This document shows, one piece after another, positions 1-64,000 of a stretch of 64,000 nt of DNA. Origin of the DNA: Glutamicibacter nicotianae (GTDB lineage Bacteria; Actinomycetota; Actinomycetes; Actinomycetales; Micrococcaceae). The notes beneath the pieces are model-generated. The model ran no database searches, was not told the origin of the DNA, and worked only from the letters and a program-made list of their open reading frames with translations. The first letter of the stretch is position 1, and each line of letters starts with the position of its first letter. A program made the position numbers and the translations under genes. The stretch lies in the NCBI RefSeq assembly GCF_006539525.1, contig NZ_BJNE01000005.1, forward strand, positions 1-64,000, written 5' to 3'.

Positions 1-57
1 GAGATGCGCGAGGTCTGCGGTCAGGGAATCTGCCGCGAGTGTTGAAGCTTGTGCCAT
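1..57 (-). CDS. N-terminal fragment of an unidentified protein
   Basis: An ATG on the minus strand at 57 opens a frame that stays open for 19 codons to the window edge (it begins MAQASTLAAD). The gene is divergent from the GntR regulator, with about 150 bp between them, so it may be that regulator's target. Nineteen residues are too few to name a family. The start codon choice is also unconfirmed. Confidence 0.4.
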   Translation of the reverse strand, partial: MAQASTLAADSLTADLAHL

Positions 58-207
58 TGCCCATTCCTAAATGTATGAATTGCCGACAACTGATATATCA
101 ATCTGCAATTCACTGTATGATGGAACTCACACCCCGGTCAATGGGTAACCGAAAATATTTCAGTACGCAGTAATCATGCCGAACAGAGCAGAGAAATCGG
201 AGTCAGG

Positions 208-867
208 ATGACAATCACCACGCAGCTCCCCCTGGGCGCCGAATCGATGGCTGAGCGCGCCTACCAGGTCTTGCGCGACCGGCTCATCATGATGGACATC
301 GCCCCCGGCGACCCGATCAACGAAGCCCAGCTGGTCGCCGAGCTCGGCATCGGACGCACTCCCCTGCGCGAAGCGCTCAAGCGCCTGGAGGTCGACCACC
401 TGGTGCAGTCCTACCCGCGCCGCGGCACCTTCGCTAGCCGCGTGGATATCACCGAACTGGCTGATATCACCGAAGTCCGGCAGGCCCTCGAGCCTTTGGC
501 CGCGGCCAAAGCCGCCGTGCTCCAGGGAGGCAGCGCACGAGCTGGCATCCAGACTACCTTGGCGGCGGTCCAGCAGCTCTCGGGCGAGAACCTGAGACGC
601 ACGCTCATGGAGAACGACCTCGAAGTGCACCGGTTGATTTACCAGGCAGCCGGCAACCACCATCTGGAGCAGACGCTGATCCGCCTGGATAATCTGGCCA
701 CTCGCATCTGGTGCATGGCACTGGATCGCCTGCCCAGCATCGATGAGCACATCGACGAGCACGTAGCATTGCTCCAGGCGATTCTCGATGGCAACGCGCA
801 ACGCGCGCAGGAGCTGGCGCTGGAGCATATCGTCCATTTCGAGAAGTCGGTTCGGTCCGTTCTCTAG
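208..867 (+). CDS. GntR-family transcriptional regulator, FadR/FCD subgroup
   Basis: This 219-residue protein has an N-terminal winged helix (about residues 15-80) with the GntR pattern LRDRLIMMDIAPGDPINE followed by GIGRTPLREALKRL, the recognition-helix region. A helical FCD-type ligand-binding domain follows (about 85-215), with conserved acidic and histidine positions (END..VHR, H..EH). FCD regulators usually sense organic acids or metabolites and act as dimeric repressors. The start is supported by a GGAG sequence upstream. Its 3' end overlaps the end of the convergent PucR remnant. The probable target is the divergent gene at the window edge. The effector cannot be read from sequence. 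Confidence 0.9.
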   Translation: MTITTQLPLGAESMAERAYQVLRDRLIMMDIAPGDPINEAQLVAELGIGRTPLREALKRLEVDHLVQSYPRRGTFASRVDITELADITEVRQALEPLAAAKAAVLQGGSARAGIQTTLAAVQQLSGENLRRTLMENDLEVHRLIYQAAGNHHLEQTLIRLDNLATRIWCMALDRLPSIDEHIDEHVALLQAILDGNAQRAQELALEHIVHFEKSVRSVL

Positions 868-2300
868 GTCCCTACACGCGGCGTGCGCACGTGTTGCGGC
901 CTGCCCATGGCCAGCCAGCGGGCCAAATACACCCGCAGCAGCCGGCCGCCTTCATGCAGGTCGCCGCAGAGCAGCGCGAAGATCCTCGCCAGGCGCTTAT
1001 GCAGCGTCTGGCGCTCCAGATAGAGCTGATGGGCTGCATTCGTCGTATTGCATCCGGCATCCAGCCACACCAGCAGCGTGGCCAGCCGCACGTTGCCGCG
1101 CTGGTCCTCGTACTACAGCAAGTTCCCCAGCTGCTCTGTAATGAAATGATCCAGATCCTCCCGGTGCCCGAACTTCGCCGCCAGCCTCTCCAGCGCATGG
1201 TCCGACGCATCGCGCACCCTGCCCTGGTCCAGGGTGGACTCGGGAAATGATTCCAAGACCAGTGCCTCGGCCAGGGACCACTGCGCGCGCCAGATCCCCT
1301 CGGCCGAAGGGCCGGCGCAGCATTCAACCGACAGTCCCGCCAGGCCGCGGTGCAGGCTGGCGATCGCTTCCCGCCGGGCCCCGCGCGGATCACCCGAGGC
1401 GAGCGCGAGCAGCGCCTGGAACCGCCCGCTCTCCAGCTAGGTGCGGATTGAGGGCAGCGCCAGGTGCAGCTGGCGCGGATCCTGGCCATGTCGTAGCTTT
1501 GGAATACCAGCATCATCACCGGCCCGTCGCTGCCGATCTGCGCCTGCCGCGCCAAGTCAGCCGCGAAGAGCCCGTCGGCGCCGATGGCAATGGCCTGCAG
1601 CAGCGACGTATTGGCCGCCTGCACCGCACTCGGCCGGTAATGCTGGGCATAGGCCAGGCCGACGATGCTGCCCAACCGTTTGGCCACCAGCTCCAGCCGC
1701 TCAGCGGACACCGACTCGGAGCCGAGGAGCACCAGCCGGGCTGCAGTATCGCTGCCGATGAACAGGTCCGTGGCCACTTCCAACGCTTCGGCCTGCGCCA
1801 CGCCAGCCTCGGCCGCCAGACTGGATTCGGCAATCATCCGGCCGCCCAATTCCTACAGCACCGCGCACGATCCCAGTGCCTGCTCGATCATTTCCAGCAG
1901 CTGCCGCAAGTTGGGTCCAGCCGAGGCCATGTGCCTGGCCAGCAGCTGGGCAATCTCGTCGTCCTGCTGCAGGGCCGAGGCGTACTCGGAGACGATGCGG
2001 CGGTTGGTTCCCTCGGCCAGTTCCACAAAGGGCACGGTGGCCTCCAGCCGGTAGAGCGGCAGCCCGAGCTGCTGGGCATGCTCGATGAACCGCTGCGGGA
2101 TCCTGGTTTCCGGAACCAGCGGCTCGAGCACCAGCGCCGCCACGCCGCGCTCGGACAGCGAATCCAGATAGGCCAGCTGCGCCTCGGGCTTCAGGTGGAA
2201 AACGGCTTCCCCGGTCGTGAGCAGCAGCTCGTTGCCGTGCAGCAGGCCGGCAATGCCGAACTTCTGCACAACTCCAATGCCTCCATTTCGGCCCGGGTCG
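864..2300 (-). pseudogene. Decayed PucR-family transcriptional regulator
   Basis: Reading leftward, the remnant has a PucR N-terminal domain signature (LLHGNELLLTTGEAVF), a central region, and a C-terminal PucR helix-turn-helix (WLDAGCNTTNAAHQLYLERQ, decoded at about 1000-1065). The frame is broken by TAG codons at 1853-1855, 1437-1439 and 1113-1115, and by a frameshift near 1478-1490. The first residues of the N-terminal domain are missing at the junction with the permease remnant, near 2280-2318. PucR proteins control purine or pyrimidine catabolism, which fits the adjacent permease remnant and cytosine deaminase. The whole unit is very unlikely to yield a working regulator. Confidence 0.85.
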
Positions 2301-2317
2301 CCACCCGGGGCGGCATC

Positions 2318-2764
2318 ATGGCAGTGCCCTACTTCATTTTCGAGCGCAAGCACAAGGACTTCTCCTACCCGTTCCTCGATCCGAAGTCCTCACGCCTGAA
2401 GTCGGTCAACTGGTCGGCGTTCGTCGCCTTCGCCGCCGGCATCGTGATGACCTGGATGTGCATGTACGGCTCGGTTCCCGCGCTGCAGGGTTCGATCGCC
2501 AGCGCCGTGGGCGGCATCGATTTCTCATGGCCGGGCGGAACGCTCACCGGCGCCGCGGTCTACTTCGCCCTGGGCTACCCCCGCTTCCGGGCCCGGATCA
2601 ACGCCGGGGTTCCGCTGGGACTGAAGATGGACCTGTCCGAGGGTGCATTCATCAAGGAGTTCAGCAGCGCCGAGGACCCGCGCAAGGAGCAGCATGTGGC
2701 CAGCAGGCCGGCTGCTCTTCCCGAACCAGATGCCGCTCCAGAGAAGGCCCCGGCTGGCAGCTAA
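2318..2764 (+). pseudogene. C-terminal remnant of an NCS1-type nucleobase permease
   Basis: The last 148 codons of a permease remain, starting around MAVPYFIFERKHKDF and containing two hydrophobic segments (VNWSAFVAFAAGIVMTW and a segment ending GAAVYFALG), followed by a charged cytoplasmic tail. NCS1 cytosine/purine/allantoin permeases have about 450-500 residues and 12 membrane segments, so roughly two thirds of the gene is gone. The missing part faces the missing 5' end of the divergent pucR remnant. One deletion across the divergent promoter region would explain both losses. An ATG is present at the join, but the product could not form a transporter. Confidence 0.75.
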
Positions 2765-2847
2765 CCTGCTGGAATAGAATATTCGGCTGGCGCCGACTCC
2801 GGAACCCCGGACACGGCGCCAAGCACGTACAAAGAAAGGACGACCCG

Positions 2848-3312
2848 ATGACCCAGGAAACGATGGACGAGACAGGCTACGAGGCGGCACTGCAGGCTGC
2901 GCGCGCCGGCGCTGCCGAAGGCGGCGTGCCGATCGGCTCCAGCCTGGCCGGAGCGGAAGGAGTCATCGCGGCCGGGCACAACCGGCGGGTGCAGCAGGGC
3001 GACCCGACCGCGCATGCCGAGATCGACGCTCTGCGCGCGGCCGGGCGGCGCAGCAGCTACCGCGACCTGACGCTGTACACCACGCTGGCTCCCTGCGCCC
3101 TATGCTCCGGGGCCATTGTCCTGTTCAAGATCCCGCGGGTGATCGTCGGCGAGGACCGCACCTTCAGCGGGGAGATCGCCTGGCTGCGCGAGCGCGGCGT
3201 GCTGGTCGAGGTCCTTCAGGACCAGCGCGCCGAAGCGCTGATGGAGCGCTTCATCGCCGAGCACCCCGAAATCTGGAACGAAGATATTGCCGAGGAACCA
3301 GCTGGCAGTTGA
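2848..3312 (+). CDS. Cytosine deaminase, fungal FCY1-like type
   Basis: This 154-residue zinc deaminase has the HAE motif (TAHAEIDALR) and the PCxxC motif (TLAPCALCSGAI). The C-terminal half closely resembles yeast Fcy1 (TTLAPCALCSGAIV.., IPRVIVGEDRTF, ending in an NEDIAEE-like segment). It would hydrolyse cytosine to uracil and ammonia in the cytoplasm. An AAAGAAAGGA ribosome site precedes the ATG by a few bases. The gene is intact although the permease remnant 83 bp upstream and the PucR regulator are broken. A guanine or tRNA-adenosine deaminase is less likely given the Fcy1-like C-terminus. Confidence 0.85.
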   Translation: MTQETMDETGYEAALQAARAGAAEGGVPIGSSLAGAEGVIAAGHNRRVQQGDPTAHAEIDALRAAGRRSSYRDLTLYTTLAPCALCSGAIVLFKIPRVIVGEDRTFSGEIAWLRERGVLVEVLQDQRAEALMERFIAEHPEIWNEDIAEEPAGS

Positions 3313-3426
3313 CTGCTTCATCACGCCCCGCAACACCGGGCAATGTCTGGCCGCCCGCGGCGGAGCTATCTACTGCGGGGTCGCGGGTCGCGGAAGTAGC
3401 TCAGCAGGTATCGGAAATTAAAGCTC

Positions 3427-3455
3427 TTGACTGTGACATGCACCACTGGAATGAT
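3427..3455 (+). promoter_or_regulatory. Promoter of the creatininase-BCCT operon
   Basis: TTGACT (3427-3432) and AATGAT (3450-3455) are separated by 17 bp. The sequence around the -35 box (CTTGACtGTGAC) is almost the same as in the creatinase promoter, and an operator starts 5 bp after the -10 box. Confidence 0.6.
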
Positions 3456-3460
3456 TTAGC

Positions 3461-3485
3461 GCAACAGTGTTGCACTCATCGCAAC
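3461..3485 (+). promoter_or_regulatory. Tripartite operator, GCAAC-N3-GTTGC-N7-GCAAC
   Basis: A 13-bp palindrome GCAACAGTGTTGC (3461-3473) is followed after 7 bp by another GCAAC half-site (3481-3485), just downstream of the promoter. The same arrangement is found at 6252-6276 before creatinase. The local IclR regulator is the natural candidate to bind it; that link is inferred. Confidence 0.65.
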
Positions 3486-3553
3486 TAAAATTTTCCAGGA
3501 TCTCGCAAGGCGATCACCCTTTCCCAACTCCTGACATTGCCTAGGAGGCAACG

Positions 3554-4348
3554 ATGCCCTCTGTGTTCATCGAAGAACTCGACGCCGAATCTTACGCCAC
3601 AATGGTGGCCCGCGAAGGCTCGACCATCATCATCCCGACCGGTGCCACCGAGCAGCACGGCCCGCACATGCCACTAGGCGTGGACGCCATGCTGTCCAGG
3701 GCCATCGCCGGCATCGTGGCCGAGAAGATCGGAGCCTTGGTAGCACCGGTCTTCTCCTACGGATACAAGTCGCAGCCGCGTTCCGGCGGCGGCAACCACC
3801 GGGTCGGCACCACGAGCCTGGGCGCCGCGGCCCTGACTGGCATGGTCGACGACGTGGTCACGTCCTTAATCGCCCAGGGCTTCACGAACGTAGTCGTGCT
3901 CAACGGCCATTTCGAGAACTACCAGTTCATCTACGAGGGCCTTGACAACGCCGTCGCCCGCGCCCGCGCCACGGGGTCCGAATCCCGTGCCGTACTGCTG
4001 TCCTATTGGGACTTCGTCGACGAGGCAACGTTGGAAAAGGTATTCCCTGACGGCTTCCTGGGATGGGATATCGAGCACGGAGGGGTGCTTGAGACCTCGC
4101 TGATGCTCCTGTTGCATCCGCAGAAAGTGGACATGACCCGCGTGGTGGACCACCCGCCGGCCAAATTGACCCCGTACGACATCTTCCCCGAGGATCCCGC
4201 GCGCACCCCGCCTACCGGCTGCCTCTCCAGCGCCGCCGGCGCCAGCGCCGAAAAGGGCCAACTGCTGCTGGATGCGGTCACGGCTGCCGTAGCCGATTCG
4301 CTCCAGGGCGAGCTGCTCTTGGGATCCATCCAGGTGGAGGTCGAGTAG
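3554..4348 (+). CDS. Creatininase (creatinine amidohydrolase)
   Basis: The enzyme interconverts creatinine and creatine in the cytoplasm. The 264-residue sequence follows known bacterial creatininases along its length: the metal-binding GATEQHGPHMPLGVDA stretch, YGYKSQPRSGGGNH with the GTTSL motif, NGHFEN, and LSYWDFV followed by the GWDIEHGGVLETSLML segment carrying the second set of metal ligands. An AGGAGG ribosome site precedes the ATG. The gene is separated by one base from the BCCT transporter, so the two are probably co-transcribed. Its promoter and operator match those of the creatinase gene 2 kb downstream, which supports a dedicated creatinine pathway. Confidence 0.93.
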   Translation: MPSVFIEELDAESYATMVAREGSTIIIPTGATEQHGPHMPLGVDAMLSRAIAGIVAEKIGALVAPVFSYGYKSQPRSGGGNHRVGTTSLGAAALTGMVDDVVTSLIAQGFTNVVVLNGHFENYQFIYEGLDNAVARARATGSESRAVLLSYWDFVDEATLEKVFPDGFLGWDIEHGGVLETSLMLLLHPQKVDMTRVVDHPPAKLTPYDIFPEDPARTPPTGCLSSAAGASAEKGQLLLDAVTAAVADSLQGELLLGSIQVEVE

Positions 4349-4349
4349 C

Positions 4350-6077
4350 ATGTCCCTCAACGAAACCGAACGGAAGAACGCCCGGAAGGGCGAGGGCTCA
4401 AGCCAGGCGCCCGTCGAAGTGCCCCGTTTCATGGGACGCGTGATCCCGCCCTTGGATCGCCTGCTCATCCGGATTATCCCGCCCGCATTGATCGTCGCGG
4501 TGCTGCTCTGGGTACTGCTTTCCCCCGAGCAGGCATCGGCGGCCATCTCCGAGATGCGCACCTTTGTCACCGGGAAATTCACTTGGCTGTTCATCCTGTA
4601 CTCGGTCTTCACCGTGGTGATGTGCCTCTGGCTGTCGATGAGCAAGGTCGGCAGAATCCGCCTGGGCGGGCCCAAGGCCAAGCCCGAGCACAGCAAGTTC
4701 GCCTGGTACTCCATGCTCTTCGCATGCGGCCAGGGCATCGGCCTGATCTTCTGGTCCGTCGCAGAACCGATCATGCTGCGCGACGAGAACCCTGTCATCC
4801 CGTCCACCACGCCTGCCGGCGCAGCCGAAGGCGGGATCGTGTGGACCTACTTCCACTGGGGACTGACCGCCTGGGCCATGTACTGCGTGGTGGCGGTCTG
4901 CCTGGCCTACTCGCACCACAACCTGGGCAAGACACTGACCTTCCGCGAAGCCACCGTGGACATCCTGCCCCGCTGGTCGCGACGCGGCGCGGGCGTCATC
5001 ATCGAGCTGCTGGCCATCATCGCCACCGTGCTAGGCCTGGCGACCTCGTTCGGATTCGCCACCTTGCAATTCACTTCCGGGCTCTCCTCGTTCACCGGCC
5101 TGTCTTCCAGTCCTGCCCTGTGGCTGGTCGTCATCGCGATCTTCGCGGGCATCACTTGCATCTCCGCTATCGTGGGCATCAGCAAGGGCATGGCGCGCAT
5201 TTCCAGCCTGAACTCCATTCTGAGCATTGTGCTGGTCGGTGCGGTGCTGGTCTTCGGCCCTACGCTGTATATCGTCTCGATGCTCTCGCAGACCTTTGGC
5301 AGCTTCATGGCCAATTTCGTGAATATGAGCCTCTGGACCGATGCCAGCATCACCTCCAGCCCCCTGGCCAGCTGGCAGGACAGCTGGAATGGCTGGTGGA
5401 CGGTATTCATCTGGTGCTGGGTCATCGCCTTTTCGCCGTTCGTGGCAGGGTTCATCGCGCGGATTTCGCGCGGCCGCACCATCCGCGAATTCGTCATCGG
5501 CGTGACCATCATCCCCACGCTCATCGTGATGATCTGGGTCGGAGTCATCGGGGCGAGCGCGATCTACTATGACGATGCGAGCAACCGGAACATCAGCGAT
5601 GCCGTGTCCGCGGACACCTCGGCCGGCCTGTTCGCGATGCTCGAGCACCTTCCGCTGGTCGGCACGATCCTGCTGGTGGTCTCCACCATCCTGGTCGCGA
5701 CCTACTATGTCACCTCGCTGGATTCCGGGATCTATGCGCTCAGCGAGTTCGTCTCGGCGCCAAACAAGTCCGGACCGGTCTTCCGCGTGGTGCTGGTGCT
5801 GAGCATCGCCACCGTCGCCACGGTGCTGCTCACCCTGGGCGGCACGGCGGTGGTCGATACGGTCCAGACGGGCACCATCATCGGAGCCTTCCCGTTCTCC
5901 TTCGTGATCATCTTGATGATCATCAACCTGATTCGGCGATTGATCAAGCGCGACAAGGCAATCAAGCAGCTGGAGAAGGACATCAACAATCCCGACCCGA
6001 ACCTTGTTTTCGTCGCTGACCCCGACGGCGATGGTGCGATCCTCAAGGAGGTCCCAGGACAGGAACGGCACACCTAG
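4350..6077 (+). CDS. BCCT-family transporter, probably for creatinine/creatine or a betaine-like compound
   Basis: This 575-residue protein has about 12 membrane helices and the BCCT signature region (WTVFIWCWVIAFSPFVAGF followed by ARISRGRTIREFV), with the tryptophan-rich segment that forms the substrate pocket. BCCT carriers import quaternary ammonium or related compounds, usually with Na+ or H+. It starts one base after the creatininase stop codon, so the two genes are probably translationally linked. Creatinine, creatine or sarcosine are likely substrates from context. A hairpin terminator follows at 6099-6146. The C-terminal tail is charged and cytoplasmic. Confidence 0.9.
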   Translation: MSLNETERKNARKGEGSSQAPVEVPRFMGRVIPPLDRLLIRIIPPALIVAVLLWVLLSPEQASAAISEMRTFVTGKFTWLFILYSVFTVVMCLWLSMSKVGRIRLGGPKAKPEHSKFAWYSMLFACGQGIGLIFWSVAEPIMLRDENPVIPSTTPAGAAEGGIVWTYFHWGLTAWAMYCVVAVCLAYSHHNLGKTLTFREATVDILPRWSRRGAGVIIELLAIIATVLGLATSFGFATLQFTSGLSSFTGLSSSPALWLVVIAIFAGITCISAIVGISKGMARISSLNSILSIVLVGAVLVFGPTLYIVSMLSQTFGSFMANFVNMSLWTDASITSSPLASWQDSWNGWWTVFIWCWVIAFSPFVAGFIARISRGRTIREFVIGVTIIPTLIVMIWVGVIGASAIYYDDASNRNISDAVSADTSAGLFAMLEHLPLVGTILLVVSTILVATYYVTSLDSGIYALSEFVSAPNKSGPVFRVVLVLSIATVATVLLTLGGTAVVDTVQTGTIIGAFPFSFVIILMIINLIRRLIKRDKAIKQLEKDINNPDPNLVFVADPDGDGAILKEVPGQERHT

Positions 6078-6098
6078 GCAGTGGATCCGGCATCGGAA

Positions 6099-6146
6099 CG
6101 AAGGCCGCGGAACTCGTCATATTGAGTTCCGCGGCCTTCGCATTTT
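6099..6146 (+). terminator. Rho-independent terminator after the BCCT gene
   Basis: A 17-bp perfect stem (6099-6115 with 6124-6140, arms ending GGAACTC/GAGTTCC) has an 8-nt loop and is followed by CATTTTCC. It lies 21 bp after the stop codon. Confidence 0.8.
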
Positions 6147-6218
6147 CCGGTCACTTCCGGGATTCATACAGATCATTCCAGATTTACCGCTCTGCAGAAA
6201 AAGTTTTCACAATCGCCC

Positions 6219-6247
6219 TTGACAGTGACGCGGGGCACACATAATCT
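6219..6247 (+). promoter_or_regulatory. Promoter of the creatinase gene
   Basis: A near-consensus promoter with TTGACA (6219-6224), a 17-bp spacer and TAATCT (6242-6247). The operator begins 4 bp downstream. Confidence 0.75.
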
Positions 6248-6251
6248 AAAT

Positions 6252-6276
6252 GCAACGGCGTTGCAGTGAGCGCAAC
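6252..6276 (+). promoter_or_regulatory. Second copy of the tripartite operator
   Basis: GCAACGGCGTTGC (6252-6264), then 7 bp, then GCAAC (6272-6276). Half-site sequence, spacing and position after the -10 box match the creatininase operator. Confidence 0.65.
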
Positions 6277-6372
6277 ACGTACTTCTTCTCCGGCGATTCC
6301 CATGAATCCTCGCAATCCATCTGATTGGGCCGGCCTCCCTTGACAGTTGATTTCCCACAAGGAGCCAAAACC

Positions 6373-7626
6373 ATGACTACCGCCAATATCGCCACCAATG
6401 TTTCCGAACTGGCCCGACTGAAGACCCTGCACAACGGCGCCAAGGAGCAGCTGACCTTCTCGGATGCCGAGTTCGAGCGCCGCCTGGCCGGCCTGCGCCA
6501 GATCATGGCCGCGAAGTCGCTGGACGCGGTCATCCTGACCAGCTACCACGGCATCAAGTACTACTCGGACTTCCTGTACACCACCTTCGGCCGCAACTAC
6601 GCGCTGGTGGTCACCGCCAGCAACTCCACCACCGTCACCGCGAACATCGATGCCGGCATGCCATGGCGCACCAGCTACGGCGACAACATCGTGTACACCG
6701 ACTGGAAGCGCGACAACTTCTTCTACGGCCTGCAGGAAGCACTTAAGCGCGACGGCGTGAAGGCAACCCGGATCGGCGTGGAAGACGACTTCCTGCCGGG
6801 CCGCACCCGCCAGCAGATCGCCGACACCTTCGACGGCGCAACCCTGGTGGATGTCTCGCAGGACGCCATGAGCCAGCGCATGATCAAGTCCGCCGAGGAA
6901 ATCGAGGTCATCAAGCACGGTGCACGCATCGGCGACCTGGGCGGCGAAGCCATCAAGGCAGCGATCCGCGAAGGCATCAGCGAATACGAGGTCGCACTGA
7001 TCGGCACCGAGGCCATGGTGCACGAGATCGCCAAGACCTTCCCGCACCGCGAAGTGCGCGACACCTGGGTCTGGTTCCAGTCCGGCATCAACACCGACGG
7101 CGCCCACAACTGGGCCACCACCCGCAAGCTTCAGCGCGGCGACATCCTGTCGCTGAACTGCTTCCCGATGACTTCCGGCTACTACACCGCACTGGAGCGC
7201 ACCCTGTTCCTGGGCGAGCCGGATGCCCGCAGCCTGGAACTGTGGAACATCAACGTCGAGGTGCACAAGCGCGGCCTGGAGCTGATCAAGCCAGGTGCCG
7301 TCTGCAAGGACATCGCCGCCGAGCTGAACGAGATCTACATCGCCCACGGCCTGCTGCCGAACCGCACCTTCGGCTACGGCCACTCCTTCGGCGTGCTCTC
7401 GCACTACTACGGACGCGAAGCAGGCCTGGAGCTGCGCGAGGACATTGAGACTGTCCTGGAGCCAGGCATGGTCGTCTCGATGGAACCGATGATCACCGTC
7501 ATGGACGGCGAGCCAGGTGCCGGCGGCTACCGCGAGCACGACATCCTGGTGATCAACGATGACAACACCGTTGAGAACATCACCAAGTTCGGCTTCGGTC
7601 CGGAGAACAACATCATCGACGCCTAA
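6373..7626 (+). CDS. Creatinase (creatine amidinohydrolase)
   Basis: The enzyme hydrolyses creatine to sarcosine and urea. The 417-residue protein has the two-domain M24 pita-bread fold without the peptidase metal site. It matches known creatinases throughout: TSYHGIKYYSDFLYTTFGR, NIVYTDWKRDN, MIKSAEEIEVIKHGARIGDLG, WFQSGINTDGAHN (containing the catalytic His) and GYGHSFGVLSHYYGREAGLE. The ATG at 6373 follows an AAGGAG site; an upstream in-frame start at 6325 lacks one. It has its own promoter and the operator shared with creatininase. A strong terminator follows. No sarcosine oxidase or urease lies in the window, so later steps are elsewhere. Confidence 0.95.
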   Translation: MTTANIATNVSELARLKTLHNGAKEQLTFSDAEFERRLAGLRQIMAAKSLDAVILTSYHGIKYYSDFLYTTFGRNYALVVTASNSTTVTANIDAGMPWRTSYGDNIVYTDWKRDNFFYGLQEALKRDGVKATRIGVEDDFLPGRTRQQIADTFDGATLVDVSQDAMSQRMIKSAEEIEVIKHGARIGDLGGEAIKAAIREGISEYEVALIGTEAMVHEIAKTFPHREVRDTWVWFQSGINTDGAHNWATTRKLQRGDILSLNCFPMTSGYYTALERTLFLGEPDARSLELWNINVEVHKRGLELIKPGAVCKDIAAELNEIYIAHGLLPNRTFGYGHSFGVLSHYYGREAGLELREDIETVLEPGMVVSMEPMITVMDGEPGAGGYREHDILVINDDNTVENITKFGFGPENNIIDA

Positions 7627-7637
7627 AGGCGAGCGAT

Positions 7638-7673
7638 AACCGTGGGGCGGGGCCCGAACCCCGCCCCACGGTT
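7638..7673 (+). terminator. Terminator after creatinase
   Basis: A 15-bp perfect GC-rich stem (7638-7652 with 7659-7673, arms AACCGTGGGGCGGGG and its complement) closes a 6-nt loop about 11 bp after the stop codon. Confidence 0.8.
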
Positions 7674-7820
7674 GCCTTAACCAACTGATGCGCGGCATGC
7701 ACGGGGGCTGCGCCAAGAACCGAGGACCACCTACCTGGTCCATAGGAACACTTCATCATTCCAGCGGCAAAGAAGCCAGGACTGGCCCAAGCCGCTACCC
7801 TCCAGAGGCGGTTTCACACC

Positions 7821-9173
7821 ATGAACGATTCCAGCAACTCCCCACTGCAAACCACTGACGCAACCGCGGCCGCGCCGGCCACCGGCACAGCTACGTCCCG
7901 TACCGTTGATTCGAAGACCCGCCGCAAGGTGATCACTGCCAGCTTCATTGGCAACTTCGTGGAGTGGTTCGATTACGCGGCCTACGGCTATCTGGCCGTT
8001 ACCATCGCCGCGGTGTTCTTCCCCAGCGACGATCCGCAGGCGGGTCTGCTGATGACCTTCGGGGTCTTCGCCCTCTCCTTCCTGGTCCGCCCCATTGGAG
8101 GCTTCATTTGGGGGCATCTGGGCGACAAGATCGGCCGGCGCGAGGCCCTGTCTTGGTCGATTCTGCTGATGACCGGCGCCACCTTCTGTATCGCGCTGCT
8201 GCCTGGCTACGCGTCCATCGGTTTCGGAGCGCCGCTGCTGCTCTTGGCCTTGCGGCTGGTCCAAGGCTTCTCCGCCGCCGGCGAGTATGCCGGAGCCTCG
8301 GCCTTCCTGGTCGAGTACGCCCCAGCCAACCGGCGCGGCCTGTACGCAGCAGTCGTTCCGGCAAGCACTGCCACCGGCCTGCTTTTCGGTTCGTTGATGG
8401 CCGCCGGGCTGACCGGGTTGCTCTCAACTGAGGATCTGGAGACCTGGGGCTGGCGCATTCCGTTCCTGCTGGCGGCTCCCTTGGGGCTAATCGGCCGCTA
8501 CATCCGCACCAAGCTGGAAGACTCTCCAGCCTTCGTTGAAGCATCCGAGTCCGGTGCACCTGAAAGCTCCCCGGTCGGGTCATTGCTGAAGAACCACTGG
8601 CGCAAGCTGCTCCAGGCCGCAGGGGCGGTCCTGCTGAACGCCGTCGGCTTCTACGTCATCTTGTCCTACATGCCGACCTACCTGTCCGAGGAACTCGGAC
8701 TGGACGCCACTCGTTCCTACCTGGCCACCACCGTTGCACTGCTGACCTATGTTGGTTTCATCTTCCTCACCGGCATGCTTTCGGATCGCTTCGGCCGCAG
8801 GCGGGTATTGATCAGCGCATCAGTCCTGTTCGTCCTCTTCACCGTGCCAGCCTTCATGGCTCTGGAATCGGGAAACTTCCTAGTGATCGTCCTGGTCCAG
8901 ATTCTGCTCGGCGCAATGCTCACGCTCAACGACGGCACGCTACCAAGCTACCTCGCCGAAATGTTCCCGACCAAGGTCCGCTACTCGGGCTTCGCCGTTT
9001 CGTTCAATCTCTCGAATGCGCTCTTTGGCGGAACCGCGCCATTCGTCGCAACCTTGCTGATTGCCACCAGCGGCAATGTCCTGGCTCCAGGTTGGTACTT
9101 GATGGCTGCAGCCGTTGTTTCGCTCGTGGCGGTAGCCTGCTCAGTTGAAACCAGCCGCAAACCGTTGGCATGA
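7821..9173 (+). CDS. MFS transporter, metabolite:H+ symporter (MHS) subfamily
   Basis: The 450-residue protein has 12 predicted membrane helices and typical MHS features: NFVEWFDYAAYGYLA in helix 1, the DKIGRREAL loop after helix 2, a long central loop and DRFGRRRVL after helix 8. MHS carriers (ProP- and KgtP-like) bring in organic acids, betaines or proline with protons. It lies between creatinase and the IclR regulator on the same strand, so creatine, sarcosine or a related compound is a likely substrate (inferred). A GAGG sequence lies upstream of the ATG. The 195-bp region after creatinase includes potential hairpins, but I recognise no known riboswitch. Confidence 0.87.
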   Translation: MNDSSNSPLQTTDATAAAPATGTATSRTVDSKTRRKVITASFIGNFVEWFDYAAYGYLAVTIAAVFFPSDDPQAGLLMTFGVFALSFLVRPIGGFIWGHLGDKIGRREALSWSILLMTGATFCIALLPGYASIGFGAPLLLLALRLVQGFSAAGEYAGASAFLVEYAPANRRGLYAAVVPASTATGLLFGSLMAAGLTGLLSTEDLETWGWRIPFLLAAPLGLIGRYIRTKLEDSPAFVEASESGAPESSPVGSLLKNHWRKLLQAAGAVLLNAVGFYVILSYMPTYLSEELGLDATRSYLATTVALLTYVGFIFLTGMLSDRFGRRRVLISASVLFVLFTVPAFMALESGNFLVIVLVQILLGAMLTLNDGTLPSYLAEMFPTKVRYSGFAVSFNLSNALFGGTAPFVATLLIATSGNVLAPGWYLMAAAVVSLVAVACSVETSRKPLA

Positions 9174-9204
9174 GCCGTAGGATAGTAGCAACTCAGGAGG
9201 GAAA

Positions 9205-9978
9205 ATGACTGAAACCCGTAGCGAGACACGAGGTGCCTCAGTAATCGTCAACGTGCTCGATGTGCTTCGATGCTTCACCGTTGAGCATCCGGTCGTCGGC
9301 GTCACCGAAATCGCTGAGCAGGTCGGCCTCCACAAATCCAGCGTCTCGCGCATCCTGGCCACCCTCGAGCAGGAACGCGTCGTGGACCGGGACGAGGAAA
9401 CCCGCAAGTACCGTTTGGGAGTCGGACTGATTGCCATCGCCGGCCCATTGCTGGCCAACCTGGACGTGCGGCAGGTGGCCTACCCCCTGCTGGAAGACCT
9501 GCGCGAAACGACCGGCGAGACCGCGGTGCTGAACATCTGGGACGGCAGCGAGTCGATTTCCGTGGAACAGCTGTCATCCACCCATCCGGTGAAGCACACC
9601 TCGGTCATGGGATCCCGGTACCGTTCGGGGCTGAGCGCCACCGTTCAGGTATTCCTCGCCAACGAGGAACCAACGCGCCGCGCGGAGCTGATCTCCAGCG
9701 GCGAGATCGATCTAGCCGGCATCCCCCCCGTTGAATACGAGGCACGCCTGGATCTGGTGCGCGAACGCGGCTATGCGGTCAACTACGGAGAGACCTCCGC
9801 AGAAGAAGTCGGGGTGGCCGCCGGAATTCTCGATCACCGCGGAGAGCTTGTCGCCTGCGCCATGACCGCCGCCCCGTACTACCGCATCGGCGCCGACGAA
9901 CTGGAGCAGCTGTGCTCCAGCACCCGGATCGCGGCACGGCGCATCAGCACGAGGCTCGGATACCACACGGAAGGATAG
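9205..9978 (+). CDS. IclR-family regulator, candidate regulator of creatinine catabolism
   Basis: The 257-residue protein has an N-terminal winged helix (about 10-75; VTEIAEQVGLHKSSVSRILATLEQERVV) and a C-terminal IclR effector domain (about 85-255; signatures VTSV-like HPVKHTSVMGSRYRSGLSATVQVFLA and DHRGELVACAMTA). IclR proteins bind small acids and act as repressors or activators. A GGAGGG ribosome site precedes the ATG. It is the only regulator in the creatinine cluster, so it is the best candidate for the GCAAC-N3-GTTGC operators at 3461 and 6252. The effector may be creatine, creatinine or sarcosine; this is inference. Confidence 0.9.
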   Translation: MTETRSETRGASVIVNVLDVLRCFTVEHPVVGVTEIAEQVGLHKSSVSRILATLEQERVVDRDEETRKYRLGVGLIAIAGPLLANLDVRQVAYPLLEDLRETTGETAVLNIWDGSESISVEQLSSTHPVKHTSVMGSRYRSGLSATVQVFLANEEPTRRAELISSGEIDLAGIPPVEYEARLDLVRERGYAVNYGETSAEEVGVAAGILDHRGELVACAMTAAPYYRIGADELEQLCSSTRIAARRISTRLGYHTEG

Positions 9979-9980
9979 CC

Positions 9981-10397
9981 ATGGACCCGTTCGAAGCACG
10001 TGATGCCTACGTCTTCGACTACCGGATGCACGAAGGCTCGGCCATGAAAGTCAGCCACCATTTCGCCGGGCACACCGGGATGCCGGTGGCCATCCAGACC
10101 TGGGTGATTGAACCAGGCGGCTTCGAGGGCTTCCACCGCCACGAGGGACAGGCGGCGTTGCAGGAGTTCTACCAGGTGCTCGAGGGCCAGGCGACGATGC
10201 GGGTGGGCGAGCGCGAATACGAGTTGGGCCCAGGCGACAGCATCTTGGCCGATGCAGGGGTGGACCACGACCTGCGCAATACCGGCACGGATGCCCTGCG
10301 AGTCCTAGTCGTTTGGGGGCCTCCGGGCGATGCCGACTTCTCGGCCTTCGGTTCGCACCAGCTAGCGCAACGGGCCCGGGCCGGCGGCGTGGCTTAG
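9981..10397 (+). CDS. Cupin-domain protein
   Basis: The 138-residue single-domain cupin has motif 1 (GGFEGFHRHEG...QEFYQVLEG, with metal-binding His and Glu) and a motif-2-like segment (GDSILADAGVDHDLRNTG). It begins 2 bp after the IclR stop codon and is probably co-transcribed. Small cupins like this can be isomerases, dioxygenases or sensors. The context suggests a link to creatinine catabolism, but no specific reaction can be assigned. ATG 9981 is preferred over an upstream start that overlaps iclR. Confidence 0.75.
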   Translation: MDPFEARDAYVFDYRMHEGSAMKVSHHFAGHTGMPVAIQTWVIEPGGFEGFHRHEGQAALQEFYQVLEGQATMRVGEREYELGPGDSILADAGVDHDLRNTGTDALRVLVVWGPPGDADFSAFGSHQLAQRARAGGVA

Positions 10398-10454
10398 CTG
10401 GGAGTATGCCCAAGGCTCTTTTGCCGTGTGCATGCCCGGTGCTGAAGTGGTTCC

Positions 10455-11042
10455 ATGAGTTACAACATCGGCTATTTCGTTGGTTCGCTCGCCTCGAACT
10501 CCATCAACCGCGTCGTGTCCAAGGCGTTGATTGCCTTGGCACCCGAAAACCTCAGCTTCACGGAAATCCAGATCGGCAACCTGCCCTTGTACAGTGCTGA
10601 CTACGATGCCGACTACCCGGAAGCAGGGACCGCTCTGAAAAAGGCCATTGAAGCCTCGGACGGGCTGCTGTTCATCAGCCCGGAGTTCAACCGGTCGATT
10701 CCCGGTGCGCTGAAGAATGCCATCGACTGGGGTTCCCGGCCCTGGGGCACCAATTCCTTCGCCCGCAAACCCACCGGCCTGCTCGGCGCCTCGCCCGGAG
10801 CCATCGGCACAGCGGTCATGCAGTCCAGCATGCGCAGCGTGCTCAGTTTCCTGGATGCCCCGCAGTTGAATTCCCCCGAGGTCTATCTGCAATACCGCCC
10901 CGAGGATTTCGGCGAGGACGGGAGCATCAGCAACCCTGACACGGAAAAGTTCCTTGCGCACTACATAGGCGAGTATGCGGCGTTCGTAGAGCGCGTGCTC
11001 GACTCAACCGCAGCGGGCCACATCGGCGACGAAGGTATGTAG
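10455..11042 (+). CDS. NADPH-dependent FMN reductase-like flavoprotein
   Basis: The 195-residue protein has a flavodoxin-like fold with the family pattern YNIGYFVGSLASNSINR at the N-terminus (FMN phosphate loop), LFISPEFNRSIPGALKNAIDW, and GLLGASPGAIGTAVMQ. Related ChrR/YieF/Azo-type enzymes reduce quinones, FMN, chromate or azo compounds with NAD(P)H in the cytoplasm. The gene stands alone, convergent with the RibD-like gene. Exact substrate unknown. Confidence 0.85.
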   Translation: MSYNIGYFVGSLASNSINRVVSKALIALAPENLSFTEIQIGNLPLYSADYDADYPEAGTALKKAIEASDGLLFISPEFNRSIPGALKNAIDWGSRPWGTNSFARKPTGLLGASPGAIGTAVMQSSMRSVLSFLDAPQLNSPEVYLQYRPEDFGEDGSISNPDTEKFLAHYIGEYAAFVERVLDSTAAGHIGDEGM

Positions 11043-11058
11043 TCGCCGCTAACGGCCG

Positions 11059-11631
11059 CTAGGCCCGCGAATACTCGGCAAGGGAAACACCAGAGGCAAA
11101 GGACTGCATGCTTTCCAGCTTCCAGCTCTCCGGGGCATAACCGGAGTCCCCGAAGAGCCTGACTCCCGAACCGAACATCACCGGCTGGATTTTCAACGCC
11201 AGCCGGTCGATGTCTGTGCGCAGCCTGGCCGCCAGTTGCCCGCCGCCGCACAGCCAGATGCGCTCCCCTGGCTGGGCCTTGAGATCGCGGATGACCTCCC
11301 TCGGATCCGCGTTGGTGAACTGCACCGCTTCGCTCCCCTCGGGTGACGAGTGCTCTCTCGTGAAGACTATCTGCTTCAGATGCGCATAGGGGTTGGGCAG
11401 TGCCGGCAAGCCGACGGCGTAGGTATTCCAACCCATCAGCACCGTGTCGAAGGGGCACCCGTCGATGGGCAGTCCGGCTGCCTCCGCCAGTTGGGTCGGC
11501 GCCGTGCCGCGATAGCGCTCCCAGATGGGCGCTGCGTGCTCGCCCTCCACTGCGAAAGCATCGAATTCGCCGTTCGGACCGGCAATATATCCGTCCAGGC
11601 TCATTGCAACGAAGTAGGTCAGTTCCCGCAT
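11059..11631 (-). CDS. RibD C-terminal/dihydrofolate-reductase-like protein
   Basis: The 190-residue protein starts MRELTYFVAMSLDGYIAG, the usual opening of RibD_C-type reductases, and has RIWLCGGGQLAARL, the NADPH-binding glycine segment, near residue 120. This family includes pyrimidine reductases and uncharacterised dihydrofolate-reductase-like enzymes, and acts in the cytoplasm. The ATG at 11631 follows GGGAGAAG. An upstream in-frame extension would run into the tRNA region and is rejected. The gene is alone, so its role is open. Confidence 0.8.
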   Translation of the reverse strand: MRELTYFVAMSLDGYIAGPNGEFDAFAVEGEHAAPIWERYRGTAPTQLAEAAGLPIDGCPFDTVLMGWNTYAVGLPALPNPYAHLKQIVFTREHSSPEGSEAVQFTNADPREVIRDLKAQPGERIWLCGGGQLAARLRTDIDRLALKIQPVMFGSGVRLFGDSGYAPESWKLESMQSFASGVSLAEYSRA

Positions 11632-11715
11632 TCTTCTCCCTTGGCTCATGGCCGGAGGCCAGGTGAATTCTGGGCTAACCCTACAGCACTGGCGAGCGCG
11701 AGCTGGGGAGAATGC

Positions 11716-11756
11716 AAAAAACCGGAAAGCATCTTTTGGATGCTTCCCGGTTTTTT
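11716..11756 (-). terminator. Terminator downstream of tRNA-Ala
   Basis: AAAAAACCGG..GCATC pairs with GATGC..CCGGTTTTTT around a TTTT/AAAA loop. The hairpin has U-tracts on both strands and lies directly after the tRNA on the minus strand. Confidence 0.85.
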
Positions 11757-11760
11757 CATT

Positions 11761-11836
11761 TGGTGGAGGTAAGGGGATTCGAACCCCTGACCTTCTGCAT
11801 GCCATGCAGACGCGCTACCAACTGCGCCATACCCCC
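11761..11836 (-). tRNA. tRNA-Ala (anticodon GGC)
   Basis: On the minus strand the 76-nt gene folds into a full cloverleaf. The acceptor stem GGGGGTA pairs with TACCTCC with one G-U pair. The anticodon arm TCTGC-ATGGCAT-GCAGA gives GGC, reading GCC/GCU alanine codons. The T-loop is GTTCGAATC. The 3' CCA is encoded. A terminator follows immediately. Confidence 0.95.
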
Positions 11837-12024
11837 AAATGAGGCGGTTTCAGCAGTTTGAACAACTCCTGAACCGAGATAAAACTCTACCGGAGCATTA
11901 TCGAAAACACCAAATCGGGAACTCGAGACGCTGATCACATTCGGCTATTCACACGATGGCCTCGCAATGGAAGAATGTGGGCGGGACCTATCGGCCCGCC
12001 CGTTCCTTCGAAAGGCGCAATTCC

Positions 12025-12450
12025 ATGAGCATCGGACTGACCCCATACCTGCGTTTCGCCGGAGACGCCAAAGAAGCGATGGAGTTCTACCACCAGGTAC
12101 TAGGTGGCGAGCTTTCCATGATGACCTTCCAGGAAGGCATGAATGACAGCAATCCGGCCGTTGCCGACCTGATCATGCACTCTTCGCTATTCGTCGAGCG
12201 CGGCCTGCACCTCATGGCCTCGGACACGCCGCCAGAAATGGACGTCCGTGGCAATGGCGTGATGGCGCTGAGCAGCGACGGAGTCGCGGAGGCCGACGCA
12301 GAGACCCTGACCAAGTGGTGGGAAGGGTTGGCCGAAGGAGGCCAGATCAATATGCCATTGGAGCAGGCTCCGTGGGGCGACTCCTTCGGCGAGCTGCGCG
12401 ACAAGTTCGGCGTGATCTGGATGTTCAACATCACCGCGGTAGCGAGCTAG
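12025..12450 (+). CDS. VOC-family protein, PhnB-like
   Basis: The 141-residue glyoxalase-fold protein starts MSIGLTPYLRFAGDAKEAMEF and carries FYHQVLGGEL and LMASDTPPEM, typical of PhnB-like VOC proteins. It ends WGDSFGELRDKFGVIWMFNI, another family hallmark. These proteins are cytoplasmic and mostly of unknown function; some confer antibiotic resistance or act as demethylubiquinone-methyltransferase-like folds. ATG 12025 is preferred for family length and a GAAAGG site upstream. It converges on the efflux MFS gene. Confidence 0.85.
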   Translation: MSIGLTPYLRFAGDAKEAMEFYHQVLGGELSMMTFQEGMNDSNPAVADLIMHSSLFVERGLHLMASDTPPEMDVRGNGVMALSSDGVAEADAETLTKWWEGLAEGGQINMPLEQAPWGDSFGELRDKFGVIWMFNITAVAS

Positions 12451-12459
12451 CCCAAGCAG

Positions 12460-13686
12460 CTAGTGGGTGCGTGCCTGCTCGCGGGCTTCCAAGGCTTCGC
12501 GGCCCACGAGCAGGCCCACCTTCTTGGCGCGGATCTGGGTGATCCACGCAATCAGCAAGCCCAATGCAGCGAGGCCGGCGCCGACCACCGACGGGGCGCG
12601 GAAGCCATAGCCGGCAGCGATCACCGCGGCACCCAGCGCGGCGCCCAGCGCGTTGGCGACGTTCAGCGCCGAGTGGTTCAGCGAGGCGGCCAGCGACTGC
12701 GCATGCGGGGCCGAATCCATCAGCAGGGTCTGCAAGGCAGGGATCAGCAGGGAACCCACCGCGCCCATCACGAAGACCATGATCATCGTCGGCACCACCC
12801 AGCTGGTCACGGCAGCGAAAATCAGCATGGTCGCGATCATGAAGACCGATGACAGCTTGATCGCGCCGAAGATCGACCAGTCGGCCAGCCTGCCACCGGC
12901 CAGCGAGCCGACAACCATGCCCACGCCATAGAGCGCCAAGGCCAGCGGTACCAGCTCGATCGGCAGGCCGGCCTCTTCGGTCAGCGTCGGCGAAATGTAC
13001 GAGTACACCGCGAAGAAGCCACCGAACCCGACGATTCCGGTGAGCATCGCCAACCAGACCTGGGCGCTGCGCAAGGCGGTCAGCTCGCGGCGGATACTTG
13101 CCCCGGCATCGGTCTTGCGCCATGGCACGAACACGCTGATCAGCACTGCGGTCAACACGCCAATCACGGTGACGACCAGGAACATCGAACGCCAGCCGTA
13201 TTCCTGGCCCAGGCGGGTCACCAGCGGGACACCGGCAACATTGGCCACCGAGAGCCCGAGCATCACCCAGGCGATGGCGCGTCCGCGCATTGTGGCAGGA
13301 ACCAGGCTGCCGGCGAGCACACCAGCCAACCCGAAGTAGGCCCCGTGCGGCAGGCCCGCGAGGAAACGGGTCGCCAGCATGGTGTTGTAGTCAGGAGCGA
13401 AGAACGAGGAGAGATTGGCGAGCGTGAAGAAGAGCATCAGCAGCTGCACCGCACGCTTGCGCGGAATCTTGGCGGCCAGCGCGGTGAGCACCGGGGCGCC
13501 CACCACCACGCCAATTGCGTAGGCGCTGATCATCAGGCCCATCTGCGCATAGCTCACCTCAAGATCGGCAGCGCCTTCTTGGAGCAGGCCCATCATGGCG
13601 AACTCCGTAACGCCGATGCCGACGCCGCCCATGGCCAAGGCGAGGATTGCCAGCAGCAGTTTTCCGCCAGATAAGTAGGCAGTCAT
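12460..13686 (-). CDS. MFS efflux transporter, AraJ-like DHA1 group
   Basis: The 408-residue protein has 12 predicted membrane helices. Motif A after helix 2 is relaxed (AAKIPRKRAVQL). Helix 4 has RFLAGLPHGAYFGLAGVLAGSLVP, typical of AraJ/PbuE/SotB-type exporters, which pump sugars, purines or drugs out using the proton gradient. It converges on the VOC gene and is divergent from the EEP-family gene. No regulator is adjacent and the substrate is unknown. Confidence 0.88.
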   Translation of the reverse strand: MTAYLSGGKLLLAILALAMGGVGIGVTEFAMMGLLQEGAADLEVSYAQMGLMISAYAIGVVVGAPVLTALAAKIPRKRAVQLLMLFFTLANLSSFFAPDYNTMLATRFLAGLPHGAYFGLAGVLAGSLVPATMRGRAIAWVMLGLSVANVAGVPLVTRLGQEYGWRSMFLVVTVIGVLTAVLISVFVPWRKTDAGASIRRELTALRSAQVWLAMLTGIVGFGGFFAVYSYISPTLTEEAGLPIELVPLALALYGVGMVVGSLAGGRLADWSIFGAIKLSSVFMIATMLIFAAVTSWVVPTMIMVFVMGAVGSLLIPALQTLLMDSAPHAQSLAASLNHSALNVANALGAALGAAVIAAGYGFRAPSVVGAGLAALGLLIAWITQIRAKKVGLLVGREALEAREQARTH

Positions 13687-13831
13687 TCAAGTTCTCAATT
13701 CGTGGCAGGGTCTTGGGACGCGGCTCCCTCGGCGCTCTTACCCATCGTAGTGACTGCATCGGGCGAGACCGGCAATCCCCAAGCCGAAAATTACGATTCC
13801 CACAGTATTTTGTGCCACTCTATTAAGTCCT

Positions 13832-14773
13832 ATGGCTCATTCATCGCATCAACGCCTGTCTGCCTCGCGAATTATCGCGAGGTTCTTCTTTGCCCTGCTC
13901 TGCCTCGCGCTGGCCGGGCTGATGGTGTTCCACCAGCAGATCCCCGATGTCATGGGCCTTGGATTGATCGTCGACAATCTGGCCCCGTGGATGGGACTGG
14001 GTATTCCAGTGCTCCTGCTGATGGCCTTGGTTGTGCGCGGGCGCATCAGCTTCATCGCGCTGCTCGTGCCCATGGTCGTCTGGGCGGTCCTCTTCGGACC
14101 GGCGTTCCTGCCCTCGGATCAGCGCGTCCCGGAAGCTTCGCTGCAGGTCGGCACGCAAAACGTCCACGAGTCCGCCGGTGTGCAAGCCGCCCGCGAGCTG
14201 GCCGCGCACGGAGCGCAGGTCATCACCCTGCAGGAAATCGGCGAGGGCCAAGAACCTGAGATCACCGCCGAGCTGGCCGAAACCCACCCCTACCGCTACA
14301 TGGTCAGCACCGTCGGGGTGTGGAGCGCCTATCCGCTGAAAAACCCGGAACCCCTGGACCTGGGCCTGGGCTGGGACCGCGCGTTGCGGGTTGACGTGGC
14401 CAGCGGCAGCGGGGATGTGCGGTTATATGCGGTGCATGCGGCGTCGGCCAGGCCCACAGGGCACCACGAGCGGGACATGATGCTCAGTTCGCTGGCCGGC
14501 TACTTGGCCGAAGACGATTCTTCGAAGATCGTAGCGGCCGGCGATTTCAACGCCACCAGTTCCGACCGCCACTTCGCACCGGTCGCCAACCAGCTGGAGG
14601 AAGCCCACTACAGCGACTGGGGACTGGCCCTGACCTGGCCGCGGACGCTGTTCCCGATGCTCGGCATAGACCATGTGATGCTGCGCGGAGTCGAATCAGC
14701 CAGCTTGGAGCGGCTGGAGATCGCCGATTCCGACCACTACGCGCTAGCGGCCACCATCGATCTGGGAAACTAG
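13832..14773 (+). CDS. Membrane-anchored endonuclease/exonuclease/phosphatase-family protein
   Basis: The 313-residue protein has three N-terminal hydrophobic segments (about residues 12-90) followed by an extracytoplasmic EEP domain: VGTQNVHE, LQEIGEG (catalytic Glu), VAAGDFNATSSDRHF (GDFN motif) and SDHYAL (SDH motif), the full catalytic set. EEP enzymes cut phosphodiesters in nucleic acids or lipids. The membrane anchor suggests action outside the cytoplasmic membrane. Its stop codon overlaps the stop of the convergent alkB gene (shared CTAG at 14770-14773). Confidence 0.87.
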   Translation: MAHSSHQRLSASRIIARFFFALLCLALAGLMVFHQQIPDVMGLGLIVDNLAPWMGLGIPVLLLMALVVRGRISFIALLVPMVVWAVLFGPAFLPSDQRVPEASLQVGTQNVHESAGVQAARELAAHGAQVITLQEIGEGQEPEITAELAETHPYRYMVSTVGVWSAYPLKNPEPLDLGLGWDRALRVDVASGSGDVRLYAVHAASARPTGHHERDMMLSSLAGYLAEDDSSKIVAAGDFNATSSDRHFAPVANQLEEAHYSDWGLALTWPRTLFPMLGIDHVMLRGVESASLERLEIADSDHYALAATIDLGN

Positions 14774-15444
14774 ACCGCTTCCAGCCCGGTCTGGCGCAGC
14801 GTGATGTTGATCCGCCCGCCGCCAAGGCCGAGGCCTGCCGGCGCGGTCCCGGCGTGGATCTTCGTCACCCCGTGATAGGCGAAGCGTGACGGTCCGTCGA
14901 AGACAAACAGGTCTCCCGAGGCCAGCCGGATCTCTTGCCACGGCCGGTTGCGGTTCTCGGTATTGCCCAGGCGGAACGTGGCCGAATCGCCAATGGACAA
15001 TGAAACCACCGGTGCGTTGATCCGCTCTTCGGCGTCCTGGTGCATGCCCATCACCGCGTGCGCATCGTAGTAGTTCACGATGGCGGCATCAGGCTGGTAT
15101 TTCTGCGCGCGCTGCGGATCCCCGGTAGCCTCGGCTACCGCCTGCTTGCCCAGGCGGACCAGCCACTCTTCCATGGGCGCCACGGTTTGGCCACCCAGGT
15201 CGCCAGCGGTCCTTGAATAGCTGCCCGGGCTCCAATGCCAGCCCAGGCACAGGCTTTGCACGCTCATCGGATGCCCGTTGATGCGTGTACGGTGCGGCGG
15301 AACCGGCCCGCTGCCCCACTCGAAGAAACGCCGCACGATCCACTGCTGCGCAGCCGCGTCCAGCCATCCCGGCAAGTGCCAGGCGCCTGGGCGCACCGCT
15401 CCCCCGGTGCGGGGCAATGCACTGTCATCGAAAAGCGACTCCAT
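14770..15444 (-). CDS. alkB: AlkB-type alkylated-DNA repair dioxygenase
   Basis: The 224-residue protein has the Fe(II)/2-oxoglutarate dioxygenase motifs: NYYDAHAVMGMHQDAEE (HxD), SLSIGDSATFRLG, GDLFVFDGPSRFAYHGV (distal His) and RINITLRQTG (Arg for 2-oxoglutarate). It would remove methyl groups from 1-methyladenine and 3-methylcytosine in DNA. The ATG at 15444 begins MESLFDDSALPRTG, the family's usual start. The gene is monocistronic and convergent with the EEP gene. Confidence 0.9.
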   Translation of the reverse strand: MESLFDDSALPRTGGAVRPGAWHLPGWLDAAAQQWIVRRFFEWGSGPVPPHRTRINGHPMSVQSLCLGWHWSPGSYSRTAGDLGGQTVAPMEEWLVRLGKQAVAEATGDPQRAQKYQPDAAIVNYYDAHAVMGMHQDAEERINAPVVSLSIGDSATFRLGNTENRNRPWQEIRLASGDLFVFDGPSRFAYHGVTKIHAGTAPAGLGLGGGRINITLRQTGLEAV

Positions 15445-15591
15445 GCTTCCAGCGTGCCCGTTGCGGGCAGGGCTCGGCAAGTCTCCTGCGTATTCGCTCA
15501 CTGAACTTTGCAGGATAAGCCGGCACGGTGCCTTGCAACAATATTGACGATAGTGACTTTGTGTTTCGTCTTGCCCCCGCAAAGATTTCGA

Positions 15592-15605
15592 AAAGGTTAA
15601 CCTTT
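15592..15605. promoter_or_regulatory. 14-bp palindrome upstream of cobA
   Basis: AAAGGTTAACCTTT is a perfect palindrome in an AT-rich stretch about 90 bp before the leader ORF of cobA. It may be an operator; the binding protein is unknown. It lies in the 290-bp intergenic region between alkB and cobA. Confidence 0.45.
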
Positions 15606-15696
15606 ATTCGATTTATTGCGCTTGAAACAATTGCGATACCTCTGGGAAAACCTGGGCACCTAAGCTGAGTGCATCCACTAGTTCAAGGAGAACCCC

Positions 15697-15738
15697 ATGT
15701 CACCCCGAGAAACTCAAGCAGAATCAAGGACACCATGA
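15697..15738 (+). CDS. Leader peptide ORF coupled to cobA
   Basis: An ATG at 15697 preceded by AAGGAG with good spacing opens a 13-codon ORF, MSPRETQAESRTP. Its TGA overlaps the cobA ATG in an ATGA arrangement at 15735-15738. This is the only strong ribosome site in front of cobA. The arrangement suggests translational coupling or a regulatory leader. No obvious run of a single amino acid supports attenuation. Confidence 0.5.
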   Translation: MSPRETQAESRTP

Positions 15739-16721
15739 TTGGCATCGACCTCGAACTGCACGAATGCACGATACTGCTCGCCGGAAGTAGATCCGGGAGC
15801 AAGAATACTGCGAAACGCTTCGAAGCAGAGGGCGCCACGGTGCTCGCCGCCGAGGAGCCCTTCGAGGCAATACAGCTGCTGGAACAGGCAAGCCTGCTGG
15901 TGATCTGCGATGCCGACCCGATGCGCTTCACCTCCCTGGTGCAAGCAGCGTGCATCCCAGTGATCCGCCTGCGCCCCACACCCAAATCCGGATCCATCAC
16001 GCTGCTCGGCGGCGGGCCCGGCGCACTGGATCTGCTCACCCTGCGCGGAGTCCGGGCGCTCGCCGAAGCCGAGATCGTCTTCGCCGACCGGCTCGGCCCC
16101 GCAGCGCACCTGCCGGAGCTCGCGCCCCAAGCTGACATCGTCGACGTCGGCAAGCGCCCCGGGCACCACAAGCTCACCCAGCGGGACATCGAAGCCCAGA
16201 TGATCGACGCCGCCCGCGGCGGAGCACGAGTAGTGAGGCTCAAGGGCGGAGATCCCTTCGTCTTCGGCCGCGGCTTCGAGGAAGTCGCCGCCGCGACCGC
16301 AGCCGGCATCCCGGTCAGCGTCATCCCCGGGCTGAGCTCCTGCATCACCGTTCCGGCAGCGGCCGGCATCCCGGTGACCGCCCGCGGCGTGAACACCATG
16401 TTCACGGTCGTCTCGGCCCACGACCCGCTCAGCGATGCGCAGCTGGAGCACCTGTCCAAGCTGGGCGGCAGCATCGTGATCCTCATGGGCATGGGCACCG
16501 TCGAGCAGACCGCCGCTGGCTTGCGCCGGGTCGGCATGGACCCGCGCATGCCCTGCGCCATCATCGAATCCGGCACCACCGACATCCAGCGCACCAGCTG
16601 CACCCGGCTGGCCGAACTGGCCGACACCGCCCGCGGCCATGCAAACCCTGCGGTCATCGTCATCGGCGAGGTCGCCGGGCTGCCGGCCAGCCTGCTGGCA
16701 CAGCAATTGGAGGTGGCCTGA
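15735..16721 (+). CDS. cobA: Uroporphyrinogen-III C-methyltransferase with a partial CysG-like N-terminus
   Basis: It makes precorrin-2 from uroporphyrinogen III with S-adenosylmethionine, the branch point to siroheme and cobalamin. The methyltransferase domain spans about 85-328: ITLLGGGPGALDLLTLRG, VFADRLG, VDVGKRPGHHKLTQ, RLKGGDPFVFGRG and VTARGVN. The first 80 residues resemble the dehydrogenase module of siroheme synthase (TILLAGSRSGSKNTAKRF) but look shortened, so a full CysG activity is doubtful. The gene overlaps the hemD-like gene by one base (TGATG). Siroheme serves nitrite and sulfite reductases, which are not in the window. Confidence 0.9.
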   Translation: MIGIDLELHECTILLAGSRSGSKNTAKRFEAEGATVLAAEEPFEAIQLLEQASLLVICDADPMRFTSLVQAACIPVIRLRPTPKSGSITLLGGGPGALDLLTLRGVRALAEAEIVFADRLGPAAHLPELAPQADIVDVGKRPGHHKLTQRDIEAQMIDAARGGARVVRLKGGDPFVFGRGFEEVAAATAAGIPVSVIPGLSSCITVPAAAGIPVTARGVNTMFTVVSAHDPLSDAQLEHLSKLGGSIVILMGMGTVEQTAAGLRRVGMDPRMPCAIIESGTTDIQRTSCTRLAELADTARGHANPAVIVIGEVAGLPASLLAQQLEVA

Positions 16722-17821
16722 TGGGCACCCCCAGGCCCCTGGCCGGCTTCCGGCTGGCAGTGACCAGCGACCGGCGTTCGGCCGAACTCATCGAGGCCTT
16801 CGAGCGCCGCGGCGCAGAAGTCACCCATACCCCGCTGCTGCAGCTGGCACCGCTGGACGATGAGCAGCAGCTGATCGCGCAAACCCGCAAGCTGATCGAG
16901 CTGCGTCCGCAGGCAGTGGTCATCACCACCGCCTACGGCTTGCGCCGCTGGGTCGAAACCTCCGAAGCCGCCGGCGTCGGCGACGAGTTGCTGGCCGTGC
17001 TCGGCCAGGCGCAGCTCTACGTCCGCGGTGCCAAGGCCCACGGCGCCGTCAAGGCACTGGGCCTGGAACCGTCGGCCGTCGCCGCGGACGGGCGCAGCGC
17101 CTCCATGCTCCAGCTGCTTGAAGGCAAGCTCGAGGGGGCCACCGTCGCCTTGCAGCTGCATGCCGATTCCGATCACGGCCTGCCGCAAAGCCTGCGCGAG
17201 CTCGGCGCTCGCCGGGTGCTGGCGGTGGAGCCCTACCGCTGGCAGGACACCAGCAGCGACAGCGGGATCTCCGCCCTGGTCGAAGGGCTGTGCACTGCCC
17301 GCTTCGACGCGGTGACCTTCACCAGCGCGCCGAGCGTGCACGCGCTGTTCGCTGCCGCCAAGGCCCGCAACCGCCTGCCCGCGCTGCTGCGCTCCCTGGC
17401 CGATCGCGTCGTAGTGGCCACCGTTGGACCGGTGACCGCAGCCCCGCTGATCGATGCTGGCATCAGCCCGCTCGTGCCCGAGCGCTATCGCATGGGTGCC
17501 ATGATCGGGCAGCTCGTGGAGCACCTGGATTCGCTGGGCACCTTGCAGGCGCAGACAATCCACGGCCAGGTGCAGCTGCGCGGTCGCACCCTGACGGTCC
17601 AGGACGAGGACTGCGAGCTGACTCCCGGGCAAGCCGAGCTGGTGCGGGCGCTGATCGAGGCTGGCGGCAGCGTGCTCTCCCGCGAGGAGCTGGGGGCGGC
17701 CCTGCCCGAAGCCAGTTCCAAGCATGCCCTGGACATGACCCTGAGCCGCCTGCGCAAGGCGCTGCCGCAGCCGGAAATCATCGCCACGGTCATCAAACGC
17801 GGGTACCGGCTGAATGTTTGA
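16721..17821 (+). CDS. Uroporphyrinogen-III synthase fused to a winged-helix DNA-binding domain
   Basis: The 366-residue protein has a HemD domain (about 10-265; FRLAVTSDRRSAELIEAFERRG, VVITTAYGLRRW, FDAVTFTSAPSVHAL) and a C-terminal OmpR-type winged helix (about 275-366; LTPGQAELVRALIEAGGSVLSREEL.. and VIKRGYRL). The fusion is known in actinobacteria near nitrite-assimilation and siroheme genes. The protein may combine the enzymatic fold with transcriptional control, so either role is open. Its ATG overlaps the cobA stop. A short hairpin with a T-run (GCCCGAATGGGC then TTTTT, 17824-17840) follows the stop codon. Confidence 0.87.
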   Translation: MGTPRPLAGFRLAVTSDRRSAELIEAFERRGAEVTHTPLLQLAPLDDEQQLIAQTRKLIELRPQAVVITTAYGLRRWVETSEAAGVGDELLAVLGQAQLYVRGAKAHGAVKALGLEPSAVAADGRSASMLQLLEGKLEGATVALQLHADSDHGLPQSLRELGARRVLAVEPYRWQDTSSDSGISALVEGLCTARFDAVTFTSAPSVHALFAAAKARNRLPALLRSLADRVVVATVGPVTAAPLIDAGISPLVPERYRMGAMIGQLVEHLDSLGTLQAQTIHGQVQLRGRTLTVQDEDCELTPGQAELVRALIEAGGSVLSREELGAALPEASSKHALDMTLSRLRKALPQPEIIATVIKRGYRLNV

Positions 17822-17867
17822 TCGCCCGAATGGGCTTTTTCCGGTCGGGTTACGTAGGATCGGAGTC

Positions 17868-18776
17868 ATGGTTACTATTCAGGTTGCCGGTGAAGCTCTG
17901 GTCGACATTGTCGATGGCGTGGCGCATCCCGGCGGTTCTCCGATGAATGTTGCTGTTGGACTGGGCCGGCTGGGCCACGACGTCCTGCTCCAAACGGACA
18001 TCGGCGATGACGAGCATGGCCGGCTGATCGCCGAGCATGTGGCGGCCTCTGGCGTTCAGCTCGCAGCCGGATCGCACACCGATGCGCAGACATCCAGCGC
18101 CACCGTGGTGCTCGACGAGTCCGGAGACGCCAACTACGAGTTCCAGCTCAACTGCACCTTGCAGAGCATGGCATCAACCCAGGCCGCATTGTTCCACTCA
18201 GGCTCCGTGGCAGCGTTCCAGGGCCCCAGCGCCGCCCGGATCCATGAGGCGTTCGAGGCGTCGCCTGCGGGCCAGATCCTGAGCTTCGATCCGAATCTGC
18301 GAGCGGAACTGGTTGAGGACCGGGCGGAATCGGTCAAGCAGATCGAGAAGCTGGCCGGACTGGCCGATATCGTCAAGCTCAGCGACGAGGACGCCCTCTG
18401 GCTCTACCCGGGCTGGGATGCCGACCGCATCCTGGCACACTTCCTGGATCGCGGGGCATCCCTGGCGGTCATCACCTTCGGTGCCCGCGGCGCGGAGGCC
18501 CGGACCAAGCACACCGAAGTCATGGTCCCCTCGATCTCGGTGCGCACCGAAGATACGGTTGGCGCGGGCGATGCGTTCATGGCCGGGCTGCTGCACGCCA
18601 TCTTGGACAGCTCGCTGGCCCAGTCGCTGCGCGATGGCACGGAATTGGACAGCGTGGAGCTGGAGAAGGTCATGCAGATCGCTTCGGTGTGCGCGGGAAT
18701 CACCGTTTCGCGTGCCGGCGCCAACCCGCCAACGCTAGACGAGCTCAACCAGTTCCTCAGCACCACGACGCGCTAG
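17868..18776 (+). CDS. PfkB-family carbohydrate kinase, fructokinase-like
   Basis: The 302-residue protein starts VTIQVAGEALVDIVDG and has the PfkB N-terminal glycine pattern HPGGSPMNVAVGLGRLG. The C-terminal signature is DTVGAGDAFMAGLLHAIL, with the catalytic Asp in GAGD. These kinases phosphorylate fructose, ribose or other sugars with ATP. The ATG at 17868 sits 7 bp after a TAGGAT -10-like hexamer, so a leaderless transcript is possible, although GGAG also lies just upstream. A terminator follows at 18800-18848. Fructose is the likeliest substrate by similarity, not proven. Confidence 0.87.
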   Translation: MVTIQVAGEALVDIVDGVAHPGGSPMNVAVGLGRLGHDVLLQTDIGDDEHGRLIAEHVAASGVQLAAGSHTDAQTSSATVVLDESGDANYEFQLNCTLQSMASTQAALFHSGSVAAFQGPSAARIHEAFEASPAGQILSFDPNLRAELVEDRAESVKQIEKLAGLADIVKLSDEDALWLYPGWDADRILAHFLDRGASLAVITFGARGAEARTKHTEVMVPSISVRTEDTVGAGDAFMAGLLHAILDSSLAQSLRDGTELDSVELEKVMQIASVCAGITVSRAGANPPTLDELNQFLSTTTR

Positions 18777-18799
18777 CACCTTCCGGTTCTGGCAAATCA

Positions 18800-18848
18800 C
18801 CGCTGGGATCTGCACCTGGAAAAGGCGCTGATCCCAGCGGCTTTTTAT
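18800..18848 (+). terminator. Terminator after the PfkB kinase
   Basis: CCGCTGGGATC (18800-18810) pairs with GATCCCAGCGG (18830-18840) and is followed by CTTTTTATTT. Confidence 0.85.
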
Positions 18849-18980
18849 TTCATTCGTTGTGGATGAAGGTGTTTCGCTGGCGCATTCTCCCAGAGCGACT
18901 TGAATGCAGGGCGAAAACTGCAGATCAGGTTGCTAGAGTTCCCTAGCAGAGCATTGTGCCCAATTCACCGAGGAGGCCCC

Positions 18981-19754
18981 ATGGGGAGCAAGGTTCCAGC
19001 CGCCGACAATACCTTGCGGATCCTCAGGCTGCTGGCCAGCCGGAAGACCCCTACCCCGGCGGCGATGATCGCCACACTGCTGGAGCTTCCCCGCTCCAGC
19101 GTCTACCAGCTGCTGAACGTAATGCTGGAACACGGATTCATCAGCCACTATCCAGAGGACAAGTCCTACGGTTTGGGGGTCTCCGCGTTCGAGCTGTCCA
19201 GCGCCTACACCCGCCAGGAGCCGCTGGCCCGGCTGGGTGCTCCGCTGATTGCCCAGCTGGTCGACAAGGTCGGCGAAAGCGCGCACCTGGCAGTGCTGCA
19301 CGGTTCGGATGTGCTCTACATCGTCGAGGAACGCGCCAAGGGCCGCCCATCGCTGGTCACCGATGTGGGTGTCCGCCTGCCGTCGCATCTGACCGCCTCA
19401 GGCAGGGCCATTCTCGCAGCGCTGCCCAAATCGCAGGTGCGTGCGCTCTACCCCAGCGCCGCCACCTTCTCTGAGCGCGTGGCCGAATCATCAATCTCCA
19501 GCTACTCGCAATTGCGCCGCGAACTGGAGCAGAGCACGCAGCGCGGCTACGCAGTGGAGCGCGGGGATGTCACCCCGGATTTCCACTCGCTGGCGGTGGC
19601 AATCCGGGACTCCAATGATTGGCCGGTGGCTGCTGTGGCCGTCACCTTCCTGGCTGACCGGGTCCCCGAAGAGCAGCGGGAGGCCCTGCTCGTGCAGATC
19701 CGCGCCACCGCGGCGGCGATCACCTCGCGGGTGCAGGGCAAGCGTCCTGCCTAG
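18981..19754 (+). CDS. IclR-family transcriptional regulator
   Basis: The 257-residue regulator has a winged helix (about 5-70; ATLLELPRSSVYQLLNVMLEHGFI) and an IclR effector domain (about 80-250; SAHLAVLHGSDVLYIVEERAKG, LTASGRAILAALP, RGDVTPDFHSLAVAIRD). GAGGAGG lies before ATG 18981. It stands alone between a PfkB kinase and the convergent sugar operon. HutR, the histidine-utilisation regulator of corynebacteria, is of this family and the window contains HutR-like sites, so this is one candidate for the hut regulator. Its own promoter has no such site. Confidence 0.88.
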   Translation: MGSKVPAADNTLRILRLLASRKTPTPAAMIATLLELPRSSVYQLLNVMLEHGFISHYPEDKSYGLGVSAFELSSAYTRQEPLARLGAPLIAQLVDKVGESAHLAVLHGSDVLYIVEERAKGRPSLVTDVGVRLPSHLTASGRAILAALPKSQVRALYPSAATFSERVAESSISSYSQLRRELEQSTQRGYAVERGDVTPDFHSLAVAIRDSNDWPVAAVAVTFLADRVPEEQREALLVQIRATAAAITSRVQGKRPA

Positions 19755-19761
19755 TCCTGTG

Positions 19762-20772
19762 CTACTGGTTTGAGAATGCCGCGTCGAAGGACGATTCGGG
19801 GCGCTGGTACAGCAGGTTGCGGATGTAGACCACGGCCTGGCCCGCTCCATGCAAGCGGTCCATGCCCGCATCTTCCCACTCGATGGAGATTGGGCCGGTG
19901 TACCCATGGAAATCCAGGGCGCGGAACGCATCGTCCCAGTTGATGTCTCCATGGCCGGTGGAGACGAAATCCCAACGCCGGCGGGGATCGCCCCACGGCA
20001 GATGGGAGCCCAGGATGCCGTTGCGCCCGTTGGGCCGATGCATCCGGGTGTCCTTGCAATCCACATGGTAGATGCGATCGGCGAAGTCGGTGATGAATGC
20101 GACCGGATCGATGCCCTGCCAGAACATGTGGCTCGGGTCCCAGTTCAGCCCGAACGCCTCGCGTCGGCCGATGGCTTCCAACGTGCGCACGGTGGTCCAG
20201 TGGTCGTAGGCGATCTCGGACGGGTGCACCTCCAGCGCGAATTTCACGCCCTGCTCATCGAATTCGTCCATGATCGGATGCCAGCGCTTGGCGAAGTCCT
20301 CGTAGCCTGCGTCGATGACTTCGCCCGGAACCGGCGGGAACATCGCGACGTACTGCCAGATTTTCGAGCCGGTGAAGCCAACCACCACGTCGGCACCGAG
20401 TTTGCGTGCGACGCGTGCCGAGCGCTTCATGTCCTCGGCTGCCCGTTGGCGCACGCCTTCCCCCTCGCCGTCGCCCCAGACATAGTCGCGCAGGATTCCC
20501 TGGTGGCGGAAGTCTATGGGGTCATCGCAGACGGCCTGGCCGGCCAGGTGATTGGAGATCGCCCAGGCTTTCAGCCCGTACCTGTCCAGGATCTCCAGCC
20601 GTGATTGGAGGTAGGCCGGGTCCTCGTCGGCCCGCTTGAGATCCAGGTGGTCGCCGCTGGCCGCGATTTCCAAACCGTCATAGCCCCATTCGGCGGCGAG
20701 CCGGGCAACATCCTCGAAGGGCATATCGGCCCACTGCCCGGTGAAGAGCGTAACTGGATGCGCAGTGTTCAT
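19762..20772 (-). CDS. Sugar phosphate isomerase/epimerase-like TIM-barrel protein
   Basis: The 336-residue xylose-isomerase-like TIM barrel has the acidic and histidine metal-site pattern: YDGLEIAASGDHLDL, FALEVHPSEIAYD, LNWDPSHMFWQGID, YHVDCKDT and ISIEWEDAG. It is the last gene of the seven-gene sugar operon, 13 bp after the Gfo/Idh/MocA gene. Family members include inosose dehydratases, epimerases and 3-keto-glycoside-processing enzymes. The pairing with a dehydrogenase suggests work on an oxidised sugar. ATG 20772 follows GAGGAG. Confidence 0.85.
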   Translation of the reverse strand: MNTAHPVTLFTGQWADMPFEDVARLAAEWGYDGLEIAASGDHLDLKRADEDPAYLQSRLEILDRYGLKAWAISNHLAGQAVCDDPIDFRHQGILRDYVWGDGEGEGVRQRAAEDMKRSARVARKLGADVVVGFTGSKIWQYVAMFPPVPGEVIDAGYEDFAKRWHPIMDEFDEQGVKFALEVHPSEIAYDHWTTVRTLEAIGRREAFGLNWDPSHMFWQGIDPVAFITDFADRIYHVDCKDTRMHRPNGRNGILGSHLPWGDPRRRWDFVSTGHGDINWDDAFRALDFHGYTGPISIEWEDAGMDRLHGAGQAVVYIRNLLYQRPESSFDAAFSNQ

Positions 20773-20785
20773 GGTTGGTTCTCCT

Positions 20786-21892
20786 CTAGTCATTGGTGGC
20801 GATCCATTCGCCGGTTGCCGCTGATTCGAGCACGGCTTCAGTCAGCCGGCAGGCTCGGGCGCCATCGGCAAAGGTCGGCAGCCCTTCGGGCGCTTCGCCG
20901 CGGATCGCTGCATAGGTGTCGGCCACGAACGCGGCGAAAGCGTCGAGGTAGCCCATCGGATGCCCGGCTGGCACCACCGACAAGCGTGCCGCATCGGGGC
21001 TCAGGCCGTCCGCCTGGCGCGAGAGCGTCGAGGACATGCCGGTGCCGCCGATCCACAGTTCGTCCGGCTTCTCCTGCTGGAATTCCACCGCCGACCGGTC
21101 TCCGGACAGCTCGATGGCCAGGGCGTTCTTCCGGCCGGCGTTGACCTGCGAAACCAGCAGCGTGCCGATGGCACCCGATGCCATCTGCACGACCAGGGCG
21201 GCGGCATCTTCGGTAGCGACTTCCACAGTGCCTCGCCGCTGGTGGGCCACCGAGGTGGCAGCGTTCAGCCGGACGATCCGCTCCCCGGCAATGAATTCCA
21301 GCAAATCCACCAGATGCGAACCGATATCCGCAAAGGCCCGGGAAGGACCGCCGGAGGCTGGGTCGACCCGCCAGCTCTTGTGGCTGGCAGCATGCATCCA
21401 ATCCTGCAGGTACTGGCCCCGCACGGTCAGCAGCCTTCCCAGCTTGCCTTCGCGCACATGGGCGCGGGCCTGGCGCACCATCGGGTGGTAGCGGTAGACG
21501 AACGGCACCGACGCCACGGCGTCGGAACGGGAAGCCAGCAAGGCCAGCTGGCCGGCGTCCCGGGCGCTGGTGGCCAGCGGCTTCTCGCAGACCACCGACA
21601 GTCCAGCTGCCAGTGCGGCGGCTGCCTGTCCGGCGTGCAGGGCATTGGGCGAGGTGACATGGACGGCGTCGCACTGCTCGAGCAGCTCTTCCACGCTGCC
21701 GAACCCGGGAACGCCCAGGACCGCCGCTGCCCGTGCGGTGGACTGCTCGCCGTTGGACCGCACCCCGATGAGCTGGGCTCCTGCCCTGCGGATCGCGTCG
21801 GCGTGGGTCCGGGCCATGAACCCGCCGCCGATGACGCCGACTTTCAGTTCCTGCATGGCCGGTGCGGCCTGTTGGCTGATCAATTGAGGCAT
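20786..21892 (-). CDS. Gfo/Idh/MocA-family oxidoreductase (first of two)
   Basis: The 368-residue NAD(P)-dependent sugar dehydrogenase has a Rossmann domain (about 13-135; KVGVIGGGFMARTHADAIRRAG, CDAVHVTSPNALH, VVCEKPLATS with the EKP motif) and a C-terminal alpha/beta domain of the GFO_IDH_MocA_C type. The start at 21892 is supported by AAGGAAAT. It follows the permease gene in the operon. Substrates for the family include inositols, glucosides and their keto forms. Two paralogs in one operon suggest oxidation and reduction steps, or different substrates. Confidence 0.88.
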   Translation of the reverse strand: MPQLISQQAAPAMQELKVGVIGGGFMARTHADAIRRAGAQLIGVRSNGEQSTARAAAVLGVPGFGSVEELLEQCDAVHVTSPNALHAGQAAAALAAGLSVVCEKPLATSARDAGQLALLASRSDAVASVPFVYRYHPMVRQARAHVREGKLGRLLTVRGQYLQDWMHAASHKSWRVDPASGGPSRAFADIGSHLVDLLEFIAGERIVRLNAATSVAHQRRGTVEVATEDAAALVVQMASGAIGTLLVSQVNAGRKNALAIELSGDRSAVEFQQEKPDELWIGGTGMSSTLSRQADGLSPDAARLSVVPAGHPMGYLDAFAAFVADTYAAIRGEAPEGLPTFADGARACRLTEAVLESAATGEWIATND

Positions 21893-21910
21893 GTATTTCC
21901 TTGTCTGTTC

Positions 21911-22750
21911 TTACTTGACCGCGCCGGAAGACAGGCCCGCGACCAGGTGCCGTTGCGCAAAGAGGAATCCGGCAAGCACCGGGATCGAAACAACCACCGA
22001 AGCGGCCATCATCTGGTTCCAGTACACATCGGTCTGCGATGCGTAGGCTTGCAAACCGATGGACAGCGTCCTGGTGTCCTTGTTGGTGAGCACGCTTGCA
22101 AAGAGCACTTCGCTCCAGGAAGTGATGAAGCAGTACACCGACACCGCGATGATGCCGGGGCGCGCCACGGGGAGAACCACCTTGACCAGTGCACCGAGCC
22201 GGCCCAGTCCGTCAACCATGGCGGCTTCTTCCAATTCCTTGGGCATGGAAGCAAAGAACCCGGTGAGCATCCAGATGGAGAATGGCAGGGAGAACGTCAT
22301 ATAGGTGACGATCAGCCCCAGGTAGCTTCCGTTGAGCTGCAATCCCACGGCACGCTCAAGTTGGGTGAAGATCAGGAACAGCGGCAGAAGGAATAGGATT
22401 CCGGGGAACATCTGGGTGGAGAGCACGATCAGCCGGAAGGACCGCGCGCCACGGAAGTCGAAGCGCGAGAGCGCATAGGCGGCCAGGATAGCGATGGACA
22501 CCGAGAGGATGGTCGCACTGATGGTGACGATCATCGAGTTGGCGAAGTACTTGCCCAGCGGGACCGTGGTCCAGATATCCAGGTACGGGGCCAGGGTGAA
22601 TTCCGACGGGATCCATTCGAAAGCGCCGCGGACATCCTTGAGCGGCTTGATGGAGGTCGTGATCACCACGTAGAGCGGCAAGACGATAATCAGGGTGATG
22701 AAGGCCAATCCGAATACTCGCAGGATGCGGAAGCCGCGGGTCTCAATCAT
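21911..22750 (-). CDS. Carbohydrate ABC transporter permease, MalG type
   Basis: The 279-residue inner-membrane protein has six predicted helices and the permease EAA loop (PKELEEAAMVDGLGRLGALVKVVLPVARPGI). It is the second permease of a CUT1-type importer. Its ATG at 22750 overlaps the end of the upstream permease gene (GATGATTGA), indicating translational coupling. No ATPase is encoded in the cluster, so a shared MsmK/MalK-like ATPase elsewhere is likely. Confidence 0.9.
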   Translation of the reverse strand: MIETRGFRILRVFGLAFITLIIVLPLYVVITTSIKPLKDVRGAFEWIPSEFTLAPYLDIWTTVPLGKYFANSMIVTISATILSVSIAILAAYALSRFDFRGARSFRLIVLSTQMFPGILFLLPLFLIFTQLERAVGLQLNGSYLGLIVTYMTFSLPFSIWMLTGFFASMPKELEEAAMVDGLGRLGALVKVVLPVARPGIIAVSVYCFITSWSEVLFASVLTNKDTRTLSIGLQAYASQTDVYWNQMMAASVVVSIPVLAGFLFAQRHLVAGLSSGAVK

Positions 22751-23735
22751 CGATGCTCTTTTCCTTCGGCATGACAAGTCGGATGTAGAACGCTGAGACG
22801 ATCAGCAGCGCGATCAGCAGAACGACGCTCAAGGCGCCGCCCACCCCGAAGTTCCAGTTGTTGAAGGACTGCTGGTAGATCAACGGGGAAATCAGGGTTG
22901 CTTCTTCCGGCGACACCGGACCGAAAAGCAGGTAAGGGATATCGAACTGGTTGAAGACCCACAGTCCGAGCATCAGCAACAGCACCACGTTGGCGTGCTT
23001 GATCATCGGCAAGGTGATGCTGGTGAACTGCTTCCACAGGCTGGCCCCATCCAGGGATGCCGCCTCATAGACTTCGTTCGGGATGGATTGCACGGCGGCA
23101 AGCAGCATCAGGAAGGCGAAAGGCCAGAATTGCCAGACGGCGACAACCACCATCACGAAAAAGGAATTCCCGCCCAGCAGCCAGAACGGACCTTCGTCCA
23201 GGATCCCGAGGTCTTCGACGAGGAAGCGGTTGACCATGCCATCACGCTGGTTGAACATGAACGCCCAAGCGATAGTGGTGACATAGCTTGGCAGTGCGTA
23301 AGGCACGAGGAAGAGGGTGCGGAAGAATCCGTTGCCGCGGAATTTGGAGGCCAGCAGCACCGCTGCGAAAATGCCCAGGCTCCAGGCGATCGCCACGACC
23401 AGGACGGTGAAGAGGAAGGTCCGGCCCAGCGCATCGAAGAATTGCGAACCGATGGGACCGTTGGGGTCCAGCGCGGTGATGAAGTTCTGCAAGCCCACAA
23501 ATGGGGCCTTGACCCAGTTGGCGATGGAGAACTGGGTTAGCGAGAGGAAAGCAATCCATACGCCGAGCAGCATCGGAACGATATGGATCAGCAGTTCCAG
23601 GAATGCCGCAGGAGCTGAGAGCGCATAGGGGAAGAACCGGTCGCGCTTGATTGAACTGCGCTTGATTGCCTTTGACGCGTCGCGGGGCTTGAGCGGTTCG
23701 CTGGTTTCAGGCGGTGCCTGGGTGATCGTCGGCAT
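22743..23735 (-). CDS. Carbohydrate ABC transporter permease, MalF type
   Basis: The 330-residue permease has six predicted helices and the EAA motif (IPNEVYEAASLDGASLWKQF..ITLPM). The ATG at 23735 has a strong GGAGG. It lies between the solute-binding protein and the MalG-type permease of the same operon. It forms the channel with that partner. Confidence 0.9.
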   Translation of the reverse strand: MPTITQAPPETSEPLKPRDASKAIKRSSIKRDRFFPYALSAPAAFLELLIHIVPMLLGVWIAFLSLTQFSIANWVKAPFVGLQNFITALDPNGPIGSQFFDALGRTFLFTVLVVAIAWSLGIFAAVLLASKFRGNGFFRTLFLVPYALPSYVTTIAWAFMFNQRDGMVNRFLVEDLGILDEGPFWLLGGNSFFVMVVVAVWQFWPFAFLMLLAAVQSIPNEVYEAASLDGASLWKQFTSITLPMIKHANVVLLLMLGLWVFNQFDIPYLLFGPVSPEEATLISPLIYQQSFNNWNFGVGGALSVVLLIALLIVSAFYIRLVMPKEKSIDD

Positions 23736-23831
23736 TTGGCCTCCTTTCATGTAAACGAATGCGAGTGTTGCAGCTGGCCGCGAGGGGCACGAAAAAGTCC
23801 GATCCCGCAGCCAGCGCAACGTGTCGGCCCG

Positions 23832-25184
23832 CTAGCTGGCTGGCATCTGCTGCTGCGCGTCTTCCAACGCCTTGCGGACATCCGCCTCGGTGATTTCCTC
23901 GCCCTGGGCGATGCGGGCGAACTGCTTGGCGATGGCCTCGCCGACAAGCGATTCCATCTGGCCTTCGGTGGGGAACAGCGGCATCGGGGCCGCGTTATTG
24001 GCCAGGATTTCCTTCTTGGCCTGCTGCTCATCAGTGCCGAAGGCCGGGTCGTCAAAGGCTTCCGTGACCGATGGCAGGGAGGTGTACTTGGCATTCAGCG
24101 TCTTCTGCTCATCGACGCTGAGCAAGTGGTTCACGAATTCGAGGGCGGCGTCCTTGTTATCCGAGTTCTCAAAGACGCTGACATTAATGCCTGCAACCAG
24201 CGACTGGGTGGCTTCCTGCCCGGTTGCCCCGGAATCCTTCAGCGGGATGGGCGCCATGGCATAGTCCTCGAAGCCAGCGGCCTTGAACGACTTCCCGGGG
24301 GCCTGGTCGAAGAACATGGCGGCGTTGCCGTCCATGATTTCCCCTGGGAGCACCGAACCGTCATTGATCTCGGCGTTGGACTTGGAGACCACGCCGGTCT
24401 CGCCCATCAGCTGGATCCAGTCGTTGACGCCACTGACGATGCCATCATTGGTGAAGTCCGGCTTGCCGTCTTTCGTATACAGCTCGCCCCCGTTCTGCAT
24501 GCCCAGGATGAATGCAGCGTGGGCATTGTTGGCGGTACGTTGTCCGGCCAAGGCGAAGCCGTACTGGTCGATCTTGCCGTCGTCGTCGGTATCCTTGGTC
24601 AGCTTCTTGGCGGTGGCCAGGAATTCATCCCAGGTCTTCGGCGCCTGCTTAATGCCGGCCTCCTCGAACATCTTGGTGTTGTAGTACAAGCCGTAGGCCA
24701 TGGAGTACAACGGCAACGAGGTGGGGGCCTGCCCCTCGGCGCCACCGGTAGCCAGGGCCGCGGGCACGAACTTTTCTGCGCCTCCCACGGCTTCAAGCGC
24801 CTCGCCTTCAAAGGGGACGAAGGCACCGCTGGCCTGCAAGGTGGTAGCCCAGGTGTTCCCGATGTTCAGCACATCAGGGCCTTCGCCGCTGGAGACGGCG
24901 GTGAGGATGCGGTTGTACAGGTCTGCCCAGGGGACGACCTCCAGCTCGACCTCGATGCCGGTTTCCTCGGTGAACCGCTTGATGGATTCACCCAGGATCT
25001 CTTCATCCTGGGTGACGGAGCTTCCCTGGTTCGAAGCCCAGTAGGTGATGGTTCCGCCGGCTTCCGCCGACCCGGAGCCGGAAGCCGCGCCGGAGCAGCC
25101 GGCCAGGCCGCTGAGCGAGAGCGCAGCGATGGAGGTGATCGCGACGATGCGCCCTAGATTATTCGTGAAATGGGGTGAAGGCAT
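23832..25184 (-). CDS. Extracellular sugar-binding lipoprotein of the ABC importer
   Basis: The 450-residue protein has an N-terminal signal with lipobox LAGC (residues about 26-29), so it should be lipid-anchored outside the membrane. The mature part is a CUT1 solute-binding protein (ITYWASNQGSSVTQDEE, VNHLLSVDEQK). It delivers the sugar to the two permeases downstream. Acidic start of the mature protein and length are typical. The ligand cannot be told from sequence. Confidence 0.9.
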   Translation of the reverse strand: MPSPHFTNNLGRIVAITSIAALSLSGLAGCSGAASGSGSAEAGGTITYWASNQGSSVTQDEEILGESIKRFTEETGIEVELEVVPWADLYNRILTAVSSGEGPDVLNIGNTWATTLQASGAFVPFEGEALEAVGGAEKFVPAALATGGAEGQAPTSLPLYSMAYGLYYNTKMFEEAGIKQAPKTWDEFLATAKKLTKDTDDDGKIDQYGFALAGQRTANNAHAAFILGMQNGGELYTKDGKPDFTNDGIVSGVNDWIQLMGETGVVSKSNAEINDGSVLPGEIMDGNAAMFFDQAPGKSFKAAGFEDYAMAPIPLKDSGATGQEATQSLVAGINVSVFENSDNKDAALEFVNHLLSVDEQKTLNAKYTSLPSVTEAFDDPAFGTDEQQAKKEILANNAAPMPLFPTEGQMESLVGEAIAKQFARIAQGEEITEADVRKALEDAQQQMPAS

Positions 25185-25228
25185 GGTGGTTCCTTTTCAG
25201 ATGCGGGTGGTGTTGCGAAGGGCAGGAT

Positions 25229-26341
25229 TCAGGCAAGGATGCTGGGGGCCGAAGGGTCCCAGGCCGGGTCCAGCAACTCGATGGGCTCGACGGTCGAGGC
25301 CACCTCGACGAATGCTCCCGACTCGATGGCTTCTGCGACACTGACCATGATGTCCAGGACATGGAACGCCAATTCGCCTGGCACGCGTTCCTTGCGGCCC
25401 TCGCGGATGGCTTGGGCCAGTTCGGCAACGCCCGTGCCGCGCCCGTATCGGGATCCTTGGGCTACGACAACACTCGGTTCCTGGTCCGCCAAATGGAGGA
25501 TGGTGTCCCCGGTGAATTCGTTGGGATCCGGAAGCTGCGCGGTGCCTTCTGTTCCCGAGATCTCCACGAATCCTGCACGCTTCAGCTTTGAGTCGAAGCT
25601 GAAGATGCACTGAGCACTGGCCCCGGATTCAAAGGAGAGCAACGCTGAGACGTGGGTTGGAACTTGGACCGGGAAACTGGTTCCAGCCTTCGGACCGGCA
25701 CCGATGACGCGTTGCGCCCTGGCCTGGGAACCCAAGGCGGCGACCTTGGCGACCGGGCCGAAAACCCGCACCAGGGTGGTCAGGTAGTAGGGGCCGAGAT
25801 CGAAGAGCGGTCCAGCGCCGTGGGCGAAGAGGAATTCGGGGCTGTGGTGCCAGGATTCTGGTCCCGGGCCTTGGAAGATAGCCAGTCCCGTGAGCGGGGT
25901 GCCGATGGCGCCGCTTTCGATCTGCCGCAGGCCGCTCTGGACGCCCGCACCCAAGATGGTGTCTGGAGCCACGGCAACCCGGACGCCTGCCGCCTTGGCT
26001 GCTGAAGCCAGCTGCCGCCCGGATTCGCGGTCCAGCGCGTAGGGCTTCTCGCCCCATACGTGCTTGCCGGCGGCTACCGCCTGCAACGCCACCTCGACAT
26101 GGACCGCCGGGATGGTCAGGTTCACGACGATCTGGATGTCGTCGCGGGCCAGCAATTCCGCATAGGTTCCCGAGGCTTCAACAGACCATTTGCGCGCTTG
26201 GCTTGCTGCGCGTTGGGTATCGAGGTCGGCGATGAATCGTACCGCGAGATCCGGGAATGCGGTGAGATTCTCCAGATACTGGTCGCTGATCGTGCCGGCG
26301 CCGACAATGCCCACGCCCATAGGCTGGTTCTGGGATTCCAT
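25229..26341 (-). CDS. Gfo/Idh/MocA-family oxidoreductase (second of two)
   Basis: The 370-residue sugar dehydrogenase has GVGIVGAGTISDQYLENL for NAD binding, IVVNLTIPAVHVEVALQA, and VWGEKPYALD containing the EKP motif, then a C-terminal barrel-like domain. ATG 26341 is preferred over GTG 26347 because the AAGGAA site then has normal spacing. It is the second gene of the operon after the TIM-barrel gene. It probably oxidises or reduces the imported sugar or its aglycone conjugate. Confidence 0.87.
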   Translation of the reverse strand: MESQNQPMGVGIVGAGTISDQYLENLTAFPDLAVRFIADLDTQRAASQARKWSVEASGTYAELLARDDIQIVVNLTIPAVHVEVALQAVAAGKHVWGEKPYALDRESGRQLASAAKAAGVRVAVAPDTILGAGVQSGLRQIESGAIGTPLTGLAIFQGPGPESWHHSPEFLFAHGAGPLFDLGPYYLTTLVRVFGPVAKVAALGSQARAQRVIGAGPKAGTSFPVQVPTHVSALLSFESGASAQCIFSFDSKLKRAGFVEISGTEGTAQLPDPNEFTGDTILHLADQEPSVVVAQGSRYGRGTGVAELAQAIREGRKERVPGELAFHVLDIMVSVAEAIESGAFVEVASTVEPIELLDPAWDPSAPSILA

Positions 26342-26346
26342 CTGCA

Positions 26347-27087
26347 CTAGTTCCTTTCGGTTACCAGGTAGTCTCGGCTTTGGGTCACGGCCTGGAAGAT
26401 ATCACCGGCGAAGTCATCGAGTTCCACCACATGCAGCAGGCCGCTGGTGGCACCGATGATCTGGTCGATCGGCATGGAGCCACTCCCGACTGCGACCTGT
26501 TCCTTGTGATTCTTCGACTTCGGCCCGTCCTTGATATGCAGGGCCACGACGCGGGGAGCGAGTGATTCAAGCAGCTGGAGCACATCGGCGCCGCCCACGG
26601 CAGCCCAGTAGGTGTCCACTTCCAGCGCGACGTCCGGGTCCAGCAGGCTGGCGAGGTATTCCAGTGCTGTTGCGCCATTGATCTTGCTGGAGATTTCCCA
26701 GTCGTGGTTGTGGTACCCGACCTTGATGCCGTATTCGCCACCCAGCCTGGCGGCTGCGTTGAGCTTGTCCGCGATGGCGCGAATGGATTTGGCATCCTGC
26801 CACTGCTCGGCCGGGATGAACGGATCGATAACGGTGGTGATGCCGAGTTTTCCTGCGGCCACGAAGACCTCGTCGTAGTCCGAAGAGAGCAATGGCGCGT
26901 GGGCAGTGGGTGCGCTGAGCTGATTCTCGGTCAGCGCCTGGGCATACTCGTCGGAGCGAGCCACGAAGTTGTAGGGCTCAACCTGCGTGTAGCCGATGCC
27001 GGCTACCCGTTGAAGGGTCGCTTTAAGGTCATCTGCGATGTGCTCGCGCAGCGTGTACAGCTGGATTGATAGGTCGTGGGCAGGCAA
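26347..27087 (-). CDS. Sugar phosphate isomerase/epimerase-like TIM-barrel protein, TTG start
   Basis: The 246-residue xylose-isomerase-like barrel has IQLYTLREHI at the N-terminus, VGYHNHDWE (metal-site His), VALEVDTYWAAVGGAD and VVALHIKDGP. It is the first gene of the seven-gene operon, divergent from the ROK regulator. No ATG fits: TTG at 27087 has AGGAG six bases upstream and gives the family-typical start PAHDLSIQLYT. Related enzymes isomerise, dehydrate or cleave keto-sugars. Confidence 0.83.
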   Translation of the reverse strand: MPAHDLSIQLYTLREHIADDLKATLQRVAGIGYTQVEPYNFVARSDEYAQALTENQLSAPTAHAPLLSSDYDEVFVAAGKLGITTVIDPFIPAEQWQDAKSIRAIADKLNAAARLGGEYGIKVGYHNHDWEISSKINGATALEYLASLLDPDVALEVDTYWAAVGGADVLQLLESLAPRVVALHIKDGPKSKNHKEQVAVGSGSMPIDQIIGATSGLLHVVELDDFAGDIFQAVTQSRDYLVTERN

Positions 27088-27164
27088 AGGCGTCTCCTGG
27101 ATGAAGTGGTGGGTGCGATCCGGATGATCATGACGTGCGTCACACACTGAGACTAGTTTTACTT

Positions 27165-27195
27165 ATGTCGATAGTCAATAGAAGTATGTCGACAT
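27165..27195. promoter_or_regulatory. Candidate ROK operator, paired ATGTCGAYA repeats
   Basis: ATGTCGATA (27165-27173) and the palindrome ATGTCGACAT (27186-27195) are 21 bp apart, about two helical turns, in the intergenic region between the divergent ROK gene and the sugar operon. A site here could control both directions. Confidence 0.55.
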
Positions 27196-27245
27196 TCTTT
27201 TAAAGTGTTTCTCTGTCTCGTCCACTGCTGTGTTTTACTGGGTTC

Positions 27246-28451
27246 ATGGCCAATCCTTCGAGCCCCCAAAGCCTGCAGTTCGCCCGTGGCGCCAGTGGTG
27301 CCGGCGAGGTCCTGCAACTGTTCATGGACGGCGCCCCGCACAGCCGCACCGACCTTGCCGCACTGACCGGCATGGCTCGTTCCACCCTTCAAGAACGTCT
27401 GGATGTGCTCATCCACCTCGGCCTGATCGGCGCGATCGCCGATGGCGCCTCCACCGGCGGTCGCCCTCCCCAACGGCTCTCATTACTCCCCGACGCCCGA
27501 TTGGTGCTGGCCATCGATTTGGGAGCCAGCCACCTGCGCGTTGCGCTTTCCGACCTTGCCTGCACTCCCCTGGTGCAATCCCAGACACCCATTTCCTTCG
27601 CCGATGGACCTGAAGAGATCTTGCAAACTGCCATGGATCTGGCCAAGGAATTACTGGTTTCCTTGGACCGCGACCGCGAAGACGTCATTGCCGTCGGCAT
27701 GGGCGTGCCGGGACCGGTGAATTTCGAGACCGGCCGGCCGGCCAATCCGCCGATCATGCCCGGATGGGACGATTTCGACATCCCTGCCTGGTTCCAGCAG
27801 TATCTGGATGCCCTGGTTGTCGTGGATAATGACGTGAACCTGATGGCCATTGGCGAGAAAGATCAGCTGGAGTCCGGCAGCGAGGACTTCATCTTCGTCA
27901 AGCTGGCCACCGGCATCGGCTCCGGCATCATCTCCGGAGGACTGCTGCAGCGCGGGGCGCAAGGCACCGCCGGCGATATCGGGCACGTGCGCATTCGCCG
28001 CGGCGACGGCATCTTCTGCCACTGCGGCAATGAAGGCTGCCTGGAAGCCCTGGCCTCCGGGCCCATGATTGCCGCCGCGCTGCGCTCAGAAGGCATCGAG
28101 GCCAACAGCAACATGGATGTGGTTGGCCTGGTGAATTCGGGGAACATCCAGGCGATCCGCGCGGTACGCCAGGCCGGGCGCGATTTGGGCGAAGTTTTGG
28201 CTGCTAGCGTGAGCCTGCTGAACCCATCGCTGATCGTGGTGGGCGGACGGATCTCTGCCGCCGGAGAGCACCTGCTGGCAGGCATCCGCGAAGTGGTTTA
28301 CCAGCGCGGAGCCCCGCTATCGACCCAGCATCTGCAGATCCGCACATCGCGCAGCTGGGAGGCTGGTGCCCTGCGTGGAGCCAGCATGATCGCCGTCAGC
28401 CAGGCGCTGAGTCCGCAGGAAATCGAGCGTAGCGCGCTGGCGCTGATCTGA
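27246..28451 (+). CDS. ROK-family transcriptional regulator
   Basis: The 401-residue protein has an N-terminal winged helix (about 15-75; RTDLAALTGMARSTLQERLDVLIHLGLI) followed by a ROK sugar-kinase-like domain (about 85-395; AIDLGASHLRVALSD, GVGVPGPVNF, VVDNDVNLMAIGE). The zinc motif C-H-C-G-N-E-G-C-L is present (FCHCGNEGCLEALAS). ROK repressors usually release DNA upon binding the sugar taken up by the neighbouring transporter. It is divergent from the seven-gene sugar operon, its likely target. Confidence 0.9.
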   Translation: MANPSSPQSLQFARGASGAGEVLQLFMDGAPHSRTDLAALTGMARSTLQERLDVLIHLGLIGAIADGASTGGRPPQRLSLLPDARLVLAIDLGASHLRVALSDLACTPLVQSQTPISFADGPEEILQTAMDLAKELLVSLDRDREDVIAVGMGVPGPVNFETGRPANPPIMPGWDDFDIPAWFQQYLDALVVVDNDVNLMAIGEKDQLESGSEDFIFVKLATGIGSGIISGGLLQRGAQGTAGDIGHVRIRRGDGIFCHCGNEGCLEALASGPMIAAALRSEGIEANSNMDVVGLVNSGNIQAIRAVRQAGRDLGEVLAASVSLLNPSLIVVGGRISAAGEHLLAGIREVVYQRGAPLSTQHLQIRTSRSWEAGALRGASMIAVSQALSPQEIERSALALI

Positions 28452-28490
28452 GCCAGCTAGCAGCTGGACGCACCCGTAAATTCCTATGAA

Positions 28491-28507
28491 TCTGAAATAC
28501 CGGACAG
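28491..28507 (+). promoter_or_regulatory. HutR-like site upstream of hutU
   Basis: TCTGAAATACCGGACAG lies about 85 bp before the hutU start. It is 16/17 identical to the site upstream of hutG and similar to that at hutH. The reported HutR motif of corynebacteria (TCTGwwATwCCAGA, recalled from the literature) fits with one mismatch. Confidence 0.65.
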
Positions 28508-28590
28508 CTCTGCCGATTCTCCGGTGTCCAACCCATGGCTCATGGCCAATGATGGAATCAGTTAGCTACGTTACATCTTAAGGAATTGCC

Positions 28591-30267
28591 ATGAGCCACG
28601 AACCACGTGTCGTCCGCGCCCCGCGCGGCACCGAACTGACCGCCAAATCCTGGGCCACCGAGGCCCCACTGCGCATGCTGATGAACAACTTGGATCCGGA
28701 AGTCGCCGAACGACCCGAGGATCTCGTGGTCTACGGCGGAACCGGCAAGGCGGCCCGTTCCTGGGAAGCATTCGACGCCATTGTCGAGACGCTCAAGGAC
28801 CTGGAAGAGAACGAAACGCTGCTGGTGCAGTCCGGCAAGCCCGTGGGCGTCTTCAAGACCAACAAGTGGGCGCCGCGGGTGCTGATTGCCAACTCCAACC
28901 TCGTGGGCGACTGGGCCGACTGGGAGCACTTCCGCAAGCTCGAAGCAGAAGGCCTGATGATGTATGGCCAGATGACCGCCGGCTCCTGGATCTACATTGG
29001 CACCCAGGGCATCTTGCAGGGCACCTACGAGACCTTCGCCGCGATCGCCAAGAAGCGCTTCAACGGCACGCTGGCCGGTACCTTGACCCTGACCGGCGGT
29101 TGCGGCGGAATGGGCGGCGCCCAGCCGCTTGCGGTAACCCTCAATGGCGGTGCCGTGCTGATTGTCGACGTCGATGAAACCCGCCTGCGCCGCCGTGCAT
29201 CCAAGCGCTACCTCGACGAAGTCGAGCTGGATCTGGACAAGGCGCTGGAGAAGGTGCTGGCGGCCAAGTCCGAAGGACGTCCGCTGTCCGTTGGCTACGT
29301 CGGCAACGCCGCGGAGGTTTTCCCGGCACTGCTCAAGCGCCACGAAGCCGGTGAATTCGCCTTCGACATCGTCACCGACCAGACCAGCGCCCACGATCCG
29401 CTGAGCTACCTGCCGGTGGAATTCACTATGGAGCAGTGGCACGCCGAGGCCGAAGCGGATCCGGTGGGCTTCACCAAGAAGTCGCAGGCCGCGATGGCCG
29501 CGCATGTCGAGGCCATGGTCGGGTTCCAGGAGGCAGGCGCCGAGGTCTTCGACTACGGCAACTCGATCCGCGACGAGGCTCGCAAGGGCGGCTTCACCCG
29601 CGCCTTCGAATTCCCGGGCTTCGTCCCGGCCTACATCCGCCCGCTGTTCTGCGAGGGGCTGGGCCCATTCCGCTGGGTGGCGCTGTCCGGAGATCCGGAA
29701 GACATCAAGGTCACCGACCAGGCGCTGAAGGAATTGTTCCCGGAGAACGAGCACCTGCACCGCTGGCTCGATGCCGCCGAGAAGCATGTGGAATTCGAAG
29801 GCCTGCCGGCACGAATCTGCTGGCTGGGCTACGGCGAGCGCCACAAGGCGGGCTTGCTGTTCAATCAGCTGGTGGCCGAAGGCAAGGTGTCCGCTCCGAT
29901 CGTCATCGGCCGCGACCACCTGGATTCGGGTTCGGTAGCATCGCCATACCGCGAAACCGAGGCCATGAAGGACGGCAGCGATGCCGTGGCCGACTGGCCG
30001 CTGCTGAACGCGCTGACCGCCACCAGCTCGGGTGCCTCGTGGGTATCGATCCATCATGGCGGCGGCGTCGGCATGGGCCGTTCCATCCACGCCGGCCAGG
30101 TTTCCTTGGCTGATGGCAGCGAACTGGCTGCCGCGAAGCTCGAAGCACTGCTCACCAATGATCCGGGCATGGGCGTCATCCGCCACGTGGATGCCGGATA
30201 CGAACGTGCCGCCGAGGTCGCCGCCGAGCGCGGAGTGCGCATTCCGATGGCAGCGCAGGAGAAGTAG
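28591..30267 (+). CDS. hutU: Urocanate hydratase
   Basis: Urocanate hydratase converts urocanate to 4-imidazolone-5-propanoate, the second step of histidine degradation. The 558-residue protein has the NAD-binding region [21 protein letters not shown] and the catalytic segment [16 protein letters not shown], with the conserved Cys region. The length (about 555) is typical. The gene is alone here, with a strong HutR-like site upstream and a hairpin terminator at 30282-30315. It is 2.4 kb from hutH and 21 kb from hutG. Confidence 0.96.
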
Positions 30268-30281
30268 CACCCTTTTAAATC

Positions 30282-30315
30282 AGCTTGAGGCGCCACCGAG
30301 GTGGCGCCTCAAGCT
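30282..30315. terminator. Bidirectional hairpin between hutU and dps
   Basis: A perfect 16-bp stem (30282-30297 with 30300-30315; arms AGCTTGAGGCGCCACC and complement) sits between two convergent genes. It is flanked by short AT-rich stretches on both sides. Confidence 0.8.
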
Positions 30316-30349
30316 ATTGTCATCTAATTGCTGGTCATCACTTCCGGCA

Positions 30350-30859
30350 CTATGGCTTGCGTGTTTCGGCACTGATGAACCATGCCTGCTGTTCCAGATC
30401 CGCAATGTACTGGTGCAGGATGTCGGCCGTAGTTGGATCCGCCTCGTCTACCGGATCATGGACCTCGCGCATGACGCCCACGGTTGTCTGCAACGCCTTG
30501 ACAACCATGTCCACTGCATTAGTCGTCAGGATTTCGGTGTTCACCGGTTGTTCCAACTTGGTGTACTTTGTGACCGTTGCCGCCAGTCCATCGGGAGTGG
30601 CATGCAATGCGCGCATCCGCTCGGCGATTTCGTCGGAACCGCGACGTGCGATATCAACGATTTCGTCAAGGTTCTGATGCAGGTCGCGGAAGTTGGGACC
30701 GACAACATTCCAGTGGATCTGCTTGCCTACCAACTGCAGATCCAGCAGCTGGACCAGCACGGTCTGCAAGGAATCGCGCAGCACCTCCGGTGCCACGAAG
30801 CCATTCTCTGCGTTCTCGCGATCGGTTTTCTTCGCTGGAGTATTCTTCGAATTAGCCAA
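30350..30859 (-). CDS. dps: Dps-family ferritin-like DNA-protection protein
   Basis: The 169-residue protein has the Dps ferroxidase pattern: LQLVGKQIHWNVVGPNFRDLHQNLDEIVD (His, Asp and Glu of the inter-subunit site) followed by DEIAERMRALHATPDG. Dps dodecamers oxidise and store iron and protect DNA during starvation or oxidative stress. It starts at TTG 30859, with AAGGAG five bases upstream; no ATG fits. The short Lys-rich N-terminal tail (NSKNTPAKKTDREN) could bind DNA. A 381-bp region without a gene follows upstream. Confidence 0.92.
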   Translation of the reverse strand: MANSKNTPAKKTDRENAENGFVAPEVLRDSLQTVLVQLLDLQLVGKQIHWNVVGPNFRDLHQNLDEIVDIARRGSDEIAERMRALHATPDGLAATVTKYTKLEQPVNTEILTTNAVDMVVKALQTTVGVMREVHDPVDEADPTTADILHQYIADLEQQAWFISAETRKP

Positions 30860-31240
30860 TGCTTCTCCTTACGTTGTCATGGACGCTTGGGGCAAGACCT
30901 TTCTCGGTGTCCCGCTTTTGACACTATCGACTTGGCACCCCGATTCCGAACGAGTGGATCTTTCTTTCGGGCAACGTCCAGCTTTCTCTTCTCTCGTGCC
31001 GAGATTCTCCTGCAATCCCAGCGCGAGCCATGCTGCCTGCCATGCGGATTCACGGAATTGGCTGGAGCCAGCTCCTGTCGCAGCACAACTTGGTGGATGT
31101 TGACCTGTCTCTGCAAGTTGCATGGGGATTGCATTAACTGCAGGTTGCCAGCTGCTCAGAGCTTCCCGGAAAGCTTGAGCAGGCACCTTCAGGCACCTAG
31201 CCCTAGGCACGTCAGGAATCACCGATCCACGGAGGACGAC
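30860..31240. other. Intergenic region of 381 bp without a recognised gene
   Basis: This region carries the 5' sides of dps (minus) and of the low-complexity gene (plus). Open frames through it have no homology that I recognise and no ribosome site. A GGAGGA site at its right end serves the ATG at 31241. I see no clear promoter or repeat. Confidence 0.5.
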
Positions 31241-31603
31241 ATGTCTGAGCAGGATGCAAACGAGCAGTTCGGGAACTTCGACAACAACGGATCTGAAGGC
31301 TACGAGAGCTAGTCCAATTCAGATTTCGATTCAGGAAGCAATGACGGATTTGAAAGACAGCCGTCAGAACAGCAGTCCTTTGGAGGCGGAAACGAATCCG
31401 GCCAGGAATCATACGGCGGCGAAAGCCAAGGAGAATCCTACGGTCACGATGAAGAGTTCGACCAAGAATCACTCGGAAAGGACGAGGGCCAGCCTTACGG
31501 CAGCGACCCGGGGCAGGAATCTCTAGGCGATAGCCAGTCTGGCCAGGCGTACGGCAACAATGAAAGCCAGTTTGGTTCCCAAGAACAGGAAGAGGGGTTC
31601 TAG
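31241..31603 (+). pseudogene. Low-complexity Gly/Ser/Glu/Gln-rich protein gene interrupted by one TAG
   Basis: ATG 31241, preceded by GGAGGACGAC, opens MSEQDANEQFGNFDNNGSEG. The frame reaches TAG at 31310-31312 (codon 24), then continues with no other stop for 96 codons to a second TAG at 31601-31603. Residues are nearly all G, S, E, Q, D, N, Y and F, and include loosely repeated units such as QESYGGESQGESYGH and DPGQESLGDSQ, implying a disordered hydrophilic protein. A single change CAG to TAG would explain the stop. A terminator follows at 31673. Without readthrough only a 23-residue peptide is made. I do not recognise its family. Confidence 0.6.
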
Positions 31604-31672
31604 GGAGCTTGCAGCTTGGCAGACACTCCTGCCACGCGGAATTGTGGCCCATTCTCCAGTTGGGCACTTGTA

Positions 31673-31721
31673 ATCGCTTCATTGCTTGCACCGGGCAAGT
31701 GGTGAAGCGATCATTCTTTTT
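31673..31721 (+). terminator. Terminator after the low-complexity gene
   Basis: ATCGCTTCA..GCTTGC pairs with GCAAG..TGAAGCGAT (31673-31711), followed by CATTCTTTTT. Confidence 0.7.
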
Positions 31722-31899
31722 GCGACGCAGAATCGCCAGCAGATCTTCTCGGGTTTGGTCTCGGACCTGCCAATAACCATTAGAGAATATTCGTTCGTTC
31801 CTCTGCCACTCCCGTTGGTTATTAATTGCTGTTCGACGCAGAATGGATATAGGCACCGTGTATCCGAATGTGCTGGCCGGTTCGACTGACAGGATGTAA

Positions 31900-32451
31900 A
31901 TGTTCTCGAAAATTGCCAATCGCTTCGCTGGCCCGCTGGCGGTTGGATTCCTTGCCGTAGCACTGTCAGGTTGCGTGAGCATTGAATCCTCCAGCGAAGA
32001 GACCAAGGCTCCGGAGAATGCTGGTCCCATCGAAGGTACCGTCACCCCGAGCGCCAAGGCCTCGGAAGGCGCGGCGACCGGCACGCCTAATGTTCCGAAA
32101 TCACCTGCGGACAGCACGTTCCAGTCCGTCTATGATTTCCTCGATGCGCAAGCGACCGAAGTCAGATGCACGGACAGCATGGATATCGCCGACATGGGCC
32201 AAATGCTCAAGCTCGTCGGTGATTGCGAAAACGTGACCGTCTCTGGAGACGGAAACATGATCGTCGCTCCGCACATCACGAACCTCGAGCTAAGCGGCAA
32301 CGGAAATATCGCAGCGGTCAAAAACATCAAGCAGGTAGCTTTTAGCGGCATCGGCAATTCGGCCGCATCCCTCAACGAGAACGCCAGGTTCACTGACAAC
32401 GGTTCGTCGAACAAGTTCGGCGAGGACGCCTTCGAAGGCATCACCTTCTAG
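31900..32451 (+). CDS. DUF3060-like lipoprotein
   Basis: The 183-residue protein has a signal peptide with a lipobox around LSGC (residues 23-26), a Ser/Pro/Glu linker, and a C-terminal region of short beta repeats: NVTVSGDGNMIV, NLELSGNGNIAA and QVAFSGIGNSAA, spaced about 18-20 residues. This repeat is typical of DUF3060 actinobacterial lipoproteins of unknown function and suggests a small beta-helix at the cell surface. It is monocistronic with a terminator at 32466-32501. Confidence 0.75.
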   Translation: MFSKIANRFAGPLAVGFLAVALSGCVSIESSSEETKAPENAGPIEGTVTPSAKASEGAATGTPNVPKSPADSTFQSVYDFLDAQATEVRCTDSMDIADMGQMLKLVGDCENVTVSGDGNMIVAPHITNLELSGNGNIAAVKNIKQVAFSGIGNSAASLNENARFTDNGSSNKFGEDAFEGITF

Positions 32452-32465
32452 AACCCGGAATTTTC

Positions 32466-32501
32466 AACGGACCGCGATTGGCATGCCAATTGCGGTCCGT
32501 T
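32466..32501 (+). terminator. Terminator after the DUF3060-like gene
   Basis: AACGGACCGC..ATTGGC pairs with GCCAAT..GCGGTCCGTT, with one mismatch and an AT loop. It lies 15 bp after the stop codon. Confidence 0.75.
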
Positions 32502-32520
32502 CCCTTCTGCCTCCGTGGCG

Positions 32521-32540
32521 CTGTCTGGCATTTCGGACAG
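32521..32540 (-). promoter_or_regulatory. HutR-like site upstream of hutH
   Basis: On the minus strand the site reads CTGTCCGAAATGCCAGACAG; its inner part matches TCTGAAATACCGGACAG at 13 of 16 positions. It is imperfectly palindromic. It lies about 90 bp before the hutH start. Confidence 0.55.
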
Positions 32541-32630
32541 ATGACCCGATTATCGATGCCGTGCCATCCCGTTCTGCCGAACAATGGGAATTAGAGACCT
32601 CATTGCAGCGCAGAGAACGGATTGAACATC

Positions 32631-34172
32631 ATGACTGCTTCCCCACTCGTCACCCTGGACCTTACTGGAGCAACCGCCGATGACGTGATTGCGGTAGCCC
32701 GGCACAACGCGCAGATCCGCATCGCGCCACAGGTCTTCGAAGAACTGGCCACGGTTCGCGCCCACATCGATGCCCTCGCCTCGGCCGACACCCCGGTCTA
32801 TGGCATTTCCACCGGTTTCGGCGCCTTGGCTACCCGCCATATCGCGCCCGAGGACCGCGCGAAGCTGCAGCGTTCGCTGATCCGCTCGCACGCAGCCGGC
32901 ATGGGAGAACCGGTGGAGCGAGAAGTGGTGCGTGCGCTGATGTTCCTGCGCGCCAAGACCCTGGCCTCCGGCCGCACCGGCGTACGCCCGGTCGTGCTGG
33001 AGACCATGGTTGGACTGCTCAACGCCGGCATCACCCCGGTAGTGCGTGAATACGGTTCGCTGGGCTGCTCGGGCGACCTTGCCCCGCTCTCCCACTGTGC
33101 CCTGGTGCTGATGGGCGAAGGCGAAGCCACCGACCGCGAGGGCGTGCAGCGCCCCGTGCCGGAACTCCTCGCAGAGGCAGGACTGGAACCTGTGGAACTG
33201 GCGGAGAAGGAAGGCCTGGCGCTGGTCAACGGCACGGACGGCATGCTCGGCCAGCTGCTGATGGCGTTGGCGGATCTCGAAGAGCTCGCAGACATTGCCG
33301 ATGCCACCGCCGCCATGAGCGTCGAAGCCCAGATGGGCACCGACCAGGTCTTCCGCGCCGAACTGCACGAGCCGCTGCGCCCGCACCCGGGACAGGGCCG
33401 CAGCGCGGCGAACATGTACAACTTCCTTTCCGGTTCCCCCATTGTCGCCTCGCACTGCGAAGGCGATGGCCGGGTGCAGGATGCCTACTCGCTGCGCTGC
33501 TCCCCGCAGGTGACCGGCGCCGTGCGCGACACCATCGCCCACGCACGCCTGGTTGCCACCCGCGAACTGGCGGCGGCCATCGACAACCCAGTCGTGCTGC
33601 CTTCGGGCGAGGTCACCTCCAACGGCAACTTCCATGGCGCTCCGGTCGCCTATGTCCTGGACTTCCTGGCCATCGCGGTTGCCGATCTGGGCTCCATCGC
33701 CGAACGCCGCACCGACCGCATGCTCGACCCTGCCCGGTCCCGCGACCTGCCGGCTTTCCTGGCTGATGACCCGGGCGTGGACTCGGGCATGATGATCGCC
33801 CAGTACACCCAGGCGGGATTGGTTGCCGAGAATAAGCGCTTGGCCGTACCGGCGAGCGTGGATTCCATCCCGTCATCGGCAATGCAGGAGGACCATGTTT
33901 CCCTGGGCTGGCATGCGGCCCGCAAATTGCGCACCGCGGTGGGCAACCTGCGCCGCATCCTCGCCATTGAAATGCTGATTGCCGGCCGTGCGCTGGACCT
34001 GCGCAAGCCATTGCAGCCGGGGCCGGCCACCGGTGCCGTGCTGGAGCTGCTGCGCACCAAGGTCGCAGGTCCAGGCGAAGATCGTTTCCTCTCTGCCGAG
34101 CTGGAAGCGGCCTGCGAATTGCTGGCTACCGGCGAAGTGCATCGCGTGCTGGAACCCCATCTGGCGAAGTAG
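32631..34172 (+). CDS. hutH: Histidine ammonia-lyase
   Basis: Histidase converts histidine to urocanate and ammonia, the first step of the Hut pathway. The 513-residue protein is of normal length and has the MIO-cofactor region SLGCSGDLAPLSHCALVLMG. The usual Ala-Ser-Gly triad is Cys-Ser-Gly, as in Streptomyces histidases. Other conserved parts are VYGISTGFGALA (active-site Tyr) and NFHGAPVAYVLDFLA. ATG 32631 is preferred to TTG 32622. It has its own HutR-like site and stands apart from hutU and hutG. Confidence 0.96.
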   Translation: MTASPLVTLDLTGATADDVIAVARHNAQIRIAPQVFEELATVRAHIDALASADTPVYGISTGFGALATRHIAPEDRAKLQRSLIRSHAAGMGEPVEREVVRALMFLRAKTLASGRTGVRPVVLETMVGLLNAGITPVVREYGSLGCSGDLAPLSHCALVLMGEGEATDREGVQRPVPELLAEAGLEPVELAEKEGLALVNGTDGMLGQLLMALADLEELADIADATAAMSVEAQMGTDQVFRAELHEPLRPHPGQGRSAANMYNFLSGSPIVASHCEGDGRVQDAYSLRCSPQVTGAVRDTIAHARLVATRELAAAIDNPVVLPSGEVTSNGNFHGAPVAYVLDFLAIAVADLGSIAERRTDRMLDPARSRDLPAFLADDPGVDSGMMIAQYTQAGLVAENKRLAVPASVDSIPSSAMQEDHVSLGWHAARKLRTAVGNLRRILAIEMLIAGRALDLRKPLQPGPATGAVLELLRTKVAGPGEDRFLSAELEAACELLATGEVHRVLEPHLAK

Positions 34173-34282
34173 CTGTTCGGGGGCCACTATGTGGGGTGCC
34201 GGACATTGCTGGGGCATCTGCGGGCAAGGGGCGTAAACTTGGATACCGGGAAACCACTTACCTCGCGTGAAAGAATCATCTA

Positions 34283-34705
34283 ATGCAACGCACCATGTTC
34301 AAGTCCAAGATCCACCGGGCGACTGTCACCCAGGCTGACCTGCACTACGTAGGCTCGGTCACCGTTGACTCCGAGCTGCTCGAAGCCTCGGATATCCTGC
34401 CCGGTGAACTGGTCAGCATCGTCGACATCACCAACGGCGCACGTCTGGAAACCTACACCATTGCCGGCGAGCCTGGCAGCGGGGTTATCGGCATCAACGG
34501 CGCGGCCGCGCACCTGGTGCACCCGGGGGATCTGGTCATCCTGATCAGCTACGCGCAGATGGAAGATGCCGAGGCGCGCAGCTACATGCCCAGCGTGGTG
34601 CATGTGGATGCCGATAACCGGATCATCCACCTGGGTGATGACCCTGCCGAGGCAGTGGCCGACGGGGTGCAGACCCCGCCGCACGCACTGCTGAACAGCA
34701 AGTAA
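34283..34705 (+). CDS. panD: Aspartate 1-decarboxylase
   Basis: PanD makes beta-alanine from aspartate for pantothenate and coenzyme A synthesis. The 140-residue precursor has the conserved self-cleavage site in [10 protein letters not shown] (Gly-Ser, pyruvoyl formed from the Ser at about residue 25) and the segment [24 protein letters not shown]. It is 110 bp downstream of hutH and may have its own promoter near the TTGGATACC stretch. No panB or panC is nearby. Confidence 0.95.
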
Positions 34706-34712
34706 TCCAGCT

Positions 34713-37166
34713 TCACAAGGCCAGCCGGCGCGCAAGATATTGCGCAGTCCGGCTGGCCTTGTTGTGCGCCACCTGCGTCGGGGTCCCCTCGGCAACAATG
34801 CGCCCGCCGCCATCTCCGCCGGCAGGTCCCATGTCAATCACCCAGTCGCTGGCGGCCACCACATCCATCTGGTGCTCCACCACGATAACGGTGTTGCCTT
34901 GGTCGACGAGCTGCTGCAGCTGCGATACCAGCAGCTGCACGTCGGCAGGGTGCAAACCGGTGGTCGGTTCATCGAGCAGGTAGAGCGTGTGCCCACGGCG
35001 CTGCCGCTGCAGCTCAGTGGCCAGCTTGATGCGCTGGGCCTCGCCCCCTGACATTTCGGTAGCTGGCTGGCCTAGCTGCAGGTAGCCGAGGCCGACTTCG
35101 CGCAGGGTAGCCAGCGCCCGAGCCGCCGCAGGAATCCCGGAGAGGAATTCCTCGGCTTCGCTCACATCCAGCTCAAGGATCTGGGCAATGTTCTTGCCCC
35201 GGTACTCGACCTCAAGGGTCTGCTCGTTGTATCGGGCTCCGTGGCATTCTGGGCATGGCCCATAGGTCCCGGGCAGGAAGAGCAATTCGATTTCCAGATA
35301 GCCTTCGCCTTGGCAGGTTTCGCAGCGTCCGCCGGCGACATTGAAGGAGAACCGGCCAGCACTGTAGCCGCGTTCCCTGGACAGCGGCAGTTCGGAAAAC
35401 GCCTTGCGGACCGCATCGAACAGGCCCGTGTAGGTGGCGACATTGGATCTCGGGGTGCGTCCGATGGGTTTCTGGTCCATCAGCACCACCCGGCTGAGCT
35501 GCTGTGCCCCGGTCACCTCGGCGATCACCGCGCGTTCAGTTGCCACCTCAAGCTCTTCCGCTTCGGCCACTGGGCCGCCCGCAGCCTGGGCCAGGGCCCC
35601 GCAGACCAGGCTGGACTTTCCGGAGCCGGACACACCGGTGACCGAACAGAAGACTCCCAGCGGGAACGCCGCATCCACTCCCGCAAGGTTGTGCAGTTCC
35701 ACTCCGCGAAGGCGCACCCATCCACCGGGTTCACGCTGCTCGCGCCGCGGCGCCGGCCCCGGATCTAGGAAACGCCGGGTCACGGATGCTTCGATTTCGG
35801 ATAGGCCGGCGACTTCTCCGCTGTAGAGCACCTGCCCGCCGTTGCTGCCCGCACCCGGCCCGACGTCGACAATCCACTGCGCACGGCAGACCACATCCAT
35901 GTTGTGCTCCACCACGAACACCGAGTTGCCTTCGGCCTTGAGCGCATCGAGCACCTCGATCAGCGGCTGCACATCGGCCGGGTGCAGCCCTGCAGATGGC
36001 TCATCGAGCACGTAGATGACACCGAACAAGCCTGCGCGCAGCTGGGTGGCAATACGCAAGCGCTGCATCTCCCCCGGCGACAGCGTCGGCGTGCCACGGT
36101 CCAGGCTCAGGTAGCCCAGCCCGAGCTCCACCAGCACTTCGACCCTGCCCAGCAGGTCGGCGCTGATGGTGCTCACTACTTCGGCCTGCGCTTCAGTCCC
36201 GGCCTCGGCTGCGAAGGGGCGCAAGAGCCCGGCCAGCGAACTGAGCGGCTTGCGGTTGAATTGCGCAATATCCAGGCCGCCAAAGGTGACCTGCAGGGCG
36301 TCGGGGCGGAAGCCCGTCCCCGAGCATTCCGGGCAATCCTGCGAATGCATGAACGCCAGCGCTTTGGTGCGCAAGTTTTCGCTTTTAGAGGTTGCGACCG
36401 TGTGCCGGACATAGCGTTCGGCGCTCCAGAACCGTCCCTTGTAGGGTTTGGCCACGCGGTCGCGTTCCGGGGTCACTTCCACTACGGGCTGTTCCTCGGT
36501 GAACAGCAGCCACTGTCGTGCCTCAGCGGGCAGCTGCTGGAACGGGACGTCGATGTCGTAGCCAAGGTGCGTGGTGATGTCCCGCAAGTTCTTGCCCTGC
36601 CAGGCCCCCGGCCAGGCGGCAATGGCCCCGTCCCTGATGCTCAGTGAGGGATCTGGTACCAGCGAGGCCTCGCTGACCGAATGCACCGTCCCCGCACCGT
36701 GGCAGTGCGTGCAGGCACCCGCTGCGGTGTTGGTGGAAAAGGCGTCCGAATCCAGGCGTGCTGCCCCGTCGGGGTAGTCGCCGGCGCGCGAGAACAGCAT
36801 GCGCACCGAGTTGGACAGCGTGGTCAGGGTTCCGACCGTGGACCGCGAACTGGCGGAGCCACGCCGTTGCTGCAGGGCCACGGCCGGTGGAAGTCCGGAG
36901 ATGAATTCCACCTTGGGCGTGTGCCCCTGGGCGATGAGCCTTCGGGCGTAGGGCGCCACGGACTCCAGGAACCGGCGCTGGGATTCGGCGAAGATCGTGC
37001 CGAAGGCCAGGGAGGATTTCCCGGAACCTGAAACCCCGGTGAAGGCGACAATGGCATCGCGCGGGATACGCACCTCGACATTGTCCAGGTTGTTCTCATT
37101 GGCGCCCCGCACATGGATGAATCCGTCGTGCTCGGCAGGGGCCCGGGAGGATGCAAAGCTGTTCAT
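34713..37166 (-). CDS. UvrA-like excinuclease ATPase paralog
   Basis: The 817-residue protein has two UvrA-type ABC modules: Walker A GVSGSGKSSLAFGT near the N-terminus and GVSGSGKSSLVCG near residue 520, with signature motifs TLSPGEMQRLRIA and EMSGGEAQRIKLA. Two Cys-rich zinc sites are present (CTHCHGAG.. and CETCQGEGYLEIELLFLP..CPECHG). It is shorter than canonical UvrA (about 950), like the UvrA2/DrrC group that gives resistance to DNA-binding drugs. ATG 37166 is taken; GTG 37175 is possible. The true housekeeping UvrA is probably elsewhere. Confidence 0.9.
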   Translation of the reverse strand: MNSFASSRAPAEHDGFIHVRGANENNLDNVEVRIPRDAIVAFTGVSGSGKSSLAFGTIFAESQRRFLESVAPYARRLIAQGHTPKVEFISGLPPAVALQQRRGSASSRSTVGTLTTLSNSVRMLFSRAGDYPDGAARLDSDAFSTNTAAGACTHCHGAGTVHSVSEASLVPDPSLSIRDGAIAAWPGAWQGKNLRDITTHLGYDIDVPFQQLPAEARQWLLFTEEQPVVEVTPERDRVAKPYKGRFWSAERYVRHTVATSKSENLRTKALAFMHSQDCPECSGTGFRPDALQVTFGGLDIAQFNRKPLSSLAGLLRPFAAEAGTEAQAEVVSTISADLLGRVEVLVELGLGYLSLDRGTPTLSPGEMQRLRIATQLRAGLFGVIYVLDEPSAGLHPADVQPLIEVLDALKAEGNSVFVVEHNMDVVCRAQWIVDVGPGAGSNGGQVLYSGEVAGLSEIEASVTRRFLDPGPAPRREQREPGGWVRLRGVELHNLAGVDAAFPLGVFCSVTGVSGSGKSSLVCGALAQAAGGPVAEAEELEVATERAVIAEVTGAQQLSRVVLMDQKPIGRTPRSNVATYTGLFDAVRKAFSELPLSRERGYSAGRFSFNVAGGRCETCQGEGYLEIELLFLPGTYGPCPECHGARYNEQTLEVEYRGKNIAQILELDVSEAEEFLSGIPAAARALATLREVGLGYLQLGQPATEMSGGEAQRIKLATELQRQRRGHTLYLLDEPTTGLHPADVQLLVSQLQQLVDQGNTVIVVEHQMDVVAASDWVIDMGPAGGDGGGRIVAEGTPTQVAHNKASRTAQYLARRLAL

Positions 37167-37219
37167 CTTCCCCACACTATGCGCACGTGCACGCTCGGCT
37201 CAATTCGCCGGCCGCTGGC

Positions 37220-37585
37220 TCACCCTTCGGCCTGGCAGGCCGCATCCGGGCAGCCTTGCCAGGTTTTCGAGAATAACCCAACGATGTCGATGCTGTGGTC
37301 CAGCGGGTAGTACGCATCGACTTTGCCATGGATGCGCGTTGCCGCCTGTTCGACTGCCAAGTGGAAGAACCGGCAGACTTCCGAGTAGTGCCACACCTGG
37401 GCAATCAGGTCGACCAGCTGCTCGTGCGTCAGCGGCCTGCTTGGTTCGTATCCGGCTTCACCGAAGGCCCGGTACACGATGCTTTCCGTGAGTTCATGGC
37501 CTTTGCCGCAATCGCACCAGGCCAAGCCGCGGCTGGGCATCGACCACACGTCGAAACTGCTTCCAGCGGAGCTCTCGATTTCCAT
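37220..37585 (-). CDS. Conserved hypothetical protein
   Basis: The 121-residue cytoplasmic protein is intact, with GGAGGA before ATG 37585 and normal codon use. It has a CDCGKGHELT segment near residue 30, a Cys pair suggestive of metal binding. Most of the rest looks helical (HYSEVCRFFHLAVEQAATRIHGK), and it ends with CPDAAC. I do not recognise a family. It lies upstream of the UvrA-like gene on the same strand with a gap of about 50 bp. Confidence 0.6.
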   Translation of the reverse strand: MEIESSAGSSFDVWSMPSRGLAWCDCGKGHELTESIVYRAFGEAGYEPSRPLTHEQLVDLIAQVWHYSEVCRFFHLAVEQAATRIHGKVDAYYPLDHSIDIVGLFSKTWQGCPDAACQAEG

Positions 37586-37753
37586 CTTGTCCTCCAATGT
37601 TCAAGTCTGGCTGGGCTCCCCAATGTACTGGCCGCGGCCTACAGTTTGGCTCGGTGGATTAATAGCCTCTTGCCCGCAACGGCTTTGCTTGGCATAGTCA
37701 TTTTGGGTCGGCAAGTTCAGCCAGCCGACGGATTGAGGCCAAGGAGAACAGTT

Positions 37754-38239
37754 ATGACCGGGCGTTCCCACCCCGATACCAGCGATGGCGCACCGCACCG
37801 GCAATGGAATGAGCTGCTGCAGGAGATGCGCGTAATGCAAACCGGTGTGCAGATCCTTGCAGCTTTCCTCGTGGTGCTGCCGTTCCAGGCACGATTCGAG
37901 ATGCTCAGCCGCACCGACGAAATCGTCTACATCATCCTGCTGGTCGCTGCCACCTTGCTGATTCTGCTGCTGATCACGCCCGTGGCAGTGCACCGCTATT
38001 TCTTCGGCCAGCGGCTGAAGCAGCAGACGGTCAATCTGGGACATGTCATCGTCAAGATCGTGGGCATTGGCGTGGGACTGCTGGTCTCGGGCTGCGTCTG
38101 GTTTGTGCTGCAAGTTCTTTTCGGCTGGCAGATCGGGGCGTGGGTCGGCGGGCCGCTGATCCTGGTGGCCTTGTTCCTGCTCTTGGCGCTGCCACGGATC
38201 CTGATCCCGGACCATGCACAGGACAAGTCAGGGACGTGA
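37754..38239 (+). CDS. DUF6328-like four-helix membrane protein
   Basis: The 161-residue protein begins with an acidic/His-rich cytoplasmic segment (WNELLQEMRVMQTGVQILAAFLVVLPF), followed by four hydrophobic helices (about 42-62, 76-95, 112-135 and 140-155). The ELLQEMRVMQTGVQILFAFL-like stretch is typical of the DUF6328 family, which is common in actinobacteria and of unknown function. AAGGAG before ATG 37754 fixes the start. It overlaps the 3' end of the convergent MpaB-like gene by 12 bp. Confidence 0.75.
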   Translation: MTGRSHPDTSDGAPHRQWNELLQEMRVMQTGVQILAAFLVVLPFQARFEMLSRTDEIVYIILLVAATLLILLLITPVAVHRYFFGQRLKQQTVNLGHVIVKIVGIGVGLLVSGCVWFVLQVLFGWQIGAWVGGPLILVALFLLLALPRILIPDHAQDKSGT

Positions 38240-39052
38240 GTTTCCGCCGGCACGGGCCATTTTCTCGACCCGTCGCAAGACCAGGCGCATCGGGGCATGC
38301 CGGATGAACCGCGGCAGAATCCGCGTGGCCACCCTGGCAACAGCGATCACCCGGGCGTTGCGCTTCGCGGCCGTACCGGTGAGGCGATAGCCGAAGTCCT
38401 CGCGCACCGAGGCCGGCAGCTGCGCGATGGTCACATCCCGCATCAGCGGCATGCCCATCCGGATCCACCACGGAGCGTTGCGGGCTTCGAAAAGCTCGCG
38501 GGCCAGCGCCCGGGTCTGCTCGGTGACGTGCAGCGTGGCGAGGTTCTGCGCAAAGTATTCATCGAATCGGCTCAGGTTCCTGGGCCAGTAATCTCCCGGC
38601 ATCTGCAAGGCATCGCCGAGCCGCGCGTACTGCGAGTAGAGCTCTTCCTGCTCGTTCTTGCTTTCTTCCAGGATCTGGCCGGCAATGGTCCGTGCCGAAT
38701 CATAGAGGGTGGCCGCTACCCACAATTGCAGCTTCGGATCCAGCGCTGAATAGGCGGGCATGCCCTTCGAGCGCGTTCCGCGCACGGGCCGATGCGCCGC
38801 GTTGACGTAATCGATGATGGTTCGCTGCTGTGGTGCCGTGCCGTTGCTCAGCGCATAGATGTACCCGAGGGTATGGACCAGGCGGCTCAGCGGGTTGGCC
38901 GCGAAGCCCGAGTGCTCGGCAATAGCCCGTCCGATCTGCGGGTGGGCCAACTGGAGCAGGATGGCGCGGCCGGCTCCGAGCAGCAGCCCGGCTTCCGGCG
39001 CGATCCGGGAAAACAGCTCGCCATTTTCTCCGGACTGGTTCCTGTGCTCCAT
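38228..39052 (-). CDS. MpaB/DUF2236-family oxygenase-like protein
   Basis: The 274-residue protein has the DUF2236 pattern LLLGAGRAILLQLAHPQIGRAIAEHS near the start, the core VNAAHRPVRG (His/Arg of the proposed haem pocket) and DEYFAQNLATLHVTEQT. Relatives include latex-clearing protein and the fungal oxygenase MpaB; most are predicted haem oxygenases of unknown substrate. It ends overlapping the convergent membrane protein gene. It is unrelated to the ribose operon that follows on the same strand. Confidence 0.78.
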   Translation of the reverse strand: MEHRNQSGENGELFSRIAPEAGLLLGAGRAILLQLAHPQIGRAIAEHSGFAANPLSRLVHTLGYIYALSNGTAPQQRTIIDYVNAAHRPVRGTRSKGMPAYSALDPKLQLWVAATLYDSARTIAGQILEESKNEQEELYSQYARLGDALQMPGDYWPRNLSRFDEYFAQNLATLHVTEQTRALARELFEARNAPWWIRMGMPLMRDVTIAQLPASVREDFGYRLTGTAAKRNARVIAVARVATRILPRFIRHAPMRLVLRRVEKMARAGGNSRP

Positions 39053-39085
39053 AATCCCATTCTAGGCAGCCGCTGGGACGCGAAA

Positions 39086-39116
39086 GCCGGCGCCCGCACT
39101 TGCGGCGGGCACCGGC
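39086..39116 (-). terminator. Terminator of the rbs operon
   Basis: On the minus strand GCCGG..GCCCGC pairs with GCGGGC..CCGGC around a 7-nt loop, with a single mismatch, followed by TTTCG, 15 bp after the rbsD stop codon. Confidence 0.65.
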
Positions 39117-39130
39117 TCACGGCTGGCTGG

Positions 39131-39514
39131 TCAGAAAGCTACACCGCAGTGCAGGATCACGTTGGCGTACGGGGTCGCCTCGCCGGTGCGCACGATGACC
39201 TTGGCCTGGGGCAGCTGTGCCTTGAGCTCTTCATGGGAGATGAACTGGGGATCCAGGCCCTTGGTGCGGCACAGTTCCTGCACGGGGCCATTCTCTGCTT
39301 CAGATGCCAAGGTGCTGTTCTCGATCACCAGGTTTCGGGCCAGGACATCGAGCACCTGCTCGAAGCTGAGCACCCCCTGGACCAGGGCCAGGTCGATGAC
39401 CTGCGGGCCGTGCGGAAGCGGCAGTCCGCAGTCAGCGATCACCACGGTGTCAGTGTGCCCGCAGGTGGCCAAGGCGGCCAGCAACGGAGCGTTGAGAATT
39501 TCGGATTTCAGCAC
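39131..39514 (-). CDS. rbsD: D-ribose pyranase
   Basis: RbsD interconverts beta-pyranose and beta-furanose ribose so that ribokinase can use it. The 127-residue protein has the family features ALATCGHTDTVVIADCGLPLP (catalytic His and Asp) and the C-terminal EATPYANVILHCGVAF. It is the last gene of the rbsRACBKD operon, 36 bp after rbsK. Confidence 0.93.
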   Translation of the reverse strand: MLKSEILNAPLLAALATCGHTDTVVIADCGLPLPHGPQVIDLALVQGVLSFEQVLDVLARNLVIENSTLASEAENGPVQELCRTKGLDPQFISHEELKAQLPQAKVIVRTGEATPYANVILHCGVAF

Positions 39515-39550
39515 AGAGGCTTCCTTAAGGTCTTGCTCGAATAAGGGGGC

Positions 39551-40474
39551 TTAGAGGTTCTGCAGGGAACGCGGGTAGGAAGCCTGGGCTCCGTGGGCCT
39601 GCACCGTCAGGGCCGCGAACTTGCCGGCGAATTCCGCTGCCTGCGCCAAGTCGTCCCCATTGGCCAGGCGGGCGGCCAGCGCACCGGTGAACGCGTCGCC
39701 GGCACCGGTGGTGTCCACGGCCTTGACCTTTACCGCGGGCAGCGCGCGAACCTGCGCTCCGCCGTTTTCCAAGGGGGCGCGGTCGGCGACCAGGCAGCCG
39801 TTGGCGCCGAGGGTGATCACCACGCTGTCGATGCCTTCGTCCACCAGCAACCCGGCGAGGCGCTCATACTTGCCCGCGAATTCCAGGTTCAGCTGCGGGT
39901 TCAGCTGCTGCAGCACTGCCTCTGCCTCATGCTCGTTGACCACCAGCGGGTTGGCCTTGAGCAGGTACTCGCGGTCCAATTCGATCACCGGCGCCAGGTT
40001 GAGCACGATGCGGTCGGTGGCGGCATCCATGGCTGCCTTGATGCCCGAGGCAGGGATTTCCCCCTGCAGCACCAGGATGCCCTCGATGCTCCCGGCGGCC
40101 TGCACTGCCTCACCGGTGACCGTCGAGTTGGCTCCGGAGACCACGGCGATGGAGTTCTCCGCAGCGGAGTCCACCTGGATGATGGCGACGCCGGTCGGCT
40201 CGCTGGCGCGGGTGACGCGATCCAGCTTGACGCCGGCTTCCTCAAGCTGTCCCAAAGCGATGCCGGCGTGCGAGTCGTTGCCGACCGCGCCGATGAATTC
40301 GGTGATGGCGCCGGCCAGGGCCGCGGCCAGTGCCTGGTTGGCACCCTTGCCGCCGGGCGAGAGCTGGTAGGAATCTGCCAGCACGGTTTCGCCCGGGCCG
40401 GGCAGGCGGGCCATCAACGCGGTGATGTCCACGTTGCTTGAGCCCACAATGGTGACCTGGATGTGCTGCTGCAT
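39551..40474 (-). CDS. rbsK: Ribokinase
   Basis: Ribokinase phosphorylates ribose to ribose 5-phosphate. The 307-residue PfkB protein has SPGGKGANQALAAA near the N-terminus and the active-site DTTGAGDAFTGALAARLA near the C-terminus. It is the fifth gene of the operon, downstream of rbsB and upstream of rbsD. Confidence 0.95.
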   Translation of the reverse strand: MQQHIQVTIVGSSNVDITALMARLPGPGETVLADSYQLSPGGKGANQALAAALAGAITEFIGAVGNDSHAGIALGQLEEAGVKLDRVTRASEPTGVAIIQVDSAAENSIAVVSGANSTVTGEAVQAAGSIEGILVLQGEIPASGIKAAMDAATDRIVLNLAPVIELDREYLLKANPLVVNEHEAEAVLQQLNPQLNLEFAGKYERLAGLLVDEGIDSVVITLGANGCLVADRAPLENGGAQVRALPAVKVKAVDTTGAGDAFTGALAARLANGDDLAQAAEFAGKFAALTVQAHGAQASYPRSLQNL

Positions 40475-40549
40475 GGTTATTCCCCTGGTTCTCGTTGCCC
40501 GGCGGCCGATGGGTGCCGGTGTCCTGCTTGATGCCTGCTATTGAGCAGA

Positions 40550-41485
40550 TTACTCGCCTGCGTACTCGGCGATGTTCTTCTCGTCGACGGTATCAACGGC
40601 AACCTGCACGTTGGCTTCGACTTCCTCGCCCTTGATGGCCTTGGCCAGGATCTGCACCGACTGCTTGCCCAGCTCGGCAGGGTTCTGCGCGATGGTGGCA
40701 ACCAGGGTGCCGTCCTCGACGGCCTTGAAGCCATCTTCGGTGCCGTCGAAGCCGACCACCTTGACGTCCTTGCCGGCCTTGTCGCCCAGCGCCTGGATGG
40801 CGCCCAAAGCCATTTCGTCGTTCATCGCCAGGATGCCGGTGGCATCCGGGTTGGCCTGCATCAGGTTAGTGACCACGTCCAATGCCTCGGCACGGTCGAA
40901 GTTGGCGGTCTGCGAGGAGACGACCTCGATGTCCTTGTACTCGGCCAGGCCCTTGTCGAACCCTTCGCCGCGCTCGTTGGTTGCCGAAGCGCCGGGAACG
41001 CCTTCGAGCACGATGATCTTGCCCTTGCCGTCCAGCGACTCGGCCAGCGCCTTGGCTGCCTGCTCGCCGCCGGCCACGTTGTCCGACGCCACGAAGGAAG
41101 CGATCTTGGTGTCGCCTACGGCGCGGTCCACGGCAACGATTGGCAGGCCGGCCTCGACAACCGGGGCCAGGCCGGCTTCGGCGGTTTCGGTGTCCACGGC
41201 GTTGATGATCAGGCCGGCGGAACCGTTGGTTGCGGCGGTGGCCAGCTGGTTGGCCTGGGTTGCGGAGTCGTTCTGCGCGTCGACCACCGACAGGTCGATG
41301 CCCTGGGCTTCGGCCTCGGCTTCGGCGCCATCGCGCAGGTCGACGAAGAACGGGTTGTTCAGGGTGGACACTGCCAAGGTGGCCGAGCCGGCTTCGGCTT
41401 CGGTGCCGCGGTTGCAGGCGGCGGTGCCCAGCACCAGGGCCAGGCCGACGGTGACGGCTGCGGTCTTGCGCACGATGTTCTTCAT
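40550..41485 (-). CDS. rbsB: Ribose ABC transporter substrate-binding lipoprotein
   Basis: The 311-residue protein has a signal peptide ending in a lipobox LGTAAC (Cys near residue 24) and the periplasmic-binding-protein type 1 fold of RbsB (STLNNPFFVDLRDGAEAEAEAQGI, FVASDNVAGGEQAAKAL, AMNDEMALGAIQAL). It binds ribose outside the cell and delivers it to RbsC. It is the fourth gene of the operon. GGAGA precedes the ATG. Confidence 0.95.
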   Translation of the reverse strand: MKNIVRKTAAVTVGLALVLGTAACNRGTEAEAGSATLAVSTLNNPFFVDLRDGAEAEAEAQGIDLSVVDAQNDSATQANQLATAATNGSAGLIINAVDTETAEAGLAPVVEAGLPIVAVDRAVGDTKIASFVASDNVAGGEQAAKALAESLDGKGKIIVLEGVPGASATNERGEGFDKGLAEYKDIEVVSSQTANFDRAEALDVVTNLMQANPDATGILAMNDEMALGAIQALGDKAGKDVKVVGFDGTEDGFKAVEDGTLVATIAQNPAELGKQSVQILAKAIKGEEVEANVQVAVDTVDEKNIAEYAGE

Positions 41486-41536
41486 GGGGGTTCTCCTTTG
41501 AACTGCTGTTGGATTATTGGGTTCGGGGTGGAAAAT

Positions 41537-42505
41537 CTAGTGCTTGACGTTCTTGCGGCGCAGCACGTCGAAGCCGACGGCGATCGCGATCACGGCGCCA
41601 ATGACTACCTGCTGCCAGAACGCGGAGACCGAGAGCAGGTTCAGGCCGTTGCGGATCACTGCCAGCACCAGCGCACCGATCAGCGTGCCGGAGATGCGGC
41701 CGACGCCGCCGGAGAGCGAGGCGCCGCCAATCACCACTGCGGCGATGGCATCCAGCTCGTAGCCGGAGGCCAAGGTCGGCTGGGCCGAGTCCAGGCGTCC
41801 GGCCAGGATCATGCCCGACAGCGCGGCGAACACGCCGGAAATCACGAATACGGTGACCAGCACGCGCTTGACCGGGATGCCGGAGAGCCGCGCGGCTTCG
41901 GTGTTGCCGCCGACTGCGAAGGCGTTCTTGCCGATGACGGTGCGGTTGAGCACGAAGGCTGCCAGCAGGCCGGAGACCACGAGGATCACGATCGGCATCG
42001 GGATCGGCCCGAGGTCATCGCCCAACCAGGATACCGAGGAGCTGGTGGAGATCGGACGGCCGTCGGAGATCACCAGGGTCAGCCCGCGCACCACGGTGAG
42101 CATCGCCAGCGAGGCGATGAAGGTGGGCAGCTTGCCGTAGGCGCTCATCGCGCCGGTGACCCAGCCGCACAGCGCGCCCACGGCCAGGCCGATCGGGATG
42201 GACAGCCCGTCGGGCAGCCCGGCGGTGGTGATCGCGTAGGAGGAGCCCATCGCCGAGAGCGCGGCCACAGAGCCGACGGACAGGTCGATGCCGGCAGCGA
42301 CGATCACGAAGGTCATGCCGAAGGCCATCACCGCGATGGTGGAGACCTGGATGCCGATGTTCAGCAGGTTCGGCCCGGTCAAGAAGCGCGGGGTGGCGAT
42401 GAACAGGGCCAGGCACAGGATGACCAGGCCCACCAAGGCTCCGTTATTGGCAAGGAATGCCTTGAAGTCGAACCCCTTCTTCGGGGCTGTAGCTACGCTG
42501 CTCAT
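41537..42505 (-). CDS. rbsC: Ribose ABC transporter permease
   Basis: The 322-residue membrane protein of the AraH/RbsC family has about 8-10 helices and the family segment VAAGIDLSVGSVAALSAMGSSY; VIGGASLSGGVGRISGTLIGAL is present near the C-terminus. It overlaps the rbsA stop codon by one base (ATGA), which supports coupled translation. It forms the channel with RbsA supplying ATP hydrolysis. Confidence 0.95.
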   Translation of the reverse strand: MSSVATAPKKGFDFKAFLANNGALVGLVILCLALFIATPRFLTGPNLLNIGIQVSTIAVMAFGMTFVIVAAGIDLSVGSVAALSAMGSSYAITTAGLPDGLSIPIGLAVGALCGWVTGAMSAYGKLPTFIASLAMLTVVRGLTLVISDGRPISTSSSVSWLGDDLGPIPMPIVILVVSGLLAAFVLNRTVIGKNAFAVGGNTEAARLSGIPVKRVLVTVFVISGVFAALSGMILAGRLDSAQPTLASGYELDAIAAVVIGGASLSGGVGRISGTLIGALVLAVIRNGLNLLSVSAFWQQVVIGAVIAIAVGFDVLRRKNVKH

Positions 42506-44019
42506 TACTTGGTTCCCATTTCTTCTTCGCGGTGCACATTGCTGACGGCCAGGGACATGATGGCGTCCTGGGTGGCTTCTTCGGTAGCCAGTTCCCCGGC
42601 GATGCGTCCCTGGCTCATCACCAGGACGCGGTCGGACATGCCCAGCACTTCGGGCAGTTCGCTGGAGGCCATCAAGACGCAGCCTCCGGAGGCGGTGATC
42701 TCATTGATCAGTTCATAGATTTCGACCTTCGCGCCCACGTCCACGCCGCGGGTCGGCTCGTCGAGCAGCAGCACCTTGGCTCCTGCGGTGAACCAGCGGC
42801 CGAAGACCGCCTTCTGCTGGTTGCCGCCCGAGAGCGAGCGGATGGGCGCATCGATGCTGCCCATGCGGATGCGCAGGCGTTCGGCGACCTGCTGCGCGCG
42901 GGCTTTCTGGCCCTTGCGGTCGACCAGGCCGCTCTTAGCGGTGGAAGCCATCGTGGCGTAGCCGATGTTCTCGGCCACCGAGGCATCCAGCACCAGGCCC
43001 TGGGTCTTGCGGTCCTCGGGCACATGGCCGATGCCGGCGCGGGTGGCTGCCGCGACGTCGAAGCTGGCCAGCTTCTTGCCGTTCACCGCCACGCTGCCGC
43101 TGGAGTACTTGTCCGCTCCGGCGATCGCGCGGATCAGCTCGGTGCGCCCGGCACCCATCAGGCCGGCCAGGGCCACTACTTCGCCGGGGCGGACCTCCAG
43201 CGAGATGTCCTTGAGCATGCCGTCGGACAGGTTCTTCACGCTCAGCAGCGGCTGCTCTCCCGGCTCGGTGGCCACGCGCGGGAACTGGGCGTCGATGTCG
43301 CGGCCGACCATGAGCCTGACCAGTTCGTTCTCCTCGGTGTCGGCCGGGACGGTGGCGATGAACTTGCCATCGCGCAAAACGTTCACGAAGTCGCCGATTT
43401 CGGCGATCTCATCGAGGTGGTGGCTGATGAACACCATGCCGACTCCCTGCGCCTTCAACGTGTTGACCACCGAGAACAGGTGCGCAATTTCAGATTTGGT
43501 CAAGGCCGCGGTGGGCTCGTCGAGGATCAGCACGCGGGCGTCCAGGCTCAGGGCCTTGGCGATTTCCACCAGCTGCTGCTGGGCCAGGCCCAGCTCGCCC
43601 ACCGGCGTATCCACATCCAGCTTCAGCCCGAGCTTGTCCATCGCGTCGCGGGCGATCTGGCGCATGGCGCGGCGGTTGATGATGCCGAACTTGCGCGGCA
43701 CGCGGCCCAGGGTGATGTTCTCGGCAATGGTCATCGACGGCACCAGGTTCAGTTCCTGGTGGATGGTAGCGATGCCCAGGGCTTCGGAGGCCTTGGTGTT
43801 GGGGATCTTCACGGCCTTGCCGTCCATCAGGATCCGGCCGGCATCCGGCTCGTGCACGCCGGCGATCATCTTGATCAGCGTGGACTTGCCTGCGCCGTTC
43901 TCGCCGAGCAGCACGGAGACCTTGCCCGCGTGCACCTCGACGGTGACCTCGTCGATCACCTGTACCGGGCCGAAGGACTTGCAGACCTTGTCCAGGACCA
44001 GCAGAGCGTCATTACCCAT
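42505..44019 (-). CDS. rbsA: Ribose ABC transporter ATP-binding protein
   Basis: The 504-residue duplicated ATPase has two ABC domains: LLGENGAGKSTLIKMIAG with LGLAQQQLVEIAKAL in the first, and LAGLMGAGRTELIRA with LSGGNQQKAVFGRW in the second; the second Walker A is degenerate, as usual in this family. The start MGNDALLVLDK at 44019 has AAGGA upstream. It is the second gene of the operon, 21 bp after rbsR. Confidence 0.95.
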   Translation of the reverse strand: MGNDALLVLDKVCKSFGPVQVIDEVTVEVHAGKVSVLLGENGAGKSTLIKMIAGVHEPDAGRILMDGKAVKIPNTKASEALGIATIHQELNLVPSMTIAENITLGRVPRKFGIINRRAMRQIARDAMDKLGLKLDVDTPVGELGLAQQQLVEIAKALSLDARVLILDEPTAALTKSEIAHLFSVVNTLKAQGVGMVFISHHLDEIAEIGDFVNVLRDGKFIATVPADTEENELVRLMVGRDIDAQFPRVATEPGEQPLLSVKNLSDGMLKDISLEVRPGEVVALAGLMGAGRTELIRAIAGADKYSSGSVAVNGKKLASFDVAAATRAGIGHVPEDRKTQGLVLDASVAENIGYATMASTAKSGLVDRKGQKARAQQVAERLRIRMGSIDAPIRSLSGGNQQKAVFGRWFTAGAKVLLLDEPTRGVDVGAKVEIYELINEITASGGCVLMASSELPEVLGMSDRVLVMSQGRIAGELATEEATQDAIMSLAVSNVHREEEMGTK

Positions 44020-44040
44020 TCTCGTTCCTTCCATCATCAC

Positions 44041-45075
44041 CTATGCGCCGGTGGCTGCTTGCGTTGGGGCCAGCGACTCACGCGCGGTGAATCGGCTGAT
44101 GAATTCTTGCGGCTCCGGGCTCTTGCCGGCCATCACTTCCTGCAGCGCAGTGACCGCGGCGCGGCCCATGCTGGTCAGGTCGTGGCTGATCGTGGAAATC
44201 GGCGGATCGTGCATGAGCATCGCATCCACCTCGTCGAAGGAGATCACCGAGAGCTGCTTTCCGATCCGGATGCCGGCTTCGCGCCACACGGTCAGCGCGC
44301 CAATGGCCATCGGCGCATCAGCGATGACCACCGCGGTGGGCTGCAGTTCATGCTCCAGCAGCCAGCGGGCGCCGCCCGCACCGGAGGCGGCACGGAAGTC
44401 GCCGGCAAAATGCAGGGCGGGATTGATGCTCAGGCCGTTGGCCGCCATCGCCGAATCGAAGGCACTGTGGCGTTCGCGGGCGGTGGAGGCGTGGTCCGGG
44501 CCGCCGAGGAAGGCGATGCTGGTGTGGCCCAGGAGCTTGAGCTGCGCGATGGCTTCTTCCAGGGCACCGGTGCTGGAGGCGGTGATCGAGGGGATGCGCT
44601 GCTCTGGAAGGGTCCGGTCCACGAAGACCAGCGGGGTTCCCGAGGCGATGATGCGCTGCATCATCGGGCTGGGCCGGTCGGCATCTTCGTCGAGGCCCTG
44701 GGGCACAACAATCAGCCCGTCGACGCGGCGCGAGAGCATCGCTGCGAGAAATTGGTCCTGCTGCTCGGTGTCTTCGTTGGCGTTGCCGATGAAGGTCATC
44801 ATTCCCGCGGCGTGCGCCTGCTGCTCGACAGCGTGGGCAAGATCGGAGAAGTAGGGGTTGCGCACATCGGAGATCAGCAGCGCGATGGTGTCGGTTTTGG
44901 TGGAGCGCAGGGAGCGGGCCTGGGCGTTGGGAACGAATCCCAGTTCCTTGGCGACGGCTGCCACCTTTTCCCGGGAAGCGGCCGAAGTGGCGGGGTGGCC
45001 TGAGAGAACGCGCGAGGCAGTAGCGGAGGAAACTCCGGCTGCAAGCGCCACATCTTTGATGGTGACAGCGTTCAT
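44041..45075 (-). CDS. rbsR: LacI-family ribose operon repressor
   Basis: The 344-residue regulator has a LacI helix-turn-helix (VTIKDVALAAGVSSATASRVLSG at the N-terminus) and a periplasmic-binding-like sugar domain (ALLISDVRNPYFSDLAHAVEQQ, GLIVVPQG, VISFDEVDAML). It is the first gene of the operon and is preceded 21 bp upstream by a 32-bp palindrome, so it probably represses itself and the whole rbs operon. ATG 45075 gives the usual N-terminus. Confidence 0.94.
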   Translation of the reverse strand: MNAVTIKDVALAAGVSSATASRVLSGHPATSAASREKVAAVAKELGFVPNAQARSLRSTKTDTIALLISDVRNPYFSDLAHAVEQQAHAAGMMTFIGNANEDTEQQDQFLAAMLSRRVDGLIVVPQGLDEDADRPSPMMQRIIASGTPLVFVDRTLPEQRIPSITASSTGALEEAIAQLKLLGHTSIAFLGGPDHASTARERHSAFDSAMAANGLSINPALHFAGDFRAASGAGGARWLLEHELQPTAVVIADAPMAIGALTVWREAGIRIGKQLSVISFDEVDAMLMHDPPISTISHDLTSMGRAAVTALQEVMAGKSPEPQEFISRFTARESLAPTQAATGA

Positions 45076-45096
45076 GGCATAAGCCCCTTTGCTTAT

Positions 45097-45128
45097 TGTG
45101 TAATCGATTCCATGGAATCGATTACACA
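45097..45128. promoter_or_regulatory. 32-bp perfect palindrome, rbs operator
   Basis: The palindrome is perfectly symmetric about CCATGG (45111-45114 region), with outer arms TGTGTAATCGATT and AATCGATTACACA. Each half contains a LacI-type near-palindrome (TGTAATCGATTCCA and TGGAATCGATTACA), so two overlapping operators may be present. It sits in the rbsR-mntR intergenic region. Confidence 0.75.
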
Positions 45129-45313
45129 GTTTTCCGCACAAAGAAAATTAAGTCAATACACTGCGCTTGCCTATCAATAATCCCTACCCAGCGACTATAT
45201 TTTTTCGGGCTGGTGACTAGTTGCTTTAAGTTGCCTCGGGAGTTCAAGGCCAAACGTCCCATAACCAAAGTCACGTCGAGCCAGCAGGCGCAGCGGTCGC
45301 TAAGATGGTTCTT

Positions 45314-45994
45314 GTGTCGGTCAACCAGCTTTCAGATAGCGCGCAGAATTACCTCAAGATCATTTTCGGCCTCACCGAGTGGTCCAGTGATCCGGTCACC
45401 GCGAGCATCATTGCCAGCAAATCGGGAATGAAGCTCTCCACGGTGTCCGGCGCCTTGAGCAAATTGCGCCAGCAGGGCCTGCTCGACCATGCGCCCTATG
45501 GAGCCGTGACGCTCACCAAGCTGGGACGCGAGTATGCGCTGACCATGGTCCGCCGCCACCGCCTGATCGAAACATTCCTGGTGCAAATGCTTGGCTACCG
45601 CTGGGACCAGGTGCACGACGAGGCCGAGAGCCTGGAACATGCCGTATCCGACTTCATGATCGAACGCATCGACAGCCTGCTGGAGCATCCCACCCGCGAT
45701 CCGCATGGCGACCCCATCCCGACCGCCGAAGGCCGCATTTCCATTCCCCAGGCTTTCAACTTGGGCGAAGCCGTCGATGACGCCCGGGTGGAGGTCGAGC
45801 GCATTGCCGATGATGATTCGCAGCTGCTGCAGCATTTCTCCGATCACCGGATCGTTGTCGGCGCGCAGCTGCAGGTAACGCCCGGCGAGCAGTTCTCCGA
45901 GACGGTGAATGTCCAGGTCTGCGCGACTGGGGAAACCTTGCGCTTGGGATCGCGTGCGGCTGCCGCGGTGTGGGTCTCGCGTTCCTCCGAATAG
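45314..45994 (+). CDS. mntR: DtxR/MntR-family metal-dependent regulator
   Basis: The 226-residue protein has the DtxR-type helix-turn-helix near the start (LSDSAQNYLKIIFGLTEW, IIASKSGMKLSTVSGALSKLRQQGLLDHAPYGAVTLTKLGREYA), the dimerisation/metal domain (VRRHRLIETFLVQMLGYRWDQVHDEAESLEHAVSDFMIERID, HPTRDPHGDPIP) and a C-terminal SH3-like region. GTG 45314 lies 7 bp after TAAGAT, so the mRNA may be leaderless; ATG 45305 is the alternative. It likely senses Mn2+ and represses the metal ABC importer at 48.4-51 kb. Confidence 0.88.
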   Translation: MSVNQLSDSAQNYLKIIFGLTEWSSDPVTASIIASKSGMKLSTVSGALSKLRQQGLLDHAPYGAVTLTKLGREYALTMVRRHRLIETFLVQMLGYRWDQVHDEAESLEHAVSDFMIERIDSLLEHPTRDPHGDPIPTAEGRISIPQAFNLGEAVDDARVEVERIADDDSQLLQHFSDHRIVVGAQLQVTPGEQFSETVNVQVCATGETLRLGSRAAAAVWVSRSSE

Positions 45995-46187
45995 CCTTTC
46001 CGCTCCATGCCCTCGGCTCATTGAACTGGCGGCGTCGTCACCTTTCAACGCCAACAGATAATTTGTCCGTTTCATGGATTACAGTGTTGACTAGCCCGGG
46101 ATACTGCAATGTACAAGTTTTACATGGGGGTGCATTGCGGCATCCTTGGCCATCCATTACTTCGCGTTTCATTTGAAAGACTCCGCC

Positions 46188-47150
46188 TTGCCTAAAAAAC
46201 TTTTCGCTGCGCTCTGCGCTGCAATATTGGTGCTTGCTGGATGCAGCGCACCGGCAGATCCTTCTGCACTTCAGATCAATCAGCTCGCACAGGTCGACAA
46301 CCTGTTGGCAACAGACCAGCCGTTGCAGGTGGAACGGGTTGCCACCAGCAGCAAGAAGGTCAAGCCCGGGGCGAAGCTCAATGGTCCCAAAGCCACCGCA
46401 ATGCTGGCGACCTTGCCGGTGAAGGGCAAGGCAGCAGCCACCGGATACAACCGGAACAAAAAATTCGGCAATGGCTGGAAGGACTTCGACAAGGACAAGT
46501 GCGACGAGCGCCAGGACACCTTGTCCCGGGACATGTCCAAGGTGAAGTTCAAGGACCGCAAGAAGTGCACCGTAGCTTCGGGCACGTTGCATGACAGCTA
46601 CACCGGCAAGAAGATCAATTGGAAGGTCAAGTCAGGCAGCGTCGACATCGACCATGTGGTTTCCCTGAAGAACGCGTGGATTTCCGGCGGCCAGAAACTG
46701 TCGCAGGCCCAGCGCCAGGCCCTGGCCAATGACCCGCTGAACTTGATGGCGTCCAGCGCCTCGGCCAATCGCCAGAAGGGCGACAAGAACACCGCCGAGT
46801 GGCTCCCGAAGAACAAGTCCTTCCGGTGCCAGTACGTGGCAACCCAGATCAGCGTCAAGAAGAAGTACGCGCTGTCGGTGACCAAGGCGGAAAAGAATGC
46901 GATGGCCAAGGTGCTGAAGACGTGCCGCAACCAGAAGGCCGCAAAGGTCACCCCGATCAAGCCCGCCGGGTCCAAGCCCAAGGCCTCGCCGAAGAAGGAC
47001 GTGAAGAAGGCTCCTTCCGTGGTCAAAGGCACCGTGCATCCTGGCGCCTACTGCAAGAAGGCGGATCAGGGAAAGCGCGGCAAGTCCAAGGCCGGCAAGT
47101 ACTACACCTGCAAAACTGACGCCAAGGGCAAACTGCGCTGGAGGGTTTAG
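46188..47150 (+). CDS. Secreted HNH-type (DUF1524-like) nuclease-like lipoprotein
   Basis: The 320-residue protein has a signal ending LVLAGC (lipobox), a Lys/Thr linker, and a DUF1524/HNH-like domain: DIDHVVSLKNAWISGG (catalytic His in DHV), DPLNLMASSASANRQKGDKNTAEWLP (ending in the asparagine/Lys motif) and FRCQYVATQISVKKKY. A Lys/Pro-rich stretch (about 250-280) leads to a C-terminal Cys-pair segment (AYCKKADQGKRG.. YYTCKTDAKGKLRWRV) common on actinobacterial exported proteins. TTG 46188 gives the best signal peptide; TTG 46146 is possible. It probably degrades DNA outside the cell. Confidence 0.8.
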   Translation: MPKKLFAALCAAILVLAGCSAPADPSALQINQLAQVDNLLATDQPLQVERVATSSKKVKPGAKLNGPKATAMLATLPVKGKAAATGYNRNKKFGNGWKDFDKDKCDERQDTLSRDMSKVKFKDRKKCTVASGTLHDSYTGKKINWKVKSGSVDIDHVVSLKNAWISGGQKLSQAQRQALANDPLNLMASSASANRQKGDKNTAEWLPKNKSFRCQYVATQISVKKKYALSVTKAEKNAMAKVLKTCRNQKAAKVTPIKPAGSKPKASPKKDVKKAPSVVKGTVHPGAYCKKADQGKRGKSKAGKYYTCKTDAKGKLRWRV

Positions 47151-47198
47151 CTACCGCCTGCCGGTTCTCTCCCAGCCTGCTGACTCAGCAGCACGCGT

Positions 47199-47240
47199 GC
47201 AGGCCCCACGAGTGGATTCACGTCCACGCGTGGGGCCTGC
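47199..47240. terminator. Hairpin terminator between the HNH gene and the SGNH gene
   Basis: GCAGGCCCCACG (47199-47210) pairs with CGTGGGGCCTGC (47229-47240), with an inner GTGGA/TCCAC stem. It can serve both convergent genes. Confidence 0.8.
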
Positions 47241-47291
47241 TGCAGGTCTACTACTCCCGGGCCGCCAGCACCTGGCGCCGCTGCGCTCCGC

Positions 47292-48140
47292 TCAGCCGGC
47301 CAGTTCCCCGAGGTCGATGCGGTGCGCCAGTGCCGGGAAATATCCCTGGCTGTATCCGGTGCCGGTCGGGTGGAGGTTGAAGGGGTCGACCGGGTTGGCC
47401 GGATTGAAGTAGATCCACGACTCGCTCGCCCCGAACCCATGGTTATTGAATGGCCCGAGCACCGGAACGAATTTGGCACTGGTGCCGCGGGTGGCCGCGC
47501 GAATCTCCCGGTTCAGCTCATCGCCCAGGCGGTTCAGCGTCCGCGCATGCGTGGCACTGATCAACGGCTGGTCGCCGGTGGACGAGGTGAACAGGCGTGG
47601 ATATCCGGCTACCAGGATGGTTGCCGGGCTCAGCAAGTCGATTCGTTCCAGGGTCCGGTGGACCCGTGGCCCGACGGACCCGATAGCCGCCGCCAAGGCG
47701 GCTGTCGCCTGGTCGCAGCCGGAGTCACTGCCTTGTGTGCTGCACGCGGCTACTGCTTGCCCCCAAGGCAGGTCGTTGCCGCCCAGGGTCAGCGTCACCA
47801 GGTCGGCGGTGGACAGCGGTGCGGCCAGCGCAGCGGCCGCCATCCCCACCTGTTCTGCGGTGAACCCGGCGCAGGCCGCATTGATACTCAGATCCACCCC
47901 GGGCAGCGCTGCAATCTGGCTGACGTGGGAGGGGCCGGTGGTTTGCAGGCAGCCGGGCAGCGGCCCGGGCACGATGGCCCCCGATCCGAAGCCTGCCGAA
48001 TAGGAATCACCAAGGTTCACATAGCTGATGCTCCCTGCCGGGTCCGCCTGAGCGGCGGCCGGTGCCAGGCCGCCCAGGGCGAGGGCCGCGCAGGCGGCGG
48101 TGATCACAGCGAAAATGCGAGTTCTTGCCTTGCCAGTCAT
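47292..48140 (-). CDS. Secreted SGNH/GDSL hydrolase
   Basis: The 282-residue protein has a Sec signal peptide (RTRIFAVITAACAALALGGLAPAAAQA) and the SGNH motifs: VNLGDSYSAGFGSG (Ser in GDSYS), VTLTLGGNDL (GND) and DPFNLHPTGTGY (catalytic His). It is likely an esterase or lipase, similar to Streptomyces secreted lipases. The ATG at 48140 follows AAGGGA. The 248-bp upstream region is GC-rich and structured. Confidence 0.87.
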   Translation of the reverse strand: MTGKARTRIFAVITAACAALALGGLAPAAAQADPAGSISYVNLGDSYSAGFGSGAIVPGPLPGCLQTTGPSHVSQIAALPGVDLSINAACAGFTAEQVGMAAAALAAPLSTADLVTLTLGGNDLPWGQAVAACSTQGSDSGCDQATAALAAAIGSVGPRVHRTLERIDLLSPATILVAGYPRLFTSSTGDQPLISATHARTLNRLGDELNREIRAATRGTSAKFVPVLGPFNNHGFGASESWIYFNPANPVDPFNLHPTGTGYSQGYFPALAHRIDLGELAG

Positions 48141-48388
48141 TGGAAAGTCCCTTGTCACGAACTGTGCGCGAGGGATTGCCCTCGCTTGGCACCCGGTTCC
48201 CCGGATGGACGGTCCGGCGGGCGCAAGGCCACCGCACCGTGACTGCCGTTCCCCATGTCGCGGCACCCGGGCTGCCTGTCACACGGACCTGAGCAGCACT
48301 GCACGGACGCGCGCCTGGATCCTTCGCGCGTGGCTCTCATCCTACGCCCGTGCCTCCGGGTCGGGAAGGGGTGCTGGCCAGCCGCCGC
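48141..48388 (-). other. GC-rich structured leader upstream of the SGNH hydrolase
   Basis: The region has a TAGGAT-type -10 hexamer on the minus strand near 48342, which would give a 5' leader of about 190 nt. It contains GGGGAACCGG and CGAGGGCAATCCCTCG hairpin-like elements. I do not see a full consensus of any known riboswitch. Confidence 0.3.
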
Positions 48389-49264
48389 TCAGCGGCTGGC
48401 GGCCAGCGCTTTGCGCCGCCCCTTGCGGGCCAGGCGGGTGGCGATGAGTCCCTGCTTCGGGCTGAAAAGATAGGCGATTGCGAAGATCATTGCCTGGGCC
48501 AGCACCACCATTCCACCGGTTGATGCATCGAGGTAATAGCTCACGTAGACGCCCAGGATTCCGGCGCAGGTTGCCAGGACCGGTGCGATCACCAGCATCT
48601 TCCCGAAGCGGTCGGTCAGCAGGTAGGCTGTGGCGCCGGGAATGATCAGCATGGCGACGACCAGGATGACGCCGACAGCCTGCAGCGCCACCACTGAGGT
48701 CATGGCCAACAGCCCCAAGAGCACGGCACCGATCAGCCGCGGGCTCATTCCCAAGGCATGCGCGTGCGTCTGGTCGAAGGCATAGAGCGTGAAGTCCTTG
48801 CGCTTGAGCACCAGGATGGCGAAGGTGATCGCGCCAAGCAGCACTACCTGCCACAGGTCGCTGGCCGAGACACCCAGCAAATTGCCGAAGATGATGTGAT
48901 TCAGATCCACATGGCTCGGGGTGACCGAGATCAGCACCAGCCCGATGGAGAAGAGCGTGGTGAAGACGATGCCGATGGCCGCATCTTCCTTCAGCTTCGT
49001 CGTGTCGCGCACTCCCCCGATCAATGCCACCGCGAGGAATCCGAAGACCAGGGCGCCCAGGGCAAAGGGAGCGCCGGCGATGTAGGCCAGCACTACCCCG
49101 GGCAAGACGGCATGCGAGACCGCGTCGCCCATCAGCGACCAGCCGATGAGCACCAGCCAGCAGGACAGCACCGCGCACAGGGCAGCGGCGATGATGGTCA
49201 CCAGCAGGGCGCGCACCATGAAGGTGTAGCCCAAGGGCTCGGCCAGCAATTCAATGAGGTTCAT
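48389..49264 (-). CDS. Metal (Mn/Zn) ABC transporter permease
   Basis: The 291-residue permease of the ZnuB/MntB family has 8-9 predicted helices and the conserved VSCWLVLIGWSLMGDAVSHAVLPGVVLAY segment. It forms the channel with the ATPase encoded by the preceding gene, which overlaps it by 4 bp. It is the third and last gene of the operon. Confidence 0.92.
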   Translation of the reverse strand: MNLIELLAEPLGYTFMVRALLVTIIAAALCAVLSCWLVLIGWSLMGDAVSHAVLPGVVLAYIAGAPFALGALVFGFLAVALIGGVRDTTKLKEDAAIGIVFTTLFSIGLVLISVTPSHVDLNHIIFGNLLGVSASDLWQVVLLGAITFAILVLKRKDFTLYAFDQTHAHALGMSPRLIGAVLLGLLAMTSVVALQAVGVILVVAMLIIPGATAYLLTDRFGKMLVIAPVLATCAGILGVYVSYYLDASTGGMVVLAQAMIFAIAYLFSPKQGLIATRLARKGRRKALAASR

Positions 49265-50016
49265 TTCCCGCCTCGTTTCATGGGATCCAGGCCAAAGGCC
49301 AGGGCCAGGTTCTCCGCTTGCAGCACCACGTCCGGATCTCCGTGCATCAGGACCTTGCGCATCAGCAGCACCGCTTCATCGGCCAGTTCCGGCAGCGCAT
49401 GCAGGTCATGGGTGGAGATCAGCACGCTGCCGCCGTCATCGGCTACCTCTCGCAAGAGCTTGGTGATGGTCGCTTCGCTGCGCTTGTCCACGCCGGCAAA
49501 AGGCTCATCGAGCAGCATGATGCTGGCGCCCTGGGCGATGCATCGGGCCACGAATGCGCGTTTCTTCTGGCCTCCGGAGAGCTGGCCGATCTGCCGATCG
49601 GCGAAGTTGGCCAGCTCCACCCGTTCGAGGGCCTCGTCCACGGCGGCGTGGTCCTTCTTCTTGGCTCGCCGGGTCCATCCCATCTGCCCGTAGCGTCCGG
49701 TCATAACGACCTCGCGCACCGAGATCGGGAAGCTCCAATCCACGGCCTCGCTCTGCGGCACATAGGCCAACTGGCCGCTTTTCCGTGCCTGCAGCGGGTC
49801 GGTGCCGTTGATGCGCACGCTGCCGGTGTCTGGCTTGATCTGCCCCATGATGGTCTTGAACAGTGTCGACTTGCCCGAGCCGTTCATCCCGACCAGTCCG
49901 CAGACCCGTCCGCGGCCTAGCTGCAATGAGGCGTGGTCCAGGGCCAGCACGGGGCCGTAGTGGACGGTCGCGCCCGTTACGTCGATGGCCAGGGCGGTGC
50001 TTTGCTTCGCATTCAT
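49261..50016 (-). CDS. Metal (Mn/Zn) ABC transporter ATP-binding protein
   Basis: The 251-residue ATPase has Walker A GMNGSGKSTLFKTIMG, signature QLSGGQKKRAFVARCI and Walker B SIMLLDEPFAGVD. It overlaps the substrate-binding gene by 4 bp (ATGA type) and the permease gene by 4 bp, forming a tight operon. Confidence 0.93.
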   Translation of the reverse strand: MNAKQSTALAIDVTGATVHYGPVLALDHASLQLGRGRVCGLVGMNGSGKSTLFKTIMGQIKPDTGSVRINGTDPLQARKSGQLAYVPQSEAVDWSFPISVREVVMTGRYGQMGWTRRAKKKDHAAVDEALERVELANFADRQIGQLSGGQKKRAFVARCIAQGASIMLLDEPFAGVDKRSEATITKLLREVADDGGSVLISTHDLHALPELADEAVLLMRKVLMHGDPDVVLQAENLALAFGLDPMKRGGK

Positions 50017-50969
50017 GGTGTTTCGCCTTTCAAAGCACGGGCAATGGTTCTGGTGTCATGCGTGATCAGGTCCAGGTAGCTGGGCACCGGACCGCCAGGT
50101 TCGGAGAGCGAGTCAACATAGAGAGTTCCGCCGTAGACGGCATCGGTGGATTCCACGACTCGTTGCATGGCCGCATCGGAGACCGTGGATTCGCAGAAGA
50201 CCGCGGGAACATCGTTGTCCCTGACATAGTCGATGGCCGCGGCGACCTTGCGCGGCGTGGCCTGTGATTCCGCGTTGACCGCCCACAGGTACTTTTCGGC
50301 CATGTTGGCATCGCGCGCCAGGTAGCTGAAGGCTCCCTCGCAGGTCACCAGCACACGCTGGCGTTGGGGGATTTCCTCCAGCGCCGCCTCGAGCTCGTCA
50401 TGCACATCTTGAAGCTTGGCCTGGTAGGCCCTGGCGTTCTCCCGATAGCTGGACGCATTGGCCGGATCCAGTTCGCTGAAGGCCTCAGCGATGCGCTCTA
50501 CATAGATCTTGACGTTCAGCGGGCTCATCCAGGCATGCGGGTTGGGCTTTCCGGCCCCTTCTTCCTGGACGATATCGATCGGCTCAATCCCCCGGCTGGC
50601 GGTTACGTGCGGGGCGTCATTGTCTTCGACGAATTGCTGGAACCAGGCTTCGAGGTTCAAGCCGTTATCGAGGATGAGGTCTGCATGGGAGGCGCGGCGC
50701 AAGTCATCCGGTGTCGGCTCGTATCCGTGGATCTCTGCGCCAAGTCGGGTAATTGATTCAACGCGCAAATGCTCGCCCGCGACGTTCTGGGCGATGTCCT
50801 GCAAGACCGTGAAGGTTGTCAGCACCACCGGCCGGTCGTCCGGGCTGGCTGCGGGCTCAGTGCTGGGCTTGGACGCGCAACCAGCGAGGGCGAGCAGGCA
50901 GGCCAGGACGGCGGCCAGCAGCCCCACACGTTGCCCCGCGCCTGATCGACGTTTCGCCGTTTGCACCAT
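50013..50969 (-). CDS. Metal-binding lipoprotein of the Mn/Zn ABC importer
   Basis: The 318-residue protein has a lipobox LAGC in its signal and the TroA/MntC-type cluster A-I binding domain: TTFTVLQDIAQNVAGEHLRVESITRLGAEIHGYEPTP (metal-binding His), KPNPHAWMSPLNVKIY (second His) and VTCEGAFSYLARD. The Glu and Asp of the site (C-terminal VFCESTVSD) are present. ATG 50969 is preferred over GTG 50993. It is the first gene of the operon, after an inverted repeat at 51022-51043 that is probably an MntR box. Confidence 0.92.
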   Translation of the reverse strand: MVQTAKRRSGAGQRVGLLAAVLACLLALAGCASKPSTEPAASPDDRPVVLTTFTVLQDIAQNVAGEHLRVESITRLGAEIHGYEPTPDDLRRASHADLILDNGLNLEAWFQQFVEDNDAPHVTASRGIEPIDIVQEEGAGKPNPHAWMSPLNVKIYVERIAEAFSELDPANASSYRENARAYQAKLQDVHDELEAALEEIPQRQRVLVTCEGAFSYLARDANMAEKYLWAVNAESQATPRKVAAAIDYVRDNDVPAVFCESTVSDAAMQRVVESTDAVYGGTLYVDSLSEPGGPVPSYLDLITHDTRTIARALKGETP

Positions 50970-51021
50970 TGCACACCATTCCGATTCTCGCACTGGCGAT
51001 TAGTTCGCCCCCCTCAATCAT

Positions 51022-51043
51022 AATGTTTGATGGGTCGAACATT
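51022..51043. promoter_or_regulatory. Candidate MntR/DtxR-type operator
   Basis: AATGTTTGA and TCGAACATT are inverted repeats (8 of 9 symmetric positions) with a TGGG centre, 22 bp long. It is about 50 bp upstream of the metal-binding-protein start. The size and symmetry suit a DtxR-family dimer site. Confidence 0.65.
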
Positions 51044-51081
51044 GCAAATTCGCGTCGGCAGATTTCGCTGTGGGTGCTGTC

Positions 51082-52047
51082 TCAGACCCCCAGCAGGGTA
51101 TTGACAAGACGGGCGGCAGTGCGTGCGGTACGCCCGTCAATATCCAATCCCGGGTTCAGCTCCACCACGTCAATCAATGCCAATTTGCCGCTGCCCGCCA
51201 GCATTGCGCAAAGTCCGTGGATCACTTCCAGGGGCACCCCGAAACCGGCAGGGGCACTGACCCCCGGAGCCACCGACGCAGGCAGCACATCGAGATCGAT
51301 GGTCAGATACAGCTTGTCGATGCCCGCCAGGAAGTCCTCGACGAATCCCAGGACGGCAGGTAATTGACCTGCCGTGCACTGCTCGTCAAGCAGGTAGCGC
51401 ACGCCCAAGCTGCGAGCCCGTTCGAAGAGCACCGGTGTGTTGCTCGGCTTGCTGATTCCCACTACCGCGTAGTTGAAATCGCGCCCTTCGGCCTGCAGAT
51501 CCCGGGCGATGTCCAAGAACGGCGTGCCGCTGGTCCGGCGCGGTGCGCTGCGCAAATCGAAATGCCCGTCCAGGTTCAAGATGCCCAACCGGGTTTCCGG
51601 CTCGTCCCTGAAGTGCTTGAACAGACCGGTGAATGAACCATAGGCCGTTTCGTGGCCGCCGCCGAGCACCACTGGCAGCATTTCTCCAGCGAGCAATGCG
51701 CTCACCGACTGCGCCAGTCGCTCCTGCCCCGATTCGAGCTCGTCACCAAGCACCTCGATATCGCCAGCATCCACCAGCGGGCGCGGCTCGTGAATGGCCA
51801 GCGAGCCCAGGGCGGCGCGCAGCGCCTGCGGCCCCCGGGCGGCACCAACCCGGCCCTCGTTGCGCAGCACGCCCGCATCAGATGCGAAACCGAGCAACGC
51901 AGCAGGCCGCCGCCCATTGGGGGTGCCAGCAGGCTGGCTGTTCACGTGCTGGTGCCATCTCAAATGCTGCTCGCCGGTGCCGTCATTGCGTCCAATCCAG
52001 ATAGCAGGTGCCCGGTCAACCGCCAGCTGCGGCTCGAAATTCTCCAT
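51082..52047 (-). CDS. hutG: Formimidoylglutamase (arginase-family HutG)
   Basis: The enzyme hydrolyses formimidoylglutamate to glutamate and formamide, a later step of histidine degradation. The 321-residue ureohydrolase has the binuclear Mn ligands: GGGHETAYGSF, LNLDGHFDLR, and YLTIDLDVLPAS. A close relative is agmatinase, but the HutR-like motif at its promoter (52103-52119) and the SSPSN-type loop point to HutG. The ATG at 52047 follows GGAAG. It lies 21 kb from hutU. The stop codon is near the metal-importer operator. Confidence 0.85.
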   Translation of the reverse strand: MENFEPQLAVDRAPAIWIGRNDGTGEQHLRWHQHVNSQPAGTPNGRRPAALLGFASDAGVLRNEGRVGAARGPQALRAALGSLAIHEPRPLVDAGDIEVLGDELESGQERLAQSVSALLAGEMLPVVLGGGHETAYGSFTGLFKHFRDEPETRLGILNLDGHFDLRSAPRRTSGTPFLDIARDLQAEGRDFNYAVVGISKPSNTPVLFERARSLGVRYLLDEQCTAGQLPAVLGFVEDFLAGIDKLYLTIDLDVLPASVAPGVSAPAGFGVPLEVIHGLCAMLAGSGKLALIDVVELNPGLDIDGRTARTAARLVNTLLGV

Positions 52048-52102
52048 GCTTCCAGCTGACCAGATGCACCCCCGAGCGCGCCATGCCTTCTGCGGTTCTC
52101 CG

Positions 52103-52119
52103 TCTGAAACACCGGACAG
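52103..52119 (+). promoter_or_regulatory. HutR-like site upstream of hutG
   Basis: TCTGAAACACCGGACAG, 16/17 identical to the hutU site, lies 56-72 bp before the hutG start and 10 bp from the 3' end of the SH3-domain gene. Confidence 0.65.
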
Positions 52120-52126
52120 AAGACGT

Positions 52127-54082
52127 TTATCGGGCACTCAGCGCGCGGTAGTCCAGCGGCCCTTTCGTGGCCGCATTGCCGTAGACCTCAACATGGATGT
52201 GATCCATGTGCCGGGTGGTGTCATTCCAGTTGCCGGTGAACTGGCTTCCGTACTTCCCGGAATCGGAATACGGGGTCCAGCCAGTGGTGGGAAGCCAGAT
52301 CCGGTCCTGCCAGATCAGGTAATAGATCCCCAGCTGGATGCGGTTATCCAGCAGGAACTGGGCCAATTTATCGCCTTGGGCGACGCGCGCCCGGTTCTTG
52401 TAATCGCGGATCATCAGGTCCACGGCCTTTCCGGAGCTGTGCCCGGACGAACCGCTTCGAATGGTGTGGATGGCGCTGACGGTATCGCCGGTTCTCCCCT
52501 TCAGCGCGGCAATGACCCGTTGCGCATCAGGCTGCAAGACGCCCGGCTGGCTCTTGGAGAGGTAGGTTTCCCTGACCCAACCGCGTCCTTGAGGCGCGGA
52601 AACTTCGGCCCAGCCGGCATCGCTGCGCATGAAGGTGACCTTCTGCCCGGCTGGCAGCACGGCTTTGCTCCGGTGGCTTACACCCGCGCCGGCCCGCAGA
52701 TTGACGTTGGCCGTGGTCCAGCGGTATTCGGTGGTCGGGGCCGGTGCCGGTCGCGGCGCCTGGGGTTTGCTGGTAGCCAGATAGCCATTGCCGATCCATC
52801 CGGTGCCCTTCGTTGTGGATACGCGTGCCCAACCGTTGGCCGTACCCAGGATGCTGACCTGCTGCCCCTTGGAGATAACCGCCAGCGATTTATAGCCGGT
52901 GGAGTACCCGGAGCGAAGGTGCACATTGGCAGTTGTCCAGCGCTTGGCAGCCTTCAGCGGCGTGTAGGCCTTGGCCACCAATGCGCTGGATGGAACCCAC
53001 CCAGTCGTCTTGGAGGTTTTCACCCTAGCCCAGCCGTTCGATGTTCCGTGCAGGGTGAGCGTGGATCCGGCGGCTACCGTTCCCAAGGACCTGGACGTTC
53101 CCGAAGCGCTGGCGCGCACGGCGGTGCTGGACAGAATCCAGCGTGGTGCTGGGTGGGCAGGCTTATAGGCGGTGCTGGACAGGATGGCGGTTGGCACCCA
53201 GCCGATGCCACGGGTGGACTTGATCTGGGACCAGGAACCTCTGGTTGTGTACAAGCCGACTTTCTCGCCCGGCGCGAGGCGTCCGAGGGAAGCCGAGGAG
53301 CTGTGATTCGATCGGCGCAGGACGCTGCTGCTGAGCAGCCAACGGCTCCCTATCGTCTTTTGGGTTGCTACAGGCTGGGTAGACAGTTGCTTGGCAGGGA
53401 GCCATCCGCGTTTCCCGGCGGTAGCTACATAGCTCCACGAGCCTGAGGTGCGCAGCCACTCGACTTTGGCTCCCGCCGGAACACTTGCCACGCGTGCCGC
53501 TTTGGCCGAGGTGGACTTCCGCAGGACCTGGGCGCTTTTCGAATACCGGTGCACGGGTGCCGGCAGTGAGCTGGACAGCTGGCTTGTTGGCACGAAACCG
53601 GTGACCTTGCCGATCTTGATCCGGCTCCAGGAGCCAGTTGCGCCCAGACGCTGCACCTTGGCTTTGCGCATGGCTCCGGCCAGGGCCGGAGAGACGGACG
53701 TTGCCTTCTTGCGGACCGGCTGGAAGGAAAGCAGATAGCGGGTGGCTGAGCTCTTGGGCTTGGCCGGCGCTGCGGGCGAGGTCAGGTACTTGGCCGAGAC
53801 CCAGCCGGACTTCTTCTTGTAGGTTGCTTGCACCCAGCCGGAAGAACCCCCGGAGACGAGAACCTTGGCGCCCTTGGGAATGACCAGCAGCGACGCGGAG
53901 TGGACCGAAGGCGATTTGCGCAGATTCAAGTTGGCGGTGGTCTGCTTGGCGACTGCCGCAGGAGCCGCAGCAAGCTGGGCGACACCGGCTGGAGCCTGCA
54001 TTGATGCGCTGGCGCCAGCTGCGGTGCCAAAGGCCAGGAGCAGGGCCAGCAACAGGCCCAGGACGCGATTCGTATATTTCAA
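52127..54082 (-). CDS. Secreted protein with seven SH3b repeats and a peptidase-like C-terminus
   Basis: The 651-residue exported protein has a signal peptide (residues 1-28), then seven bacterial SH3 repeats (about 57-62 residues each, ending with GWVxxxxL, such as SGWVSAKYLTS, RGWLPAKQLST, TGWVPSSALVA), then a C-terminal domain of about 140 residues (SGSSGHSSGKAVDLMI, HMDHIHVEVYG) like the actinobacterial His/Asp wall-peptidase-type domain of the ARB_07466 family. SH3b repeats bind cell wall peptides, so a role in wall binding or remodelling is likely. It is divergent from nothing close; a 145-bp gap lies on its 5' side. Confidence 0.87.
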   Translation of the reverse strand: MKYTNRVLGLLLALLLAFGTAAGASASMQAPAGVAQLAAAPAAVAKQTTANLNLRKSPSVHSASLLVIPKGAKVLVSGGSSGWVQATYKKKSGWVSAKYLTSPAAPAKPKSSATRYLLSFQPVRKKATSVSPALAGAMRKAKVQRLGATGSWSRIKIGKVTGFVPTSQLSSSLPAPVHRYSKSAQVLRKSTSAKAARVASVPAGAKVEWLRTSGSWSYVATAGKRGWLPAKQLSTQPVATQKTIGSRWLLSSSVLRRSNHSSSASLGRLAPGEKVGLYTTRGSWSQIKSTRGIGWVPTAILSSTAYKPAHPAPRWILSSTAVRASASGTSRSLGTVAAGSTLTLHGTSNGWARVKTSKTTGWVPSSALVAKAYTPLKAAKRWTTANVHLRSGYSTGYKSLAVISKGQQVSILGTANGWARVSTTKGTGWIGNGYLATSKPQAPRPAPAPTTEYRWTTANVNLRAGAGVSHRSKAVLPAGQKVTFMRSDAGWAEVSAPQGRGWVRETYLSKSQPGVLQPDAQRVIAALKGRTGDTVSAIHTIRSGSSGHSSGKAVDLMIRDYKNRARVAQGDKLAQFLLDNRIQLGIYYLIWQDRIWLPTTGWTPYSDSGKYGSQFTGNWNDTTRHMDHIHVEVYGNAATKGPLDYRALSAR

Positions 54083-54227
54083 TGTGGGTGCTTTCGAGCA
54101 AGGGCAAACTGCCGATTCCTGCGGTCAGCAGAAGTCCAAGGCATTCCGCTGTGGGCGGCGATATTGCGATCGCCAAGAAAATAATGACACAGCAATGGCA
54201 ATTTCGCCCTGCCGTGATCTGAAGAAG

Positions 54228-54881
54228 CTAGCTCGCCTTGGACATGACGAAAGCAGTCACGGAACCCGGCTCGATTTCGGTTCGTCCGGCGTCCTGGATG
54301 ACAGGCCCGGCAGCCTGCCGAGACAATTGCTCGAAGTCCTTGCGTGGCAGGTGTCTGATGCCTACCGGTGCATGGGATTGCAGCCACGCTTCGACAGATT
54401 CGGCGGGGGCCTCGGTCAGCCATGCGAACAGCGCGTGTGCTGCCTGCGCGGCAGCCTTTCCGGTGGACATCTCCAAGGACTTGTTCAGCACGATGTTGAT
54501 CTTCGCGTCCAGGACTTCATCGGCCTTTGGCAACTGCGTGCCGGAGACCTGGAGCTTGGCGATCAGCTTCGGCAAGTCGGCGGCCGGCAATGGGGGCAGG
54601 CCGACAGCTTGCGCCTTGCCCACTTCGCTGACCATTTGCTCGGGGAACATCTCCAGCACCTTGGCGAACATCTTGGGATTGGCCCGGCGCACCGACTTGG
54701 CGAATGCCTGTGAAGCCCACTGCTGCCAATCCGGGTTCTGCGGATCTTGCAGGTAGGCAATCACGGCTGCGCGGGCCACCGCCGAGAGGCCCTCATCCTC
54801 GCTCGACGGATCCTCCTTGTCGATTCGCAGGATGATGGGCTGTACCAATTCCCCGGGGTCGCGATCGCGCAGTTCAGTCAT
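54228..54881 (-). CDS. PTH2-type peptidyl-tRNA hydrolase with an N-terminal extension
   Basis: The 217-residue protein has a C-terminal PTH2 domain (about 125-215): INIVLNKSLEMSTGKAAAQAAHALFAW and a final AGPVIQDAGRTEIEPGSVTAF, the family's AGRTxI..GS motif. PTH2 releases tRNA from peptidyl-tRNA that dissociates from the ribosome. The first 120 residues are an extra domain (ADLPKLIAKLQVSGTQLPKADEV at its end) found in some actinobacteria, of unknown role. The gene is alone. Confidence 0.85.
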   Translation of the reverse strand: MTELRDRDPGELVQPIILRIDKEDPSSEDEGLSAVARAAVIAYLQDPQNPDWQQWASQAFAKSVRRANPKMFAKVLEMFPEQMVSEVGKAQAVGLPPLPAADLPKLIAKLQVSGTQLPKADEVLDAKINIVLNKSLEMSTGKAAAQAAHALFAWLTEAPAESVEAWLQSHAPVGIRHLPRKDFEQLSRQAAGPVIQDAGRTEIEPGSVTAFVMSKAS

Positions 54882-54951
54882 GGTTTTATTCTATGGCGAA
54901 TGAGAGAACCGAATTTTCGGACTCCAAAGCTTCAGCTTGCAACTCTAACTA

Positions 54952-55353
54952 CTATGCGCTGAGGAAGGTCACCGTAATGCGCGCCGGGATCTGCGCGTAC
55001 ACCGCGTGAAGGACGTTGGCTTCAACGAAGATGCTACCCCCAACAGCCAACGGGTAATTGCATCCCTCCACCGTGAACTCGATTTCCCCTTCAATTACAG
55101 AAACGATGATCGGGGTGCGCGCTACGTGCTCTTTCAGCTCAACATTTGAGTCGAAAGCTATTTCCGTAATCTGTGCTTTCTCGCCGGCAAAAATTCTCTT
55201 GGCCGAATACTTTCCTGGCTTGATTGGATTGCGTTCGGCATTGCCCGCAGCTGACAACGAAATCAGCTCGAATTCTCCGCCCATAATATTTTCAGTCAAG
55301 GCAATTCCCGTCTTCCGGTGTGATTGAATCCACGTCGAATTAACTACCAGCAT
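54952..55353 (-). CDS. Cupin-like protein
   Basis: The 133-residue protein has a C-terminal cupin barrel: NVELKEHVARTPIIVSVIEGEIEFTV and GGSIFVEANVLHAVYA, with metal-site His/Glu pattern partly present. Start is uncertain: ATG 55353 lies only one base after AGGAG, while ATG 55284 gives a 110-residue core. No neighbour suggests its role. The base composition is more AT-rich than surrounding genes, so recent acquisition is possible. Confidence 0.6.
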   Translation of the reverse strand: MLVVNSTWIQSHRKTGIALTENIMGGEFELISLSAAGNAERNPIKPGKYSAKRIFAGEKAQITEIAFDSNVELKEHVARTPIIVSVIEGEIEFTVEGCNYPLAVGGSIFVEANVLHAVYAQIPARITVTFLSA

Positions 55354-55811
55354 GCTCCTTTTTCGATCCGGGAGCCAACTGCCGCTTGATTCCTATCGCC
55401 CTTTGCGTTGCTGCCCGTCGTGTCGACAGCCGCCAATAGAAGCAACGTATTCATCTCGACGCAGTGACCCTCATTCAAGGCCCACGGCGTGCCGGGTTCC
55501 TACCAAGATCCGCGCTCGAATCAAGACACTGCTTCACCTTCTCGCATTGCAGAGTCGCTCACTTTGGTTCGCAGTCTAGAGATTCTCGTCTTGGCCTTGG
55601 AAGCTGCCGTCGGGCTCTCTCCTGCCAAGGTAAAGGCAGTGTCAGGCGCGCATCATGCCTCGGCGTTGTTCCTGGCATGCGTAGCAAATTTCGAGACTTC
55701 GCTAGCGTCAGTATTTCAGTATTCCCGTCATAGAACACACATGCTTGCCACTTCCGAGGGATCGCAACACCCAATTACTCAGCGACCGCACCGTCGTTTG
55801 CCGGGAGCCTC
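55354..55811. other. 458-bp region without a recognised gene
   Basis: Plus-strand frames here are open (for example a helical stretch around 55540-55740 containing VRSLEILVLALEAAVGLSPAKVKAVS) but lack a convincing ribosome site and family resemblance. They may be a degraded gene or chance. I see no terminator or repeat. Confidence 0.35.
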
Positions 55812-56630
55812 CTAGCGTCGCCGAACTTTGCGCACGATCAGCAGCACGACGCTGGTCAGCATGGCAGTGGCCAAACTGACCAGAAGAGGAGTCTGCCACG
55901 GAACATCCAGAACGCTCCCGGTGAATTCTTTCCAAAAGGAGCCAATAGAATCCCAGCCTGTTGCCTTCGATTCGATAACTCGAGCGGTGCTTTCCACAAC
56001 GGCCGGCATGACCCATTGGATCGCCAGCGCGAAGACCCACATCAGTAGGTTCATGATTCTCAAGAATCCGACGAAGCCCAAAATGAGGCCGAGGAGCAGC
56101 GGCCCGGCATACCAGAGGTAGACATAGTAGGACTGGGCGCCGGCAACGAGCGAAGCAATGATCTGCAGCCAATAGCTCACACCCACCGTTAGCGTCGCAT
56201 AAAACAGCACCGCTATGGGCAGCCGCAATTTAGTAGCCAGGAAGTACCAGGCTTGGCTGATCAGCAGCAGGCCCCCGAATACCCAAAGATGCCGGATGGA
56301 TGCTGAGGACAGTTCCCCGCCCAAGAGCCCGGGCTCAAATGCGAGAAGGCCTTGGAATCCGAGACCCAAAAGCCCCAGGATCATGCCCACGGCTGTCACG
56401 ACAGTGAACGCTGTACGCCCATACCCAATGCGCCGGGCAAACCAGCTGCCCCAGAGGGTTATGACGGAGAAAACTACCAACAGCCCTTGGGCGTCGTCGC
56501 TGGCATGCGGGAGAATCGACCGGTCTTCTTCCCCAATCCACAACCACGGCAACACCACGATCGCAGTGATCAGCAATCCAGCGACCAATTGCATCCACCA
56601 GTTGTGCCAGATCCGACTCATTGAACCCAC
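55812..56630 (-). CDS. Multi-pass membrane protein of unknown function
   Basis: The 272-residue protein has seven or so predicted helices (LVAGLLITAIVVLPWLWI near the start, VLFYATLTVGVSYWLQIIASLVAGA, LLVSLATAMLTSVVLLIV near the end) and ends with RKVRRR. It begins with GTG 56630, preceded by GAGGAG. The first cytoplasmic turn has GEEDRSILPHASDDAQG. I recognise no family. It stands alone. Confidence 0.65.
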   Translation of the reverse strand: MGSMSRIWHNWWMQLVAGLLITAIVVLPWLWIGEEDRSILPHASDDAQGLLVVFSVITLWGSWFARRIGYGRTAFTVVTAVGMILGLLGLGFQGLLAFEPGLLGGELSSASIRHLWVFGGLLLISQAWYFLATKLRLPIAVLFYATLTVGVSYWLQIIASLVAGAQSYYVYLWYAGPLLLGLILGFVGFLRIMNLLMWVFALAIQWVMPAVVESTARVIESKATGWDSIGSFWKEFTGSVLDVPWQTPLLVSLATAMLTSVVLLIVRKVRRR

Positions 56631-56760
56631 TCTTACTCCTCAGTGTTCCTACGCGCTCATTGTTCCAGAGCCAGCGCGGAGCATCGCGAATGCCGGATGG
56701 CGTTTCCCCCAAGTTGCTCCAGACAGCAGACTCCCGCACCGGGAACTGTGCCGGGAACGC

Positions 56761-56810
56761 CAGATGGCCCGTGCGCATTCCACCCAACTGGAATGCCCAC
56801 GAGCCATCTG
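56761..56810. repeat. Imperfect 22-bp inverted repeat
   Basis: The arms (56761-56782 and 56789-56810) are complementary with two mismatches around a 6-nt loop. They contain CAGATGGC..GCATTCCA and its complement. There is no U-tract. It lies in a 494-bp intergenic region (56631-57124) in which I see no gene; it could be a regulatory RNA hairpin or a bidirectional terminator. Confidence 0.6.
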
Positions 56811-57085
56811 GACTACTGCTTTCACCGTGCCTTGGCGTGGGTGGCCACTGCTCCTGGATTGCGTAAATGCAGGTGGTTTACGTCATCAGGCGGTCTTCGT
56901 TGAATTCGGCGGTAACCCGTTCAACTTTCTCTACTTTCAGTGAACAACACATAGATCACCGTGTGCAATAGGCAAGAATGCAATTAGTCAATATGATCAA
57001 CTGGACAAGAAATATATCGCGATTATTCGCCAATTTGCCGTGAGAGCTGAATCACAAGAATCAGTTTGAACCTGCCAGCAAAGCA

Positions 57086-57116
57086 CTTGACCTTGACGCA
57101 ACGTCAACCAGTAGCG
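57086..57116 (+). promoter_or_regulatory. MerR-type promoter with a 19-bp spacer and central palindrome
   Basis: TTGACC (57086-57091) and TAGCGT (57111-57116) are 19 bp apart. The spacer contains the palindrome TTGACGCAACGTCAA (57092-57106). This is the classic layout of MerR-activated promoters. Confidence 0.75.
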
Positions 57117-57124
57117 TGGTAGCC

Positions 57125-57916
57125 ATGAACGATTCAACTGGCCGTCGGAAACAAGTCCGCCACTCGATCGCACAGGTCTCGAAATCCGCTGGAGTCAGCA
57201 GCCGCACTTTGCGGCACTACGACCAGATCGGCTTGCTGGAGCCTGATCACGTGGCCGCCAACGGGTATCGCTTCTATACCGACAGGCAGCTGGTCCGGCT
57301 CCAGCGGATTCTCTTGCTGAAGCAGTTGGGCATGAAGCTGGAAACCATCGCTGAAATCCTGGACGAGCAACGCACTGAATTAGCCGCGCTGCGCACCCAC
57401 AAGGAACAGCTCCACAGGCAACGTGAGGCGCTGGACCGGCAAATCGCGGCCCTGGATCACAGCATTTCAACACTAATTACAGGAGGAACAATGGAACCGG
57501 AAAAGAGCTTTGACGGCTTCAACGAGCAGTACAAGCACGAGGTATCCGCACGCTGGGGCGCCGACGCCTACGAAACATCTAATCGCTGGTGGCGCTCCAA
57601 ATCAGGAGACGAGCAAAGCGCATTCATGGAAGAGGTCAAAATCATAAACCAGGCCTGGATCGAGGCGGGCAAGAATTCCGTCCCAGCAGACAGCGTCGAA
57701 GCCCAGGAACTAGCCGCTCGCCATGTGCGCTGGCTTCAGAGCGCCAAGGGCACCCCGCTGGATTCCGGTGATCCGGCCCAGCGCAAGGCATATATCTGCA
57801 GTCTCGGCGAGATGTATGTGGCTGATCCGCGGTTTGCAAAGAACTACGGCGGATATGCCGAACTCGTTCGCGATGCGTTGCAGATTTTTGCCGAACGCAC
57901 TATCCAGCTCGACTAG
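57125..57916 (+). CDS. MerR-family regulator with a TipAS drug-binding domain
   Basis: The 263-residue protein has an N-terminal MerR helix-turn-helix (SIAQVSKSAGVSSRTLRHYDQIGLLEPDHVAANGYRFY), a coiled coil (about 80-115; RTHKEQLHRQREALDRQIAALDHSI) and a C-terminal TipAS-like domain (about 130-260; FDGFNEQYKHEVSARWG..., ending ADPRFAKNYGGYAELVRDALQIFA). TipA relatives bind thiopeptides or other drugs and activate their own promoter. ATG 57125 is 8 bp after the -10 box, consistent with a leaderless mRNA. A terminator follows. Confidence 0.88.
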   Translation: MNDSTGRRKQVRHSIAQVSKSAGVSSRTLRHYDQIGLLEPDHVAANGYRFYTDRQLVRLQRILLLKQLGMKLETIAEILDEQRTELAALRTHKEQLHRQREALDRQIAALDHSISTLITGGTMEPEKSFDGFNEQYKHEVSARWGADAYETSNRWWRSKSGDEQSAFMEEVKIINQAWIEAGKNSVPADSVEAQELAARHVRWLQSAKGTPLDSGDPAQRKAYICSLGEMYVADPRFAKNYGGYAELVRDALQIFAERTIQLD

Positions 57917-57921
57917 CCCGT

Positions 57922-57950
57922 GGCTGTTCCCGATGCGCTCGGGAACAGCC
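57922..57950 (+). terminator. Terminator after the TipA-like gene
   Basis: GGCTGTTCCCGA (57922-57933) pairs with TCGGGAACAGCC (57939-57950) around TGCGC. It can also end the convergent HTH gene. Confidence 0.75.
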
Positions 57951-57963
57951 GCGGCCAGCGCTG

Positions 57964-58170
57964 TCAGCTATGGGTTTCGTTCGCAATATCCTCGCGGGCC
58001 TGCGCGTACCGCTCCTGGATATAGTTCTCCAAGGCGACGCGTTCCACGCGCCACATGCCGCGCCCGCCTATTTGGATGGCCGGCAGCTCGCCGCTTTTCA
58101 CGAGAGCCCGAACCTGCGGCAGCTTCACATTCAGTTCCTCTGCCACGTCTTCCAACCGCAAAAACCTCAT
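57964..58170 (-). CDS. BldC-like/excisionase-type small helix-turn-helix protein
   Basis: The 68-residue protein is a stand-alone MerR-type winged helix: LRLEDVAEELNVKLPQVRALVKSGELPAIQIGGRGMWRVERVALENYIQERYAQ, typical of BldC-like and excisionase family proteins. They bind DNA directly and often cooperatively. The location, convergent with the TipA-like gene and with no integrase nearby, favours a chromosomal BldC-like regulator. The ATG at 58170 is preferred. Confidence 0.82.
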   Translation of the reverse strand: MRFLRLEDVAEELNVKLPQVRALVKSGELPAIQIGGRGMWRVERVALENYIQERYAQAREDIANETHS

Positions 58171-58334
58171 ATCAACAGGTTACTGTGATTAGCGTCCATT
58201 TGATCCCAGCCTGCTGAATTTGTGGATAAAGGATGGCATTCCGCCCGGCCATTCGCCCTAGTGGCCGCAGTAGCCGAGTCGCGCGCAACAATATCAGCCA
58301 ATCCGCGCAACACATTTGGGATCCACTGGTCATT

Positions 58335-58363
58335 TTGACTAAAATCTAGGTTGGCACCTATGC
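58335..58363 (+). promoter_or_regulatory. Promoter of the Lrp/AsnC gene
   Basis: TTGACT (58335-58340), a 17-bp spacer and CTATGC (58358-58363) lie about 35 bp before the start codon. Confidence 0.5.
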
Positions 58364-58397
58364 ACGCGCAACACAACCTGTCTCAGGAGACCACCAC

Positions 58398-58880
58398 ATG
58401 AATTCGGATACGTATCAGCTCGATGAAACCGACCGGCGTATCCTTCTGGCACTCGATGCGGATCCGCGTGTGCCCATCATGATGCTGGCCCAGCAGCTGG
58501 GCCTTGCCCGCGGCACTGTGCAGACGCGTTTGGAACGCCTGGCCCATTCAGGTGCCTTGCGCCCGAACACCTCGCGAATCCTTCCAGCGGCCATGGGCCG
58601 AGGCGTCAGCGCTTTCGTGAGCGCCGAGTTGAACCAGGCCAGCTTGAATGAGGCCATCGCCGCGCTGCGCCAGATCCCTGAAGTTCTCGAGTGCGTCGCT
58701 CCTGCCGGCGATACCGACCTCTTGATTCGCGTGGCCGCGACCGACCCGGATGACCTCTACCGTGTTAGCGAAGAGATCCGCTTGTGCCCGGGCATAACCC
58801 GCACTTCGACCTCGATGATCCTGCGCGATGTCATCCCGTTCCGCACCACCGAGCTGCTCAAGAAGCTGAGCAAGGACTGA
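58398..58880 (+). CDS. Lrp/AsnC-family transcriptional regulator
   Basis: The 160-residue protein has a helix-turn-helix near the N-terminus (LDETDRRILLALDADPRVPIMMLAQQLGLARGTVQTRLERLAHSG) and an RAM effector domain (LNEAIAALRQIPEVLECVAPAGDTDLLIRVAATDPDDLYRV). These proteins sense amino acids. GGAGACC precedes the ATG. It is convergent with the MFS gene and has a terminator at 58913. Its target is not evident; the divergent HTH gene is possible. Confidence 0.9.
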   Translation: MNSDTYQLDETDRRILLALDADPRVPIMMLAQQLGLARGTVQTRLERLAHSGALRPNTSRILPAAMGRGVSAFVSAELNQASLNEAIAALRQIPEVLECVAPAGDTDLLIRVAATDPDDLYRVSEEIRLCPGITRTSTSMILRDVIPFRTTELLKKLSKD

Positions 58881-58912
58881 ATCCAAGCGAGTAACGGGCA
58901 GAATCGCCAATC

Positions 58913-58956
58913 CCGTTGCCGGCACCGAAATGTCGCCGGCAACGGCGTTTGTTTTT
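58913..58956 (+). terminator. Terminator after the Lrp-type gene
   Basis: CCGTTGCCGGC (58913-58923) pairs with GCCGGCAACGG (58935-58945), followed by CGTTTGTTTTT. Confidence 0.85.
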
Positions 58957-60109
58957 ATGAGCTGGATGGCACTTCCTGGAGCTTGGCAGCGGGCAGGTAT
59001 TTCGCCGAGCGGAGCACCTGCAGCATTGACAGCACGCAGAGCACAGCAAGCATCGAGATGAATAACGCCGGGTGCGCGACCGTCCGCCAGAGTGCAAAGA
59101 ATGTCGGGAAAGTGAAACCGATGAAACAGCACATGTAGAACCTGCCGGTGAGCTTGCCAACGTCCGCGCTGCCGGCAAGATCCAGGACCTGGCTCAGCCC
59201 GGCAACCAGCAAGATGCCATTGGCAGAACCGGCCACGGCGAAGGCAATGATTCCCAGGATTTCTGAACCGCTGAGCGACACGGCGATCATCAACAGCAGC
59301 GCCGCCAGCGAGGTAGCCAGCCCAGCCATGATCAGCCTGATCTTGCCCAGGTCGTTGAATCTCTTGACGAATGGCTGGATCACTGTGCCCATGCCCATGG
59401 TGACCACGACAGCCAAGGTGGTGTAGAACAGGCTGGACTCGCCCGCACCACTGCTCAGCGCGGGGACTACCGCAAAGCCTGTCGCTGCCATGCCGAAGAC
59501 CCATGGGGCTGCGGGCAGGACAACACGGTAGAACCGCTGGAGGTTTGCCGGGGTTGTCGCTTCACCCCGCGAACTGCGCCCTGCTGGTTCAAGCGCAGGA
59601 GCTTCACGGGTTGTGAACATCAGCAGCAGCCAGGCAAAAGCGGTGGCGGCATGAACGATATACGCCAGTTCCGGGCTGCCGCTGGCTCCGACGATGGCCC
59701 CTGAAATGACCGGGCCAAGGGCGAATCCCAGCGATGTGCACAGCGCGGCGCGCGTTGCACCGGCGGCGCCGGGACTGAGCAATTTCACCCAGCTGGTGAT
59801 GGCGACCATGGCCAAGCCCATGCCGAAGCCGGTGAAGATGCGGCCCGCATAGAGGCCGGACTCGTGAAGCGATCCGACCATGAGCCCGAAGGATCCCAGA
59901 ATCGAGCAGGCCAGGGCGAGCAGCGAGAAAGGCTTGCGTCCGTATCTGTCGGCCCAGGGGCCGCCGAATGCCAAGGCAGGGATCATGCCTGCCAGGTAGC
60001 TGCCCATGACCAGCATCGCCTCGAACTCGCTGAGTTCGCGGAATTGCTGATACCAGCTGATCAGCGAAACGTACTGGTTGGCGCACCATCCGGTAAGCAC
60101 CAGGCACAC
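58955..60109 (-). CDS. MFS transporter with a non-ATG start
   Basis: The 384-residue protein has about 12 helices, the loop motif GGPWADRYGRKPFS after helix 2, and an acidic C-terminus. No ATG lies near the expected start. GTG 60109 is the first usual start codon; the frame continues upstream without ATG (through WWLPG) to a stop within the preceding ArsC-like gene. The true start may be an unusual codon near the end of that gene, which would give a fuller helix 1. It lies 54 bp after the ArsC-like gene and is probably co-transcribed. A metal or oxyanion efflux role is possible from that context. Confidence 0.75.
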   Translation of the reverse strand: MCLVLTGWCANQYVSLISWYQQFRELSEFEAMLVMGSYLAGMIPALAFGGPWADRYGRKPFSLLALACSILGSFGLMVGSLHESGLYAGRIFTGFGMGLAMVAITSWVKLLSPGAAGATRAALCTSLGFALGPVISGAIVGASGSPELAYIVHAATAFAWLLLMFTTREAPALEPAGRSSRGEATTPANLQRFYRVVLPAAPWVFGMAATGFAVVPALSSGAGESSLFYTTLAVVVTMGMGTVIQPFVKRFNDLGKIRLIMAGLATSLAALLLMIAVSLSGSEILGIIAFAVAGSANGILLVAGLSQVLDLAGSADVGKLTGRFYMCCFIGFTFPTFFALWRTVAHPALFISMLAVLCVLSMLQVLRSAKYLPAAKLQEVPSSS

Positions 60110-60162
60110 GCCGGGAAGCCACCACGGAGTCGTCTTACGGGCAGCATCGAGAACAGTAATTT

Positions 60163-60567
60163 CTACCGCTCCATCTCGTGGAACAGTTCACGCACGCGGT
60201 CAGCGATCTCATCGCGGATCATGTTCATCCGTTCCGCACCGGTGATGCCGTCTTCGCTGGGTTCATAGGTGACCCAGCGTTCGGTCTTAATCGACGGATC
60301 GAACTGCGGATTCGCGTCGGTTCCAAGGATCACCACGCGGTCGACTTGCTCGACAACGCGCGGATCAATGGCCTTGGGCGTGCCCTGGGACATGTCGGCG
60401 CCGGCCTGCGAGAGCGATTCAACCGCTTCCTGGTTGATGCCCGAACCTGGGTTGGTTCCAGCCGAGTAGCTGGTCACCTTCCCCTCAGAAATGTAGTCCA
60501 TCAATGCGGCGGCCATTTGCGATTTGCCGGCATTGCGGGAGCAGATGAAAAGTACCGAGTTAGCCAT
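60163..60567 (-). CDS. ArsC-like low-molecular-weight phosphatase, Lys-containing actinobacterial type
   Basis: The 134-residue protein has the P-loop VLFICSRNAGKSQMAAALM, like the actinobacterial ArsC/LMW-phosphatase group, with Cys as nucleophile and Lys where classical CX5R enzymes have Arg. Other parts are SAGTNPGSGINQEAVESLSQAGADMSQGTPK and the VTYEPSEDGITGAERM segment with Asp/Pro near the end. It may reduce arsenate via mycothiol or act as a phosphatase. It is followed by an MFS gene. ATG 60567 is chosen over the longer frame because it starts with the usual MANSVLFIC. Confidence 0.8.
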   Translation of the reverse strand: MANSVLFICSRNAGKSQMAAALMDYISEGKVTSYSAGTNPGSGINQEAVESLSQAGADMSQGTPKAIDPRVVEQVDRVVILGTDANPQFDPSIKTERWVTYEPSEDGITGAERMNMIRDEIADRVRELFHEMER

Positions 60568-60735
60568 GAACCTATTGAACCATTGACCCGCAGGTTGGTG
60601 GCCTTTCAACGGGAAGGTTGCGAAATGTGCCGTGCCGCGCCCCATTACGCAAGATCGTTGTCCTGCCGCTATGGCTAAAAGCTGTGGATGTGGCTACGGT
60701 TATGACTACTCAGCCCACGGCAACAGGAGGAAAAG

Positions 60736-60984
60736 ATGCTCGCAGCGCATAAGAAGATCATTGTCACCGGCGTAGTCGTGATGCTGATTGGTGTTCTCCT
60801 CAGCAGCTTCATTCCGGCCTTGATGTCGTGGGGCCTGAATTCCGGCTATGGCGGAACCCTATTGGCCAGCGTCCCGCTGAGTTTCATTAACGCATTGATC
60901 AGTAACGCGCTCACCCCGTTTGGCGCCGTGCTGGCAGCCATCGGAGTAGCCCTGCACATGGCCGGGGCCAAATCCAACGTCTAG
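60736..60984 (+). CDS. Small membrane protein
   Basis: The 82-residue protein has two hydrophobic helices (IIVTGVVVMLIGVLLSSFIPALMSW and TPFGAVLAAIGVALHM) separated by a Gly-rich loop (NSGYGGTLLASVP). AGGAGG precedes the ATG by 6 bp, and the codon use fits the region. I recognise no family. It is followed by a bidirectional hairpin. Confidence 0.65.
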   Translation: MLAAHKKIIVTGVVVMLIGVLLSSFIPALMSWGLNSGYGGTLLASVPLSFINALISNALTPFGAVLAAIGVALHMAGAKSNV

Positions 60985-61049
60985 TCCCGTTGCTGGCCTG
61001 AGCTCGCGGAACCTAGAACTGCGGTAGTTTGCTGCCCTCAAGCAGCAAC

Positions 61050-61092
61050 CCCAATGACCGGCCCATGATCTGCTCATGGGCGGGCCATTGGG
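61050..61092. terminator. Bidirectional hairpin terminator
   Basis: CCCAATG..GGCCCATGA pairs with TCATGGGC..CATTGGG with one bulge, followed by TTTGCG on the plus strand. It is placed between the small membrane protein gene and the convergent APC permease gene. Confidence 0.75.
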
Positions 61093-61107
61093 TTTGCGGC
61101 TCTTGTG

Positions 61108-62631
61108 CTACTTCAGCAGCTTGCGGGTCCTGATGGTTTCACCCCTGAAGAATGCAGGGTTGCGCAGGCGCATCCACAGCATGATGGCCACGCCGAGCAG
61201 CAGCACGCCAACCCCGAGGATGAACACCATGCCTACTCCCCCGATTTCGGAGCCCGAGCCGTACTCCGGATTCATGGATTCGATGGCAGTGGCAAAGAAC
61301 ATCACCAGCAGCACGATGCCGCCGATCAACGGCGCCAAGAACTTGCAGAAGAAATTCCGGGCATTATCGAACAGCTCACCGCGGAAGTACCAGACGCAGG
61401 CCAACGCGGTCAGCCCGTAGTAGAAGCAGATCATCAGGCCCAGTGCGGTGATGGTATCCCATAGCGCGTTCTCCGAAAGCAGCCGGGTGATCACATAGAA
61501 GCCGGCAGCTGCCGCGGCGGCAGCGAAGGTCGCCACCGACGGGGACATGAAGCGCGCGGAGATCTTCGCGAAACTGGAGGGCAGCGCCTTGTAGTAGCCC
61601 ATGGCCAGCAAGGTGCGCGCCGGCGAGACCATAGTGGACTGCAGCGAGGCAGCCGAGGAAGACAAGATGGCCAGGGACATCAGCATGGCCAGCGGGCCCA
61701 TGATCGGACCGGAAAGCACAGCGAAAATCGATTCCTGGTTCTCCGGGTTGCCTGCGCCCAAACCGGTGGTGCCCACGCCGGCCCAGTAGATCACCCCGAG
61801 CGACACGGCCAGGTATAGCGCGATGATCACCAGCACTGTCCAGGTGGCACCGCGTCCGGGAACCTTCTTCGGATCGGTGGTTTCCTCGTTCATGGTCAGC
61901 GTGACATCCCAGCCCCAGAAGACGAAGATGGACAGCGAGATGCCCGCGGCGAACGCCGAGAAGGTATCGATGCCGGCGGGGTTGAACATCTGCCAGGTAA
62001 TCGGCGTCGGATCATTGGGCTGGCTGGAGGTCAGCGCCATGATGGCAAAGAGCAGCAGCACCGCAACCTGGAACCCGACCAGCACGTACTGGAAGACCTT
62101 GGTGGCGTTCATGCCCCGATAGGAAATCCAGGCGGCCACCGCAATGAACACCAGCGTGGTGGGAATGTTGATCCACAAGTTCGTGGTCAGCTCGGCAATC
62201 CAATCCTGCCCGGTGAGCTGGGCAAGGAGGATGTAGAAGAAGTCCACGGCCACGGCCGCCAGATTGGAGAGCACAATCACCGTCGCGGCGATCAGGCCCC
62301 AGCCGCCCATCCAGCCGATCATCGGCCCGAAGGCACGTGTCGCCCAGGTGAAGGAGGTGCCCGAATCCGGCATGGCGCTGTTCAGCTCGCGGTAGCCCAG
62401 GGCCACCAGCAGCATCGGCAGGAAGCCGGCCAGCAGGATCGCCGGCAGGCTGGTGCCGACTTCGGCCACGGTGGCGCCGAGCCCCGCGGTGAGGGTGTAG
62501 GCCGGGGCGATGCAGGAGATGCCGATAACGACAAGTCCCAGAACGCCCACGGTGCCCTTGGGCAGTCCTTTTTCGTGCAGTCCGCTCTCGGAGCGTGCAG
62601 GCGGCGATGCCTGCCTCAGGTCTTGCGACAT
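61108..62631 (-). CDS. APC-family amino acid/amine permease
   Basis: The 507-residue protein has about 12 helices with the family segments GVLGLVVIGISCIAPAYTLTAGLGATVAEVG (helix 1), NSAMPDSGTSFTWATRAFGPMIGWMGGWG and VFWGWDVTLTMNEETTDPKKVPGRGA. These carriers bring in amino acids or amines. ATG 62631 follows GAAGG. The USP gene and an amine-oxidase-like gene lie directly upstream on the same strand, so polyamine or amine uptake is plausible. Confidence 0.87.
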   Translation of the reverse strand: MSQDLRQASPPARSESGLHEKGLPKGTVGVLGLVVIGISCIAPAYTLTAGLGATVAEVGTSLPAILLAGFLPMLLVALGYRELNSAMPDSGTSFTWATRAFGPMIGWMGGWGLIAATVIVLSNLAAVAVDFFYILLAQLTGQDWIAELTTNLWINIPTTLVFIAVAAWISYRGMNATKVFQYVLVGFQVAVLLLFAIMALTSSQPNDPTPITWQMFNPAGIDTFSAFAAGISLSIFVFWGWDVTLTMNEETTDPKKVPGRGATWTVLVIIALYLAVSLGVIYWAGVGTTGLGAGNPENQESIFAVLSGPIMGPLAMLMSLAILSSSAASLQSTMVSPARTLLAMGYYKALPSSFAKISARFMSPSVATFAAAAAAAGFYVITRLLSENALWDTITALGLMICFYYGLTALACVWYFRGELFDNARNFFCKFLAPLIGGIVLLVMFFATAIESMNPEYGSGSEIGGVGMVFILGVGVLLLGVAIMLWMRLRNPAFFRGETIRTRKLLK

Positions 62632-62784
62632 GGTGGTTACCTTCAAACTTTCAGCGGGGTGTGCGTGCGTCGGCTACAAGTACCGAGCCACCTTCCGTCA
62701 GGGGTCAGTGAGGCGCCGTCCGCGCAGTTTCGCGGCAGGCGTCCGGGGAATATAAGGGGTGGTGCAGGATTTTTGCGGTGTTTC

Positions 62785-63657
62785 CTAGCGGGCCACATCA
62801 AGGGTCGGGATGACGCCGATGGGCACGTTGAGCTGGCCGAGTATCCGCTGGGCCTTGGGCCCGATGAATAGACGGCGCGGAGCGGCCAGCCGGGCGGAAC
62901 CGAGCAGCGCCAGGTCCCCGTCCTGCCAGGACAGCTGGGCCGTGGCTTCATCCAGTCCCTGCCCGGAGACCACCTCGATGGCCGCATCCAGGCCCAGGGA
63001 CTCGGTCAGTTCCTCCAGATAGCTGCGGGTCTTGGCCAGGTGGTCGCCCAGCTCTTGCTCGGAGTTGGCCAGCTCCGCCTGGGAGATGAGCGTGGCCACG
63101 CGCAGCGGCAAAGCGCAGGCGGCGGCGATCCGCGCCGAGAGGCCGATGACCTCGCGTGCGCCGGGCCGGTCCCCGACGAAGGCGGTCAGCCGGGTGATCT
63201 TCCCGTTGGCCGCGCGCAGCGTGGCCAACGACGCCGGCGAGGACATGAATACTGCCATCGGCGATGAATGCAGCAGCGCGTTGGCAATCGCCCCGGGGCT
63301 GAAGAAGCCGGCGCGGTGGCGCTTGCGCCCGCCCAGCACAATCCCGTGCGCCCCGAATTCCTCGCCCAGGGCGATGAGCCCCTCGGCCACCGAGGGCACC
63401 GAGCGGGCTACCGCCGAGGCGGCGATGCCCTCCGGCACCAGGGCCAGGGCTTCGGCCGCCCAGCGGTCCACCTGGGCGGAGAGGATGGTGGAGAATCCAT
63501 GATCCCCGCCGGGGTAGACCGCATTGAACGGGGTGGAGGCTGGCAGCACGATGGCGATCTTCAAGGATGCATCGCGGGTGCCAGCCACCAGGGCGCTGGC
63601 CAGTTCGATGGCTTCGGCACCGCGCTGGTCAGCGGTGTAGCCTACAAGCAATTTCAT
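62785..63657 (-). CDS. Universal stress protein with two tandem USP domains
   Basis: The 290-residue protein has two tandem USP domains (about 1-145: MKLLVGYTADQRGAEAIELASAL.. GIVLGGRKRHRAGFFSPGAIANALL; and about 150-290: RLTAFVGDRPGAREVIGLSARI.. LALLGSARLAAPRRLFIGPKAQRIL). The ATP-binding GxxGS/N pattern in the second is partly changed (LLGSARLA). It probably binds nucleotides and acts in stress. It sits 3 bp after the amine-oxidase-like gene. Confidence 0.87.
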   Translation of the reverse strand: MKLLVGYTADQRGAEAIELASALVAGTRDASLKIAIVLPASTPFNAVYPGGDHGFSTILSAQVDRWAAEALALVPEGIAASAVARSVPSVAEGLIALGEEFGAHGIVLGGRKRHRAGFFSPGAIANALLHSSPMAVFMSSPASLATLRAANGKITRLTAFVGDRPGAREVIGLSARIAAACALPLRVATLISQAELANSEQELGDHLAKTRSYLEELTESLGLDAAIEVVSGQGLDEATAQLSWQDGDLALLGSARLAAPRRLFIGPKAQRILGQLNVPIGVIPTLDVAR

Positions 63658-63660
63658 GGC

Positions 63661-64000
63661 TTAGGCGTTCGCCTCTTCCTTGGCACCGGTCAGCGTGGCC
63701 ACCCCGTCATAGCTCTGGTCGTAATCGGTGCCGTCCAGTGCGGCAATGATGCGTGCGGCCGAGCGCCGGCCCATGCGCACCGCGCCGTCCACGTGCTGGA
63801 ACCCTTCGCCGGCCAGGTCGGAGGAGGAGAAGTAGATCGGTCCGACATTCTCGTTCTGCGCCGGGCCGAAGCGGTGCAGGCCGCCCAAATCGTAGCTGGT
63901 GGCGTAGGCTCCGCGGGTCCATTCCTCGGCGGCGAAGTCCGAGAGGTAGAAGACCTTGGGATCCAGGGCCTTCTCCCCCAGGTAGCCGGCCATGGACTTG
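63661..64000 (-). CDS. C-terminal part of an amine-oxidase-like flavoenzyme
   Basis: About 113 codons of the 3' end remain, with the gene running off the right edge. The end has GPIYFSSSDLAGEGFQHVDGAVRMGRRSAARIIAAL, the FAD-binding C-terminal motif of flavin amine oxidases (..G.hDGAVrsG.raA). Family members oxidise putrescine, histamine or other amines. The adjacent USP and APC permease genes on the same strand support a polyamine/amine catabolism operon. The N-terminus cannot be examined. Confidence 0.8.
   Translation of the reverse strand, partial: KSMAGYLGEKALDPKVFYLSDFAAEEWTRGAYATSYDLGGLHRFGPAQNENVGPIYFSSSDLAGEGFQHVDGAVRMGRRSAARIIAALDGTDYDQSYDGVATLTGAKEEANA

Follow-up and report, generated by a model that had tools for sequence, protein, structure and literature searches.

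A three-box element shared by the creatininase and creatinase operons of Glutamicibacter nicotianae, the probable operator of a neighbouring IclR-family regulator

Binding sites built from three boxes that alternate in direction have been described as a type in the IclR family, with 32 predicted orthologous groups in the main text of PMC8222616. According to the same source, the third box is needed for binding by PcaU, and the Acinetobacter PcaU and PobR sites consist of a palindrome plus an external direct half-site. For the degradation of creatine and creatinine, a described case of regulation in an actinobacterium is that of Corynebacterium glutamicum ATCC 14067, where the genes are controlled by AmtR, a TetR-family nitrogen regulator with a CTAT-N6-ATAG site; the term “IclR” is absent from the main text of that report (PMC8864220). 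We found no description of an IclR regulon for creatinine or creatine in the open-licence literature, and the main text of PMC8222616 contains neither “creatin” nor “sarcosine” nor “Arthrobacter”.

The window analysed here, a 64,000-nucleotide stretch of DNA from the soil bacterium G. nicotianae (contig NZ_BJNE01000005.1), carries a creatine cluster spanning 3554-10397, whose genes and candidate control elements are listed below.

3427..3455, plus strand: creatininase promoter TTGACT-N17-AATGAT, from a promoter consensus scan
3433..3446, plus strand: CRP/GlxR-like palindrome GTG-N8-CAC between -35 and -10, from site alignments
3461..3485, plus strand: three-box operator of the creatininase-BCCT operon, exact and kept in relatives; putative IclR site
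3554..4348, plus strand: creatininase (creatinine amidohydrolase; TIGR04448, 346.6 bits, cut-off 235)
4350..6077, plus strand: BCCT-family transporter (PF02028), probably for creatine/creatinine uptake as judged from context
6095..6149, plus strand: strong hairpin closing the creatininase-BCCT unit (-40.5 kcal/mol, z -7.5), omitted by the terminator scan
6219..6247, plus strand: creatinase promoter TTGACA-N17-TAATCT, read from the sequence and omitted by the consensus scan
6225..6238, plus strand: CRP/GlxR-like palindrome GTG-N8-CAC between -35 and -10, from site alignments
6252..6276, plus strand: three-box operator of the creatinase operon, exact and kept in relatives; putative IclR site
6373..7626, plus strand: creatinase (creatine amidinohydrolase; PF01321 and PF00557)
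7637..7674, plus strand: strong hairpin 3' of creatinase (-43.4 kcal/mol, z -4.3 over 7620-7700), without a clear T-run; possible partial terminator
7821..9173, plus strand: MFS (ProP-like) transporter from profile matches, putative creatine importer
9205..9978, plus strand: IclR-family regulator (PF09339 and PF01614), proposed from co-occurrence to bind the operators
9981..10397, plus strand: cupin protein (PF07883), the cluster end by synteny

The best solved chain for the creatinase is 1chm, creatine amidinohydrolase (E 1.2e-161), and the regulator scores above the cut-offs of both PF09339 (HTH_IclR, 50.5 bits) and PF01614 (IclR_C, 73.1 bits). A first-pass annotation of this DNA had called it the only regulator in the cluster, which holds for the regulator genes inside 3554-10397; just upstream there are two more, a GntR gene at 208-867, which is intact, and a PucR-type gene on the minus strand at 872-2353, which is broken. 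The gene names PucR, sarcosine oxidase, serine hydroxymethyltransferase and permease were tested by family search. Both promoters have the 17-bp spacing that had been proposed for them, and near that of creatinase the consensus scan gave two other predictions, no more than shuffles give. Separately, a leader RNA or riboswitch was considered, and an Rfam search over 2800-10500 returned no match at gathering thresholds.

Both elements are 25 bp long and read exactly GCAAC-N3-GTTGC-N7-GCAAC, as first noted, and their spacings of 3 and 7 are identical even though the spacer letters are unlike (AGT/ACTCATC at 3461, GGC/AGTGAGC at 6252). Nowhere else in the 3.55 Mb assembly does a site come within one mismatch: besides these 2 exact copies there are 0 sites with one mismatch and 11 with two, against 10 sites at up to two mismatches for the reversed motif. 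This comparison, together with the presence of the exact motif in 12 of the 18 genomes of the genus (reversed control 0), shows that the motif is more than a chance match; the first reading had taken the constant spacing to suggest selection. No additional regulon member was seen at one mismatch in the organism's own genome, and the two-mismatch sites are about as numerous as the reversed control. Degenerate matches were left out, because neither the three-mismatch scan (7 observed, 3.1 expected) nor the half motif at one mismatch (5 observed, 3.0 expected) clearly exceeded shuffles.

The form of the element is known, contrary to what the first reading allowed, although in the literature searched we found none described for creatinine catabolism. 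As in the type set out in PMC8222616, three alternating boxes occur with an IclR-family gene beside the targets; at both sites boxes 1 and 2 fit the group 2 core AAC-N3-4-GTT, with different flanking consensus letters, and boxes 2 and 3 (GTTGC-N7-GCAAC, that is GTT-11-AAC) fit a group 1 subgroup, with different inner letters. The arrangement is also that of the PcaU/PobR palindrome with its external half-site, whereas those proteins have another box sequence, serve aromatic catabolism and are described as activators (via PMC8222616). Against TIGR02431 (PcaR/PcaU/PobR) the regulator at 9205 scores 77 bits, below the cut-off of 284.75 bits. Judged on sequence, the site works like those of PcaR, PcaU and PobR, and the IclR protein is no member of that subfamily.

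The presence of the site follows that of the IclR gene in relatives. The 12 genus genomes with the motif also encode creatininase, a creatinase at least 93% identical and an IclR at least 65% identical. Across the 295 genomes of the family, which are not phylogenetically independent, the exact motif occurs in 113 (reversed motif: one), in 111 of them together with an IclR match; two have the motif alone, 15 the IclR match alone and 167 neither, in a table that pools both branches described below, as the IclR search does not split off the paralogue and the exact motif covers the paralogue's site type. Among the 15 genomes with an IclR match and no exact site, the creatinase locus was examined in 13: in nine, a creatine gene is preceded by a site with one mismatch; two (L204, L230) have just an unassigned one-mismatch site and one (L242) just a two-mismatch site, while the last (L166) ends at a contig edge. 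The IclR match lies on the same fragment as creatinase at 100 of 112 loci. In two creatinase genomes without an IclR match (loci L190 and L199; genomes G034 and G046), the gene strand of the locus shows no site even when two mismatches are allowed, and both genomes keep a gntR match.

At these 112 creatinase loci, all 121 exact sites on the gene strand, to which this count is confined, are followed within 450 bp by crn, bcct, cre or mfs. With both strands and up to one mismatch, the gene strand carries 121 exact and 47 further sites and the other strand 5 and 21. The MFS gene has its own operator in many other genera, and exact sites also precede MFS genes off the creatinase fragment at seven further loci (L388-L394); the exact site is retained at named loci in Brachybacterium, Nocardiopsis and Geodermatophilus. 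Co-occurrence, synteny, the transporter sites off the cluster and the lack of a site in the two IclR-less creatinase genomes all support the earlier proposal of a shared operator for this IclR. To count the 15 fixed operator bases as conserved in our site alignments would be circular, since sites were picked by exact match; support therefore rests on co-occurrence, on the unselected flanks and on the GTG-N8-CAC palindrome. DNA looping was considered as a possibility for the 18 operator pairs closer than 400 bp (134-155 bp apart in 16, 63 and 98 bp in the others); in eight pairs (L220, L221, L231, L235, L238, L252, L254, L255) we read the upstream copy as an operator of the divergent gene, because a glyA or sarcosine oxidase match begins no more than 50 bp away from it.

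With the site, its geometry, its conservation and its tie to the IclR gene established, we propose, at a probability of roughly 0.8, that both elements are operators of the IclR at 9205-9978, acting as a repressor that an effector releases. Without inducer, a dimer or tetramer would occupy all three boxes, boxes 1 and 2 forming an AAC-N3-GTT palindrome and boxes 2 and 3 a GTT-11-AAC palindrome. The boxes begin 5 nt (3461) and 4 nt (6252) past the -10 hexamer and therefore cover the expected start point; this repression geometry, pointed out in the initial annotation, recurs in relatives. Bound IclR would keep RNA polymerase off two promoters, the first serving creatininase-BCCT and the second creatinase and then MFS, IclR and cupin, the last three probably by read-through, which would make the regulator autoregulated. 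The effector is most likely creatine and possibly sarcosine; creatinine itself is unlikely, because creatinase, IclR and motif occur together in 30 genomes with no creatininase above the family cut-off.

A second input may be added to this IclR switch, supplementing rather than replacing it. The GTG-N8-CAC palindrome has the spacing of the GlxR/CRP consensus TGTGA-N6-TCACA, and GlxR is reported to repress aceA, although the gene studied in that report is activated by GlxR (PMC7999487); here the palindrome lies between -35 and -10, with an imperfect second half-site. All six fixed bases are present at 127 of 140 distinct exact sites (shuffles 0.18%) and at 22/22 sites within the genus. The palindrome is found at 119 of 139 exact sites in creatine-branch promoters, is missing at the other 20, and is absent from all 17 amidase promoters. 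The genome encodes a CRP-type protein with helix SRETVNKALAEF, whose best solved-structure matches are CRP/FNR-family chains that we take to be actinobacterial. The second half of the palindrome is weaker, however (A after GTG in 87%, T before CAC in only 35% of 129 sites preselected for at least 5/6 GTG/CAC bases), and TTGACNGTGA-N7-CAC, a pattern that takes in the -35, occurs nowhere else in this genome, unlike the site of a broad global regulator. Carbon-state control by a CRP/GlxR homologue, most simply through repression by exclusion, is hence a tentative reading to which we give somewhat less than even odds.

The same IclR could also work mainly as an activator switched on by inducer, which we regard as unlikely. 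A protein bound close after the -10 should block polymerase, not recruit it, and that is where the operators start; in addition, 127 of the 139 exact sites in the creatine branch have TTGAC upstream, in the interval scanned for a -35 box. In favour of activation, PcaU, PobR and HmgR are known to have sites with three boxes, and titles cited in PMC8222616 name PcaU and PobR as transcriptional activators. That the GCAAC boxes are bound by another regulator, such as the GntR at 208-867 or the CRP/GlxR protein, is very improbable: gntR matches do lie close to the cluster in many relatives and a CRP homologue is encoded, yet the site tracks the IclR gene, L190 and L199 keep a gntR match and creatinase but show neither an IclR match nor a gene-strand site within the two mismatches allowed, and the box cores agree with IclR consensuses, not with TGTGA-N6-TCACA.

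A paralogous IclR adjoins N-carbamoylsarcosine amidase (identity range 93-100%), and all 16 genomes with the amidase next to its own regulator also encode the creatinase-route regulator. In the amidase branch, box 2 is followed by T and box 3 preceded by A at 17/17 exact sites, as against 1/139 in the creatine branch; the flanks are mostly YGCAAC/GTTGCR in the creatinase route and AGCAAC/GTTGCT in the amidase route, and one position of the recognition helix varies. In the tree, IclR2 forms a clade (0.975) that takes in one sequence labelled IclR1 and branches from within IclR1; under that rooting, IclR1 is therefore not a clean sister group. On balance we lean towards two paralogous IclRs that, in actinobacteria of the Micrococcaceae type, divide the two creatinine routes between them through orthogonal three-box operators that differ in their box flanks, with CRP/GlxR-type input in the creatinase route alone. 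The literature searched yielded no account of such a paralogue serving the second creatinine route through a slightly altered site.

The proposed repressor would identify the regulator and the operator behind bacterial use of creatinine and creatine, and the regulon that they define. Enzymes of this metabolism are employed in clinical assays for creatinine, and the repressor together with its operator would be a creatine-responsive component for biosensors. If the division between paralogues is true, the 16 genomes with both regulators are a natural pair for studies of IclR specificity, offering a test of how these proteins distinguish near-identical three-box sites and of whether alternative dimerisation lies behind the third box, a point left open in PMC8222616.

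The exact motif GCAAC-N3-GTTGC-N7-GCAAC stands twice in the window, within a creatine cluster comprising the following features.

3427-3455, creatininase promoter, TTGACT-N17-AATGAT (promoter scan)
3461-3485, three-box operator before creatininase, exact (sequence match)
3554-4348, creatininase, crn (TIGR04448, 346.6 bits vs cut-off 235)
4350-6077, BCCT transporter, bcct (family search)
6219-6247, creatinase promoter, TTGACA-N17-TAATCT (read from the sequence; absent from the promoter scan's list)
6252-6276, three-box operator before creatinase, exact (sequence match)
6373-7626, creatinase, cre (Creatinase_N and M24; best solved chain 1chm, creatine amidinohydrolase, E 1.2e-161)
7821-9173, ProP-like MFS transporter, mfs (family search)
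9205-9978, IclR regulator (family search)
9981-10397, cupin (family search)

The first-pass annotation had placed both motif copies correctly, and the promoters with 17-bp spacing that it described are present (the second by reading only), with the operators following directly as claimed, 5 nt (creatininase) and 4 nt (creatinase) past the -10 hexamers. With transcription typically starting ~7 nt after the -10, box 1, the first pentamer, would cover +1 at both promoters. Across the 43 contigs (3.55 Mb) of the assembly these are the only two exact sites; none has one mismatch and 11 have two (reversed motif as control: 10). Because strong hairpins follow the BCCT gene (-40.5 kcal/mol, z -7.5) and the creatinase gene (-43.4 kcal/mol, z -4.3), neither of them in the terminator scan's list, the cluster is probably transcribed as two units, crn-bcct and cre(-mfs-iclR-cupin), in which case transcription would read through the second hairpin into mfs-iclR-cupin. 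Upstream lie a PucR-type regulator gene broken into pieces in different frames (872-2353, minus strand) and the C-terminal part alone of an NCS1-type permease (2255-2764, plus strand). Both are intact in three same-genus relatives, between GntR and deaminase genes; the copies at one such locus (L078) were assigned by family search, the permease scoring below the NCBIfam NCS1 cut-off and above that of PF02133.

In related genomes the motif is kept near creatininase and creatinase, where the first-pass annotation had suggested looking for it. It occurs in 12 of 18 genus genomes (reversed control 0/18), precisely those with creatininase, a creatinase at least 93% identical and an IclR at least 65% identical; creatininase and a creatinase of that identity are missing from the other six, whose IclR proteins are all distant. 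One relative (G003) carries a second, partly decayed cluster (L077, G003:C1:3091000-3107000) with incomplete creatininase, fragmented IclR and a creatinase 93% identical to the window's; the exact operator is absent there. In the family sample of 295 genomes, the search for the exact motif hit 113 (its reversed control 1), that for creatinase at E 1e-100 or below 124, and that for the IclR at E 1e-40 or below 126. Pooling two paralogous regulators and both site types, motif and IclR occur together in 111 genomes (motif only 2, IclR only 15, neither 167), and motif and creatinase in 109 (motif only 4, creatinase only 15, neither 167). In the two genomes with the motif and no IclR match (L385:6698 and L386:7649, the latter close to a contig end), none of the searched creatine genes lies downstream. 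Two others (G034, G046) have creatinase without an IclR match, and their creatinase loci hold no gene-strand site at up to two mismatches.

At the creatinase loci of the 112 creatinase genomes outside the genus (one fetched per genome), the gene strand carries 121 exact sites, 47 with one mismatch and 24 with two; every exact site is no more than 450 bp upstream of a creatine gene (mfs 74, cre 31, bcct 8, crn 8). Seven loci lack a site with at most one mismatch in such a position: in two the contig ends at creatinase (L166, L263), two have no IclR match (L190, L199), in one the fragment lacks IclR and its one-mismatch site is unassigned (L204), and two have IclR and no good site (L230, L242). 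Of the 15 genomes with IclR and no exact motif, 13 were fetched; in nine of these a creatine gene is preceded by a site with one mismatch. Seven further loci carry mfs with an exact site outside the creatinase fragment, 12-13 kb from creatinase (L392-L394), on another contig (L389-L391) or far away on the same contig (L388). Beyond this sample, an exact site is present at 69 of 80 named IclR loci, many from species already in it, and allowing one mismatch raises this to 73; in the remaining seven the IclR match begins less than 2.4 kb from the upstream end, so the promoter region probably lies outside the fragment. The site is kept in Brachybacterium, Nocardiopsis xinjiangensis and Geodermatophilus chilensis. 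A stricter YGCAAC pattern was found in 16 of 297 genomes order-wide (reversed control 0), eight of them outside the family, and all seven of these examined precede mfs (5) or cre (2).

On this sequence comparison, the three-box site is a genuine operator, well conserved and of a type already known, and comparative genomics identifies its regulator, with high confidence, as the cluster IclR, which bears out the proposed link to the protein at 9205. The core spacings of boxes 1-2 (AAC-N3-GTT) and 2-3 (GTT-11-AAC) equal those of the two IclR motif groups of Suvorova and Gelfand (2021; PMC8222616), who predicted three-box sites for 32 orthologous groups of the family. Of the suggestion that the operator was undescribed, the form thus falls away; for IclR control of creatinine catabolism, searches of the open-licence literature gave no description, and no paper there joined IclR with creatininase and creatinase, creatine and sarcosine, or Glutamicibacter and creatinine. 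Related papers concern AmtR, controlling creatine/creatinine genes in C. glutamicum (PMC8864220), and SoxR in Bacillus (PMC4941409). The window IclR scores 77 bits against the PcaR/PcaU/PobR profile, under its cut-off of 284.75, and its closest solved chain is 3obf, with the C-terminal part aligned. In its helix region HKS (residues 43-45) and SR (48-49) are invariant in 112 + 20 sequences, residues 46 and 47 being variable.

A sister system was found at N-carbamoylsarcosine amidase, on the other creatinine route. The gene at L264 has N-carbamoylsarcosine amidohydrolase (1nba, E 1.1e-168) as its nearest solved relative, and 17 exact sites stand 24-37 nt upstream of genes sharing 93-100% identity with it; AGCAAC/GTTGCT boxes are seen at L264:11683-11707, L266, L267 and others. 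T after box 2 with A before box 3 marks 17/17 amidase sites vs 1/139 in the creatine branch (Fisher p 8e-22, a statistic that ignores kinship, on amidase loci chosen in part for a different-looking site). A before box 1 occurs at 16/17 vs 2/139 and an R...Y pair at 0/17 vs 116/139, all flank counts excluding three exact sites without an assigned gene. In 16 of the 17 amidase loci the fragment encodes a second IclR (60-100% identity to the L266 copy), and all 16 genomes also have a match of at least 51% in the family IclR search. In the tree it forms a clade (support 0.975) nested inside the first IclR. No open-licence paper joined N-carbamoylsarcosine and IclR.

Between -35 and -10, GTG-N8-CAC is present at 22/22 genus sites and 106/121 exact sites outside the genus, and at 0/17 amidase sites; overall, 127 of 140 distinct exact sites carry it, vs 0.18% in shuffles, which ignore relatedness. 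Its offset from the TTGAC start is usually 6 nt and in some sites 5, 7 or 10, too variable for the element to belong strictly to the -35. A second, CRP/GlxR-type site is a tentative reading, somewhat short of an even bet: the element resembles the GlxR consensus TGTGA-N6-TCACA (PMC7999487) and the genome encodes a CRP-type protein, but the second half-site is weaker and TTGACNGTGA-N7-CAC has no other copy elsewhere in the genome. This extra palindrome and the orthogonal paralogue pair are less expected than the IclR operator itself.

Creatinase and IclR occur together in 122 genomes. Forty of them have no creatininase scoring over the family cut-off, and the exact operator is retained in 30 of those 40; creatinine is therefore unlikely to be the only inducer, creatine or a later product being the likelier candidate. 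Of 18 closely spaced operator pairs, eight have their upstream copy no more than 50 bp from where a divergent glyA or sarcosine oxidase match starts. The two representatives tested are serine hydroxymethyltransferase in L235 (NF000586, 603.8 bits vs cut-off 335) and sarcosine oxidase beta in L254 (TIGR01373, 618.6 bits vs cut-off 529.45; best chain 2gag_B). Such divergent genes near an operator copy were seen in L220, L221, L227, L231, L235, L238, L252, L254 and L255. In other genera, the regulon may thus extend to the use of sarcosine and glycine.
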